Virus record (IMG/VR): IMGVR_UViG_3300028133_000007
Location: 1-52,645 of that record
Direction: 5' to 3' (one strand)
From: a virus
Length of the DNA stretch: 52,645 nt
In this document: in pieces, positions 1 through 52,645 of the stretch
Layout of the letters: each line of letters opens with the position of its first letter
Numbering within the stretch: the stretch's first letter is position 1
Notes under the pieces: model-generated
What the model was told of the DNA's origin: nothing
The model's database searches: none
What the model saw: the letters and a program-made list of their open reading frames with translations, nothing else
Program-made: the position numbers and the translations under genes

Positions 1-240
1 ACCATTTGTCTTATTAATTAGATTGTCTTTTCTAATATTAGTAAGTGCATTGCCATATATACCATATGAAAGTGCATTAATAAGTGTGGTCTTTCCTGTA
101 CCATTACGAGAACCATCGCCTCCCAAGTCTAAGTTATTACCTAAAACGAGTGTTAATGCATCACGGTCCAGTATTACAGACTGCGTGACGTTACCTACAC
201 TCATGAAGTTTTTAACTGTTATATTCTTAATCTTTAGCAA
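1..240 (-). CDS. 46: gp46-like recombination endonuclease subunit, SbcC/Rad50-type ATPase (5' part only)
   Basis: The first 80 codons of a minus-strand gene that runs off the left edge. They read LLKIKNITVKNFMSVGN and then a Walker A loop, GDGSRNGTGKTTL, followed by INALSYGIYGNAL. This matches the start of T4 gp46, where KNIMSVG precedes the P-loop. In T4, gp46 pairs with gp47 to resect DNA ends for recombination-dependent replication and to degrade host DNA. I chose a TTG start because AGAGAGG lies about 8 nt upstream and the reading begins at the first conserved strand; the next in-frame ATG falls inside KNFMSVG and would cut that strand. The dehydrogenase gene just upstream ends 4 nt before this start, so the two are probably translated together. 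Confidence 0.88.
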   Translation of the reverse strand, partial: MLKIKNITVKNFMSVGNVTQSVILDRDALTLVLGNNLDLGGDGSRNGTGKTTLINALSYGIYGNALTNIRKDNLINKTNG

Positions 241-244
241 ACGT

Positions 245-841
245 TTACCTCTCTCTTGCGTATATTCCTGCTTGTATTGGGTCTACAGAAATTTCGTTAA
301 TATTAACATAATCTGGTTGATTAATCAACCATAAAATTAAATCGGCTACATACTCTGTATCTAAAAACTTTCTATCAGGGTGTTTTTTCATCACACTTGG
401 TGTAGTCAAACTGCCCGGTGACAAACATGTAGTCTTTATATTAGACCCACCCATTGTCATGTATGTTAGGTCACGATTGTAATCTCTTAATGCTTTCTTT
501 TCAGTTGGGTATCTCCACGTTCTTCCTTTTACACCTGTATCGGCTGTAGAACCCATATGTATCAAATATGCAGAATGCTTTTCTTCAACGCATTTTGCAT
601 AAACTTGTTCAGCAATCATAATTTGATGAAACTTCCATATTGCGGAATTGTTAATAAAGATATCAAATTTATTATCTACAAAATAATCTGCTAGTCGTTT
701 TTGTTCTGGACCTACGTCCAAATTCCAACCATTGCTCCGACTGACAGTAGTATAGTTAATATCATCCACAGTATCAAACAGATTGCAAATACTCTTGCAA
801 AGCCCATAGTCTCTGTTTCCTGTTATTAAAACGTTTTTCAT
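245..841 (-). CDS. short-chain dehydrogenase/reductase (SDR)
   Basis: 198 aa, a compact classical-type SDR. Seen: the cofactor turn TGNRDYG at residues 7-13, NNSA at 64-67 (the NNAG position), catalytic Ser98 in MGSTAD, Tyr111 and Lys115 in YPTEK, and SPGSLTTP at 141-148. The Ser-Tyr-Lys catalytic set is therefore intact. At 198 aa it is shorter than the usual 240-260 aa, so some peripheral helices are missing. The substrate is unknown; a sugar or nucleotide-linked substrate would suit the glycan genes at the far end of the window, but that is inference. It lies between gp47 (2 nt upstream) and gp46 (4 nt downstream) and is expected to be transcribed with them from the promoter before gp55. 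Confidence 0.8.
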   Translation of the reverse strand: MKNVLITGNRDYGLCKSICNLFDTVDDINYTTVSRSNGWNLDVGPEQKRLADYFVDNKFDIFINNSAIWKFHQIMIAEQVYAKCVEEKHSAYLIHMGSTADTGVKGRTWRYPTEKKALRDYNRDLTYMTMGGSNIKTTCLSPGSLTTPSVMKKHPDRKFLDTEYVADLILWLINQPDYVNINEISVDPIQAGIYARER

Positions 842-843
842 GT

Positions 844-1860
844 CTATAGATTTTGATATAGTTCTACGAGAACTTTTTTATTAAAGCTACCATTATCATC
901 TATTGAGTTTAATTGTGATATCACAATTTCGTCAATAGTTTCAAAATGAATTTCAGCACCAGTGTCATCTTCGTGTTCAGTGTTTTTCATAGGTTGAAGT
1001 GTTATGTCTCGTAAGTCATATGCCTCAATGAATGTATCTTTGATGAATGTTGCTTCTTCGTATGATATATCAATATCAAGTGAAATTCTTGCACTTGTTT
1101 TAGGTAACAAGTACGCAGATGGATTTTCAAGTAAGTTAGATAATGTGATGTTTTTATATTTAGGAGCATCAGGCCATGCAAAGAATTCTGGTTCTTTGTC
1201 CCATTCTAAGAACATCCAACCACGGTCATCGTCTCCTGCGTCAGAGAAGTTATGTGGGAATGCATTACCTGTGTATATCACATTACCTTTTACTTGACGA
1301 TGATGAAAATGTCCACTAAAAACAAAGTCTTGGTGTTCAAACATTTCACTTTTCAGACCACCATGGTCTGGCATTTCTACCATTGCGTTTAACTTAAACG
1401 TAGGTAGTTCAAAGTGACCAAACATATACTTTGTTTTAATTTTCGGAATTTTTTTCCATTCATCACCAACTAACCACGGAACAATAGCTACATCATCTTG
1501 TACAAATTGTTCATTGATTAGTACTATATTAGGTAATTCTTTTGCAAACTCAACTGAGTTAACGTCACGTGTTTCACGATAGAATAAATCATGGTTGCCT
1601 AAGATAAAGTAAACTTTTTCAAAAGCATCGTTGAGTTTTCTTAAGCCTGCAAGACTGTACTTCATAGTTGAAATATTCAGACTGGCTCTGTTATGATGCC
1701 AATCTCCGCCAAATATACAGGTTTCGCACCCTTTTGATTTAGCTTCTCCTATGACCCAATCAATGAATTCGTCACAATCTTGATTGTGTAGGCGTGCATT
1801 GTTACGCATGCCATAGTGAATATCAGTGAACCAAGCGGCTTTGTTGAAAAGATTAGTCAT
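844..1860 (-). CDS. 47: gp47-like recombination endonuclease subunit, Mre11/SbcD-type metallophosphoesterase
   Basis: 338 aa. The metallophosphoesterase metal-binding motifs occur in the family order: D13-x-H15 in FTDIHYG, GGDWHHNR, GNHD, GHFE and SGHFHHRQ. This is the nuclease half of the T4 gp46/gp47 complex (the Mre11-Rad50 equivalent), and its partner lies two genes downstream. An upstream in-frame start at 1905 is possible. I prefer the ATG at 1860 (MTNLFNKAAWFTD) because it begins just before the first motif and overlaps the gp55 stop by 8 nt (ATGACTAA), the coupling pattern common in this genome. Length is close to that of T4 gp47 (339 aa). Confidence 0.92.
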   Translation of the reverse strand: MTNLFNKAAWFTDIHYGMRNNARLHNQDCDEFIDWVIGEAKSKGCETCIFGGDWHHNRASLNISTMKYSLAGLRKLNDAFEKVYFILGNHDLFYRETRDVNSVEFAKELPNIVLINEQFVQDDVAIVPWLVGDEWKKIPKIKTKYMFGHFELPTFKLNAMVEMPDHGGLKSEMFEHQDFVFSGHFHHRQVKGNVIYTGNAFPHNFSDAGDDDRGWMFLEWDKEPEFFAWPDAPKYKNITLSNLLENPSAYLLPKTSARISLDIDISYEEATFIKDTFIEAYDLRDITLQPMKNTEHEDDTGAEIHFETIDEIVISQLNSIDDNGSFNKKVLVELYQNL

Positions 1861-2725
1861 TGTCAGCGTAAATCTCTTTGATAGTTTCTGTTGGGATTTG
1901 TTCATCAGTAATTCTTGTTTTAATTACTTTTTGCCATCTTTCCTGAGACTTCATTTCATGTTCTAATTGTCTAGTCCAACTTGGCATCTGACCTGATTTC
2001 TCTAATAGGTCGTCACGAATGCCTTGATTTTTCTTTTCAGTGTTTAGAACACGTGTAAATGAATTGTTTACAGCCGCTGTATAATATGCGAATGGGTTAT
2101 CACTCTTTGCTTCATTGAACTGTAATCCAATCTGTGCAAGTTGTAATAATGCCTGTCCACGCATTTCGTCAATATACGTATAGCCTCTCCAGTTACTTCT
2201 TTGAGAATAACGCTCGACTAATTTGATATACATGTTGGCTAACGTTGCCGTAATCTTACCGCCACGTAAATCAAACTCTTTGTCTTTGTTATGATGTGAA
2301 TATGCTACTTCTCTTACACCTTTCCCTTCAATTACATAATGCTTGAATGGTGGGAAATGCAATTTCACTTTATGGTCTGCAATAGTCTTTGGGTTTGCTT
2401 TACGGCCAGGTTCATCTGGAATATGGTCGAAAGTCATAACTCTGAAAACCAACGATTCTTTTTCGAAAGATGCTGGATCTACTGCAAAGTCTACTTGTCT
2501 TTTCTTTTTATCTTCATTTAAGTCCCAAGCGGCCTTTTGTAATCTGTTTGCCCGATTGGTTCTTGCTTGTTCTTCTGCTTGATGAATTTCACTTACATCA
2601 TCTAAGATGATATCATGTTGATGATGCAAATCTCTGTTTTCAAACCAACTAAAGTTGGCTTTAGAGATATGAATTTCTTTCAGCATATCTTTGTTGTTTA
2701 AATAATTTTGACCTCTACGTGCCAT
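1853..2725 (-). CDS. 55: late-transcription sigma factor gp55
   Basis: 290 aa. The central and C-terminal part carries a sigma region-2-like segment: NPFAYYTAAVNNSFTRVLN followed by EKKNQGIRDDLLEKSG, the signature of T4-family gp55. gp55 binds host RNA polymerase and directs it to late promoters of the TATAAATA type; three such boxes (GATAAATA) precede structural operons in this window. The reading frame extends upstream to 2779, but the ATG at 2725 (MARRGQNYLNN) has AGGAG 8 nt before it and lies downstream of a consensus sigma70 promoter at 2751-2779, which would be inside the coding region if the longer start were used. The acidic, charged N-terminal half is longer than in T4 gp55 (185 aa), as in marine relatives. 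Confidence 0.9.
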   Translation of the reverse strand: MARRGQNYLNNKDMLKEIHISKANFSWFENRDLHHQHDIILDDVSEIHQAEEQARTNRANRLQKAAWDLNEDKKKRQVDFAVDPASFEKESLVFRVMTFDHIPDEPGRKANPKTIADHKVKLHFPPFKHYVIEGKGVREVAYSHHNKDKEFDLRGGKITATLANMYIKLVERYSQRSNWRGYTYIDEMRGQALLQLAQIGLQFNEAKSDNPFAYYTAAVNNSFTRVLNTEKKNQGIRDDLLEKSGQMPSWTRQLEHEMKSQERWQKVIKTRITDEQIPTETIKEIYADND

Positions 2726-2750
2726 GGTTTTGCTCCTATTAATATTATTA

Positions 2751-2779
2751 ATTATAATACATATGAAAACCAATGTCAA
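2751..2779 (-). promoter_or_regulatory. consensus sigma70 promoter driving gp55-gp47-SDR-gp46
   Basis: On the minus strand, TTGACA (2774-2779) and TATAAT (2751-2756) are separated by 17 bases, a perfect match to the bacterial housekeeping consensus. The expected transcription start is near 2744, about 20 nt before the gp55 ATG. It would be read by unmodified host polymerase, consistent with making the late sigma factor before late genes. The -35 is preceded by AC, as in the other minus-strand promoters here at 12463-12468 and 12880-12885. Confidence 0.85.
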
Positions 2780-2797
2780 GTGCTAATTGTATATATT

Positions 2798-2817
2798 CTT
2801 AAACTTCGAAGTTTAAG
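2798..2817. repeat. 20-bp perfect palindrome between divergent gp55 and baseplate promoters
   Basis: CTTAAACTTC followed by its exact inverted complement GAAGTTTAAG, with no spacer. It sits 18 bp upstream of the -35 of the leftward sigma70 promoter and ends 4 bp before the rightward late box GATAAATA. A symmetric site there could be an operator for a dimeric regulator. It is not followed by a T-run on either strand, so it does not look like a terminator. Confidence 0.7.
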
Positions 2818-2821
2818 TAAC

Positions 2822-2830
2822 GATAAATAC
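2822..2830 (+). promoter_or_regulatory. T4-type late promoter box (GATAAATAC) for the hub operon
   Basis: GATAAATAC lies 20 nt before the ATG of the first baseplate gene and has no -35. It matches the T4 late consensus TATAAATA in seven of eight positions. The same octamer GATAAATA occurs at 13650 and 27245, also 20-26 nt before a structural gene, which supports it as the gp55-dependent late box of this phage. Confidence 0.82.
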
Positions 2831-2849
2831 AAGAAACAAGGAGTATAAC

Positions 2850-3419
2850 ATGGATAATATCTACAAAGAACAACAGCCCGTAACTATACGTGACCCTAGT
2901 GGTCGTTTAGGTGCGTCTGGGCTTGGTGCAATACAATTTCCGTATACACCAACGATAACAGTGTTGACAAGTACTGGGTATAGTTCATATGACCTATCGC
3001 ATACAAACTTTCAACAAAGAGCGTTTGATATGTCTTCAAATACAGAATTTAACATGACAGCTCCTATTATTGTTCGCAGTGAACAAGAAGCAGACACAGT
3101 ATTACAGATGGCCAACTTTATGAGGGGTGCATTAAAGATGGATTTCGGTATGCAGTCAGCAAATGCTGGATTACCCCCACCGATATTAAGGTTAGATGCA
3201 CATGGTATTTACACAAATGTTCCCGTGCTAATAAGAGACTTTACGTGGAACTTAGACTCTGATATTGACTATATTAATACAAGAAGCGGCGCAAGAGTTC
3301 CAGTGCAAAATATGTTTGTTATGTCATTGACTACAACATATTCTCCAAAGAACGTTAGAGAAAACTTTACTATGAATGATTATTTGAATGGGCGTTTAGC
3401 TAGTAAGGGGTATGTATAA
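2850..3419 (+). CDS. baseplate tail-tube junction protein, gp48/gp54-like
   Basis: 189 aa. The order of conserved-looking blocks resembles the tube-initiator/cap proteins of T4-like marine phages: FPYTPTITV, then LSHTNFQQRAFDMS, MRGALKMDFGMQSANAGLPPPILRL, NVPVLIRDFTWNLDSDIDYI and a C-terminal NDYLNGRLASKGYV. In T4, gp48 and gp54 cap the hub and start tail-tube polymerisation. This protein is much shorter than T4 gp48 (364 aa) or gp54 (320 aa), so it may correspond to just the tube-like domain. AAGGAG lies 7 nt before the ATG. It is the first gene of the hub operon, immediately behind a late promoter. Family assignment is from remembered pattern and position; gp48 versus gp54 is not resolved. 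Confidence 0.65.
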   Translation: MDNIYKEQQPVTIRDPSGRLGASGLGAIQFPYTPTITVLTSTGYSSYDLSHTNFQQRAFDMSSNTEFNMTAPIIVRSEQEADTVLQMANFMRGALKMDFGMQSANAGLPPPILRLDAHGIYTNVPVLIRDFTWNLDSDIDYINTRSGARVPVQNMFVMSLTTTYSPKNVRENFTMNDYLNGRLASKGYV

Positions 3420-3712
3420 TGGCATATGATCCAACTTCACCGTGGAAGAAAACTGCGGTAATAAAAAATAAAGTACTAGACATACAAAATCCTGTCTACT
3501 TACAAAAAAGTGCGTTAGACGAAACGTATACTATACCACAGAACTACAATCTTAGACCTGATTTGTGTAGTTATGACCTATATGGTACTTCCAAATACTG
3601 GTGGGTTTTTGCTAAAAGAAATCCTGATACTATTCAGGACCCGATAAACGATTTCACAGCGGGTACTAAAATTAAAATACCTAGCAAAAATCAATTAGAC
3701 GAAATGAAGTAG
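3419..3712 (+). CDS. 53: baseplate wedge protein, gp53-like
   Basis: 97 aa. The C-terminal half reads YDLYGTSKYWWVFAKRNPD, then IQDPINDFTAGTKIKIPS. This LysM-like arrangement (aromatic YWW followed by D...F..GT.I.IPS) is typical of gp53-type wedge proteins, which in T4 clamp neighbouring wedges around the hub. It is much shorter than T4 gp53 (196 aa), but short forms are usual in marine T4-like phages. The ATG overlaps the stop of the preceding gene (TAATG), implying coupled translation. Confidence 0.72.
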   Translation: MAYDPTSPWKKTAVIKNKVLDIQNPVYLQKSALDETYTIPQNYNLRPDLCSYDLYGTSKYWWVFAKRNPDTIQDPINDFTAGTKIKIPSKNQLDEMK

Positions 3713-3718
3713 TGTACA

Positions 3719-6700
3719 ATGGCAGTCAGAAGCGTAAGAAATAATAACCCAGGTAACATCAGAAGCAATGCAACAGCATGGCAAGGTGCAACAGGTGGCG
3801 ATGGTTCATTTGTTTCATTTGCTACGCCTGAGCATGGAGTAAGGGCTTTAGGCAAAACGCTAGAAACTTACCAAGATAGGCACGGACTAACTGATGTAGA
3901 GGGAATGATTCAACGTTGGGCTCCTCCTAATGAAAATGATACATCTGGATATGTAGATTTTGTAGCAAATAAAATGGGAATAGATAAAAATACTCCTATT
4001 GATTTATCTGCTAATCCAGAACTAGCAGAAAAAATGGTAAGTGCAATGATTCAAAAAGAAGGCGGAAATGAAGCATCTGCCTATTTCGCAGACAGTATCG
4101 GTACTGGGTTGGACATGGCATATGGTAATATACCTGATAGTTCTCCTGTTATTGATGATGATACTCAGCGTGATTTATTTTCAAATGGCGAACAGCTTAG
4201 TGAACCCCCAACTCAAGGAATTGACGATACGAGAAGCCTAAAAAGTAATGCGATATCTGGTTCAGGAAGTTTGTCCAGTTTATTAAAAAATATGGAATCG
4301 AATAATTTATTTTGGGAAAATGAATTAGATGCGTTTGAACATTATACTTACAATTTAGATTTGTTTGTTGTTAACCAACAAGAAGCAAATAAGTTTCTTG
4401 CCTATGAACAGACTCCACAACTTATAGACGATGTGGTAAACGATGCTTGGCCTACTAACAACATGAATGTGATTACGATAGCAAGAACGGGCGTCACCAC
4501 AGAATTAAACATTACAGATTTAACTATCACTAGTGTCGGTAACGGAACTGGTTCAGCATCAAAAATGGCAGGTACTGCCACTAATTTACAATTTACTATC
4601 AGCCAAGTTGGCGGAACTTCTTTGCCTGATATGTTACAAAACAGTATTTTATTGTGCGGATATCCTGACTTACAGAATGCAATATTCTTTATGAAAGTAC
4701 GCTTTAAGGGTTATGATGAAAGTGGCAACCAAGTTAGAAACTTACCCGCTACAAAAATATTCCCATTTGTTATTACAAAATATAATGAACTACAATCTCA
4801 AACAGAAAGTAAAGGTACAAACTTAATATTAGATGGTACAATCGTAAATGATAAAGTAGTAGCTGATACTGAACTGTCTCAAATGGATTATAACTTTGAA
4901 TTTGATGTTGCGGCTACCTTAGAAGAAACACTAGACAACTTCTTTAAAAAACTAAATGCAAAGATAGAAGAAAAAGCAGTAACGTCAAACTCAGATTTTA
5001 TTAATGAATATAATTTCGAAATGTCTGACGATTTTAAACAAATGTTTGGTCAAGGCCAAATGACTTCTCCGGATGTTCCCAATACTTCATCTGGAAATAA
5101 TGAAACATCTGAAACAGCTAGTGTTAAAATAGGACAGCAAACTGGTGTTATAACGCCTGGTTCATCTATATATAATGCAATAGAAAGTATTTGTTTAAAC
5201 TCAAGTTTAATTAGAGAAGCACTAACTGATGATTCTCCTCAACTATCAAACTTGTTTAGAGTTCTACCACATGCAACACCTAAGTTAGGTGGCTATAATG
5301 TATTGACAAGTAAACAAACTTATGAAGTAAATTATTTTTTAACTGTGCAAAAAAGTTTAATAGTACAAAATCAATCACACAACGCAAAGCTAACAGAAGA
5401 TACTGCAAAAGTTTTAAGAAGTATATTCTTAGAAGGTCATTGTAATAAAAGATATTACTATCAATATACTGGTAGGAATGAACACATATTAGATTTAACT
5501 ATATCACTGGATAATCAACTTCAAAAAGCATACGTAAAACCTAGCGATACCTACATGGCAAATGGTTTCTTAGAAGCAGTTGGAGATTGGCGTACACAAA
5601 TCGATGAAAGAGCCCAACAGAAGCTAACAGAACTGGAAGAAGAGTCTGGAACATTGGGTGAAACACTTAGAATGCATAGAGCAAACGCTCGAACACTTGA
5701 AGGACAATTTGCAGACCTTAGTGCAGAAGTACGAAACGAATTCAGAGACAGACTTATGAGTCGTGTTGGTGGACCAGGAGAGGCCGCCGAAGCACAAAAA
5801 ATATATGAACAAATTCAAAATGCTGATGCAAATCAAATGATGAGTATGTTTGATGAAGATTCACAAGAGTATGAAATTCTTCAAGATATTATGAAGGGAG
5901 AAGTTCGTGAAAATCGTAACAAGCTATTTAATCAAATACAAGATTCAAACCAAAGTCAAAATGATTTACTAAGAGAAGAAAAAGAAAATGAAATTGCACA
6001 AAATGACTTAATGCGTGAGGCATTGGGACAACTATACTCAACTAAAATTATTGAAAGCACTTCAACCATCGGAGACAATTGGAATGACTTGGGATTATTC
6101 CCTGGCAGTGAAGGACAGGAACTTATACTTACTGAAAATTTAGATAAAGAAATGATTAGTAAATTAAGTCTTGACCAATTTGATAGTTTATTAAAAGCAC
6201 TTGTAGAAAACCCAGTTAACTTTTCACGTATTACTAAATCATTATTAGAAAATCCTACTAACTTGAATGTTATTAAATCGGCTGACCAAGAAGATATTGA
6301 ACTTGCACAAGCAAAATATTATGAAGGAAGAAATAATAATTTAAGTATGATGAATGCACAAATGACTATCAAAGGAGACCCATATTGGGTAGATAGCGTG
6401 TATTCTCCTTCTATGATAAAAGCAAAATACGGCAATGCAAATGCACTTGATGAATATAAAATGCATTCTACGAATATTAATGGAGTAAATTATCTTATCT
6501 TAGTTACAGATAAAGCAGAAGGCGTTTATTTAAATAACCCAGAGAGAGTAGGACTAGATGCAGAAAATTATGATGGAATAAAAAAGACACGACTAATGAC
6601 TAGTGTATATTCTGTTAACTCAGTTATTAGTTCATTCAGTGGTGGATTATTTACACAAACATTACAAATGGTAAAGATACCAGCGGCGGAAGAATTTCAA

Positions 6701-8584
6701 ACAGTAGATGCAGTACTAGGAGCTCCTAATCCAGAATTAATGTCAGACGGTTATTTTCAATTACCAGTACAAGATAGATTAGGACTCAATGATGGAGGCG
6801 ATGCTGTTGTGAATCCAAATGCAAAAGAAGACGCGGAAGCAAAAGAATTTGCAGATGATATAGTTGCACCACAGGGCGCAGGTACTGGAATAACACCAGA
6901 GGGCGATGTGTATGTAGTTGATATAGATGGTGCGGGACCGCATGCGGTCATGGCATTACAAACTGCAACAAATAACTTTCTTGAACCTTCAAACCAAAAC
7001 GATTACGCAGTTCCAAATGAATCAGTTGCAAAACAATTAGCACTTGCTAGACAACAGGCCGAGGGACTATGTGCATTAGGTCATGAACAATCTTGTATTG
7101 CGGTACAACAATCTGCACAAAAGATTGCAAAAAGATTAGCAGACGATTATCAAACAGGAAATGAGTCAGTATCGGATGCAACTCGAAATGCTTACAATGA
7201 AGCCATAGACGAAGGTTATACTGTAACAGCACAAACTATGGCAGAGATAGACCACGCACTTGAGGCAACTGAAAATGCAACCGTGGGAACAACTGTAACA
7301 GGATTAGACCAAGAAGCACTAACTAAGGTAAACGAAGCAAATCGAATAGAATCAGAACGATACCTTAAAGGCGAGGATGATATTATAAAAGATCCACAAT
7401 CAATAATGTCTGATTTAGAAACGATAGATGTGAATGACCCTAACACAACCAATGCAGAAAAGGCGGCAAGTATCAATGGTGCCGCGTCAATTCTTGACGG
7501 TACTGTTCCAATAGAAAATCACGGACATCAGGTAAACGTAGAAAGTTACCGAACAGGACTTGGCACAAGAAATTATTCAGTTGATGTTGGGCTTAATACT
7601 CTTACAGTAAACGAAGCAGACAAAGTTTCAGCATTGAACCAAAAAGCCATTAATATTATCGATGGCAGAAGTTTACATGATTTAACAGACCAAGAATATT
7701 CGGAAGTCAAAGCAATAGAAAGCACTATTGATACAATTACAACAAACGCAACCTCAGGAACTAGAGGAGAGGCAATAGATGCATTGAAGAAACAAAAGAA
7801 ATTAGAGTTGCTAAATGAAAAAGAAGCAGAACTAAAAGACACAGAAGAAAGATTAGAGAGTTGGTATTGGACAGAAGCAGGAAGAGAAAGTGACGAAGAA
7901 CTTGCATCTAAATTACAAACCGAAGTAAATGATATAAGAAGTGATTTAAGTTCAACCGATGGTGTAACTACTGGTATAATACCAGTTGAAGAAAATGGCG
8001 AAATTAAATATGAAAATGTTGCAGTACCAATCAAAGAACCAAATGCTACTGCACCTATAATAGTAGTTGAAACACTTGGTGATAGGACTGGCACATCAAT
8101 TTCTAACAGTAATATAGTTGATGCAATATCAGACGGAGAAGTGTCTGCTTCACAAGTTGCACAATATACTAATGCAAAAGATGTGTACAATGATATATTA
8201 ACCAAAGTTGAAGCGGCACCAAGAACAACATTAACAGAAACTTTTGATGGAGAAACTTACACCTCGCAAGTATTAGATTACAGTGCAATTGGTCCTATAA
8301 CATATAGAGACTCTTCAGGAACAATACAAACGATAACAGACCCAGTAACACATTTTGGATTAGTCGATTCAACTGCGCCTGTTGGATCATTTGAATATTA
8401 TAAACCTGGACTAAACCCAATGAATTTAAAAAATACAATAGCCAATGAGTACCCAGATATTGCGGTAACAACCGCATCGGGAGTTGCAAATGAAGATAGT
8501 AGAAACCCAGAAACTGGTGCATTGCAAATAGGCGTTCGATTTAATGCCGCTGATTTTGTGATAGTTAACCCACCAACGCCGTAG
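3719..8584 (+). CDS. giant baseplate hub protein with N-terminal lysozyme-like domain
   Basis: 1621 aa. Residues 1-140 form a P5/virion-lysozyme-like domain: RNNNPGNIRS, FATPEHGVRALGKTLETYQ, IQRWAPPNENDTSGYVDFV; such domains are found in phage virion peptidoglycan-cleaving proteins. Residues about 200-460 and again 870-1000 look like tail-hub folds, the second ending in SSFSGGLFTQTLQMVKIP, a pattern common at the end of gp27/gpD-type hub domains. Residues 640-780 are rich in E, Q, R and L and are probably coiled coil. The last 550 residues are low-complexity, acidic and rich in A, T, D and E. Position between gp53-like and gp5 genes fits a gp27-equivalent hub, far larger than T4 gp27 (391 aa). 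There is no strong Shine-Dalgarno; it starts 6 nt after the preceding stop. Confidence 0.68.
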   Translation: MAVRSVRNNNPGNIRSNATAWQGATGGDGSFVSFATPEHGVRALGKTLETYQDRHGLTDVEGMIQRWAPPNENDTSGYVDFVANKMGIDKNTPIDLSANPELAEKMVSAMIQKEGGNEASAYFADSIGTGLDMAYGNIPDSSPVIDDDTQRDLFSNGEQLSEPPTQGIDDTRSLKSNAISGSGSLSSLLKNMESNNLFWENELDAFEHYTYNLDLFVVNQQEANKFLAYEQTPQLIDDVVNDAWPTNNMNVITIARTGVTTELNITDLTITSVGNGTGSASKMAGTATNLQFTISQVGGTSLPDMLQNSILLCGYPDLQNAIFFMKVRFKGYDESGNQVRNLPATKIFPFVITKYNELQSQTESKGTNLILDGTIVNDKVVADTELSQMDYNFEFDVAATLEETLDNFFKKLNAKIEEKAVTSNSDFINEYNFEMSDDFKQMFGQGQMTSPDVPNTSSGNNETSETASVKIGQQTGVITPGSSIYNAIESICLNSSLIREALTDDSPQLSNLFRVLPHATPKLGGYNVLTSKQTYEVNYFLTVQKSLIVQNQSHNAKLTEDTAKVLRSIFLEGHCNKRYYYQYTGRNEHILDLTISLDNQLQKAYVKPSDTYMANGFLEAVGDWRTQIDERAQQKLTELEEESGTLGETLRMHRANARTLEGQFADLSAEVRNEFRDRLMSRVGGPGEAAEAQKIYEQIQNADANQMMSMFDEDSQEYEILQDIMKGEVRENRNKLFNQIQDSNQSQNDLLREEKENEIAQNDLMREALGQLYSTKIIESTSTIGDNWNDLGLFPGSEGQELILTENLDKEMISKLSLDQFDSLLKALVENPVNFSRITKSLLENPTNLNVIKSADQEDIELAQAKYYEGRNNNLSMMNAQMTIKGDPYWVDSVYSPSMIKAKYGNANALDEYKMHSTNINGVNYLILVTDKAEGVYLNNPERVGLDAENYDGIKKTRLMTSVYSVNSVISSFSGGLFTQTLQMVKIPAAEEFQTVDAVLGAPNPELMSDGYFQLPVQDRLGLNDGGDAVVNPNAKEDAEAKEFADDIVAPQGAGTGITPEGDVYVVDIDGAGPHAVMALQTATNNFLEPSNQNDYAVPNESVAKQLALARQQAEGLCALGHEQSCIAVQQSAQKIAKRLADDYQTGNESVSDATRNAYNEAIDEGYTVTAQTMAEIDHALEATENATVGTTVTGLDQEALTKVNEANRIESERYLKGEDDIIKDPQSIMSDLETIDVNDPNTTNAEKAASINGAASILDGTVPIENHGHQVNVESYRTGLGTRNYSVDVGLNTLTVNEADKVSALNQKAINIIDGRSLHDLTDQEYSEVKAIESTIDTITTNATSGTRGEAIDALKKQKKLELLNEKEAELKDTEERLESWYWTEAGRESDEELASKLQTEVNDIRSDLSSTDGVTTGIIPVEENGEIKYENVAVPIKEPNATAPIIVVETLGDRTGTSISNSNIVDAISDGEVSASQVAQYTNAKDVYNDILTKVEAAPRTTLTETFDGETYTSQVLDYSAIGPITYRDSSGTIQTITDPVTHFGLVDSTAPVGSFEYYKPGLNPMNLKNTIANEYPDIAVTTASGVANEDSRNPETGALQIGVRFNAADFVIVNPPTP

Positions 8585-8592
8585 GAAATAGA

Positions 8593-9579
8593 ATGAAGAC
8601 TAACGAATTTAATAATGAGTATTCAACTTTCAGTAAGTTGTTTGATGATGGAAGACATGATATGGATAAAACATATTATACTCCGTATACCATTGACCCT
8701 AAATTTGGTGAACAAAAAGAAGTATGGCCTAATGCTTGGCCTACAAGAACAGACTTAACAAATTTTGAAGATTTCGAAGAAGAAATAATTCCTATATTCG
8801 GTGATAGTTTTATGTTTGGCGATGGGTTACCAGAGAAATGGTGCTTGAGTGCGTTATTGAATAAAAAAGATAAAAATAAGTTTTGGATAAATTTAGCAAA
8901 ACCTGGTTCTGGAAACGAAACAATAATGCGAAGATTAGAACAATGGACAAATGAACCAAAGTCTAAACAGACAAAAACTATTGTGTATAGTATGTCCTCG
9001 ATGATGAGACATGCATGGTATATGAACATTTTGTCACCTGGTATAGACAAACCAACTAAGCCAATATACAATGAGCTACTAAGAGCTTGGGATACAAATG
9101 CAAATATTAATCCAAATTTAGGAATAAGAAAAATGCCGATAGTTGATCCAGAAATTCTATGGGAACTACCAGAAGCATCGCAAGAGTTTCATACAAATTT
9201 TAACAAACGTAGTGCAAAAGCCCAAAAAGCATTAGACGAATCTTGGGCGGCGCATATGCTACATATTAATACTAATGCAAATTCTTTTATTAAAAATGTT
9301 GAGATAATATTAAGACGATTGCATTGGTTAACTCTTGCAAACAAATGGAATATTATATTTGTTAATATAGGATTTTGGGAACAGTATAATATTTTACCAG
9401 ATGCAATGGAATTGGCAAATAAATACATAAATGATATGAATACTTTAGACAGAAAAGTAGAAATTATCAATACACCACTTGATTATAGTAGGCTAAGTTG
9501 TGGGCATTTTGATGAAATTGCGAATAAAGATTTAGCTAAAAACATACATCAAGCGTATAGGAAAATAAACAATGGCTAA
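8593..9579 (+). CDS. SGNH/GDSL-hydrolase-like protein
   Basis: 328 aa. Seen: IPIFGDSFMFGDGLP, with the candidate nucleophile Ser72 in a GDS block; LAKPGSGNE (the Gly/Asn blocks); and near the C-terminus LSCGHFDEIANKDLAKNI, where a family member would have the DxxH block; here the likely His is in CGHFDE. SGNH enzymes remove acetyl or other acyl groups from sugars. Between the hub and gp5 genes this could be a virion esterase trimming host surface polysaccharide, or a chaperone-like relative with no activity. AGGA lies 6 nt upstream of the ATG. The alternative is a structural protein with a degenerate SGNH fold. Confidence 0.6.
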   Translation: MKTNEFNNEYSTFSKLFDDGRHDMDKTYYTPYTIDPKFGEQKEVWPNAWPTRTDLTNFEDFEEEIIPIFGDSFMFGDGLPEKWCLSALLNKKDKNKFWINLAKPGSGNETIMRRLEQWTNEPKSKQTKTIVYSMSSMMRHAWYMNILSPGIDKPTKPIYNELLRAWDTNANINPNLGIRKMPIVDPEILWELPEASQEFHTNFNKRSAKAQKALDESWAAHMLHINTNANSFIKNVEIILRRLHWLTLANKWNIIFVNIGFWEQYNILPDAMELANKYINDMNTLDRKVEIINTPLDYSRLSCGHFDEIANKDLAKNIHQAYRKINNG

Positions 9580-11428
9580 TCAATCTACTATAGGAAACAG
9601 TCTTGCAAAATCTCTTTTGAGCAATCGAAAGTCGCAAGAAAATCCTATTTTACAGAATATTAAAAGTGGCATATATAAAGCCATAACTGTTGGAGGAAAA
9701 CCAGATCCAGAAGGACGAGGACGTATAGCGGCTTATGTTCCTAAATTGGGCGGAGATCCAGATGAGCCAATGTATTTTATGTATGCAAGTTCTTTCGGAG
9801 GCTCAAACTCTCAAGGTTCATATGGTATGTTCTCTGTCCCACCAGATGGCGGAGTTACTATATTAGTTTTCTTTGCAGATAACGGAAATCTAAACGAAGG
9901 TTATTGGTTCGCAGTTGCACAAGAAGTTCCCGGCACTGTACCAGGTGGTGCGGCAGGTACTGCCAATCCTGACGGCAGTGGAATGGGTGAAGGAATTGCC
10001 AAAGATGTTAAAGTTGCAAAGTCTACACCTAACACATTAGCAGAATTACAAAATACAGATGAAGCAGACCAAGGAAATTCTAACAGAAATGTAAACTCAG
10101 CAAGTCAAGGTATATTTTCTGATAATAAACGAGGACAATCTACTGCAAGTCCATTACGTGATGCAAACTATGAAACAACGCAACACTCAAAAGTTTATGG
10201 CTGGACTACACCAGGTGGTAATGGAATTACAATGGATGATGGGTCTGTCGGAGACGATGGCACAATACACCCTAATCAAATTAGAATTTCGACAGGTTCA
10301 GGCGCACAAGTTATTGTTGATGGCACAAATGATTTTGTATATGCAATCAATAGTTCAGGTTCCGGTTGGGTTGAAATTGGAGCAGATGGTGAAGTGATGG
10401 TTTATGCTGAAGGATCATTGTCGATGCGTACAGAAAAAGATTTCAATCTACGTGCAGATAAAAATATAAACCTTGAAGCTGGTGAAAATATTAATCTACA
10501 TGCTATAAACAATTATAATATTAACGTAGATAATCAAATGCATACTAAGACTATTGGTTCGCAGTTTTATGAAAGTGGTGGGTCACTACATCAGAAAGTT
10601 GAAACAAGTATGTATGTTTCTACAGTTAATGGCAAGCTACATCTTAATGGTCCTATGGCTTCTATCGCTTATGATATACCATTAGAAACACAACCAGATA
10701 TTCAGAATTTAGAAAACACAGTAATTGAAAAAAGTATTATACCTAAATTCCCAACACATGAACCTTTCTTGCGTGGTACAGAAACAGTACAAAAAGCCGC
10801 AGATGGGTCTACGCCTGGCGAGAATAACAACGAAACACAAAACGCTGGTAATGAAATAGCAAGTGATCCAAATAGTGCATCTGGACAAATGGATGCCGCA
10901 AATCAAGATTCAAATGAAACATCAAACGAAGATGTTCCTGGGCTTCCTCCCGGAGAAGGCTTGGCATCTATACGTGCAAGTAATGGAGTAGGCTGTCAGG
11001 TTGCGGCAATATTCCAATCTAACTTCCAAGGATTAATTGATGATTTAGAAGCAACCGGATACGTTATTAAAACATTGGGCGGTTACTGTAATAGAAATCA
11101 AAGAGGTGGTTCAAGACCTAGCTTCCATGCAATGGGAGCCGCAATAGATATTAATGCATATGCACCAAACGGATATGCACGAACAAGACCAGCTGGTTGG
11201 AATCCAGGTGTGACTAGAGGCGCAGACCAAGGCTGTGACTTCCCACTTAACATCGGTGAGATAGCCGCAAGGCATGGTTTAGGTTGGGGCGGAAACTGGA
11301 GTGCTCCATGGGATCCAATGCATTTCTCAGCCGCAAGTGCAGAAAGAGGCGCATACCGATTAACTCGTTCATACAGTGTAGCAGATAGTTCTTCTGTTAC
11401 AGGAACAACCGCAGTGAGGTTAGCGTAA
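9572..11428 (+). CDS. 5: gp5-like baseplate hub/spike protein with C-terminal M15 peptidase domain
   Basis: 618 aa. Residues 30-125 form the gp5 OB-fold (GGKPDPEGRGRIAAYVP, PPDGGVTILVFFADNG, EGYWFA). Residues 200-365 give the spike beta-helix region, with VYGWTTPGGNGITMDDGS and repeated short strands such as DFNLRADKNINLEAGENIN. Residues 460-605 resemble D-Ala-D-Ala/endopeptidase M15: SFHAMGAAIDIN near 517-528 and WDPMHFS near 581-587 supply the usual His, Asp and His zinc ligands. In T4, gp5 instead carries a lysozyme domain between OB-fold and helix; here the linker is too short for one. The protein should pierce the outer membrane and cut peptidoglycan cross-links. It overlaps the previous gene by 8 nt. 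Confidence 0.88.
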   Translation: MANQSTIGNSLAKSLLSNRKSQENPILQNIKSGIYKAITVGGKPDPEGRGRIAAYVPKLGGDPDEPMYFMYASSFGGSNSQGSYGMFSVPPDGGVTILVFFADNGNLNEGYWFAVAQEVPGTVPGGAAGTANPDGSGMGEGIAKDVKVAKSTPNTLAELQNTDEADQGNSNRNVNSASQGIFSDNKRGQSTASPLRDANYETTQHSKVYGWTTPGGNGITMDDGSVGDDGTIHPNQIRISTGSGAQVIVDGTNDFVYAINSSGSGWVEIGADGEVMVYAEGSLSMRTEKDFNLRADKNINLEAGENINLHAINNYNINVDNQMHTKTIGSQFYESGGSLHQKVETSMYVSTVNGKLHLNGPMASIAYDIPLETQPDIQNLENTVIEKSIIPKFPTHEPFLRGTETVQKAADGSTPGENNNETQNAGNEIASDPNSASGQMDAANQDSNETSNEDVPGLPPGEGLASIRASNGVGCQVAAIFQSNFQGLIDDLEATGYVIKTLGGYCNRNQRGGSRPSFHAMGAAIDINAYAPNGYARTRPAGWNPGVTRGADQGCDFPLNIGEIAARHGLGWGGNWSAPWDPMHFSAASAERGAYRLTRSYSVADSSSVTGTTAVRLA

Positions 11429-12066
11429 TGTTATTTGATAAAAGAAAAGGGTCATTGCTAAATTATATTCAACTTCCGTTGAATGTTGTAACTCCTAATG
11501 GCACTTATTTAGGTACGGGCTACAAAGAAACCGGTGAGCCTACTTATATATTATCACACGTTAGATTGACATGCTTTCCAATAACAGATTTAATATTCAG
11601 TGAAATGAGTAAGAATGCAATCATTGATACAAACAAACCTATGTTAGAGATAACAGATGATACTGTTGGGTTTGGTTATAAAATAACAAATACAGAAAAG
11701 CGTTATGGATATATAACCGTTGCCTCACAGAGAATAGACATAGGTACAGGCAAAATTACAAAACCAATGGCAAACTTTATATTAGAAAAGCAATTACGTA
11801 ATATAGGAAATGTTTTAGAAAAGTTTGTTAAGAAAGAATTATCTCAACCACAATTTGATGCATTGTTATATTATTTCTTCAATGAAGGCGTTGATAAAAT
11901 TGAAGGACATCCTATCATTGCATTGATTAATAATGAAAAATGGTATAATATTACAGATGAAATTCAGACTAATATTAAAAAGAATAACGGCCAGATTAAT
12001 GAAAAACTAGCCGCTATGAAAATTAAAACTTCTAAGATGTGGAGTTTTGTTCCTGGCTTTAGTTAG
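11428..12066 (+). CDS. lysozyme-like (GH24-type) baseplate-associated protein
   Basis: 212 aa. The C-terminal two thirds resembles a phage-lysozyme fold: PMLEITDDTVGFGYKIT at the position of the E-x(n)-D...G.GT/Y active-site stretch, and LSQPQFDALLYYFFNEG, very like the LTQNQFDALVSFxFNxG helix of GH24 muramidases. The catalytic Glu/Asp/Thr set is not clear, so activity is uncertain. The N-terminal 70 residues are unassigned. Its ATG overlaps the gp5 stop (TAATG), suggesting that the lysozyme function fused into T4 gp5 is supplied here by a separate partner. Its stop overlaps that of the convergent minus-strand gene by 3 nt. Confidence 0.6.
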   Translation: MLFDKRKGSLLNYIQLPLNVVTPNGTYLGTGYKETGEPTYILSHVRLTCFPITDLIFSEMSKNAIIDTNKPMLEITDDTVGFGYKITNTEKRYGYITVASQRIDIGTGKITKPMANFILEKQLRNIGNVLEKFVKKELSQPQFDALLYYFFNEGVDKIEGHPIIALINNEKWYNITDEIQTNIKKNNGQINEKLAAMKIKTSKMWSFVPGFS

Positions 12067-12410
12067 GCTACCTCTTTAAAACCAAAATTAGCAACTACTG
12101 ATTGCTTGCCATCTTCATCTTCCACAATGTCACCAACACTAACACTGTACATACGAGACAAACGCTCAATGTCTTCTTCTGGGCCCATGTTCCCTACATG
12201 AAACACGCCCTCTAAACTATCAGCAGTGATGTTACTAACATGCGTGTAGTATCCACGATTGAATGCATCCCGGGCAACCATACCTGTGTCATTCTTTGAA
12301 AAATTCATATCTAATTTCAATGATTGCTTATGAACAGCATCATGTCCTTCTTCATTGATTAAATCAATTTCTGCATCTGTAAGATGAATTTGATATAACT
12401 TGTATTTCAT
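12063..12410 (-). CDS. conserved small phage protein of unknown function
   Basis: 115 aa, acidic and soluble, with no signal peptide or membrane segment. The middle reads FHVGNMGPEEDIERLSRMYSVSVGDIVEDEDG; a phrase of the type R..SVSVGD.. also occurs in YodL-like domains, but I cannot assign it firmly. It has its own sigma70 promoter (12441-12468), and GAGAGG precedes the ATG by 10 nt. An early-expressed small accessory protein is the likeliest role. Confidence 0.7.
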   Translation of the reverse strand: MKYKLYQIHLTDAEIDLINEEGHDAVHKQSLKLDMNFSKNDTGMVARDAFNRGYYTHVSNITADSLEGVFHVGNMGPEEDIERLSRMYSVSVGDIVEDEDGKQSVVANFGFKEVA

Positions 12411-12440
12411 ATTAGTAACCTCTCTGTTGATTATGTAATT

Positions 12441-12468
12441 AATATAACACGATTCGCTAGTTTGTCAA
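12441..12468 (-). promoter_or_regulatory. sigma70 promoter with shared spacer element
   Basis: TTGACA (12463-12468) and TATATT (12441-12446) on the minus strand, 16 bases apart, upstream of the 115-aa gene. The spacer contains TAGCGAATCGT, also present in the spacer of the promoter at 12858-12885. Confidence 0.78.
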
Positions 12469-12471
12469 GTT

Positions 12472-12825
12472 TTAGTCTAAACGTGAACCACAAGAAGCAT
12501 TAAACCCAGCAGAAGACATTACATCTGCATATGCCTGAGCACCTGCTTCTTTAACATCAACATTTTGTACGTTAACTTTACCTGGATTCCAGATTTGCCA
12601 CGCTTTGCCAGTCCAATCTTTTGAAAATCCCATAGATTCTAACACTCTACGTTCTTCTTTACCTAGCTTAGTATTGCCCTTATTTTCAGGACGAACAGTA
12701 ACCCATGCAAAACCACAGGGATAATTGTCCTTACCACCTAGTTTTGAATTGAAATAATCTAAAGAAGCCTGATTTGCTTTTGATTCTGCTAACACACTTA
12801 GTTCTTTTACTGTCATTGTAGTCAT
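12472..12825 (-). CDS. conserved small phage protein of unknown function
   Basis: 117 aa, basic to neutral and soluble. Seen: GFAWVTVRPENKGNTKLGKEERRVLESMGF, KDWTGKAWQIWNPG and a C-terminal ending in SRLD. I recognise this pattern as a conserved protein of T4-like marine phages with no known function, and would not assign one. It has its own sigma70 promoter at 12858-12885; GAGAGGG lies about 8 nt before the ATG. It lies between clpP and the 115-aa gene, forming an early island inside the late baseplate region. Confidence 0.72.
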   Translation of the reverse strand: MTTMTVKELSVLAESKANQASLDYFNSKLGGKDNYPCGFAWVTVRPENKGNTKLGKEERRVLESMGFSKDWTGKAWQIWNPGKVNVQNVDVKEAGAQAYADVMSSAGFNASCGSRLD

Positions 12826-12857
12826 ATTTAAACCCTCTCTTTATTGAATATACTATT

Positions 12858-12885
12858 ATTATACTACGATTCGCTAATCTGTCAA
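12858..12885 (-). promoter_or_regulatory. sigma70 promoter with shared spacer element
   Basis: TTGACA (12880-12885) and TATAAT (12858-12863) on the minus strand, with a 16-base spacer containing TAGCGAATCGT. It drives the 117-aa gene. The segment from ACTTGACA through the -10 is nearly identical to the promoter at 12441-12468, differing mainly at three or four spacer positions and at the -10. Confidence 0.82.
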
Positions 12886-12896
12886 GTTTTTAGCCA

Positions 12897-12940
12897 TAAA
12901 AAAACGGGTTAAATTGCATTTAATTACATTTTAACCCGTT
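12897..12940 (-). terminator. intrinsic terminator of clpP
   Basis: Arms AACGGGTTAAA (12903-12913) and its complement (12930-12940) form an 11-bp stem with a 16-base loop. Read on the minus strand, the stem is followed by seven T residues. It begins 15 nt after the clpP stop and insulates clpP from the next promoter. Confidence 0.85.
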
Positions 12941-12954
12941 AAGTATTAGACTAC

Positions 12955-13557
12955 TTACTGATTTTCAGGTCTTTCATTGATAATTTTATCAATTAACCCG
13001 TATTCTAGTGCCTCTTCTGGGCCCATGAACTTATCACGTTCCATATCACTATAGAAATCTTCATAAGTTTTGCCTTTAGAGTTATGTTTTACATAGATAC
13101 TAGTCAAACTTTCTTTAACTTTTAAGATTTCTTTGACTTGAATTTCCATGTCAGTTGCCTGTCCACCGGCGCCGCCACTTGGTTGATGTATCATGTGTCT
13201 TGCATGAGGTAACATAAATCGTTTGCCGGGAGCTCCCGCAGTTGCCAATAATGAACCCATGCTACATGCTTGACCTAAAACCATTGTTGAAACATCTGGT
13301 TGAATGAATTGCATAGTATCATAGATTGCCATTCCGGCTGTTACTGCTCCGCCTGGTGAGTTGATATAAAAATGTATATCTTTTGTTGGGTTTTCTGCTT
13401 CTAGGAACAGAAATTGGGCACAAAGTAAGTCAGACTGATAGTCATTGACTTCACCTGTTAAGAATATAACTCTTTCTTTTAACAAACGTGAGAATATATC
13501 AAAGCTACGTTCTCCGTTTGCAGTTTGGTCTACGACCATTGGTACTAAGTTTGGCAT
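12955..13557 (-). CDS. clpP: ClpP-like ATP-dependent protease proteolytic subunit
   Basis: 200 aa, full length for ClpP. The catalytic triad is intact: Ser99 in GQACSMGS, His124 in HMIHQPSGG and Asp171 in DMERDKF, with [16 protein letters not shown] at 65-80. ClpP forms barrel-shaped tetradecamers that degrade proteins fed by ClpX or ClpA; no Clp ATPase is seen here, so it would have to use a host ATPase or form mixed barrels with host subunits. I chose the ATG at 13557 (MPNLVPMVV), which gives the normal N-terminus; the upstream extension to 13734 would run through the promoter. A sigma70 promoter (13595-13623) and an intrinsic terminator make it a single-gene unit. Roles could include proteolytic takeover of the host or prohead/tail maturation. 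Confidence 0.95.
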
Positions 13558-13594
13558 ACTTTTATTTATTCTCCATTTGTATTTGATTAAATTA

Positions 13595-13623
13595 ATAATA
13601 ACAGAAATTACAACAAAAGTCAA
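13595..13623 (-). promoter_or_regulatory. clpP: sigma70 promoter of clpP
   Basis: On the minus strand TTGACT (13618-13623), 17 bases, TATTAT (13595-13600). The leader is about 30 nt, with GGAGA before the ATG. It is divergent from the late box at 13650 that drives gp25. Confidence 0.8.
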
Positions 13624-13649
13624 TACAAAAAGTACGAAGTTTATATGTT

Positions 13650-13658
13650 GATAAATAC
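13650..13658 (+). promoter_or_regulatory. T4-type late promoter box (GATAAATAC) for gp25-gp6-gp7-like
   Basis: GATAAATAC lies 26 nt before the gp25 ATG and is identical to the box at 2822-2830. Confidence 0.82.
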
Positions 13659-13683
13659 TCTTAATAAGTATAGAGAGAACATT

Positions 13684-14040
13684 ATGGCAAGATTTATAGG
13701 TTTCAGTACTAAAAACAAAAGTGCAATCAATCATACTCTAACTGGAAAAGAGTTAGTAGTAGAAGATTTATTGAATAATATCATGACTCGCAAAGGCGAA
13801 AGAATTATGATGCCTACTTATGGGTCGATTATACATGACCTTATCTTTGAGCCGTTGACCTCTAACATAAGAACACTTATTGAAGAAGATTTAACGAACA
13901 TCATCAGCGATGAACCTAGAGTGAATTTAGAGTCCATTAACTTAACTGAAGGTGAGCATACAGTCACAGCATCTATTAGTGTCGCTATATTACCAGATAA
14001 TGAGCCTGTAACACTAACAATAGATTTAAAGAGAGAATAA
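13684..14040 (+). CDS. 25: baseplate wedge protein gp25
   Basis: 118 aa. It is a gp25/GpW-like sheath-initiator protein: [15 protein letters not shown] (residues 44-58) and the hallmark EPR motif at 77-79 ([11 protein letters not shown]). In contractile tails gp25 joins the wedge to the first sheath ring. The ATG at 13684 ([11 protein letters not shown]) is chosen over the in-frame upstream TTG because it follows GAGAG and lies downstream of the late box. It is the first gene of the wedge operon, with gp6 beginning 4 nt after its stop. Confidence 0.93.
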
Positions 14041-14044
14041 AAAA

Positions 14045-17000
14045 ATGAGTCAAGAAAGAATAGATAACTTATTTGCAAGTGAAAGCTGGACCAGTGTATA
14101 CACTGCTTTCAGTAACGTGAGTTTGAAGTCTTATGATTTCGATACAATACGTGAAAGTTTACTTGCGTACATCAATAAGACATACCCAGAAAAATTTAAT
14201 GATTTTATAGCAAGTTCTGAATTCATTGCGATTTTAGACCTTGTAGCATACTTAGGACATTCACTAGCATTCAGAAGTGATATGAATACACGTGAAAACT
14301 TTATGGATACGGCTGAACGCCGTGAAAGTATTTTACGTATGGCTAGAACACTTGGTTATACAAAGACACGACCAATCAATGCAAGTGGTATGATGAAAAT
14401 CACAAGCGTCACAACTACAGAAGATGTAGCAGACAACGAAGGTAACTCTCTCGCCGGCAACGTTGTTAACTGGAATGACTCAAATGATGTTGACTGGTAT
14501 GAAAAATTCATTACTGTTTTAAATTCTTCATTCAATAAAAATACAAAAATTCAAGATCCTAGTGCAAGTTTGAATATCGGCAATGTTGAAAATTACTTAT
14601 ATGAAGTAAATGAGAACAAGAATTCTAAATCTATTGCATACGCATTCACATCGAATGTAGCAGGTGCCAATAGACGGTTTGAGGCTGTAAGAGCAAGTAT
14701 CGAAAATAATAAGATTATAGAAGGTGCTCCGCTCAATGATAAAAATTTCACAATCATTAATAGAAATGATAACTTGGGACCTGCATCAGACAGAACAGGT
14801 TTCTTCGTTCTTGCTAAAGCAGGACAACTGCAATTTGAGAACTTTAGATATGGAATAAAGGCATCTAATAGAGTAGAAACATTAACAGATGCAAACGTTT
14901 CTAATACTGATGTTTGGTTGCACAAATTAGATAGTAACTTAAATTATAAATCAGATGTTACTAAAGTTGACAATGATACACGTGAAACTGCAATCTACAA
15001 TTCACTTAGAACTGGAAATGGCGACCTTGTAAATATCTCAACTGGTATTAACAATACAATCGAACTTAGATATCCAGACGGTATATTCGGCAATGCGGCA
15101 TTCGGTGATTATAGAGCATGGTTTAGAACTTGTACAAACGAAAACTTTTCTGTAAATTCAGGCGATATTTCAAACGTTACAATATCTATCCCATATACTG
15201 GTGCAGATGATAAGTCATACAGACTTACAATTACAATGGCAAGCACTAAAGACTTTGGTGAAAACTTTGCGGGTGAAACATTCACAAGCGTAAGAAGAAT
15301 TGCACAGAAATCATATTACGCCCAAGACAGAATGGTCAACGCACAGGACTACAATGTATACCCATTAACATTAGGTAACAACATTGTAAGAAAGCTGAAA
15401 TCAGTAAACACAAGTTTTGCAGGCAATTCTCGTTACTTTGAAATGGATGACGTTACCGGACATCACTCAAACTTAAGCATTACAGGAACAGATGGTTCTG
15501 TGTTTGTTGAAGACGAAAGCCTAAACATGTCATTGTACTTTAATAGGACTAGTGGCAACAGCGATGATTTTATTAGAAATGAACTTTCAAGAGCAATCGG
15601 ACATCCGTCATTGTTTAATAAGTTTTATCATTTATACCGAGACGCGGCTAGTATTAATATTGACGTAAATGAATTATATACAAAAAGCCCATTAAATAAT
15701 TTACAAATCGAAGGCACTGCGCCTTGGAATATAGAACAAGGTGACTATGTAAAAATACTAGGAGAGTCAAGTACGGAGTATTATGCAAGAGTTAAAAAAG
15801 TTGTTTCTACAGACCCAGGACAGATTATTTTAGATAGAGTCATTACAGAAAAGGGAACATTGAAATCTGTAATCAGAGGCTACAGAAGTAAATTTACAGA
15901 AGCAGAAATCACAGCAATCAAAACTCAAAAAATTGATGACTTGAATGTTACATCATTTACTTTATATTATGATGTTGCTCAAGGACAAACAACTAAATGG
16001 GAATGGAAAATATGGGATGGAGTAGTAGACCTCAGTGATAAAATAAAAGTAGAGTATGAATATAATCCTGGCATTCGAACCCACGAAACTATGTATGTTG
16101 CCAAAATTAACGGCAAGAAAGTTGTGTTTGAAAGCTACGACCAAGTTAGATTTTATTATGGCAACAATGAAGTAGTTGTAGATAATGAAACAAATCTTGC
16201 TGAAAGAGACAAACTATTAATTAACTACTATGATGGCGCTAAGACAGTAACCTCTTCGGACTCAAATATTTCAGATGAGATTACTGTAGGTTATACACCA
16301 GTGTCAGAATTTGCATCAAACGGCAGTGGCGGTGGAACATTCAAGGCAAAATATCGCAACACCGGTGCAGATGTAACATACGACTATGTTGAGAATAACA
16401 GTACTATTTCGACAGTTGATTATAAACATCAATTAGTATCGCCTGCGGGAATTACATACGACTTGCCAACTAGTGCAATAACTTCACCTGCAACACCAAA
16501 TAATATCATCGGTTCAACTCCTGATTTTGAATTAGAACTTGAAGTTGATGATTTGTCTCAATATGTTTCATTGCTAACGAATGTAGAAGACGATTCGGTT
16601 GTAACGACAGGGTCTGAAACGCACATTTCACCAAACGGAATGCCAATTGATGGCGAACAGAACGCAGAAGCACAAGCAAACGCAGTAGCATCACATAGTA
16701 CAATATCGTCCACTAACTTAAAAAATATACATGGGTTTAAGGGCGAACCTTCTTTATCATATTTTGGTTCTGCACCGACAACAAATAACTTTTTATGGAT
16801 TGATACTAGTTCATTACCAACTGGAGAAACAAGAGAGACTGCAACATTTGGTATGACAGGTGTACAAAAAGATTTCATTACAGAATACTTGTCAGGAACT
16901 TCATCGTATAAATTTACATATCCATATAAGAATTGGAATGTACAACCAGATGGCACAGGCGGAGATGGTATAACACAATCTGATACCGCAGAAAATGATG

Positions 17001-18391
17001 TTAGATTTAAACAGACAGCATACGGTGAAATAAATTTCTCAACATCTGAAACTATAACACAATCTAATATGGTTATCAAAGATAACAACGGACAAATTAT
17101 ATCATCGAATCATTGTGAATTAGTAGCGGGTGCTGGCAATTCATATAAAATTATATTCTGGACAATAGATCCAGGCACTTCAAGTTTATTAGATGTTTTT
17201 GTAGGCGATGGTAGTGCCACTACTACATTAGCAGACTTTGGAGTCAAAGTTGTGGCCGATGTACAAGTAGCTAAGAAAGTTGAAGTACAAACATCATCTT
17301 ACGTTACTACAAGTGCATATGTTTATGATGAATATAGAATAAGTTCAGGATACATTGATCCTACAAGAGTTAAATTACTGACATTAAGTGCAGACGGAAA
17401 TCCATATGGATTATTGAATGTATTTAATTTAAAAGATGACCAAGGAAACGTGACTTCATCTAAATTTATTATAGAGTCATACAAATTCAGTCATGCAGGC
17501 TATGAAAATATAGATTTACATAGAGCATCAAAATCTGCAACAGCGGCACCAAATGCCGGAACAGTTAGTAACCCAACACCAGAAGGCAATTTACCAAGTT
17601 ATAAAATATGGTTTAACACAGATGATAGCGAATGGTACTTATATCAAGCAGGTACTTGGTCAAAATCGTTTGTGTACTATGAACAATCTCCTACAGTTAT
17701 TTGGTATGGCGACACACAATACTCAGTAGTCGATGGCAAAAGTTTTGTTGAAGACAAATTTATGAGTTATAGATGGGATCATTATGCAGACGTAGATAAA
17801 AGAATTGATCCTAGTACAAGTAATATCGTTGACATGTATGTTCTTACAAGTGACTATGTAAGACAAGTAAATCAATGGATAGCAGGTGGTTTCAAAACAG
17901 CAGTACCTACATCTCCAAATAATTACGAATTGTCAACATTGATGAGTGGTATTGAACCCAAATCGTCTATTGCAGACCATATTTCATATATACCAGTCAA
18001 GTTCAAATACTTGTTCGGCAACTTCGCATCTCCTGAAAATCAGGCTACATTCAAAGTTGTTAAGAAATCAGGAACAGCATATACTGACAGTGAGGTCAAG
18101 ACCGCAGTGTCAACTAAAGTAAATGAATACTTCGAATTAGATAACTGGGAGTTTGGTGACACATTCTACTTCTCAGAATTAGCATCATACTTACATAATC
18201 AACTTGGAGATTATATTGCAAGTGTTGTTACAACACCTAAATATTCTACTAGCGGTTTTACAGACTTGCTAAGTATTACTAGTGAACCAAATGAAATTTT
18301 CTTAAGTGTAACAACATCAGAAAATGTTAAAATCATTTCAGCAATTTCATCATCAGAACTTCAAGGCGAGGATGTAGTAAGCAATGGCTAA
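14045..18391 (+). CDS. 6: baseplate wedge protein gp6 (baseplate J family), enlarged
   Basis: 1448 aa, more than twice T4 gp6 (660 aa). The N-terminus is diagnostic: YDFDTIRESLLAYINKTYPE, DFIASSEFIAILDLVAYLGHSLAFRSDMNTRENFMDTAERRESILRMARTLGY, the J-type segment in which wedge proteins dimerise to form the iris of the baseplate. The C-terminal third also looks gp6-like, with repeated beta-rich segments and SVKVNEYFELDNWEFGDTFYFSELASYLHNQLGDYI-type spacing (seen near residues 1350-1400). The middle, about 600-1150, is extra beta-rich material. It overlaps the next gene by 8 nt. A two-residue K/E-rich opening and weak SD are unremarkable. Confidence 0.9.
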   Translation: MSQERIDNLFASESWTSVYTAFSNVSLKSYDFDTIRESLLAYINKTYPEKFNDFIASSEFIAILDLVAYLGHSLAFRSDMNTRENFMDTAERRESILRMARTLGYTKTRPINASGMMKITSVTTTEDVADNEGNSLAGNVVNWNDSNDVDWYEKFITVLNSSFNKNTKIQDPSASLNIGNVENYLYEVNENKNSKSIAYAFTSNVAGANRRFEAVRASIENNKIIEGAPLNDKNFTIINRNDNLGPASDRTGFFVLAKAGQLQFENFRYGIKASNRVETLTDANVSNTDVWLHKLDSNLNYKSDVTKVDNDTRETAIYNSLRTGNGDLVNISTGINNTIELRYPDGIFGNAAFGDYRAWFRTCTNENFSVNSGDISNVTISIPYTGADDKSYRLTITMASTKDFGENFAGETFTSVRRIAQKSYYAQDRMVNAQDYNVYPLTLGNNIVRKLKSVNTSFAGNSRYFEMDDVTGHHSNLSITGTDGSVFVEDESLNMSLYFNRTSGNSDDFIRNELSRAIGHPSLFNKFYHLYRDAASINIDVNELYTKSPLNNLQIEGTAPWNIEQGDYVKILGESSTEYYARVKKVVSTDPGQIILDRVITEKGTLKSVIRGYRSKFTEAEITAIKTQKIDDLNVTSFTLYYDVAQGQTTKWEWKIWDGVVDLSDKIKVEYEYNPGIRTHETMYVAKINGKKVVFESYDQVRFYYGNNEVVVDNETNLAERDKLLINYYDGAKTVTSSDSNISDEITVGYTPVSEFASNGSGGGTFKAKYRNTGADVTYDYVENNSTISTVDYKHQLVSPAGITYDLPTSAITSPATPNNIIGSTPDFELELEVDDLSQYVSLLTNVEDDSVVTTGSETHISPNGMPIDGEQNAEAQANAVASHSTISSTNLKNIHGFKGEPSLSYFGSAPTTNNFLWIDTSSLPTGETRETATFGMTGVQKDFITEYLSGTSSYKFTYPYKNWNVQPDGTGGDGITQSDTAENDVRFKQTAYGEINFSTSETITQSNMVIKDNNGQIISSNHCELVAGAGNSYKIIFWTIDPGTSSLLDVFVGDGSATTTLADFGVKVVADVQVAKKVEVQTSSYVTTSAYVYDEYRISSGYIDPTRVKLLTLSADGNPYGLLNVFNLKDDQGNVTSSKFIIESYKFSHAGYENIDLHRASKSATAAPNAGTVSNPTPEGNLPSYKIWFNTDDSEWYLYQAGTWSKSFVYYEQSPTVIWYGDTQYSVVDGKSFVEDKFMSYRWDHYADVDKRIDPSTSNIVDMYVLTSDYVRQVNQWIAGGFKTAVPTSPNNYELSTLMSGIEPKSSIADHISYIPVKFKYLFGNFASPENQATFKVVKKSGTAYTDSEVKTAVSTKVNEYFELDNWEFGDTFYFSELASYLHNQLGDYIASVVTTPKYSTSGFTDLLSITSEPNEIFLSVTTSENVKIISAISSSELQGEDVVSNG

Positions 18392-21300
18392 GAATAAAAT
18401 TTATGACTTTCTTCCGGGACATTTAAAGAATAGTGAATTACAAACTATCTTTGAAGGCACACTTGAACGAGCATTCTCAAAAGGCTCAGTCGAAAAGACA
18501 AGAGCATATGTTGGTAGAAAAGAAAAAGGAATAAACAGAGAAGAAGATATATATCTCTCGTTTCCTCCACATGCATATGGTCGTGAGAATTACGGTTTAG
18601 AACCAGTATACTCTAGTAAGAATGATAAGGTCTTTTATGAAGACATGTTGAATTCTTTATTTAATAAAGGTGCTTTGACAAATGACCATAGAAGATTATT
18701 CGATACTACAAAGAAAACAATTAATATACCAGTAGACTTAGACAAGTTTATAAACTACGAAATGTATTACTGGGTTAAGCCAGGATTCGACCTAACTATA
18801 ACTGGTAGTAATAAAAAACATTATGTTACGATTGCCAGGGACGATGCAAATCTTTTTGCAGTTGATAACTGGTGGTCTAATGAAAACTCATGGTATCATT
18901 ACGATGATATAAAATCATTTATAACAAGTACAAATAGTGATAAGATAGAACAAGCTAAACGTCCTATCATAGAATTTGATAGTAGAATAGAACTTGGAAA
19001 TGATAGTTTAAATAAAGTCGCTTCAACAGATTGGGAGTTTCCTACATTTAAAATATATGACAAAGATGGCAATGCTGGAAATATAGTAGATTCAAAAATC
19101 TTTTCATATGTGATTGGTGATTCCGCATTATATAACGCAGACCAAGAATTAGGATTTGTTCCATTATTAAAAGCAGGCGATTATGCTAGTGAATTTCAAT
19201 TTATTGTTGATATACCTGATAATGCACAATATGATTTAGATGGAGTAATGACTGGTATCTATATTGATACTACATTCGATTATAGAAACTTTAGACAAGA
19301 GTATGGAAGAGAATCTGGGAAAGTATTAACCTTATCACAAACACCAAAGACAACTAATGCCGTTGATGTTTATGTTGAGGGTATGAAACAGATTGCTAAT
19401 TATACAGTTGATTTGACAAACAATACAGTGACATTGGATAATGAACCAGATGGGTTTGTGTATATTGATTACTGTACAAAAAGCGGTGTAGTAAATGATG
19501 GCGACAACGGCTTTCAACGATTGCATCACTCAATAGAATTTAACGTAGATAATAAAAGCTACAATAATATAAATTTATCATACTCAATATTGTATGAACA
19601 TTTTTTAAGAATTTTAGAAACTGCTCCTGGTCTTACCGGTGAAGCAAATGGATTTAATAACTTTAGAAACCTAAATACTGTTGGACATCTTAACACTTTT
19701 CATAATAAAGGAAGTGTGTTAGTTACAAACTCTGTTGATGTTAAAGATGCATTCTTTTCTATAACAAGGGATGATTATGACCCAATAAAAGCAGTTGAGT
19801 TTTTATCAACAACGTATCAAGGATACAAAAACAAATTAGTAACGACAGTAAGAGATATTCTCAATGATGCAGGAAGCCAATCTAAATCAGACTTAATGAT
19901 TTTAGAAGAAGCAATAAATCTAATTGCATTATCAAAGAGAGATAGCATTAGTATATTTGATAAACTTGACATGATTAATCATGGTGAATTATACTCTAAT
20001 TACCAAGAAGCAGAAATAACAGAAATTATAGCAGATGCTACTGAACAGTTTGTACCTGATGAATTAGGAGCTATAGCGTTTCCTGAAACTCTGTCAGTAT
20101 TTAAAGATGGTGTATTGCAAAGACTTAACATAGATTATACTATCATTATCAGTCAAGGCGGTAAGGATATTTTAAATTTTAGGTCTCCGGTATCAGGCAA
20201 CAGTACTATCTATCTTAGAAGATATGATAGCATCAAAGAAACATTCGTCCCACCAAGTGCTACATACTTGAAATTATACCCAGCATTTAGACCTATGATT
20301 ATGGATGATATGGGATATAGTTCCGGAGTAACACAATTCCTTATAGGACATGACGGTTCAAGAATGAAACTTTGGGGCGACAAGACAGATGACATTATGT
20401 TAATGTTTGAAACTCTTATATGGAACAACCTAGATGATAATCTTGCAAGAACAAATTTAGATGCTGTAAATTATGGGGTGTACAAATCTGCACCAAGCGA
20501 ATGGTCTAATTCTGAAAAGAACTACACGATGTATCCTTTCTTTAAGAAATGGCTAATTAGAAATAATATAGATGATTTACAGAATACAGGATTTGATGCT
20601 AGTGATTGGACTACATGGAATTATAGAAACATAAATGCAGACTCTCCGGGACACTGGCGTGGTATATTTAAATATGCATACAATACAGATAATCCTATAG
20701 AAGAACCGTGGAAAACAATAGGACTTTCACAAGAGCCTACAACGTTTAGAACTACATACGGTTCCAACTTTGCTGACCCAAGTTTTTGGTCTAACTTATT
20801 TTCTATTAATAATATCACAAATGTTCCAATTCCAGTCGATGCTGGCGGCAACTATATTGATATTAATAATTTATTTTTTAGCGGATCAATCTTAAACAAT
20901 GATATAGGCAGATTATCAGAAGATTGGGAATTCGGTGATGGATCTCCAGTAGAAATGGCATGGAAGAATTCAAGTGAATATCCTTTCATAGAATTCATAC
21001 TAATGATGCTGACCAAACCTTTCAAAATATTCCACACATACAAAGATGAAATTGATACGAGTATTTCAATTTACAATAGTAGAGAAGGATATAATACTGC
21101 AAATATCATAATACAAAAACAAGATTATGAATTTAAACTTGGCTCAAAGCTAGGTGGATTTGTTAATAACTTCAAGCTGTTAGCAGAAAATACATCTATG
21201 ACTAACAGTAAATATACAGAAATTCCTAAAGACAATTATGATTTAGTAATACATTCTGGTGAGCCGAATAGAAGTGAATTTTTCAGTGCTATTGTTATTG

Positions 21301-24300
21301 AAAAAGTTTCATTAGATAGCCCTCATCCGGTATATTCAAAAGCAAATACTATGACATATCTAAAAGGTGATATTGTCTTAAATGAGTTTGACGGCAAATA
21401 TTACAGAAGAATAGCAGAGTCACAGACAGCAAAAGAACAACAATCAAGTCCTATAATTCAATTTGATTATCAAGCATGGTCTCTTATCTCTCAACCAAAG
21501 ACACAATCATTTGGATATAGAATACAAGGATATGACGATATCAATCCTACATTCTTTGCAATGGATTGGGATAGAACATCTGGCGAAAAGGCATTCAGTA
21601 CTAAAGGCGACAGAATGCATCTTTCTGATTGGCAACAAGGAAACTATTATAGACAAGATTCTTATATGAAATATCAAGGACAGCCTTATGTTTGTCTAAA
21701 TGCACATACATCTACTACATTGATAGATGATAACATTGAGGATTGGAAACAGCTAGTAGAATGGCCAGTTACTAATGTAGTTACAGCATACGGTTGGAAA
21801 AAGTTTAAAAATGATGCTGTAAAAACATTCAACTATGGTGATATTTTAACTTCGATAGATGATGTCGCACACTTGATGGTAGGCTATCAGGAATATTTAG
21901 GACTGATAGGTTGGGGATTTACGGATATAGATGAAGATGGAAACACCATTGACTTTAAACAGCTTTTATTAAAATTCTTAGAATGGAGTTCAGAGACACA
22001 TGAACCAGGAGACTTTATTACACTATCTCCTGTATTATTAACAGGTAGTTTCACTGCACCATATGGTGTCGCATCAGTTAGAAAAGAAACACATAAAAAC
22101 TTCTATCGTGTTGTAGATGCATCTGGAAGATTAATTCCAAACTCAGAAATATCATTCACAACAGATGGCAAGGCCATAAACTTTAGAAGTAATGTTCCGG
22201 TATACGGGATGAAGATTGATATACAAGACGTAGAACATGCGTTTGTAGTAGACAGAGTAGATAGTTATGGTGACATAATATATGATCCTCATATGCACAA
22301 TAGAAACTTACGTATGCAAATTGATTGTAATAGGCAGTCAGATTGGGACGGAACTTTAACAGTTGACGGTTATTTAACATACGGCGATGAACTAATACCT
22401 AACTTTGAAACAATGGCAGAAGAGTCAAAGTATTACAGAGATACACTTATTGACCAAAGTTTGGAAGCAATAAATGGGCTAAAAGGTTCACAAATAGGAT
22501 ATAACAAACGAGCATACTTAAGCAATCACGGCATTGAAAGAGAAAGTGCGTTAGAATTCTATAAAGGCTTCTTGGCACATAAAGGAACTGAGTCTTCTAT
22601 TAACAGAATTATTAACAACAATAGTAACTTCAAAGATATTACTCACCAAGATGTTTGGGCAATAAAAGTAGATGACTATGGTAAAGTAAACAACGGATAT
22701 AATATAACTAAGTCTGTCAACACTATTGACATTTTAAGTGACCCACATGCTGTAGAATTTGATACGCTTCCTAGGCCTTTTGTGTACAGAGATATTACAA
22801 AAGAATTTCCAATTAGAACTACAGGATATGTGGATGGAAATGACGTTAATTACACAGTAAAAACAGAATATGATTTAACATCATTGAATGCCAATACATT
22901 ATATGAAGGCGATACAGCTTGGTTGCAGTTCGACCCAATACGTGAATGGGACGTAAGACGCTTAAGTGAAGTAGCAGAAATTTCTTATGTTGGTGAAACA
23001 GAAGACAATCAGTTATATTTGGGTTTAGTAAATGAAATTGATATCGTTGATAGCGTATATATAAAAATTAAAAATGAAACTATTGATCCAGAAATTGCAG
23101 ATTATTATTATCTAGTAAGCAACGGCACAAAAGAAGTAGGCGGAATTACAATATATGAGTACCTAGTATTTGAATTAAATTATGAACCTCTTATTGTAGA
23201 AATCGATAGTTCAACATCTAGCAGTTTGTTTGTACCAACTTCATCCTCACAAGGAGTTGAAGCAATAGGCTCAGTAAGTAACCCAGTATTTGCATCAGGT
23301 GATGCATTAGTAATTGATGGCATAAGCTATACTTACACACCAGGGTCTGGTTCAGTATCAAGTGGAATTGCAATAGGTGGTGACGGTGCAACAGTTGATC
23401 CGGTAATATCAGCAAATGAAAAAATGCAAATGGTTGTATATGGAAACAATGGAACTATTGTAAACTCGAATACAGTTGTTACATTTAGAGGAACAACAGC
23501 AACAGCAACATCGGCGTTAGCGTCAGTCAAAGATGACATAATTGAAATTGATGGTACACCATTGACTATTGGATATAGTGCAATTTCTAGCATCAGCGAG
23601 ACTTCATCTGTGACAGAAACAACTGCGGTTGCATCAGGTGATACTATTGTCGTTGATGGAACAACAAAGTCTTTTGCAGACTTAACTGTTACTGGAACTG
23701 TTTCAGCGCCAACTATACCTCAAAACAAACCACTACAGGTTAATGGAACATTGCTATCACTAACCGCGGCAGATGATATAGATGCAGTTATACTAAACAT
23801 TAATACGAATAGTCTTGATGTTATTGCAAGTAAAACAGCGAATGATGAGTTAATATTAACTACAACAAGTGGTGTACTTGAACTATCAGGTTCCGCACTA
23901 ACTGACTTGGGTTTATCAACTACTTCATCATATAAACAAAGTAAGTTTAAAAATATTGCTACAGAACTATCTACAATATCAGGTATAACATCTACTGTAT
24001 CAGCGGGCGGATTGTTAACTATTGCAAGTACAAACAACACAATGACATTGGCTGGGACAGCATTGTCGGTGTTAGGCATGACTGCTGGTAATTATAGTGC
24101 AACAAGTAATCCAACTGCACAATCGGTTGTTAATCAAATCAATGCGTTGGGTATTGTAGACGCATCAGCATCAGGTAACGCAATAACAATTTCTAGTTCA
24201 AATTCAGATTTAGTTATTACAGAAACAACACCGGGCGCTATGGGCAGACTAGGATTTGCTACAACTACTGTAACAGTAGACGCACTAACAAATATTATTG

Positions 24301-27224
24301 AAGATATTCAAAATCAAGCATTACAGGGTGTAACAGGTGTAACATTATCTAAGAGTGCATCGGGCAGACAATTACAGATTGTTAGTTCACAGTCAAGTAT
24401 AGTTCTTTCTAATATAACTGGTAATCCATTAAACGATTTGGGTATACTTGTAGGAACTTATAATAATTCTACAACAGTAAGTAGCAGTGCATCAGAATTC
24501 AAAGATTATATAAACTCACAATCAAGTGATATCATTGTAAATATTACAAGTGATGGTAGAATGGTATTCACTACAAGTGCAGTTAGTTTAACATTTAGCG
24601 GAACCACAGACGCAATGTTATCTAAGTTAGGATTATATAGAGACTATACAAGTGTTACAAGTAACGCAAACTTTAAAGCAATGCGTTGGAAGTCAATGAG
24701 ATTTACTCCTAATTATTTGTTTGAAACATTTGACGAGTTCTATACAGACTTAGGATTAAATGCAGAGGCTTTGATTTGGGCAGATGATTATATAAGTGAA
24801 GGTTGGGCTGTCTTAAACAGAAATAGCACTGGTTCTCTTTTAATAAGAAACAGACAAGCAAACACACTTGAAGTAGATTACATGAAGCGTGTGATAATAA
24901 AAGATGGTAATAACTTCTTTAACTATCAACTATATGACCCACTTAACTTAAAATTCCCAGGTTCAGCAACAAGAGATATTGATTACGTTACATGGGAAGA
25001 TCCGGCTGGGTATGATACTACAACAGACAATGAACTATGGCTTGATGAGAACTTAGGAAAGATTTGGTGGGACACTACACTCGCACGTTACTATAGGTAT
25101 AATGATTATGGAGACGCAAACAAATTAATAGTCGAATCATTTGCATCAAAGTATTGGGGCAAGTTGGTTGCAGGTTCAGAGATTAATATTAAACAATGGT
25201 CTAAGAGCGAACAATTACCAGAAGGAATAACAAAGTTCACAACCAAAGTGTACTTTGATACAACAAAGAATAAATCTATTACTGAATACTACTATTGGAG
25301 TGAAGTGGGAAACAGTCCAGTCGCTGGTAAGACATTAAGCATTGCAGAAATAAAAATGCTACTTGAAAGCGGTGATATTAATAATAAGTTTATTCCAATT
25401 TCAAATAATAAAATACTTATAAGCAACAATGCATACATATTTGAAAACGAATCGATTGATGTTTCTATCGAATATAGAGTAACATCAGATATATCAGCCA
25501 AACACACAGATTGGAAATTCGTCAAAGAAGGCGGAAAATATGATACGAGTGTAGTTGATGGCGAACTACAAAGGCAAATGATTGATAGTATCGCTAATGT
25601 TCATTTTGAACAGTATGACCAGAAGAAAGTTGAGCAATCTATGTTGGGTGATCCTAATCACACAATTATAACATTCCCAATTCTTTCAGGTTTATATGGC
25701 GGCGGCAGAGACGATGCAACCATCGATGATACCGTTGTTACACTTAACTCTAAAATAATCGATGCATCAGATATTGGGTTTGATATTTCTACAACAAATC
25801 CAAATTTGGCTAAGTTGCTAATTGCTAAGTCAGTAACAGTATTACCAGACGATGTAGTAAGAGTTTACAGAATGATACCTACAGAAAATAATTGGTTTAC
25901 GAATCTACAAATTGCTAGAGAAAACTTTGCATCAATTCTTAACAAAGAGTTGTCTAACAAACACTTAACAGGTAGCTTCCCATTCTATAAAGATTTTATA
26001 GAACCAGACCAACTTGCATTATCATTGGGTGACTGGTACTTAGCAGACGAATACAAAGAAATTAAGAGATACGGATATCTATCAAAGACACGCAACTTTG
26101 ACATGCTAAAATTATACAAAGAAGGCGTAACATCATTCAAGTTAGAATTGCCTACACACGATGAGTATTATGCTGAACATGACGGTGCTTTGCGTTTAGT
26201 TCATAGTTCAAAGAACGCACTTAGATTATCTTATAATGATTTAGTATTTCCAGAGAATGACCAAGCATCTGCAAAATATTACGAAAATGCATTAGGTGTT
26301 CAAATACACGAACTAATGGGATTGTTAATAACATATCCTAAGAGAAATCTTCTTAACAATCTATTATTTGGTATGATTAATTATATGTATACTGAGAAAA
26401 CACATCCAGATTGGATATTCAAATCAAGCTATATTGATATCACAATGTATCATAGAGACTTAAGACAGTATGCTATATATCAACGTGACAGCGAAGAAGA
26501 TATTTTAGAATATCTAACTGAGGCAAAACCGTATCATACAAAGATACGAACAAAGACACGCATATACGGAAAAGACGAACTTATAAAGTCAGACGTAGAT
26601 ATTGAAGAAAAAATGGAAATCTCACTTGACTTTGGTAACCATTCACGTTATATTGAATCAGACACTATTGACGGCGGCGATGAGCAGATTATCGATGCAG
26701 ATAATTATGTCGATATCGCAGACGGAACATGGGAACAAGGAAGACTATTAAGAACCAGACAAGAATATACTGCCGAAGCAGGCGGGTTCGATACTGGTCT
26801 TGTACTTCCTACAATACTAGATTCATCTACTGTGATGGTTAAGCAATATACAGATGCAACGAAGACAACGCACGACAAAACATACATGTTCGTATATGAC
26901 ATGTTCGGACGTGGTTGGAGAATTGGAGTTGATGCAGAATCTACAGCAACATCATTTGATGGTACAACAGTTGTAGTAGATACACCAGCATCATTTAAGA
27001 CTGCATCTAAGAAGAATAAGAAACTAATTGCTTTTGAAAACGAAACAACAGGTGTTATAGAATTTATGACATACAATAAGAAAGCAAGTCAAAACCTTAC
27101 TATTGACGAAAGAGGACTCTATACAGGATTGCATACAGCACCGGGATCAACTAGCAAAGTATATGCGTTAGATACGCCACTTGAAATGGTTCTTCACGGA
27201 AAACTTAAGACAGAATGGATATAA
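18384..27224 (+). CDS. giant baseplate wedge protein, gp7-like by position
   Basis: 2946 aa. It begins MAKNKIYDFLPGHLKNSELQTIFEGTLERAF, then a long series of beta-rich and mixed domains. In T4 the gene after gp6 is gp7 (1032 aa), which holds wedges together and anchors fibre proteins; this protein keeps the position but is nearly three times longer, as in some marine T4-like phages. Residues about 1780-2085 consist of five degenerate repeats of 55-63 aa (listed separately). Residues after 2100 return to charged, aromatic-rich sequence; a segment near 2690 (SEEDILEYLTEAKPYHTKIR) looks like a conserved helix. It could be gp7 fused to receptor-facing modules. I cannot assign individual domains further. 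The start overlaps gp6 (AATGGCTAA). Confidence 0.66.
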   Translation: MAKNKIYDFLPGHLKNSELQTIFEGTLERAFSKGSVEKTRAYVGRKEKGINREEDIYLSFPPHAYGRENYGLEPVYSSKNDKVFYEDMLNSLFNKGALTNDHRRLFDTTKKTINIPVDLDKFINYEMYYWVKPGFDLTITGSNKKHYVTIARDDANLFAVDNWWSNENSWYHYDDIKSFITSTNSDKIEQAKRPIIEFDSRIELGNDSLNKVASTDWEFPTFKIYDKDGNAGNIVDSKIFSYVIGDSALYNADQELGFVPLLKAGDYASEFQFIVDIPDNAQYDLDGVMTGIYIDTTFDYRNFRQEYGRESGKVLTLSQTPKTTNAVDVYVEGMKQIANYTVDLTNNTVTLDNEPDGFVYIDYCTKSGVVNDGDNGFQRLHHSIEFNVDNKSYNNINLSYSILYEHFLRILETAPGLTGEANGFNNFRNLNTVGHLNTFHNKGSVLVTNSVDVKDAFFSITRDDYDPIKAVEFLSTTYQGYKNKLVTTVRDILNDAGSQSKSDLMILEEAINLIALSKRDSISIFDKLDMINHGELYSNYQEAEITEIIADATEQFVPDELGAIAFPETLSVFKDGVLQRLNIDYTIIISQGGKDILNFRSPVSGNSTIYLRRYDSIKETFVPPSATYLKLYPAFRPMIMDDMGYSSGVTQFLIGHDGSRMKLWGDKTDDIMLMFETLIWNNLDDNLARTNLDAVNYGVYKSAPSEWSNSEKNYTMYPFFKKWLIRNNIDDLQNTGFDASDWTTWNYRNINADSPGHWRGIFKYAYNTDNPIEEPWKTIGLSQEPTTFRTTYGSNFADPSFWSNLFSINNITNVPIPVDAGGNYIDINNLFFSGSILNNDIGRLSEDWEFGDGSPVEMAWKNSSEYPFIEFILMMLTKPFKIFHTYKDEIDTSISIYNSREGYNTANIIIQKQDYEFKLGSKLGGFVNNFKLLAENTSMTNSKYTEIPKDNYDLVIHSGEPNRSEFFSAIVIEKVSLDSPHPVYSKANTMTYLKGDIVLNEFDGKYYRRIAESQTAKEQQSSPIIQFDYQAWSLISQPKTQSFGYRIQGYDDINPTFFAMDWDRTSGEKAFSTKGDRMHLSDWQQGNYYRQDSYMKYQGQPYVCLNAHTSTTLIDDNIEDWKQLVEWPVTNVVTAYGWKKFKNDAVKTFNYGDILTSIDDVAHLMVGYQEYLGLIGWGFTDIDEDGNTIDFKQLLLKFLEWSSETHEPGDFITLSPVLLTGSFTAPYGVASVRKETHKNFYRVVDASGRLIPNSEISFTTDGKAINFRSNVPVYGMKIDIQDVEHAFVVDRVDSYGDIIYDPHMHNRNLRMQIDCNRQSDWDGTLTVDGYLTYGDELIPNFETMAEESKYYRDTLIDQSLEAINGLKGSQIGYNKRAYLSNHGIERESALEFYKGFLAHKGTESSINRIINNNSNFKDITHQDVWAIKVDDYGKVNNGYNITKSVNTIDILSDPHAVEFDTLPRPFVYRDITKEFPIRTTGYVDGNDVNYTVKTEYDLTSLNANTLYEGDTAWLQFDPIREWDVRRLSEVAEISYVGETEDNQLYLGLVNEIDIVDSVYIKIKNETIDPEIADYYYLVSNGTKEVGGITIYEYLVFELNYEPLIVEIDSSTSSSLFVPTSSSQGVEAIGSVSNPVFASGDALVIDGISYTYTPGSGSVSSGIAIGGDGATVDPVISANEKMQMVVYGNNGTIVNSNTVVTFRGTTATATSALASVKDDIIEIDGTPLTIGYSAISSISETSSVTETTAVASGDTIVVDGTTKSFADLTVTGTVSAPTIPQNKPLQVNGTLLSLTAADDIDAVILNINTNSLDVIASKTANDELILTTTSGVLELSGSALTDLGLSTTSSYKQSKFKNIATELSTISGITSTVSAGGLLTIASTNNTMTLAGTALSVLGMTAGNYSATSNPTAQSVVNQINALGIVDASASGNAITISSSNSDLVITETTPGAMGRLGFATTTVTVDALTNIIEDIQNQALQGVTGVTLSKSASGRQLQIVSSQSSIVLSNITGNPLNDLGILVGTYNNSTTVSSSASEFKDYINSQSSDIIVNITSDGRMVFTTSAVSLTFSGTTDAMLSKLGLYRDYTSVTSNANFKAMRWKSMRFTPNYLFETFDEFYTDLGLNAEALIWADDYISEGWAVLNRNSTGSLLIRNRQANTLEVDYMKRVIIKDGNNFFNYQLYDPLNLKFPGSATRDIDYVTWEDPAGYDTTTDNELWLDENLGKIWWDTTLARYYRYNDYGDANKLIVESFASKYWGKLVAGSEINIKQWSKSEQLPEGITKFTTKVYFDTTKNKSITEYYYWSEVGNSPVAGKTLSIAEIKMLLESGDINNKFIPISNNKILISNNAYIFENESIDVSIEYRVTSDISAKHTDWKFVKEGGKYDTSVVDGELQRQMIDSIANVHFEQYDQKKVEQSMLGDPNHTIITFPILSGLYGGGRDDATIDDTVVTLNSKIIDASDIGFDISTTNPNLAKLLIAKSVTVLPDDVVRVYRMIPTENNWFTNLQIARENFASILNKELSNKHLTGSFPFYKDFIEPDQLALSLGDWYLADEYKEIKRYGYLSKTRNFDMLKLYKEGVTSFKLELPTHDEYYAEHDGALRLVHSSKNALRLSYNDLVFPENDQASAKYYENALGVQIHELMGLLITYPKRNLLNNLLFGMINYMYTEKTHPDWIFKSSYIDITMYHRDLRQYAIYQRDSEEDILEYLTEAKPYHTKIRTKTRIYGKDELIKSDVDIEEKMEISLDFGNHSRYIESDTIDGGDEQIIDADNYVDIADGTWEQGRLLRTRQEYTAEAGGFDTGLVLPTILDSSTVMVKQYTDATKTTHDKTYMFVYDMFGRGWRIGVDAESTATSFDGTTVVVDTPASFKTASKKNKKLIAFENETTGVIEFMTYNKKASQNLTIDERGLYTGLHTAPGSTSKVYALDTPLEMVLHGKLKTEWI
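23730..24635 (+). repeat. five degenerate 55-63-aa protein repeats, flagellar hook-IN-like
   Basis: Within the giant wedge protein, five consecutive units share the layout: (x)INxxxx(I/V)xxxxxxxxxLxIxSxxxxxxLxGTxxxxLG(L/M/F/I). Unit ends are SALTDLGL, TALSVLGM, PGAMGRLGF, NPLNDLGI and AMLSKLGL. The INxxxxxVxAS..G.L.I.S pattern resembles the Hook-IN motif of flagellin/FliD caps. The codons differ between units, so this is an old protein-level repeat, not a recent DNA duplication. Confidence 0.65.
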
Positions 27225-27244
27225 AACCATATAGAGAGTATTTT

Positions 27245-27253
27245 GATAAATAG
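27245..27253 (+). promoter_or_regulatory. T4-type late promoter box (GATAAATAG)
   Basis: GATAAATAG lies 25 nt before the ATG at 27278, in the only gap (53 nt) between the wedge operon and the fibre-like genes. The octamer is the same as at 2822 and 13650. Confidence 0.78.
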
Positions 27254-27277
27254 TTAAGATTACTAAGAGAGATAAAA

Positions 27278-27949
27278 ATGTTTAAAGATAATATAGAAGC
27301 ACAAGTAGTTGGTGTACTAAAAATCTCTGACAAAGAGACAGGCCAAGTACTTGTAAACAAGAAAAATGCTATTCATCCAGGAAATATGGCATATGTTCTA
27401 GCGTCTGGACTTGCTGGTAAGCCAACAAGTATCAATTCGACTGGTTCAGCACCATATATCAATTGGATGGCATTTGGTAATGGTGGGAGTAATTCAACTA
27501 CTACTCTATCTTACCGTTCTCCAAGAGTATTCACAACTTATGATACATTGGATATGACAGCGAGTAATTCAAAGTTATATGCAAAAACATATCAACAGGA
27601 AACAACTAATACAGTTTTTTATCCTGGCGAGAGTGTTAATGGAACACTTATTCCAGAAAACACTTCTAAGATTAATTTCAAAGTAACATTGTCGCACAAT
27701 GACTATGAGAGTATGTTGCAATTAACTGATCCTACTGTGAGTACACCGGAAACAGATAGTTCGACAGATGCTAATAGTGTCGCGGCATTTACTTTTGATG
27801 AAATTGGTTTATTGTCTGGCGTCACTAACGCCGGAGAGTTACAAGAAGAAAAGACCCTGATGCTAACACATGTAACATTTCATCCTGTGTTATTATCAGC
27901 GAATAGAACTATCGTTATAGATTATACGGTAACTATTCAACTTAGCTAA
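27278..27949 (+). CDS. putative virion structural protein (unassigned)
   Basis: 223 aa, beta-rich, acidic, Ser/Thr-rich, no cysteine-rich motif and no membrane segment. Landmarks are NAIHPGNMAYVLASGLAG, INWMAFGNGGSN, RVFTTYDTLD and a C-terminal TFDEIGLL..., HVTFHPVLLSANRTIVIDYTVTIQLS. T4 gp8 would follow gp7, but I see no similarity to gp8. Position, late promoter and composition suggest a baseplate or fibre-attachment protein. GAGAG precedes the ATG by 8 nt. No function is claimed. Confidence 0.62.
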   Translation: MFKDNIEAQVVGVLKISDKETGQVLVNKKNAIHPGNMAYVLASGLAGKPTSINSTGSAPYINWMAFGNGGSNSTTTLSYRSPRVFTTYDTLDMTASNSKLYAKTYQQETTNTVFYPGESVNGTLIPENTSKINFKVTLSHNDYESMLQLTDPTVSTPETDSSTDANSVAAFTFDEIGLLSGVTNAGELQEEKTLMLTHVTFHPVLLSANRTIVIDYTVTIQLS

Positions 27950-28015
27950 GAGGAATCCGGAAATACCTCGAGGTTAAGTATAATTTAATGACTAGTCAAA
28001 TTTAGGAGTATAAAC

Positions 28016-28921
28016 ATGGCGGTGATATCAAATAGTGACTTAAGTACACTAAGAGACACCTTAAATTCAATTTTGAATGGAACAGGAGTCGGCGGTGGCT
28101 ATAACCAAAGTCACACAGTTGCGGCTAACCCTTCTGCGGGAGATACAATCGATGATGCATATCAAGATTCAATCTATTCCGCGGCGGCAAAGGTAGCAAA
28201 TTTTTATAATATTAGTAACCCATTTACGGCAGTTGATGCTGGTGATGTAATTGACGATGCACAATTTTATAATGACGCATCATCATTTACTAGTTCAATC
28301 AGTACACGTTTTGATAATCCATGGGATTATTCAACTGGTTGGGACATGAGTGTTACATCAGAGACTTCACAATCAGTAAGCAACTGGAACGGCACAAGAA
28401 CACAAATCGTTAAAGTAGCTTTCGGTAGTGAAGCAAACATGAATGCGTGGATGTCAGCAGGTGGGGAAATTAGAATTTCAGCATCACATAGCGATACAAG
28501 TTCAAACCAACAAGGTACTTCGTGGGAACAACTAACAGCAGAATTAGGAACATATAGAATTTCATTACGTGCAACAGATTCAACTAACGTTGATACGTCT
28601 ACACGTAAAAAGTATTCTGACCTAAGTGGTTCTTACGCAGAAATTAAGAAAGAATACGCAAACGATGGCGACTATAGTTCAAACTATATTTCTATTGAGG
28701 CTTACAAATCAGGTGGCGACATTTATGTTAAAACTACTTTAGCAGATGCACACGTGGCACGTTCTGGTTCTGGGTCAGGTTATGCAGGCCCATGGTCTTG
28801 GTCAGGCGCTGACCAGGCAGTAGGGACTTCAACAGTCGCATTAACATCATTAAAATTAAGTAATACATCAGGTTCTGTTAATTTAACAAATCCAACATTT
28901 ACAATTACGGACAACCTATAA
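28016..28921 (+). CDS. tail-fibre/decoration-like structural protein, copy 1
   Basis: 301 aa. The core resembles the product of the next gene: here NMNAWMSAGGEIRISASHSDTSSNQQGTSWEQLTAELGTYRIS, there a DDRRHFFNAGGDLRLD block, followed in both by a Y..I....(G)..GYYT/SSNYIS.E segment and an LxxADDQ/SLKLS...SPTFT-like end. The blocks W...F..GG.IR are common in virion proteins of T4-like marine phages and probably form surface beta-sandwich domains. A good SD (AGGAG) precedes the ATG by 8 nt. A short inverted repeat, AACCTAT-A-ATAGGTT (28913-28927), spans its stop codon. Confidence 0.66.
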   Translation: MAVISNSDLSTLRDTLNSILNGTGVGGGYNQSHTVAANPSAGDTIDDAYQDSIYSAAAKVANFYNISNPFTAVDAGDVIDDAQFYNDASSFTSSISTRFDNPWDYSTGWDMSVTSETSQSVSNWNGTRTQIVKVAFGSEANMNAWMSAGGEIRISASHSDTSSNQQGTSWEQLTAELGTYRISLRATDSTNVDTSTRKKYSDLSGSYAEIKKEYANDGDYSSNYISIEAYKSGGDIYVKTTLADAHVARSGSGSGYAGPWSWSGADQAVGTSTVALTSLKLSNTSGSVNLTNPTFTITDNL

Positions 28922-28956
28922 TAGGTTTCCAAGATGAAAAGAGATAGGTTAACAGC

Positions 28957-29907
28957 ATGCCACAAAGTTACTACTTAGGAGGAAAGATACGAGCATCCGA
29001 TTATAACGGTTTCGCAGATGATATAAACGAAATTGTTGGAATTGGTGCGGTCGACTCGGGTTATGGTCAAAATCAACTCGTTATCCCTCACGTAGCTAGT
29101 GGTACAAAAATTAACGCTTCTCACATGCAGTTACTCCTAACTGCTCTTAAGTTTGCAGGAAGGCATCAGGGAACTAGTATAGCTTCACCAGAAGATACTA
29201 GTGACCCTGCTTTCCCAACTGCAGGCAAAATTATTGAAATAATCCCAGATTTATTATCAGACATTACAAATGTTCGTGCTAATAAACTAAATTTTGATAT
29301 CGCACAAATGACCGCAGAGTCTAATAAAATTTCATCATCTAAGACATATGATGTTCCAGGTGCTGGTGCAATCCACACTTGGAATTCAAATATATTTTAT
29401 GAAGTATCTGCAATTTTTGCCAACGCAGATGACCGAAGACATTTCTTCAACGCAGGCGGAGATTTAAGACTAGATACTTCATTAGCAAATTATGACGTTT
29501 CCCATAAGCAAAGTACTGACTGGGCCACAATGTTTACAAACATTGGAAATGTCAAACTATCACACAACGTTACAGAATCTTCTGGTGGTGTAGGAACACC
29601 AGCTGGTGGATTTACATCATTAACATCAGCATATTCTAAAATATATGAAAAATCAGGCGGCGATGGTAGCAGTGGTTATTATACAAATAACAAATTCGAA
29701 GTACATGCTAGATTAAATGGCACAAATGCAATAGATATTAAAGTAGAATTCTATGATGCATATGCAACAAGTCAATATAATTTGACTGATTATGTCGCCG
29801 GCACATTATCAGTACAAGTAGATTTGCTACGTGCAGATGACCAAGATGCATCTGGACTTGGCGTACAACTATCCTCTCCGACTTTTTCACACATTTCTGA
29901 ACTTTAA
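28957..29907 (+). CDS. tail-fibre/decoration-like structural protein, copy 2
   Basis: 316 aa, a diverged paralogue of the upstream 301-aa protein. Shared features are an N-terminal helical region with a G...GYGQ(N/S) turn, a central RHFFNAGGDLRLDTSLANYD block, then FTSLTSAYSKIYEK, GYYTNNKFEVHARLNG, DIKVEFYDAY and a final SVQVDLLRADDQDASGLGVQLSSPTFSHI. The family recurs in marine myoviruses as a virion structural protein; the exact location on the particle is not known to me. Tandem paralogues this close to the wedge genes suggest alternative or hetero-oligomeric receptor-facing parts. It is the last gene of the structural block. Confidence 0.66.
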   Translation: MPQSYYLGGKIRASDYNGFADDINEIVGIGAVDSGYGQNQLVIPHVASGTKINASHMQLLLTALKFAGRHQGTSIASPEDTSDPAFPTAGKIIEIIPDLLSDITNVRANKLNFDIAQMTAESNKISSSKTYDVPGAGAIHTWNSNIFYEVSAIFANADDRRHFFNAGGDLRLDTSLANYDVSHKQSTDWATMFTNIGNVKLSHNVTESSGGVGTPAGGFTSLTSAYSKIYEKSGGDGSSGYYTNNKFEVHARLNGTNAIDIKVEFYDAYATSQYNLTDYVAGTLSVQVDLLRADDQDASGLGVQLSSPTFSHISEL

Positions 29908-29910
29908 GGC

Positions 29911-29939
29911 TTGACAAACAGTCTGTTTTCTTGTATTAT
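29911..29939 (+). promoter_or_regulatory. consensus sigma70 promoter of the accessory cassette
   Basis: TTGACA (29911-29916), 17 bases, TATTAT (29934-29939), ending 24 nt before the ATG at 29964. The spacer contains the inverted repeat AAACAG-T-CTGTTT (29916-29928), which overlaps the last base of the -35 and could be an operator. I noticed no late box at this position. Genes from 29964 to 50580 overlap or nearly touch, so this may be the main promoter for about 20 kb. Confidence 0.86.
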
Positions 29940-29963
29940 ATAAAGAATACAAGGAGTATAACC

Positions 29964-30347
29964 ATGTCAAATAAAGAAACTATTACGCCTTCAAGTGAAC
30001 AACTTGAACGGCTAGAAAGAGCATTAGAGTTTTCGAACACTATGCAGACTTTCAACCTTAATAAAAACAACTTAAAAGTTAAAACACAGAATTTATTGAA
30101 CTATAGTAGTTCTGGTGGTACATTTAAAGTATCACAAGAATTGATTAATTTTATTAATATGATTGTTGTGTCTGGAAAAGATGAAGTAATTCTCTTAGAC
30201 AAAAACGACATTCCAATTAAAATTGAAGATACTAAGAAATTTTTAGAAGATATTTCTAGTTTGTATTTCGAAGTCATTAATGAATATTATAATGATTATC
30301 AGAAACTACGTAGTTCACGTAAGATTGAGAAGGTCTTGGAAATCTAA
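29964..30347 (+). CDS. unknown small protein, first gene of the cassette
   Basis: 127 aa, mostly helical and charged, with no cysteine cluster, membrane segment or known motif. It opens MSNKETITPSSEQLERLERALEFSN and ends in a K/E-rich helix. AAGGAG lies 7 nt before this ATG; the frame can be extended to a TTG at 29931, but that lies within the promoter. It is a leader gene behind the sigma70 promoter, overlapping the first glycosyltransferase by 1 nt (TAATG). An adaptor or regulatory role is possible; nothing in the sequence proves it. Confidence 0.68.
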   Translation: MSNKETITPSSEQLERLERALEFSNTMQTFNLNKNNLKVKTQNLLNYSSSGGTFKVSQELINFINMIVVSGKDEVILLDKNDIPIKIEDTKKFLEDISSLYFEVINEYYNDYQKLRSSRKIEKVLEI

Positions 30348-31216
30348 TGAGCAAAGGCATTATAATCTTTGCGACAAATAATGGTTTACTAGATTACATA
30401 AAAATTGCATGTACATGTGCAGGATATGTAAGAAAAAATCTATCGGGGTTTGACGAAATAGCCCTAGTTACAAACAATGAATCATTGTTAGACAACGAAG
30501 AACTAGTAAACAAATATTTTGATAGAACTATTATTTCCGCATCAACACAAGATAGTAATATAAGGTTATTCAAAGATACTGCACAACAATCGCAGTATGC
30601 ACCTTTCGTCAATATGTCACGTAGTGATGTATATGACCTATCACCTTACGAAGAAAGTTTGGTAATAGATTGTGATTACTTTGTAATGAGTGACACTCTT
30701 GACCAAGTATGGGGTAGTGAAAACGACTTCATGATTAATTGTCAATATAGGGACGTAGCTGGTAGACATGGCGGCAACGTTTCCTATATTGACGATTTCT
30801 CCATACCGATGTATTGGGCAACAGTCTTTTACTTTAGAAAATCCGAATACACTGAAAACTTATTCACTTTAGTTAGTCATATAAAAGAAAACTATAAGTA
30901 CTATTACTATTTGTATAATTGTTCTGGTACACTGTTTAGAAATGATTTTGCGTTCTCAATGGCTGTTCATATTTTAAATGGACAAGTAGCATGCCAAACA
31001 CCTTCATTGCCTATTGATTATCTAAACAACAGTTTTGATTTAGATGATATTTTTAGAGTAAACAGTGCAAATGATATTATAATGTATTGCGCCAAACCCG
31101 AAAAAACAACTGAGCATATATTAGCTAGATTTACTAACACAGATATACATATTATGAACAAGTCTGCGATACAACGCAACATAGATGTGTTATTGGCGCA
31201 AGGAGATACGCTATGA
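30347..31216 (+). CDS. GT-A glycosyltransferase-like protein (GT8-like)
   Basis: 289 aa. The N-terminal half has an alternating beta-alpha pattern with KGIIIFATNNGLLDYIKIA and SLVIDCDYFVM, whose D108-C-D110 is a DxD metal/nucleotide-sugar site. The layout (short N-terminal sheet, F.RS..YDLSPYE before DxD) resembles GT8-type and related phage glycosyltransferases. Donor and acceptor are unknown. It is the first of two adjacent, diverged relatives (next gene D94-T-D96) and shares a 1-nt TAATG junction with the leader gene. AAGGAG in its 3' end serves the following gene. Confidence 0.66.
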   Translation: MSKGIIIFATNNGLLDYIKIACTCAGYVRKNLSGFDEIALVTNNESLLDNEELVNKYFDRTIISASTQDSNIRLFKDTAQQSQYAPFVNMSRSDVYDLSPYEESLVIDCDYFVMSDTLDQVWGSENDFMINCQYRDVAGRHGGNVSYIDDFSIPMYWATVFYFRKSEYTENLFTLVSHIKENYKYYYYLYNCSGTLFRNDFAFSMAVHILNGQVACQTPSLPIDYLNNSFDLDDIFRVNSANDIIMYCAKPEKTTEHILARFTNTDIHIMNKSAIQRNIDVLLAQGDTL

Positions 31217-32070
31217 GTAGAGGATATATTTGTATAGCACAGAATAGTAAGTATGATTATCTTAATCAGGCTTATGCTTTAGCGTTGTCGCTTAAAGCTA
31301 CACAACAAGAGAATGCAATCTGTGTATGCGTAGATGCTTTAACAAAAACACAAATAACTGGTAAACACAAAGAAGTGTTTGACCATATAGTAGATATCCC
31401 TTGGCACGATGATGCTGGTGCAGATGAATGGAAGATCCATAATAAATGGAAGTATCCACACATGACACCGTTCAAAGAAACTATTATTTTAGATACTGAT
31501 GTGTTGTTTACACACCCAGTAGACCATTGGTGGGATCATCTATCTAAAAAAGATGTATGGGCATGTACACATGTCAAAACATTTAGAAACGAACAAGTAG
31601 TTGATGACTACTATCGTAAAAAATTTACACAATTAGGTTTACCTAATGTGTATAGCAACATGACTTATTTTAAAGAATCAGATACAACTTTTGAATTGTT
31701 TAAAATGATTGAATTGATTATGGTTCATTGGAACGTATACTATGATAAATTTCTTAAAGGTACTGGACAAGATTGGATGAGTGCAGACTTAGCCTATGCT
31801 CTTGCTATTCGTTTATTAGATTTAGAAGAAGAAGTAATAGACAATGATATCAAAGATGTGCCTACGTTTACGCACATGAAAAGCTATATTCAAAACATTC
31901 CTAATAACAAGATATCAGGTGTTTGGACAGAAAGTATCCCAAGCAGTTTATCAAGTGATTTAAAAATTCGTGTAGCAAATTATGAACAGTCACTTCCTTT
32001 TCACTATGTTGAAAAGAAATGGCTTACAGAAGAAAAAATTAATATGTATGAAAAGGCACTAGATATATGA
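31213..32070 (+). CDS. GT-A glycosyltransferase-like protein (GT8-like), second copy
   Basis: 285 aa. It starts SRGYICIAQNSKYDYLNQAYALALSLK, the usual opening of GT8-type enzymes that act on existing pools, and has ETIILDTDVLFTHPVDHWWDHL with D94-T-D96 as the DxD site. A downstream TGQDWMSADLAYALAIRLLD block fits the region that holds the acceptor-side Asp. It follows the 30347 gene with an ATGA overlap and is its paralogue in layout, with low sequence identity by eye. It probably adds a hexose in the same glycan pathway; linkage cannot be predicted. Confidence 0.72.
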   Translation: MSRGYICIAQNSKYDYLNQAYALALSLKATQQENAICVCVDALTKTQITGKHKEVFDHIVDIPWHDDAGADEWKIHNKWKYPHMTPFKETIILDTDVLFTHPVDHWWDHLSKKDVWACTHVKTFRNEQVVDDYYRKKFTQLGLPNVYSNMTYFKESDTTFELFKMIELIMVHWNVYYDKFLKGTGQDWMSADLAYALAIRLLDLEEEVIDNDIKDVPTFTHMKSYIQNIPNNKISGVWTESIPSSLSSDLKIRVANYEQSLPFHYVEKKWLTEEKINMYEKALDI

Positions 32071-32654
32071 AAATATTAAGCACCGGGTTCACACATGAGA
32101 CTAAAGATGCAAGAGCGGTTAACTTCAATGAGCATGGTGACATTGTTAGTATAACATCTATGAGTATAGAAGATGATGTACTAAAATGTGCTTGGTTCTC
32201 TATGGAATCTATAAAACCATTTCTTATGGGAAATTATAAGTTCTCTGATTACAAAGTAGTCAAAACAGATGATATATTTGTTTATGAGATTATAAAATCC
32301 AAAGTAGATATTAAACAACGCAATAAAGATTCTCAACTACACAAATTGAATAATGAGAAGTATTGTGAAATATCTGTAACATGGGACGGAACCGAATTAT
32401 GTTTTACTCCTAGCAAAGAATTAGTGAAGAATGCAAACGTTGATGAACATCAAAATGTCACGTTGGCAGGAAAAACTCATCACCCATTTTTCATAACATA
32501 TGAAAATAGACCAGATTTTATTATACAAACTATCTCTATTCCGTTCGCAAAACTATTGAGTTCTGAGACTAGAGTTAAATTCGAATATAATAAATACAAT
32601 ATAAGTTTATATACCCAGAAATATCTGGAAACATATTCATTCAGGAGAACATGA
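32067..32654 (+). CDS. unknown protein between glycosyltransferases
   Basis: 195 aa, beta-rich and soluble. No catalytic motif, signal peptide or membrane segment is visible. It opens MKILSTGFTHETKDARAVNFNEHGDIVSI and ends in a K/Y-rich strand region. Overlaps of 4 nt and 1 nt with its neighbours show that it belongs to the cassette. It could be an acceptor, an accessory subunit or a virion part; I cannot say which. Confidence 0.6.
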   Translation: MKILSTGFTHETKDARAVNFNEHGDIVSITSMSIEDDVLKCAWFSMESIKPFLMGNYKFSDYKVVKTDDIFVYEIIKSKVDIKQRNKDSQLHKLNNEKYCEISVTWDGTELCFTPSKELVKNANVDEHQNVTLAGKTHHPFFITYENRPDFIIQTISIPFAKLLSSETRVKFEYNKYNISLYTQKYLETYSFRRT

Positions 32655-33631
32655 TGAGCAAACTAGAAATCGGCGAGTTAGATGTATTCTATCTAAGTTA
32701 CGATGAGCCTAATAAAGAAGAACATTGGGCAGATATTATAAGTAAATTTCCATTTGCAAAGCGAGTAGACGGCGTAAAAGGATTCGACAATGCACATAAA
32801 GAATGTGCAAGACAAAGTGATACAGAAAGATTTATTACTATTGATGGTGATAATATCGTAGATGAAAAATTCTTTGATATGGAATTAACATTTCCAGAAG
32901 ATACTGATTTGGCAAACTCTGTTATCTCATGGTCAGCGAAGAACGTTGTTAACGGTCTAGTATACGGCAATGGTGGTATCAAATGCTGGCCAGTACAGCT
33001 TGTATTAGATATGAAAACCCATGAAAATGCAGTAGATGAAACAAAGAAAGTAGATTTTTGTTGGGACTTAAATTATATTCAGATGAATAACATTTATTCT
33101 ACAGTACATAATGCAGGGTCTCCATTTCAAGCCTTTCGTGCAGGTTACCGTGAAGGTTCTAAAATGTCACTTGATGAGGGAAAGAAAGTACCAGTAGAAG
33201 ACTTTAAGAAGTGTATCTGGCCTAAGAACTATGAACGTCTAATTACATGGATGAATATTGGTGCAAATGTAGAGAACGGACTATGGGCATGTTATGGTGC
33301 AAGACTAGGATGTTACGATACAAATCTTAACCCTGATTTTGTTTTAGAAAATATTTCTAGTTATGATTGGTTTAAAGAGTACTTTGATAATACTGTATTC
33401 CCTAAGTTTGAAGGCGGAGATATGAAATGCGAAAAGACAAAATTAGAATGGGACTATGAAAAATTATTTGATGAATGCTTAGTAATAGGTGATATTCTAG
33501 TAGATAAAATTGGTATGGAACTTTGTGATCCAACACCAGAGGTAGCAACATTCTTCAAACGTGTATATACGAATCCACCAAGAGTTAACAACCCATTAGC
33601 AACAGAAAAACAAACTGGCTGGGACAAATAA
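32654..33631 (+). CDS. GT2-like glycosyltransferase family of marine phages
   Basis: 325 aa from the second ATG (two ATGs in tandem; AGGAG is 6 nt from the second and only 3 nt from the first). LDVFYLSYDEPNKEEHWADI and PFAKRVDGVKGFDNAHKECARQSDTERFITIDGDNIVD with D64-G-D66 form the nucleotide-sugar site. I recognise this as a family common in cyanophages and annotated there as glycosyltransferase or galactosyltransferase. The rest, including a WDLNYIQMNNIYSTVHNAGSPFQAFRAGYREG block, is conserved in that family. It is the last enzyme before the radical SAM array, so glycosylation and radical chemistry may share a substrate. Confidence 0.76.
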   Translation: MSKLEIGELDVFYLSYDEPNKEEHWADIISKFPFAKRVDGVKGFDNAHKECARQSDTERFITIDGDNIVDEKFFDMELTFPEDTDLANSVISWSAKNVVNGLVYGNGGIKCWPVQLVLDMKTHENAVDETKKVDFCWDLNYIQMNNIYSTVHNAGSPFQAFRAGYREGSKMSLDEGKKVPVEDFKKCIWPKNYERLITWMNIGANVENGLWACYGARLGCYDTNLNPDFVLENISSYDWFKEYFDNTVFPKFEGGDMKCEKTKLEWDYEKLFDECLVIGDILVDKIGMELCDPTPEVATFFKRVYTNPPRVNNPLATEKQTGWDK

Positions 33632-33637
33632 TATATA

Positions 33638-35206
33638 ATGTCAAATTATGATGATGATGCACAGATAACGAAAGAAAAATTAAATTCTCTTTCACCGTCT
33701 ATGTGTATGGCTAAGTGGTTGCAAGTTAGTTTGCATCTGCCCCAAGGTCGCACACACAGTTGCTATCATCCACCTACACACCCTATTCCGTTAGAAGAAC
33801 TTAAGAAAGATGTTAATGCATTACACAACACTACATTCAAATTAGAAGAAAGAAAGCAAATGAAATGCGGCACCCGTCCTGAAGGTTGTCAGTATTGCTG
33901 GAATGTAGAAGATGCTCCTGACGCCCCACAAGGCGGAAGACTTAGTGACAGACATTATCGTTCAAGTGAGTGGTGGGTTAAAGATGCATGGGACGAAGTC
34001 GTAAACAATGACTTTGACCACAACATTACTCCTAGATATGTTGAGGTGAACTTTAATCAGGCTTGTAATTTCAAGTGTAGTTATTGTTCGCCTCATCTAA
34101 GTACAGCATGGGAAGATGATATCAAAGAACATGGCGGCTTTCGTTTTTCAAATGGAACTGGTCATAATGATATCGATTACCTGCGTAAAACAGGTCTCAT
34201 GCCATTAGAAGTAGCACGTAAGGACAATCCTTATATTGAAGCATTTTGGGAATGGTTTCCACAGATATACAGAGATTTGAAAGTATTTCGTATGACAGGC
34301 GGAGAGCCTCTTATGGATAATAATACATTCAAAGTATTTGACTATGTTAATGAAAACCCTAATCCTTTTCTTGACCTAAGTATTACATCGAATATGTGTC
34401 CACCAAGTCCTAAGTTGATGGATAAGTTTATTGAAAAAATACAAGCATTAGAAAAAATTCGTGTATGGGAAGACCCAGAACGTTTTAATCCTGATAGTGG
34501 CAATCACTGGTATGTTGCACCAGCATGTAAACACTTTAGTTTATATGTGAGCGTAGATGGTGTAGGACCTCAAGCAGAATATATGCGTGACGGATTAGAC
34601 TTTGATACACTATATCAAAATTGTCGTAGAGTCTTAAGTGAAACAGATGGAACAGAAATTTCATTCATCAATACATTTCAATTATTGAGCATCCCAAATT
34701 TACGTGGGTTTTTGCAAATGATATTAGATTTACGTGAAGAATTTGGATATGAGAACCAAGAAGATAAAATTATTCAACCACCAGACCATGATGGGTTTAA
34801 GCACCCAGAGTTTGTACGTAAAAAACGCCAGCGTGTATGGTTTGACATTCCCTATCTGCGTTATCCTGATTGGATGACTATTCAATTAGCAGACCAAGAA
34901 ATGCTGGATGTAATTCAATCTAACATTGACTTTATGAAAGAAAATGTACTACCGAATGATTTATATGGTCGCAAGTATACAGGCTTTAAGAACTATGAAG
35001 TATTAAAACTTGAACGAGATTTAGCATGGGCCAAAGAAGGACTAAATATGAGTGATGATGAATTAAGTAATAACTTAATTCGTTTTTATGAATACTTTAC
35101 AGAGTATGACAGACGTAGAGGATTAAACTTTTTAGAAACCTTTCCAGAAATGACAGCGTTTTGGAATGAAGCAAAAGAAGAAGCAGAGGAAAAATATGGG
35201 TCGTAA
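33638..35206 (+). CDS. radical SAM enzyme with N-terminal twitch-like domain, copy A1
   Basis: 522 aa. The radical SAM [4Fe-4S] site is C143-NFK-C147-SY-C150, and MTGGEPLM supplies the GGEP loop that binds SAM. Before it lies a cysteine-bearing segment, C23, C42, C84 and C87 (SMCMAKW, THSCYHPP, GCQYCWNVED), the layout of an N-terminal twitch domain for an auxiliary cluster. It should make a 5'-deoxyadenosyl radical; the substrate is unknown. A run from MRDGLDFDTLYQNCRRVLSE is shared with the next gene (YIRDGLDYDLWKNNIHRVLKE), showing a tandem duplication. It has no strong SD. Confidence 0.88.
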   Translation: MSNYDDDAQITKEKLNSLSPSMCMAKWLQVSLHLPQGRTHSCYHPPTHPIPLEELKKDVNALHNTTFKLEERKQMKCGTRPEGCQYCWNVEDAPDAPQGGRLSDRHYRSSEWWVKDAWDEVVNNDFDHNITPRYVEVNFNQACNFKCSYCSPHLSTAWEDDIKEHGGFRFSNGTGHNDIDYLRKTGLMPLEVARKDNPYIEAFWEWFPQIYRDLKVFRMTGGEPLMDNNTFKVFDYVNENPNPFLDLSITSNMCPPSPKLMDKFIEKIQALEKIRVWEDPERFNPDSGNHWYVAPACKHFSLYVSVDGVGPQAEYMRDGLDFDTLYQNCRRVLSETDGTEISFINTFQLLSIPNLRGFLQMILDLREEFGYENQEDKIIQPPDHDGFKHPEFVRKKRQRVWFDIPYLRYPDWMTIQLADQEMLDVIQSNIDFMKENVLPNDLYGRKYTGFKNYEVLKLERDLAWAKEGLNMSDDELSNNLIRFYEYFTEYDRRRGLNFLETFPEMTAFWNEAKEEAEEKYGS

Positions 35207-36743
35207 ACATTGGGAGGGAGAAACCCTTCATCAATACAAAGAGCGTATGATTGATAGCAAGAGCGAAAGCTACTGTGCTTCTAAATGGTATAACGCTACT
35301 ATCTGGTTAGGACATGGGCAGACTGCAAGTTGTCATCACCCACCAGGGCATTGGATCCCACTTGAAGAAATTAAAGATAATCCTTCAGCAATTCATAATA
35401 CAAAGCATAAGAAACTTATGCGTAAACATATGCAAGAAGGCAAAAGACCTGCTGAATGTGAATACTGTTGGAAAGTTGAAGACATGGGCAAGGATCATAT
35501 ATCTGACCGTGTATTCAAAACTGAAATCTTTAAAGACGAAGATATTGACAAGAGTATGGAAATGCCATGGGATGATAACGTAAACTTGCGTACACTTGAA
35601 ATCTCATTTGATAGAGCGTGTAATCTAAAATGTTCATATTGTAATCCTGCTTTCAGTACCGCATGGGTTAAAGATATCAATACATATGGTGGATATCAAA
35701 ATATACAATCTGATGGCAGAGGACACTTTGTTGATACTGCACCTTGGGCGGCTCCCAAGACAAAGAAAGAAGAAGACAACCCATACATACAAGCATTTCA
35801 TAAATGGTGGGAGAGTGACTTAGCAGATTGTTTAGAAGAAATTCGTATCACTGGTGGTGAACCCATCATGCATAGAGGTACATGGAAATTGTTTGATTGG
35901 TTTGAACAGAATCCAGATAGAGGACGTAATATGCGTTTTGCTATCAACTCTAACTTGTCTCCGGAGAAACCAAAAGTATTAGACAGATTAATTGAAAAGT
36001 CTTGGCATGTCCCCAACTTTGAGATATACACTTCAATGGAAGCAACCAAAGACCAAGCAGAATATATACGTGATGGATTAGATTATGACTTATGGAAGAA
36101 TAATATACATCGTGTATTAAAAGAATCAAACGTAGCAAAACTACATATGATGATGACTATTAATTCACTGTGTCTTGTTACTATCACAAATTTTATGGAT
36201 GAAATGTTAGACCTACGTGAAGAATATGGACAACGTGCTCCTACTATGACGCTAAACATTTTGCGTTTCCCTTCTTTTCAAAGTGCGGCAATACTTCCTG
36301 AGGATGTAAAGACATTTTATAAAGACAAACTAGAAGCATGGTTCAACACAGAAAGACCACAAGAAAAATTATCAGAAGGTGAAAAAGCAAGTATACAAAG
36401 ATTGATTGACTATCTTGATATTGTTAAAACACCACATAAGAATACAGCAGAAACTCCGAAGCTATATAATGATTTTAAAGCATTCTTTTCTCAGTTTGAT
36501 GTGCGAAGAGGACATAATTTCAGGGAAACATTCAAAGGACCTATTGCAGATTGGTACGAAACTTTAGAAGCAGAAGCACCAAGTAGAGAACAGATTTTGA
36601 ATAAAGAATTAGTATTTAAAAATAGCGACAGAGCAGGTGACCCAGCCACTACAAAAGACTATGAAGGAGGTGACGATGCTCACGAAAAAGTTGGTGGTTG
36701 GGACACTGAAAATGATGCACTAGGAGGAGTCAAAGTTGAATGA
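35196..36743 (+). CDS. radical SAM enzyme with N-terminal twitch-like domain, copy A2
   Basis: 515 aa, a tandem paralogue of the preceding gene along its length: C27, C46, C88 and C91 at the twitch positions, C142-NLK-C146-SY-C149 for the SAM cluster and IRITGGEPIM for GGEP. The start is set at ATG 35196 (MGRKHWEGETL), 11 nt inside the previous gene and 7 nt after AGAGGA; an extension to 35166 is possible but lies deeper in the previous gene and lacks a better SD. A C-terminal tail after 480 is charged and Gly/Asp-rich. Substrate unknown. It overlaps the sulfotransferase-like gene by 4 nt. Confidence 0.88.
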   Translation: MGRKHWEGETLHQYKERMIDSKSESYCASKWYNATIWLGHGQTASCHHPPGHWIPLEEIKDNPSAIHNTKHKKLMRKHMQEGKRPAECEYCWKVEDMGKDHISDRVFKTEIFKDEDIDKSMEMPWDDNVNLRTLEISFDRACNLKCSYCNPAFSTAWVKDINTYGGYQNIQSDGRGHFVDTAPWAAPKTKKEEDNPYIQAFHKWWESDLADCLEEIRITGGEPIMHRGTWKLFDWFEQNPDRGRNMRFAINSNLSPEKPKVLDRLIEKSWHVPNFEIYTSMEATKDQAEYIRDGLDYDLWKNNIHRVLKESNVAKLHMMMTINSLCLVTITNFMDEMLDLREEYGQRAPTMTLNILRFPSFQSAAILPEDVKTFYKDKLEAWFNTERPQEKLSEGEKASIQRLIDYLDIVKTPHKNTAETPKLYNDFKAFFSQFDVRRGHNFRETFKGPIADWYETLEAEAPSREQILNKELVFKNSDRAGDPATTKDYEGGDDAHEKVGGWDTENDALGGVKVE

Positions 36744-37483
36744 AACGGCATATGATAATGTTCAATGCAAGAAGTGGAAGTACGGTAGTTGGCAATCATG
36801 TAGCGGCTAACTTATGCACTCCTGCATTTGACTTTAATGCACACGGATTGCCGTCAACTGAAATTCATGATTGTGAATATGACTGGTATTTTGATATGAT
36901 TTCAGAAATCAATAACAAATATCCAGGAATAGAATGGTGTATGAAATGGAACATTATGTGCGGACATATCGATTCTATGACCAAGTTAAACGAAAAAGTA
37001 AATCCAGAAGTTATATGGTATTTTAATTTTGATAAAGTACATCATTTCTTTAAAAGCCTAGGGGTTACTGATTTACATTTCACATTCAGACATGATATAA
37101 TAGATACAATATGTAGCTTCCTTATTGCAGAAGAAACAGGCAACTGGGTTATAGGTAAACGTAAAAAAGCAAAATACGATAAAATAACTTTCACACCCGA
37201 ACAAATATCGGCATGTATTGATTCATATGATTTAGCATACCAAGTGTATTCTCGGTCTGTAATAGAAATGATGGACAAGTACGATTGTCATTTTTATCCA
37301 TATGAAGATTTAGAAAATATCATCGACCTTGATAATGACCCACATGGGTTGATTAAGCAACTTAGTAAAGAAGATAAAAAACATATCATCACTAATTACG
37401 AAGAAGTAGAGAGAAGTATCAAGGAATCGAGAATATGGAAGTGTCAGTATGATAAACAGACTGGAGTGTATTCCTTTGATTAG
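36740..37483 (+). CDS. sulfotransferase-like protein
   Basis: 247 aa. An N-terminal FNARSGSTVVGNH with R11-S-G-S-T15 matches the PAPS 5'-phosphosulfate-binding loop, and LHFTFRHDIIDTICSFLIAEETGNW with R117 and S126 matches the 3'-phosphate-binding region. Sulfotransferases move sulfate from PAPS to a sugar or other hydroxyl or amine. This would need PAPS from the host. It sits between radical SAM genes with 4-nt overlap upstream and a short overlap downstream, so it probably modifies the same glycan or peptide. A general P-loop kinase is the main alternative, but no GK[TS] is present. Confidence 0.72.
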   Translation: MKRHMIMFNARSGSTVVGNHVAANLCTPAFDFNAHGLPSTEIHDCEYDWYFDMISEINNKYPGIEWCMKWNIMCGHIDSMTKLNEKVNPEVIWYFNFDKVHHFFKSLGVTDLHFTFRHDIIDTICSFLIAEETGNWVIGKRKKAKYDKITFTPEQISACIDSYDLAYQVYSRSVIEMMDKYDCHFYPYEDLENIIDLDNDPHGLIKQLSKEDKKHIITNYEEVERSIKESRIWKCQYDKQTGVYSFD

Positions 37484-38651
37484 TTACAATACAATATATG
37501 ACCTTCAACTAGAAGTAAGCAGTTTGTGTAACGCTAGATGTATTATGTGTAGTCGTAGAGAACAAGGTGGCGAAAAGAACCCAACATTTGTAGAAACATA
37601 TTTAACACTGCAAAATATAAAAGATTGGTTTCCAATTGATTTACTTAAGCAAGTAAAGATAATCGGAATGTGCGGAAACTTTGGCGATGCTATGACTAAT
37701 CCAGAACTTATAGATATAGTCAAGTATATCATATCAGTTAATCCAGATATCAAATTTACTATGAACACAAATGGCAGTGGCAGAGACGATAACTTCTGGC
37801 GTGAACTAGGTGAACTATTTAAAGGTAGGGGACAAGTTACTTTTAGTGTCGATGGATTAGAAGATACAAATTGGATATATAGACGAGGAACTCACTGGGA
37901 TAAAATTATATCTTCAATGAAGGCATATGTTTCAACTGGTGCAGATTCGTCTTGGGATTTTTTAGTGTTCAAACATAATCAACATCAAATAGAAGAAGCA
38001 AGAGAACTATCAAAAAAGATAGGAATAACTAGCTTTTATCAAAAGAAAGCATTTGGATTTTATGATGGCGATGATAATGCAATGAATGTATATCGTAGTG
38101 ATGGCAAATTCGAATATACTATTATGGCACCAGATGAAGATTTACAAGGAACAAACAGAGACCCAAAAAGAGATACACAGAATTTAGGTAAGAATTGGTT
38201 ATCAGGTAAGAAAAAAACTTCTACAGGATTTGTAGAAGATATAAAAAAACAATTAGAAAATGTAGAGAGTACTACAAAGACATTACATTGGAGTTTTAAA
38301 AATTATACCAAGCCGAATGAATTAAGTCTCACTGATAGAAAACTTAGCGAATTAAAAATAAATTGCCAAGCATCTGAATCAAACAGTGTGTTCGTAGACC
38401 ACAACGGTATAGTTGTTCCATGCTGTTGGATAGGTGCATTCTATCCCGGAGACGGCGGCGATATCTCACAACCAATAAAAGAATTTTTAGAAAAAGACGG
38501 CATAGATAAAATATCATTAAAACATAATTCACTTGAGAATATTATAAATGGTGAAATGTTTTCAACCAGTTGGATTGAAAGTTTCAATGACTATGATATA
38601 AGAAATAAAAGATTGAAAGCCTGTTCAATATTTTGCGGAGTAAATGAATGA
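37476..38651 (+). CDS. radical SAM/SPASM-like enzyme, copy B1
   Basis: 391 aa. The SAM cluster is C18-NAR-C22-IM-C25 (SSLCNARCIMCSRREQGG), then MCGNFGDAMTNPEL instead of GGEP. The C-terminal part has C...PCC...AC-x3-C (INCQASESN, VVPCCWIG, ACSIFC), a SPASM-like auxiliary cluster. The ATG frame begins at 37449, but the TTG at 37476 is preferred: GGAG lies 7 nt upstream and the N-terminus then lines up with the two downstream copies, so that Cys18 is at residue 18 in all three. SPASM enzymes usually modify peptides, but this family could act on sugars. It is nearly the same as copy B3 over long stretches. Confidence 0.85.
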   Translation: MISYNTIYDLQLEVSSLCNARCIMCSRREQGGEKNPTFVETYLTLQNIKDWFPIDLLKQVKIIGMCGNFGDAMTNPELIDIVKYIISVNPDIKFTMNTNGSGRDDNFWRELGELFKGRGQVTFSVDGLEDTNWIYRRGTHWDKIISSMKAYVSTGADSSWDFLVFKHNQHQIEEARELSKKIGITSFYQKKAFGFYDGDDNAMNVYRSDGKFEYTIMAPDEDLQGTNRDPKRDTQNLGKNWLSGKKKTSTGFVEDIKKQLENVESTTKTLHWSFKNYTKPNELSLTDRKLSELKINCQASESNSVFVDHNGIVVPCCWIGAFYPGDGGDISQPIKEFLEKDGIDKISLKHNSLENIINGEMFSTSWIESFNDYDIRNKRLKACSIFCGVNE

Positions 38652-40042
38652 AAACTATACCAATTTGGAAAAGTGACGGAAGTTGTGCAGAAGAAAGTAA
38701 GAACAAAACTTTCTGCATGGCTCCATGGTCGCATACATACATATCTCCACAAGGTGAACGTAGACTATGCTGTGCGTCACGTGAAGAACATTCATTTCAA
38801 AAGCAATACATCGATGCATAAAATGATGAACGCTATGGTAAAGTAACTGATTCTAAAACTGATGCTGATGATTTTAATCCAGTATCACTAGAAGAACACT
38901 GGAACTCTCCTTATATGAAAGACATTAGAAAGAAACTAATGGCAGGAGAACGTATTCCACAATGTGATGTTTGCAATGATGACATTCTAAGTTTATCATC
39001 TTATCGTAAATGGTTTACTGGTGTACTATTCAGAGACAAGATACAAGAAGCATTTGATAAGACAGACGATGACGGGCATACAACAATGCCTGCTATATCA
39101 TTTGACTATCGTTACTCTAACTTGTGTAACTTTAAATGTCGCATGTGTGGTGAACAGTTATCAAGTTCGTGGGAAGCAGAAAAGAAAAAACATGACATGT
39201 GGTCGATTGAGCATCAACCATTTATGCAACCTACAGTAAAACAAAAGATGGTTAAGTTTCAGCGTACAGTCGTTGAACCAGAATTTAAGAAAGCAATTAG
39301 TGATGGCATCGTAGAAGAAATATATTGGGTAGGCGGCGAGCCACTTATGTATGATATACATTGGTGGGCATTAAAAGAAATGGTCGCTAATGGTTCTGCA
39401 AAGAATTGCCACTTAAGATATAACTCTAATTTATCTCGTACAACATTTAAAGGTATGGAGTTGTTTGATTATCTACCTCAGTTTAAAGACTGGTTAATGT
39501 GTGCAAGTATCGATGGTACAGGTGATATCGTAGAGTTCATTCGTAAAGGTATTGTATGGGACGAGTGGTTAGCTAACTTTAAGAAAGGACTAGCGGCACC
39601 AGGTGGTAAGGACAAGATGTTATTTGACTTGACTATTACTGGTCCGGGTATGTTTAGTATCAAAGATTTATTTGATTTGAGTTTGGAATTAGATGTAAGA
39701 ATAGAAACAAAGATTATGTTTGCCTTTCATGCTGATATCGTGTTTAGTCCTTTTGCATGGCCTAAGCATATACTACATAGACATTTAGATGAGTTACTTG
39801 CGTACATAGAACCAAAAGCAACACACAAGCAATTAACATTAGTAAATACATTAAAGGGCATGAAGGATAGAGAAACATTTGAAGAACAATGGCCTGATAC
39901 CCATGAAGAACAATTTTTTAATGGCAGAAATTATCAAGAACAACTTGATAGAATTAGACAAGAACAACACAGACTAGAAGATATATACAAAGCAGATCCC
40001 GAACTATATGATTGGTGGACCAGACAAAAGAAAGAAAAATGA
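38648..40042 (+). pseudogene. radical SAM enzyme with N-terminal twitch-like domain, interrupted by in-frame TAA
   Basis: 465 codons. Codon 58 is TAA (38819-38821), in frame with all that follows. Before it are C23, C41 and C42 (FCMAPW, LCCASREE), the first ligands of a twitch-like cluster; after it are CDVCND, then the SAM site C160-NFK-C164-RM-C167 and VGGEPLM. The frame is otherwise intact, with no frameshift, and ATG 38648 has a good GGAG and an ATGA overlap with the previous gene. Reinitiation at ATG 38915 would give a 375-aa protein with the SAM core but without the first cysteines. It could be a recent nonsense mutation, a readthrough stop, or a sequence error. Confidence 0.82.
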
Positions 40043-40043
40043 C

Positions 40044-41015
40044 ATGACAAAACTTAGAATTACATTTTCTAAAAACTATGCAGAGTTGCCGTTAAGAGGT
40101 GAACACAATGCACGTATTCCGGATCCGGATATTGATGATACGTTTGTGCTTGAATGGGATTTGATGTCTAACTGTTCGACCACATCTAAGTTTATATCGT
40201 TGATGCAAGAGACATACAGAATTGAAGAAAATGGTGTAAAGATTAATTATAATTTTTACCCATCAGTGTCTCCTGAACAGTTTATGCTTATGAAGAAGCG
40301 TATGAATTTTGTAGTTAAAAAGATTGCAGAGATAGAAGGGATACCAGCGGCGGACCCTTCATTAAAATTAAAAACAGATTCTACAGACATAGAAATAGAC
40401 AAACTAAATGCATTACATTTATATTTTGAAGATGTGTCTAATGATCCTGTAATAACTAAAAGGGAAGATTACACCGCCGGCGATATATACAAATACCTAG
40501 AAGAAATTAACCAATTAGTTCACTCAATGGAAGATTGGAAATACCAAGATTGGGATGAATTTTTTGGAACATGCAGACTAGCTCCTAGACGCGGCGCTAT
40601 GGCTTCTGAATTGACAGTACCACTAGATGCAGAAGACTATAAGAAGTTTACATGCGAAGCGTGGTATGGGGATTTAATGCTAGACTATTTTAGAGTTGGA
40701 AAAGATTTAGATGCATGTAGGTCAACAAATGATACTGCATTAGTAAAAAATAAAGGACTGGCTCAGCAAAATACAGTACACACCTGTTTCTCATTTCAGT
40801 TTCATAATTTTTTAGATGGAACACAAACAGGGTGGTTAGGTATTGATGACTGGATTAAAAATAATAACCTAGAGAAGTACTATGATTTTACTGCACCCGA
40901 ATTTACTAATGGAAGAGTATGTTTAGGTAAATTAAATATGCAAGGTAAAACAAGAGAAGAAATTACATCTGAAATGATGAAAGCTACAAGTATATTAAAT
41001 GTGGAATTAGCATGA
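40044..41015 (+). CDS. unknown protein between radical SAM genes
   Basis: 323 aa from the ATG at 40044 (MTKLRITFSKNYAELPL), 1 nt after the previous stop; a longer frame opens at 40008 but lies in the previous gene. It is helical and acidic with no recognised motif. Landmarks are TFVLEWDLMSN, LNALHLYFEDVS, and EINQLVHSMEDWKYQDWDEFF. It might be a partner or substrate of the radical SAM enzymes; inference only. It has two cysteines at mid-length and no SAM motif. Confidence 0.65.
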   Translation: MTKLRITFSKNYAELPLRGEHNARIPDPDIDDTFVLEWDLMSNCSTTSKFISLMQETYRIEENGVKINYNFYPSVSPEQFMLMKKRMNFVVKKIAEIEGIPAADPSLKLKTDSTDIEIDKLNALHLYFEDVSNDPVITKREDYTAGDIYKYLEEINQLVHSMEDWKYQDWDEFFGTCRLAPRRGAMASELTVPLDAEDYKKFTCEAWYGDLMLDYFRVGKDLDACRSTNDTALVKNKGLAQQNTVHTCFSFQFHNFLDGTQTGWLGIDDWIKNNNLEKYYDFTAPEFTNGRVCLGKLNMQGKTREEITSEMMKATSILNVELA

Positions 41016-41043
41016 CAAATATTAAACAATTAGGATAGATATT

Positions 41044-42231
41044 ATGAGTGAAACTTTTTGCCCATTATTATTTCAACATCTTGCTACGCATCCGCATGGA
41101 GGCGTGACACATTGTTGTGTTGCAGACCATCGTAATTCATTGAGTAGTTCACGTGATGGTGATAGATTTTATAATCTTAATCGTGACACTGTATTCGATA
41201 CTATGAATAGCGAAAGCTATAGGAAAGCAAGATTAGAAGTACTAGATGGCAAAAAACCTAAAGCATGTATGCGTTGTTATTCAGAAGAAGCTAAAGGTAT
41301 GGCTTCTAAAAGATTAGAAGAAATAAAGAACTATCCTGAGTATACTGTGGGAGTTGCTAGGGACGCCACTGAGAGCGACGGCTCAATGAAAGACGTTCAG
41401 CTTGAGTTCGTTGAGTTAAGATTAGGTAATGTTTGCAATGTTGCGTGTCGTACTTGTAATCCTGCTTCTAGTAGCAAATGGCGAAATGATTATGATAAAT
41501 TACAAAAGAAAACGACATTTACTCTTACTACATATGATACAATGGAAGGATTCAGATGGCCTGAACGTGAAGGATTTTGGGATGACTTGTTACAACATTG
41601 TGATAACGTAAAGACATTCTACATCAATGGTGGTGAACCAACACTTATTAAAGAACATTTTAGATTTTTAGAAAGACTAGTAGAGTTAGGCAAGACTGAC
41701 ATTAAACTGTGGTATAACATAAACATGACAAACATGAATGATAAAGTCATAGACTTGTGGAAAAAGTTTGACCATGTAAAAGTAAGTTGCAGTATAGATG
41801 ATTTGGGTGATAGAAATCATTATATAAGATACCCTACAAAATGGAATGATGTTGAAAAGAACTTCTTAAGATTAAAGAAAGAAGGCTTTGAGATTGATGT
41901 AACACAGACTGTATCATGGATGAACTATAGCACTCTAGGTGATTTTTATAACTTCTTCCATAGAGAACATGGGGTATGGGTTCATCATAATTATGTATAT
42001 GATCCTGATATATTATCTCCAGCAGTATTGCCCAAAGCAATGCGTGATGCGATACATAATAAGTTTTCTAATGTATTTGATGATTGGAAAATGCAAGAAT
42101 TTAAGAAAATGTTTGGAGGACCAGACAACCCAGCCAAATGGGAAAAAGCAAAAGAGTATACTAGAAATCTTGATGAGATTAGAGAACAGAATATACTAGA
42201 CTTCTTACCGGAGTTTGAAGGACATTTTTAA
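41044..42231 (+). CDS. radical SAM enzyme with N-terminal twitch-like domain, copy A4
   Basis: 395 aa and complete. Twitch-like cysteines C6, C24, C25, C75 and C78 (FCPLLF, THCCVAD, CMRC), then C131-NVA-C135-RT-C138 and YINGGEPTL. It has the same architecture as the interrupted gene at 38648 (CC pair included), so it shows what that gene should look like. AGGA is 9 nt upstream. The remainder has a beta-alpha barrel pattern, with VKVSCSIDDLGDRNHYIRYPTKW as the usual region after GGEP. Substrate unknown. Confidence 0.9.
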   Translation: MSETFCPLLFQHLATHPHGGVTHCCVADHRNSLSSSRDGDRFYNLNRDTVFDTMNSESYRKARLEVLDGKKPKACMRCYSEEAKGMASKRLEEIKNYPEYTVGVARDATESDGSMKDVQLEFVELRLGNVCNVACRTCNPASSSKWRNDYDKLQKKTTFTLTTYDTMEGFRWPEREGFWDDLLQHCDNVKTFYINGGEPTLIKEHFRFLERLVELGKTDIKLWYNINMTNMNDKVIDLWKKFDHVKVSCSIDDLGDRNHYIRYPTKWNDVEKNFLRLKKEGFEIDVTQTVSWMNYSTLGDFYNFFHREHGVWVHHNYVYDPDILSPAVLPKAMRDAIHNKFSNVFDDWKMQEFKKMFGGPDNPAKWEKAKEYTRNLDEIREQNILDFLPEFEGHF

Positions 42232-43427
42232 TGTATAGATATGATTTAATAAAAAATATACATTTAGAAGTAAGCAGTCTGTGTAATGCAGAATGTTCTA
42301 TATGCAATCGGCGTGTGAACGGTGGACCAAAGAACCCAACAATGATTGAAAGATTTATTAGTTTAAAAGAATACAAAGAGTGGTTTGATGCTGACCTAAT
42401 AAAACAGTTAGAGTCGATAACTTTGTGTGGCAACTACGGCGATCCAATGACCAATCCAGAGTTAATTCCAATAATGAGATATACAAAAGAATTAAATCCG
42501 GATATTACTTTTCATATGAATACAAACGCCAGCGGCAGAGATAAACAGTTTTGGACAGACTTAGCAGATGTTATAGGAAAATCAGGAAATGTTGTTTTCA
42601 GTGTTGACGGATTAGAAGATACAAACCATATATACAGAAAAGGTACAAACTGGAAAAAAATAATGAATGCTATGGAATGGTTTACTGCGGAGAACAAATC
42701 ACATGCAGTATGGGAATTCTTAGTATTCAAACACAATCAACACCAGATACAAGAAGCAAGATTACTTTCTGAGAGTTTGGGCTTTACAAGTTTTCATGCC
42801 AAAAAAGCTATGGGATTTTCTGACAAACATGGTTTAGAAATGAAATCTCTTAAACATGATGGCACACTTGACTATTATATGCAGGCACCAGACGATGAAT
42901 GGAGAAATGAAAAAGTAAAGAAAAAACAAATTGTTAGAAAACACGGTGCATCTCCGGCAGTAATTACTAAAAAAACATTATCATTTATGTTTGACCATAC
43001 TCGTACTCCTGTTATCGATGAAGACCCAAAAGAACTAGAAGGATATGATAATTGTAAAATCAACTGTACAGCAATACGTTGGTCTGGCAAAGACCTAAGA
43101 AGTATATTCGTTGCGTCAACTGGATTAGTATTCCCTTGTTGTTTTACAGCAAGTAAATATTATGGAGTAGGGGTATTTGAAACGTTGCAACTGAGAAATT
43201 TTATAAAAGAATATGGTGAAGAAACAATAGACCTATCAAAAGGCAATACAGTAAAAAGCATTACAGATAGTGAACTATTTCAAATTGGATACAATAAAAG
43301 TTGGCTTAAGTCTACAACCGAATTAGGAAAGCTATTGACATGTAGTAAATTTTGTGGATCAAATGTAAACACTGAAATTCTTAGCACGAAAAAAAGTGTA
43401 CAGAGAAGCGGAGAATACAATGTATAA
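42231..43427 (+). CDS. radical SAM/SPASM-like enzyme, copy B2
   Basis: 398 aa. C18-NAE-C22-SI-C25, CGNYGDPMTNPEL, VFSVDGLEDTNHIYRKGTNW, WEFLVFKHNQHQIQEA and the C-terminal C...FPCC...TC-x3-C (KINCTAIR, VFPCCFTAS, LTCSKFC). It shares these blocks with B1 (37476) and B3 (43420). The gene begins at the stop of the previous one (TAATG), with AAGGA 8 nt before the ATG. Confidence 0.88.
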   Translation: MYRYDLIKNIHLEVSSLCNAECSICNRRVNGGPKNPTMIERFISLKEYKEWFDADLIKQLESITLCGNYGDPMTNPELIPIMRYTKELNPDITFHMNTNASGRDKQFWTDLADVIGKSGNVVFSVDGLEDTNHIYRKGTNWKKIMNAMEWFTAENKSHAVWEFLVFKHNQHQIQEARLLSESLGFTSFHAKKAMGFSDKHGLEMKSLKHDGTLDYYMQAPDDEWRNEKVKKKQIVRKHGASPAVITKKTLSFMFDHTRTPVIDEDPKELEGYDNCKINCTAIRWSGKDLRSIFVASTGLVFPCCFTASKYYGVGVFETLQLRNFIKEYGEETIDLSKGNTVKSITDSELFQIGYNKSWLKSTTELGKLLTCSKFCGSNVNTEILSTKKSVQRSGEYNV

Positions 43428-44649
43428 GCATGATGAAATACTTCATTTAGATTTTGAAAGTAGTAGCCTGTGCAATGCTCTCTGTCCTGTATGCAACCGC
43501 AGAGAACAGGGTGGGAAAAAGAACCCAAGATACAAAGAGACTTATATTTCATTAGAACAATTTAAGAAGTATTTTAGTGTAAAATTCTTAACACAGTTAT
43601 ATGGCATGTCTTTGTGTGGTAACTACGGTGACGCTATGACTAATCCAGAACTAATTGATATTCTAAAGTATACAAAATCTATAAATCCTAATATTAGAAT
43701 TACAATGAATTCAAATGCTAGTGGTCGTAACGCAACCTTCTGGTACGAATTAGGACAGATAATCGGAACTAATGGACACATGACATTTAGTGTTGATGGA
43801 CTTGAGGATACAAATTGGATATATCGTAGAGGAACTCATTGGAATAAAATTATGACTGCTATGGAAAACTATATCGCTGGTGGTGGCCATGCTAGATGGG
43901 AATTCTTAGTATTCAAACATAATCAGCATCAAATAGAAGAGGCAAAGATATTAGCAAAAAAAATAGGCATACAAGATTTCTTTTCAAAGAAAGCATTGGG
44001 ATTTGTTGACAGTGTGGTCGAAGGAAATGCACAATCATCTTTAGCAGTATTTAATGAAAGCGGAACAAAGGACTATGAATTGCATCCTCCATCTGATGGT
44101 AACTCTAATGAAATCATTAATAAATATATTAAACAATCATCATTTAAACGAATCGACGGCGAAGACACAGACAGTCCAGAAAAGATTTTACAAACAATTC
44201 GATTTGCTAAAACAAACCCATCGGGTGAGTATACACACAAATATGAATTAGATGAAAACAGACCACTAACTGAACACGAAAAGAAGTTAGGAAATACAAG
44301 AATAGATTGTATGGTTATCAAGCCTAAAAGTATTTTCGTGTCTAGTGAAGGATTAGTTTTCCCATGTTGTATGACTGCTAGTAAACTATATGCATTCCCA
44401 GATGAGGAAACTGTGCAGTTACAAAAATTTATAGATGACTTTGGTAAGGAAAGAATAAGTTTAGAACATACTAAACTAGAAGACATAATTAATGGTCCAA
44501 TGTTTCAAACGCACTGGCCTGATAATTGGAAAGATAATAATATCAATAATAAAAGATTGAGAACGTGTTCAATCTTTTGTGGTAAAGATACTAATCAAGA
44601 ATTCAATGCAACCATGAAAAGTATTAAGAAGAAAGAAAGCTATGCATAG
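43420..44649 (+). CDS. radical SAM/SPASM-like enzyme, copy B3
   Basis: 409 aa from the ATG at 43420; the frame also opens at a GTG 24 nt earlier, but ATG 43420 follows GGAG at 7 nt and aligns with the other copies. C18-NAL-C22-PV-C25, CGNYGDAMTNPEL, FSVDGLEDTNWIYRRGTHWNKI, WEFLVFKHNQHQIEEAK and the C-terminal FPCC and RTCSIFC. The DNA of the DGLEDTNWIYRRGTHW block differs from B1 mainly at third positions, which points to tandem duplication followed by purifying selection. It overlaps B2 by 8 nt. Confidence 0.88.
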   Translation: MYKHDEILHLDFESSSLCNALCPVCNRREQGGKKNPRYKETYISLEQFKKYFSVKFLTQLYGMSLCGNYGDAMTNPELIDILKYTKSINPNIRITMNSNASGRNATFWYELGQIIGTNGHMTFSVDGLEDTNWIYRRGTHWNKIMTAMENYIAGGGHARWEFLVFKHNQHQIEEAKILAKKIGIQDFFSKKALGFVDSVVEGNAQSSLAVFNESGTKDYELHPPSDGNSNEIINKYIKQSSFKRIDGEDTDSPEKILQTIRFAKTNPSGEYTHKYELDENRPLTEHEKKLGNTRIDCMVIKPKSIFVSSEGLVFPCCMTASKLYAFPDEETVQLQKFIDDFGKERISLEHTKLEDIINGPMFQTHWPDNWKDNNINNKRLRTCSIFCGKDTNQEFNATMKSIKKKESYA

Positions 44650-47284
44650 AATGTTTTACAATAAGTGGACAACTGTCCGTTCTGATAGAATTCAACAGAT
44701 ACACACAGAGCCACAACACTATGACCTATATCAAAACTTTGTTGATGAGTTACACCCTGACGTAAGATTTGAAAAGTATTATTTTATTTCTCCATGGATT
44801 GCATGTATGTGGGCAGAGGAGCATGGCAACTATCTTACGCACACAGATAATCTAATTGAAGATGTTATCAAAGACAAATCTATAACGAAAGATTTAGAAG
44901 ATGGGATTGCTTGTATTGTATTTGATATGGGTGCAGAATTTATACCACTGGACTATTATTATAAAATAGATAAATTTTATTCTAATAAAAAGAATCACAA
45001 AAATGTTAAGTATTGGACTATGTTTGAAAACTCTGCAAAGCTAATAAAAGATGGCACAGTTCAATGTATTACAGTTTCCACAAGTACTTTGAGGTTTGCT
45101 GATTATGAAAAGGGAAAAATAAAAACAGATACATCACATTATAAAGATATATCAAAGAAACATTTACTGTTTCTTAATAAAAGAATTAGACCTCATCGTC
45201 TTGATGTCCTTGCCAAGTTTATTGAGAAAGATTGCAACTTGCATAAAAATTCCTACTTTAGTTTACTAGGTGAAGAATTTGATGGAGATAAAAATAATCC
45301 GTTATATCTAGGAGACGTTGCGGCTATCAAAAATTGTAATAGTACAAAAGACATACATGAAGAAATAGTTAATAGATATTTAGGTAATAAATTACCATAT
45401 AGTATAGAAACCGGAAGAGACGATTGGTTATCAGGATCGAACCTTAATAGAATAGAAGAACTAGAAATATACAGAAGAAGGACATATGTAGAAGTAATTA
45501 CAGAGTTTACTGCTAGTGATGAGTTTGTTTCATTAAGTGAAAAAATTTCACAGGCGATAATATCGCACCAGCCATTTATTATAGTAGGAGATAAAGGATA
45601 TCTTGCACAACTAAAAAATCTTGGGTTCAAAACATTTGATACTTTTTGGGACGAGAAATATGATGAGTTGCCTTACAATGAACGAATAGAAGAAATCTCA
45701 AATGTAGTCAAAGGCATTGTTGACAATGTACAGATAATTCGCGGTAAGACAGAGTTTACATATTCTAAGAAAATGCAAGAGGTGTTAGATTTTAATTATC
45801 ATCATTATAAAAATCAATATGCTCCTAGAGTATACAACGATGCATTTCAAAGTATTAGTGTAGGAGATTATGTTCCGCAAATACAAATTGATCCAACAGA
45901 TGCACACGGACGAAATGTGTTTGATGATGACTCACGTATGAGAGGATATGTTTGGTATAATGAAAATACTAATACACTAATTCAACCAATATCAGGATGC
46001 TTAGAAAATGAGATAGAAGAAATCATTGCACCTAATTTGGGATATAGATTGCGTAGAAGGGATGAGTTGCCAGATATCTCTAATATTCCAGCAATTATAT
46101 TTACCAGAAGACCTGACAAGAGACTATCTGCATATTTGAAAAAAACAGGTAAGAAACTAGAAGAAGTCAAATTACTATCACAATCTGCATATCATTATGA
46201 ATTAAATTGCAAATGTGTAATTGATATAGATAATATGAGTGGTACTGGTAATTATAAAAGAACATTAGATTGGATTGAAGATTTTGGACAGCGTGATATT
46301 GCCAGACGCATTTGCGAGTTGTTAGAGACAGTTGAAGTAAAGACTCCTGCTAAGTTGACTAAAAAGCAAATGAAATATTGCGATGAGAATTACGAATGGG
46401 ATTGGCATATGTATAATGAGTGGGGTTCTTGGCGTTTTAGAAAACCACACAATATATCCAGAATTGGGGTTGAATTCGGAAAGTACATTGATACTTTTAC
46501 TGATGTATATAAAAAAGAATTCAAAAAGATAACAAAAAATTCTGTATCTCATAGAGAGTATTTCAAAGGCTCGTTAGTTCCGGGTTATTGGGCTAACCAT
46601 TCTATGATACTTGATAACATCGGACTTAACTATGCACCAAAAGATATTAAGATACTTGATGTGGGCACTCACTTTGGTTTTATGCCACACTTTCTAAAAA
46701 GCCAAGGTTATACCAATGTACATTCGACCAATTCATATAAAGAAGCAGGTGATTCGATAGATGAACTTAAAGAGATTTGGAAGACGTTGGATATTAAACC
46801 TCCAGCAGATGTACACATTTATCCATGTAGAGACTTTGATTTGTTGAATAATATTAATAATTGTTACGGAAAAGACTTTAATCCTAACGAGAAATATGAT
46901 ATAATATTAATTAACATGTCAAATATATTTTGGAAAACTGATAAAATAATTAGACTACATGATGGAAATCTGTCACAGTCTTGGGAAATACGTGATAAGA
47001 ACGATAGCCCAAATACTTTCTTTGCACCGTATGAAAGCCACGATATCATGTCATTTATAGAATGCATTAAGAAATTCCTTAACATGGGAGGCATAGCAGT
47101 AGTTCAACCTTACCCATGGGCTTACACAGATTTCGAAGGCTTTGTGGAAGAAAAGAATTTACTGATGCATTGGCAAAATCCTCATAGAGGACATGAGGCA
47201 CCAAAGTCAACTGCACATTCTCCCAACGCATCTGTTAATGATTATTTTATTGTACAAAAGGAGATAACAGATGGACGAGATTAA
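44642..47284 (+). CDS. exostosin-type glycosyltransferase fused to a class I SAM methyltransferase
   Basis: 880 aa, three parts. Residues about 1-390: KKHLLFLNKRIRPHRLDVLAKF and EKISQAIISHQPFIIVGDKGYLAQLKNLGFKTFDTFWDEKYDE, the signatures of an exostosin/GT10-like glycosyltransferase of marine phages. Residues about 390-600 are unassigned; IIFTRRPDKRLSAYL looks a little like a sulfotransferase 3'-phosphate motif, but no PAPS loop is present. Residues 600-880: ILDVGTHFGFMPHFLKSQG (motif I), YDIILINMSN and GGIAVVQP, a class I methyltransferase. A sugar would be added and methylated by one polypeptide. The start overlaps the previous gene by 8 nt; ATG 44651 is an alternative. Confidence 0.8.
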   Translation: MHRMFYNKWTTVRSDRIQQIHTEPQHYDLYQNFVDELHPDVRFEKYYFISPWIACMWAEEHGNYLTHTDNLIEDVIKDKSITKDLEDGIACIVFDMGAEFIPLDYYYKIDKFYSNKKNHKNVKYWTMFENSAKLIKDGTVQCITVSTSTLRFADYEKGKIKTDTSHYKDISKKHLLFLNKRIRPHRLDVLAKFIEKDCNLHKNSYFSLLGEEFDGDKNNPLYLGDVAAIKNCNSTKDIHEEIVNRYLGNKLPYSIETGRDDWLSGSNLNRIEELEIYRRRTYVEVITEFTASDEFVSLSEKISQAIISHQPFIIVGDKGYLAQLKNLGFKTFDTFWDEKYDELPYNERIEEISNVVKGIVDNVQIIRGKTEFTYSKKMQEVLDFNYHHYKNQYAPRVYNDAFQSISVGDYVPQIQIDPTDAHGRNVFDDDSRMRGYVWYNENTNTLIQPISGCLENEIEEIIAPNLGYRLRRRDELPDISNIPAIIFTRRPDKRLSAYLKKTGKKLEEVKLLSQSAYHYELNCKCVIDIDNMSGTGNYKRTLDWIEDFGQRDIARRICELLETVEVKTPAKLTKKQMKYCDENYEWDWHMYNEWGSWRFRKPHNISRIGVEFGKYIDTFTDVYKKEFKKITKNSVSHREYFKGSLVPGYWANHSMILDNIGLNYAPKDIKILDVGTHFGFMPHFLKSQGYTNVHSTNSYKEAGDSIDELKEIWKTLDIKPPADVHIYPCRDFDLLNNINNCYGKDFNPNEKYDIILINMSNIFWKTDKIIRLHDGNLSQSWEIRDKNDSPNTFFAPYESHDIMSFIECIKKFLNMGGIAVVQPYPWAYTDFEGFVEEKNLLMHWQNPHRGHEAPKSTAHSPNASVNDYFIVQKEITDGRD

Positions 47285-47657
47285 AGAAGAAATAACAAAT
47301 CAATTTGAGCATAGCCAGATGACCAAGGCAGGAAAACTTGCTATGGAACTAGGTGCAGAAAAGAAAAGATTAAAAAAAGAATTAGCAGAACTACAGACAG
47401 AAGTAGAAGACTTAACTCCTACTACGCCAGTCGGAACAGTTGACTGGTATATCAAATGGGCGGCCATGGCATTGGCAGTGTCTGGTGTATTTCTAATGAG
47501 TGCGGGACTAATATTTTGGGGACAAGTTGCATATATTATTAGTAGCATAGGATGGGTAGCAGTAGGTATGGCATGGGGAGATAGAGCGATTATGATAGGT
47601 AGTGCTATCACTGGTACCGCAGTTATGATGAATTTCGTGCAGGGATATATAGTATGA
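47271..47657 (+). CDS. small membrane protein with coiled-coil N-terminus
   Basis: 128 aa. Residues 1-50 form a charged coiled-coil-like helix (KLAMELGAEKKRLKKELAELQTEVEDL). Residues 57-125 hold about three hydrophobic helices: IKWAAMALAVSGVFLMSAGLIFW, VAYIISSIGWVAVGMAW and IMIGSAITGTAVMMNFVQG. The WAAMALAVSGV...GWVAVGMAWGDRA pattern recalls a small phage membrane family of unknown function (DUF6552-like). It is probably in the inner membrane with the coil in the cytosol, where it could anchor the glycan enzymes. The SD AAGGAG and the overlap of 14 nt with the fusion gene suggest coupled expression. Confidence 0.72.
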   Translation: MDEIKEEITNQFEHSQMTKAGKLAMELGAEKKRLKKELAELQTEVEDLTPTTPVGTVDWYIKWAAMALAVSGVFLMSAGLIFWGQVAYIISSIGWVAVGMAWGDRAIMIGSAITGTAVMMNFVQGYIV

Positions 47658-48544
47658 AATATTATATAGCAGGAGACAGAGGACTTGTCGGTACTTGGTA
47701 TAAGAAACTTATAACTGATGCAGATGGAGGTAACACCCAGACTGCAAATTATAGTTCACGCATATCTACTAAACAAGATATACAAATGCGAAAGCCCACA
47801 CACGTAATTATAAATGCGGCTACTGTTGGTGGCCTGCAAGAAGACTTAGACAAGAGTTTTGAATTAATGATTAAGAACTTAACAATTCAAAATAACTTAT
47901 TTGAAGCATGTCGTTTCGCAAGAACAGACAGAGTACTACTACAAGGAAGCACATGTAGTTATCCAGAGATTGGCGAACAACCCTATAATGAAACTCAGTT
48001 ACTACAAGGCGAACCTTTCGCTACATACTTTCCTACTGCATTACCTAAACTCATGGGTATGTATCAATGTAGAGCAAGTAATGAAAAGTACAATACTAAT
48101 TGGCGTACAGCAATAAACACAAATATGTTCGGACCGCATGATAGGACAGGAGAACATGCACACGTAATAGGTGCGTTGATGCAAAAGTTTGTAGACGCAT
48201 GTAAAAGCAATGCAGACAGTATTGAGATATGGGGTTCTGGAAATCAAAGTAGAGATATACTTTACATTGAAGACGCAGTTGCGGCCATGGATATAATATT
48301 AAATAATGACAAGTATGATACAGTCAACGTAGCAAGTGGCTATGAAATTTCTATCAGAGAAATAGCTGAACTATTAATTAAAGTCAGTGGTTACAAAGGT
48401 AATCTTTGGTTCAATACGGATAGACCTGAAGGAATTAAGAATAGAGCGATAGATAATTCTCGCTTAAAGGAATTAGGTTGGAAGCCAGAGTATAGTATGG
48501 AAGAAGCATTTGCTAAAACATACAAGTGGTATTATGACTTATAA
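47654..48544 (+). CDS. GDP-L-fucose-synthase-like extended SDR lacking the catalytic Tyr
   Basis: 296 aa. It begins with YYIAGDRGLVG and has LLQGSTCSYPE with Ser99, LLQGEPF, NMFGPHD, WGSGNQSRDILYIEDAV, all typical of GDP-fucose synthase (fcl/GMER), which epimerises and reduces GDP-4-keto-6-deoxymannose. By ungapped alignment to the E. coli enzyme (Ser107, Tyr136, Lys140) the Tyr is replaced by Thr128 while Lys132 stays: PTALPK. The next Tyr, at 125, is out of register. Without it the enzyme may be inactive or altered. No GDP-mannose dehydratase is in the window. Confidence 0.8.
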   Translation: MKYYIAGDRGLVGTWYKKLITDADGGNTQTANYSSRISTKQDIQMRKPTHVIINAATVGGLQEDLDKSFELMIKNLTIQNNLFEACRFARTDRVLLQGSTCSYPEIGEQPYNETQLLQGEPFATYFPTALPKLMGMYQCRASNEKYNTNWRTAINTNMFGPHDRTGEHAHVIGALMQKFVDACKSNADSIEIWGSGNQSRDILYIEDAVAAMDIILNNDKYDTVNVASGYEISIREIAELLIKVSGYKGNLWFNTDRPEGIKNRAIDNSRLKELGWKPEYSMEEAFAKTYKWYYDL

Positions 48545-49523
48545 TTATCAGTCTCAAACAAAAACAGATATACCAATACAAAGTTTTGATAATGATTTTG
48601 TTTATACTGGTCCTAGTTGGGCTGTACAAAGTTATTCATCTCCATTAGGAGATAAAAGTGATGAGCCAAACATAAACATAGGTGATATGTTTGCAAAAGA
48701 ATTTAAACATAGTCTAGGAACACACAACCATGCATGGTTGCCTAGACATGGCAACAGTAATACAAAATGTGTACTAGAAATAAAAAAATGGCAAAAGAGA
48801 AAAGAGTATGGAGTTGAACCATTCAGTGGACCAGTAATATGGGTCTTGTGCGATCCGTTAGCTAGATTATATTTTGATCCTGAGACAGGCCAACAGACAT
48901 GGCCATTATATAAGAAAGAAACAATACTTTATAAATCAATCACGTATAATAAATTTATTGAAAACTTACTTTGCAGTAATGATTGGCTATCGTACAGACA
49001 TCAACTATTACATATGGATTTAAAAGAAATGAATGAATTAAACATGCCTATAGGAATTATAGGATCTCATTCAGATATTACATATGTAGATGTTGAACCA
49101 TATGAAAATCTTACAGTCATAGAACCTAGTTGGCAAAATGTATTATGTGAACATGCAGGCATTAAAGGCATGTCTCCTAATCTAGGCGCAGACTTTGTAC
49201 ATCAAACAATAAAAGCATACGCAAGTGAAGACGAAATTCATGCCTATATAGAAAAACATAATATAGATAAATACAGATGGGCACTGAATGAAAAGGTTGG
49301 AAAACTCATGGCAATGTTAATGTCACAAGTTTTTGACCCTAAGATAACGAAATTTGTTCATCCCAATGTTGTAGACTATGTACACGGTCAATATGATTGT
49401 TGGAAACAATTAGAAGAAAAACAATTATTTAACTGGGTACACCCAAGTATTGAGGGCAATTTAGTTTTCTATGAGCATGTAAAATATAAGATGGAGAAAT
49501 TTGTAAATGCTAACAAAAAATAG
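48534..49523 (+). CDS. SGNH-like protein in the sugar cassette
   Basis: 329 aa from the ATG at 48534 (MTYNYQSQTK), 11 nt inside the previous gene; the frame opens at a TTG at 48510. FVYTGPSWAVQSY carries Ser28 at the block-I position, LPRHGNSN supplies an Asn block, IGSHSDI a possible third, and NWVHPSIEGN the terminal H block. These resemble SGNH hydrolases, with GPSW in place of GDSW. The protein may add or remove acyl groups on the glycan. Assignment is by motif only; a degenerate, non-catalytic version is possible. Confidence 0.55.
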   Translation: MTYNYQSQTKTDIPIQSFDNDFVYTGPSWAVQSYSSPLGDKSDEPNINIGDMFAKEFKHSLGTHNHAWLPRHGNSNTKCVLEIKKWQKRKEYGVEPFSGPVIWVLCDPLARLYFDPETGQQTWPLYKKETILYKSITYNKFIENLLCSNDWLSYRHQLLHMDLKEMNELNMPIGIIGSHSDITYVDVEPYENLTVIEPSWQNVLCEHAGIKGMSPNLGADFVHQTIKAYASEDEIHAYIEKHNIDKYRWALNEKVGKLMAMLMSQVFDPKITKFVHPNVVDYVHGQYDCWKQLEEKQLFNWVHPSIEGNLVFYEHVKYKMEKFVNANKK

Positions 49524-50580
49524 TCATATGAACCCAGTGTATGGGAAAGAAGAAATAGAAAGCGTATACGACTATGTTAACTCTGGTGGTTGGATTATGG
49601 AACATACCAAAACTAGAGAGTTAGAATCTCTTATATGTGACTATACTGGCGCCAAGTATGCACACATGGTAACAAGTGCTACTACAGGTCTCCTGTGTGC
49701 TTCTATGATAGCTAAAATACAGCCAGGAGAAAAGTTTGCCGTAAGTGCGTATACACAAGCGGCTACATGTAACGGCGCAATACTAATGGGAGGCATACCA
49801 GTGATAGTTGATGTTGACCCATTTAGCTACTGTATAAACTTCGATAAGATACCATCTGATTGTAGAGTTATATTTGTATCAGCAATCAATGGAAGATACC
49901 CAAAAGATGTTCAAGAACAAATCAAATCTTTAAGAGAAAGTGGTAGAGTCGTAATTGAAGACTCTGCACAAGCACTAGGTAGTAGAACAGTAAACGATAT
50001 ACACTGTGGTACTATGGGTGACATGGGCGTATTCAGTTTTGGAGCACCAAAGATTATTACTACAGGACAAGGTGGTTGCATCATTACTAATGATAAAGGT
50101 ATTAGTGATGAGATTGTAGCAATCAAAAACTTTGGCAGAACGGTCAAGGTTGGAGAAGTATATAATGTCATGGGTTCTAATTTTAAGTTTACAGATTTAC
50201 AAGCATCTTTCGGTGTACCACAGATGAAGAAACTGCCATTTATTGTCGAGCATAAGAAACATTTATTTAAGTGGTATTGTAAACATCTAAAAGGTGTGGT
50301 AGATTTTATTAATACTGATTTAGAATTTGTAACGCCAACGTATCCTGAAATATTAGTAAGCAAACGTGATGAACTTGTATTAGAATTACGAGAAGAAGGC
50401 ATAGGATGCCGTGCAGTATATGATAGTCTATGTAATCAACCCTTTCATAAACAATGGAAAACCCCTACACCAATTGCAGACGAATTAGCAAGTAGAGGCC
50501 TACATTTACCAGGTCAGTTTGATTTACGTGAAGAAGACGTAAAGAAGATTGCAAGTGTTATTAAAAATCACGCGGCGTGA
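49507..50580 (+). CDS. DegT/DnrJ/EryC1-family PLP-dependent sugar aminotransferase
   Basis: 357 aa. Lys182 in SFGAPKIITTGQGG is the Schiff-base lysine, and EDSAQALGS with Asp152 binds the PLP pyridine nitrogen. NSGGWIMEHTKTRELES and VTSATTGLL are the family N-terminal blocks. These enzymes aminate a 3- or 4-keto sugar nucleotide (as for perosamine or QuiN). The exact sugar cannot be told; the 4-keto substrate might come from the GDP-fucose-like or epimerase-like neighbours. The start overlaps the previous gene by 17 nt after GGAG. It converges with the next gene and overlaps it by 13 nt at the 3' ends. Confidence 0.9.
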   Translation: MLTKNSHMNPVYGKEEIESVYDYVNSGGWIMEHTKTRELESLICDYTGAKYAHMVTSATTGLLCASMIAKIQPGEKFAVSAYTQAATCNGAILMGGIPVIVDVDPFSYCINFDKIPSDCRVIFVSAINGRYPKDVQEQIKSLRESGRVVIEDSAQALGSRTVNDIHCGTMGDMGVFSFGAPKIITTGQGGCIITNDKGISDEIVAIKNFGRTVKVGEVYNVMGSNFKFTDLQASFGVPQMKKLPFIVEHKKHLFKWYCKHLKGVVDFINTDLEFVTPTYPEILVSKRDELVLELREEGIGCRAVYDSLCNQPFHKQWKTPTPIADELASRGLHLPGQFDLREEDVKKIASVIKNHAA

Positions 50581-51461
50581 TATAACTTAACTAAACTATC
50601 AATACCATCTTCAAGAGTTTCGGTAGCAGTGAATCCGATGTTTCTAATTTTTGAATAGTCAACAAAATAGTCTCTGCCATCTTTATCGTGAGATAATTCA
50701 TCGTTAATAATTAATTCATAATCGACTTTGCTTTTAATAATTTGTGCAATGTCTAACTTAGTATGATTTAATGTTTCATCACCGACATTCCATATCTCGC
50801 CTTTCATAATATCGTATTTCTCTAACGCCCATCTGAATGAACGTGCCAAGTCGTTAATGCTTAAGAAAGTACGTTTGAAGTGCTTTTCAAATAAGACCAA
50901 TTTCTTTTCAGCTATTGCTTTGTAAGTAAAGTCATTAACAAGTAAGTCTTGTCTTAATCTATTACTCACACCAAATGCAGTTGCTGGTCTTAGTATAACC
51001 GCATCAGTTCCTTCTAATTTCTTTTCACCATCAAGTTTGTAAACACTGTATGTACTGATTGGATTAGTCTCACATGTTTCGTCACATGTCTTGCCTAACT
51101 CACCGTATACACTTCCTGTACTTGCATATACAAAAGGCTTATCAATAGAAGCATCAATAACTCTATTAGTTCCTTCTACATTAATTCTGTATGCTAAGTC
51201 TGGTTCACGTTCACATGCAGGATATCCTACAATGCCTGCTAGATGTATTACTGCATCTGCACTTTTTAGAATAGGCTCAACTGCTGGATCACAGATATCC
51301 ATCTTATGTAGATGAAATCCTTTTCTATCTAAGATATTTAATATAGGTTGTACCCCATACTTTAACCAATCTATACAAATAACTTCATGTCCGTTGTTTA
51401 ATAGTTGTTCACTTAATCTACAACCAACATATCCTGCCCCACCTGTTATTGCAATTTTCAT
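50568..51461 (-). CDS. NAD-dependent sugar epimerase/dehydratase (extended SDR)
   Basis: 297 aa. The cofactor site GGAGYVG is at residues 7-13, STGSVYG near 114-120 carries the catalytic Ser/Thr, and Y138-SVY-K142 gives the Tyr-Lys pair. ILRPATAFG is at the conserved PGNVFG-type turn. This is a complete extended SDR of the GalE/RmlB group, acting on nucleotide sugars. It could be a C4-epimerase or 4,6-dehydratase; the sequence does not decide, but the absence of a DxE in the S-T-D block argues against a typical dehydratase. It forms an operon with the C-methyltransferase gene (4-nt overlap, ATGA). Confidence 0.85.
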   Translation of the reverse strand: MKIAITGGAGYVGCRLSEQLLNNGHEVICIDWLKYGVQPILNILDRKGFHLHKMDICDPAVEPILKSADAVIHLAGIVGYPACEREPDLAYRINVEGTNRVIDASIDKPFVYASTGSVYGELGKTCDETCETNPISTYSVYKLDGEKKLEGTDAVILRPATAFGVSNRLRQDLLVNDFTYKAIAEKKLVLFEKHFKRTFLSINDLARSFRWALEKYDIMKGEIWNVGDETLNHTKLDIAQIIKSKVDYELIINDELSHDKDGRDYFVDYSKIRNIGFTATETLEDGIDSLVKLYHAA

Positions 51462-52636
51462 TTGTCTTTCTCCACTACGTTAACTTCTGGCATTGCGAAT
51501 AGCATTCTGCCACCTTTTTCAATCCATTCTTTTTCTTTTTCTACAAACATATCTTTAAATCCAAAGTTAGGAACAAAGAATAAGTCTGCATCTTTCTTTG
51601 CATCTTCTTCACTGACAATAGGTATTTCTGTACCAACAGTATATCTTCCTATCTTGTCAGGATGTATTTCAGCCGCACCTTCAAACAGTCCACCAAGTTT
51701 CCATAACTGTAACATTGTATTGCCTTTTGTACTTGCTCCATATACATAGTTCTTCTTTCCAGCTTTCAGAGAATCTTTTAATACTGTTCGTAGTAATAAA
51801 CCATTCTGTTCTACATTTGCAAAAAAGTTTTCTAACCCTGAAATATCTTCCAAATAAACAATGCTACCTTCATTTAGTTTTCTAGCCCATATCTGATAAC
51901 TACCGCCTTGTATATCGTTCTCTACTACTTTGAATATTTCTAGTCCATTTTGTTCGTATAACTTTACAAGACTTTTATAACTATAATATTCTAAATGTTC
52001 ATGGCAGACATTACCCAAGTCTTTCTTCTGTAGCATAGGCGCAAGTGTCATTAGTTGAGCAACAAAAATGCCGTCAGGATGTAGACTTTGATTTACACTA
52101 TAGATAAATTTATTAGGGTCATCTAAGTCATAGAACATACCTATTGCAGTAATGAACTTAGCCTTTCTCCCCTCCATTAGTTTGTAATGCCACATATCAT
52201 TAATAACTGCATCACACTCTTTTACTAATTTTTTAATTAAGTTTGGTGCTGGCTCACACCCAATTCTATATCTATCCGTTTCTACTCCACCAAGCAATGT
52301 ACCATCGTTAGCACCGATATCTAAAACAATATCACCCGGGTCTGTATATTTGTTGGCAAACTCTGCAATCTCTAATAGATTGTCTTTTAGTTTTTTATTC
52401 AATCCACTTTCATACCAATAGTGTTCTCCATATAATATCTTTGGATTCACGGTATGACGTAGTTGTACTAAATCACATTCTTCACACTGGTCTAAAACCA
52501 TTGGTGCAGTACCTCTTGTAAACTTAGGGTCTTTAGGAAAGTCATTAATATGTATGTCACCAAAGTCTGCGACAAACTTTACTGGACTACCACATACTCT
52601 GCAATCCTTTCTTTCGTTTAATATTTTTTTAGCCAT
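51458..52636 (-). CDS. sugar C-methyltransferase (class I SAM, zinc-type N-terminus)
   Basis: 392 aa. The N-terminus has C12-RV-C15 and C51-EE-C54, a putative zinc site as in the NovU/TylC3-type C-methyltransferases. LDIGANDGTLL (105-115) is SAM motif I, and CHEHLEYYS follows the core. The C-terminal domain (VYGASTKGNTMLQLW, PNFGFKDMF) is the typical tail of this family. These enzymes methylate C3 or C5 of a 4-keto sugar nucleotide. ATG at 52636 is only 9 nt from the window edge, so its promoter is not seen. It probably makes a branched deoxy sugar with the epimerase downstream. Confidence 0.88.
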   Translation of the reverse strand: MAKKILNERKDCRVCGSPVKFVADFGDIHINDFPKDPKFTRGTAPMVLDQCEECDLVQLRHTVNPKILYGEHYWYESGLNKKLKDNLLEIAEFANKYTDPGDIVLDIGANDGTLLGGVETDRYRIGCEPAPNLIKKLVKECDAVINDMWHYKLMEGRKAKFITAIGMFYDLDDPNKFIYSVNQSLHPDGIFVAQLMTLAPMLQKKDLGNVCHEHLEYYSYKSLVKLYEQNGLEIFKVVENDIQGGSYQIWARKLNEGSIVYLEDISGLENFFANVEQNGLLLRTVLKDSLKAGKKNYVYGASTKGNTMLQLWKLGGLFEGAAEIHPDKIGRYTVGTEIPIVSEEDAKKDADLFFVPNFGFKDMFVEKEKEWIEKGGRMLFAMPEVNVVEKDK

Positions 52637-52645
52637 TATCTACTA

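Follow-up and report, generated by a model that had tools for sequence, protein, structure and literature searches.

An in-frame TAA found in a single viral contig interrupts a conserved N-terminal twitch radical SAM gene

We report that a radical SAM gene on an assembled marine phage contig, a 52.6-kb virus record (IMGVR_UViG_3300028133_000007; the whole stretch analysed, 52,645 nucleotides, is referred to as the window) is interrupted by an in-frame TAA at codon 58, which is a sense codon in every relative that could be aligned. The stop is very probably a private one-base event, whether a nonsense allele of recent origin or an error in the consensus, and neither programmed nor lineage-wide. 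The best explanation is that a nonsense substitution arose recently in a single phage lineage and has not been fixed, a reading that we favour with little more than even confidence. Two other relatives carry different breaks close to the same place, and this cluster stands out as an unexplained lead.

The interrupted gene and its family

The gene occupies positions 38648 to 40042 of the plus strand, from an ATG at 38648 to a TGA at 40040-40042, and comprises 464 codons plus the terminator. Its first 57 codons (38648-38818, plus strand) include C23, C41 and C42, the TAA at 38819-38821 (plus strand) takes the place of codon 58, and the 406 codons that follow in the same frame (38822-40039, plus strand) encode a CxxC (C106/C109), a CxxxCxxC (C160/C164/C167) and a GGEP motif (229-232). 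An earlier note on this DNA had placed the TAA at codon 58 of the 38648 frame, with some 400 further codons holding the SAM motifs and with the stop between the first ligand cysteines and the CxxC, and the sequence bears this out in each respect. Two sister contigs have an intact copy whose protein downstream of the stop is 100% identical, so the open frame belongs to a real gene and did not arise by chance.

The intact protein of a sister (L001) matches NF033640 (N_Twi_rSAM, twitch domain-containing radical SAM protein) with 331.4 bits against a curated cut-off of 170 bits, and its residues 19-455 align to positions 1-396 of the model, i.e. nearly the whole model; the window's own frame scores 331.2 bits with one TAA inside. 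The order that marks the family, an N-terminal cysteine-rich twitch part and then a CxxxCxxC radical SAM core, is present, while the Radical_SAM profile PF04055 matches the part past the stop with an E-value of 2e-6, slightly below the family cut-off. In 67 full-length relatives no variation occurs at C23, C41, C42, C106, C109, C160, C164, C167, C285 or GGEP. The window copy, with all conserved cysteines in place, differs from the family by its stop at codon 58. Conservation and the family name suggest that C23/C41/C42 and C106/C109 bind one cluster.

An AlphaFold2 model computed from the alignment of the 67 relatives was confident (mean pLDDT 89.7). Its top fold matches in the PDB were the SPASM/twitch enzymes SkfB (6efn), SuiB (5v1s) and anSME (4k37), with E-values of 2.6e-4 to 7.8e-4 obtained via the radical SAM core; the overall TM-scores were low (0.25-0.34 on the query), and in contrast to these enzymes the extra cysteine domain of the window gene is N-terminal. 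Taken together, the family match, the invariant cysteines and the fold model show that the anatomy given in the earlier note was right. The PDB gave no sequence match, bacterial and archaeal genomes were scanned without any relative of the query turning up, and our literature search gave no paper on phage N-terminal twitch radical SAM proteins.

The stop falls just ahead of a poorly conserved linker (codons 61-80). The first in-frame ATG past it is codon 90 (38915-38917, plus strand), 93 bases beyond the TAA and with no Shine-Dalgarno-like sequence upstream; an ATGATG right behind the TAA is in a different frame, which soon terminates. Translation from 38648 would yield a peptide of 57 residues that has three ligand cysteines but lacks the catalytic core, and a restart at codon 90 would omit C23, C41 and C42. 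Little or no enzyme would be expected from the window allele because codon 90 is without an evident ribosome-binding site, and we infer that the allele has lost its function.

The gene belongs to a radical SAM array (33638-44649, plus strand) in which 33638, 35166, 38648 and 41044 score above the NF033640 cut-off, and 37449, 42231 and 43396 are weaker relatives that lack the N-terminal part. Matches to the twitch radical SAM family number 14 in the sister contig G002 (the contig of locus L002) and 15 in G005 (the contig of L005), in more than one cluster each. Such arrays are known: the marine T4-like phage genome TARA_ERS488813_N000010 (Nishimura et al. 2017, PMC5332604) carries 12 radical SAM genes, and in gene content it resembles the present phages in having many radical SAM genes per genome together with a ClpP gene; the parts of that paper covered here report no nonsense allele. 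Two ORFs inside the array (36740-37483 and 40008-41015) have no family match and are present in few relatives, and the former evolves faster than its neighbours (dN/dS 0.15-0.24). For the ORF at 35166 the true start is probably further downstream than annotated (window 35166-35200), and the in-frame stops that several relatives have at its codons 8-10 were rejected as breaks, being start-site extensions. An insertion of ~700 bases in some relatives was likewise dismissed; it represents tandem paralogues.

The nonsense change is confined to one contig

Two near-identical contigs were available for comparison, G002 (IMGVR_UViG_3300024420_000237; 35 mismatches in 51.5 kb, 99.92% identical to the window) and G001 (IMGVR_UViG_3300021185_001142; 99.78% identical over 38.6 kb). 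Both have Ser at codon 58 and no other difference from the window in the 38648 gene. The Ser codon differs from TAA by a single C-to-A transversion at 38820, in agreement with the earlier claim that one base change would restore a sense codon. The outgroups have the same base as the sisters, which places the change on the branch leading to the window alone. The origin on a terminal branch, the single change and the untouched downstream frame are what a recent private nonsense allele predicts.

We inspected the homologues at this codon, as the earlier note had proposed. Codon 58 is a sense codon in 67 of 67 aligned sequences, mostly Ser or Thr, and is always one of these two in the 63 distinct sequences that are >60% identical and cover the codon. 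No other viral contig scanned has a stop at codon 58 in the conserved context, and the exact local sequence recurs in that scan only in the two sisters, both times with Ser.

Relative to G002 the window shows, at the codon level, 26 synonymous and 7 missense differences plus this stop (35185 lies where two frames overlap and enters twice). Length differences are limited to two intergenic bases (12919-12920) and a shift of one base at 51464-51467 beside the divergent right end; outside that end there are no coding frameshifts. The clean comparison with the closest sister indicates that poor assembly is not a general problem of the window. Among random substitutions in these genes, 3-5% would create a stop and ~70% a missense change; a single young stop in this set is thus not unlikely, and the preponderance of synonymous changes implies that selection has acted on most of the differences. 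To the window branch we could assign six changes (24245, 25725, 26594, 31405, 35185 and 38820), among them synonymous, missense and stop changes, a number too small to distinguish a recent allele from an error. Several of those other than 38820 are transitions; 35185, the only other window-derived change in the 11 kb compared, is also C-to-A.

Two further stretches differ from the sisters in their own way. Five differences fall within the 153 bases of 17681-17833, and at 5/5 the window agrees with the outgroup G003, which suggests a converted patch in the ancestor of the sisters. At 51473-51489, between epimerase-like and methyltransferase-like genes, identity to both sisters falls from >99% to ~77-79%, and this is likely a recombination or gene-exchange junction.

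The dN/dS of the 38648 gene against its nearest relatives is 0.04-0.09, similar to that of its neighbours 33638, 35166 and 41044, and it is accordingly not a decaying redundant copy. We found no relaxed selection, no further lesions and no close stand-in paralogue; the paralogues within the window are only 25-33% identical to it. The array noted earlier is thus real, but the redundancy ascribed to it is not borne out, and a pseudogene in a redundant array was rejected in view of the strong purifying selection in relatives, the distant paralogues and the absence of a second lesion relative to the sisters.

Further breaks in the same gene

A survey of 205,553 aligned codons at 81 loci gave two genuine interior stops in conserved genes, codon 58 of the window and one at locus L004. 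The remaining rows were upstream extensions of the query ORFs; specifically, the stops in L036, L041, L042, L044, L073 and L375 were rejected as breaks on this ground, L073 after a full reading and the others from their place just upstream of a 38648-type start. The stop at L004 (4986-4988; IMGVR_UViG_3300017714_002497) is another TAA, in frame at codon 54 (window numbering) of this gene; locus L005, which differs from L004 at 11 positions in 11.2 kb, has Tyr there and an intact gene. Locus L067 (4820-6143; IMGVR_UViG_3300008267_001650) has this gene divided in two by a linker deletion, out of frame and between codons 63 and 80, that adjoins short AAGTAT-like repeats; an ATGATG there overlaps the end of the first piece and shares its frame with the radical SAM core.

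Besides the copies of the window, L004 and L067, none of 177 distinct orthologue sequences is broken, and about 65 orthologue sequences added later brought no new break. At the survey rate, the probability of two further breaks in such a span is ~5e-4, a figure to be read with the span having been chosen post hoc and each case being one contig. Apart from this gene, an apparent frameshift was seen once, at about position 3600 of L038, in an 825-aa gene beside the array (compared with the relative L041).

Discussion

The earlier note had left three readings of the stop, a recent inactivation, programmed readthrough or an error. Inactivation and error survive. Readthrough or another form of recoding would account for a frame that stays open for 406 codons, but we regard it as highly improbable: there is no conserved stop at codon 58 among the relatives, ARAGORN predicted tRNA genes neither in the window nor anywhere in the 116-kb sister G002, the 90 bases 3' of the TAA fold no better than shuffled sequences (z -0.56), and no Rfam family reached its cut-off in the region. 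TAA is moreover the commonest terminator in the window (19 of 37 ORFs) and is accordingly not reassigned; TGA and TAG are used as well, and reassignment of any of the three was rejected since all end ORFs there.

What favours a recent nonsense allele is that the gene is otherwise unchanged between the window and two near-identical contigs with Ser, that the stop occurs in none of the aligned relatives or other viral contigs scanned, and that it is derived in the window. Nothing else is broken past the stop, as would be expected if it were young, and the lack of coding frameshifts relative to the closest sister and the expected share of stops among random substitutions fit equally well. Against it, the case comes from one contig, a gene under such constraint should not long tolerate a null allele, and a one-off event leaves the nearby breaks in two other relatives unaccounted for. 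The poor tolerance of a null allele leaves room for a consensus error of the contig, through base damage, a miscall or low coverage at this position, with the gene intact in the phage, which we consider a serious though less probable explanation. It agrees with the single assembled record, with both sisters being intact, and with the type of change. Oxidative library damage also yields C-to-A transversions, and the change at 35185 is of the same type. The contig is, however, clean otherwise, with differences from the closest sister that are mainly synonymous, and several other window-derived changes are transitions. On balance we think it somewhat more probable that the TAA exists in the molecules.

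The clustering of the breaks would find an explanation if truncation were tolerated or favoured, with the gene broken before the linker and the core made by a restart at codon 90, as a core-only or two-piece enzyme. Three independent breaks (codons 54, 58 and 63-80) compare with one elsewhere in the survey (L038), the low probability given above points the same way albeit for a span picked afterwards, the ATGATG of L067 is suitably placed, and the array members 37449, 42231 and 43396 do without the N-terminal part. We nevertheless think this unlikely, given that C23, C41 and C42 are invariant in the 67 relatives, that codon 90 of the window is distant from the stop and has no Shine-Dalgarno sequence while the nearer ATGATG is in the wrong frame, that every case comes from a single contig with no broken form common to two lineages, and that the added orthologues held no new break. 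The wider proposal, that 38648-type genes have been broken repeatedly just before or in the linker (codons 54-80, in three lineages independently) because in some hosts an enzyme consisting of the core alone or of two pieces works or is of advantage, appears even less probable, and the cluster is best kept as an oddity.

With a recent nonsense substitution as the preferred reading, the stop is above all a caution: as a one-contig event, it should be annotated neither as recoding nor as loss of the gene across a lineage. The part worth a read-level check is only the clustering of three breaks in one short stretch of the gene.
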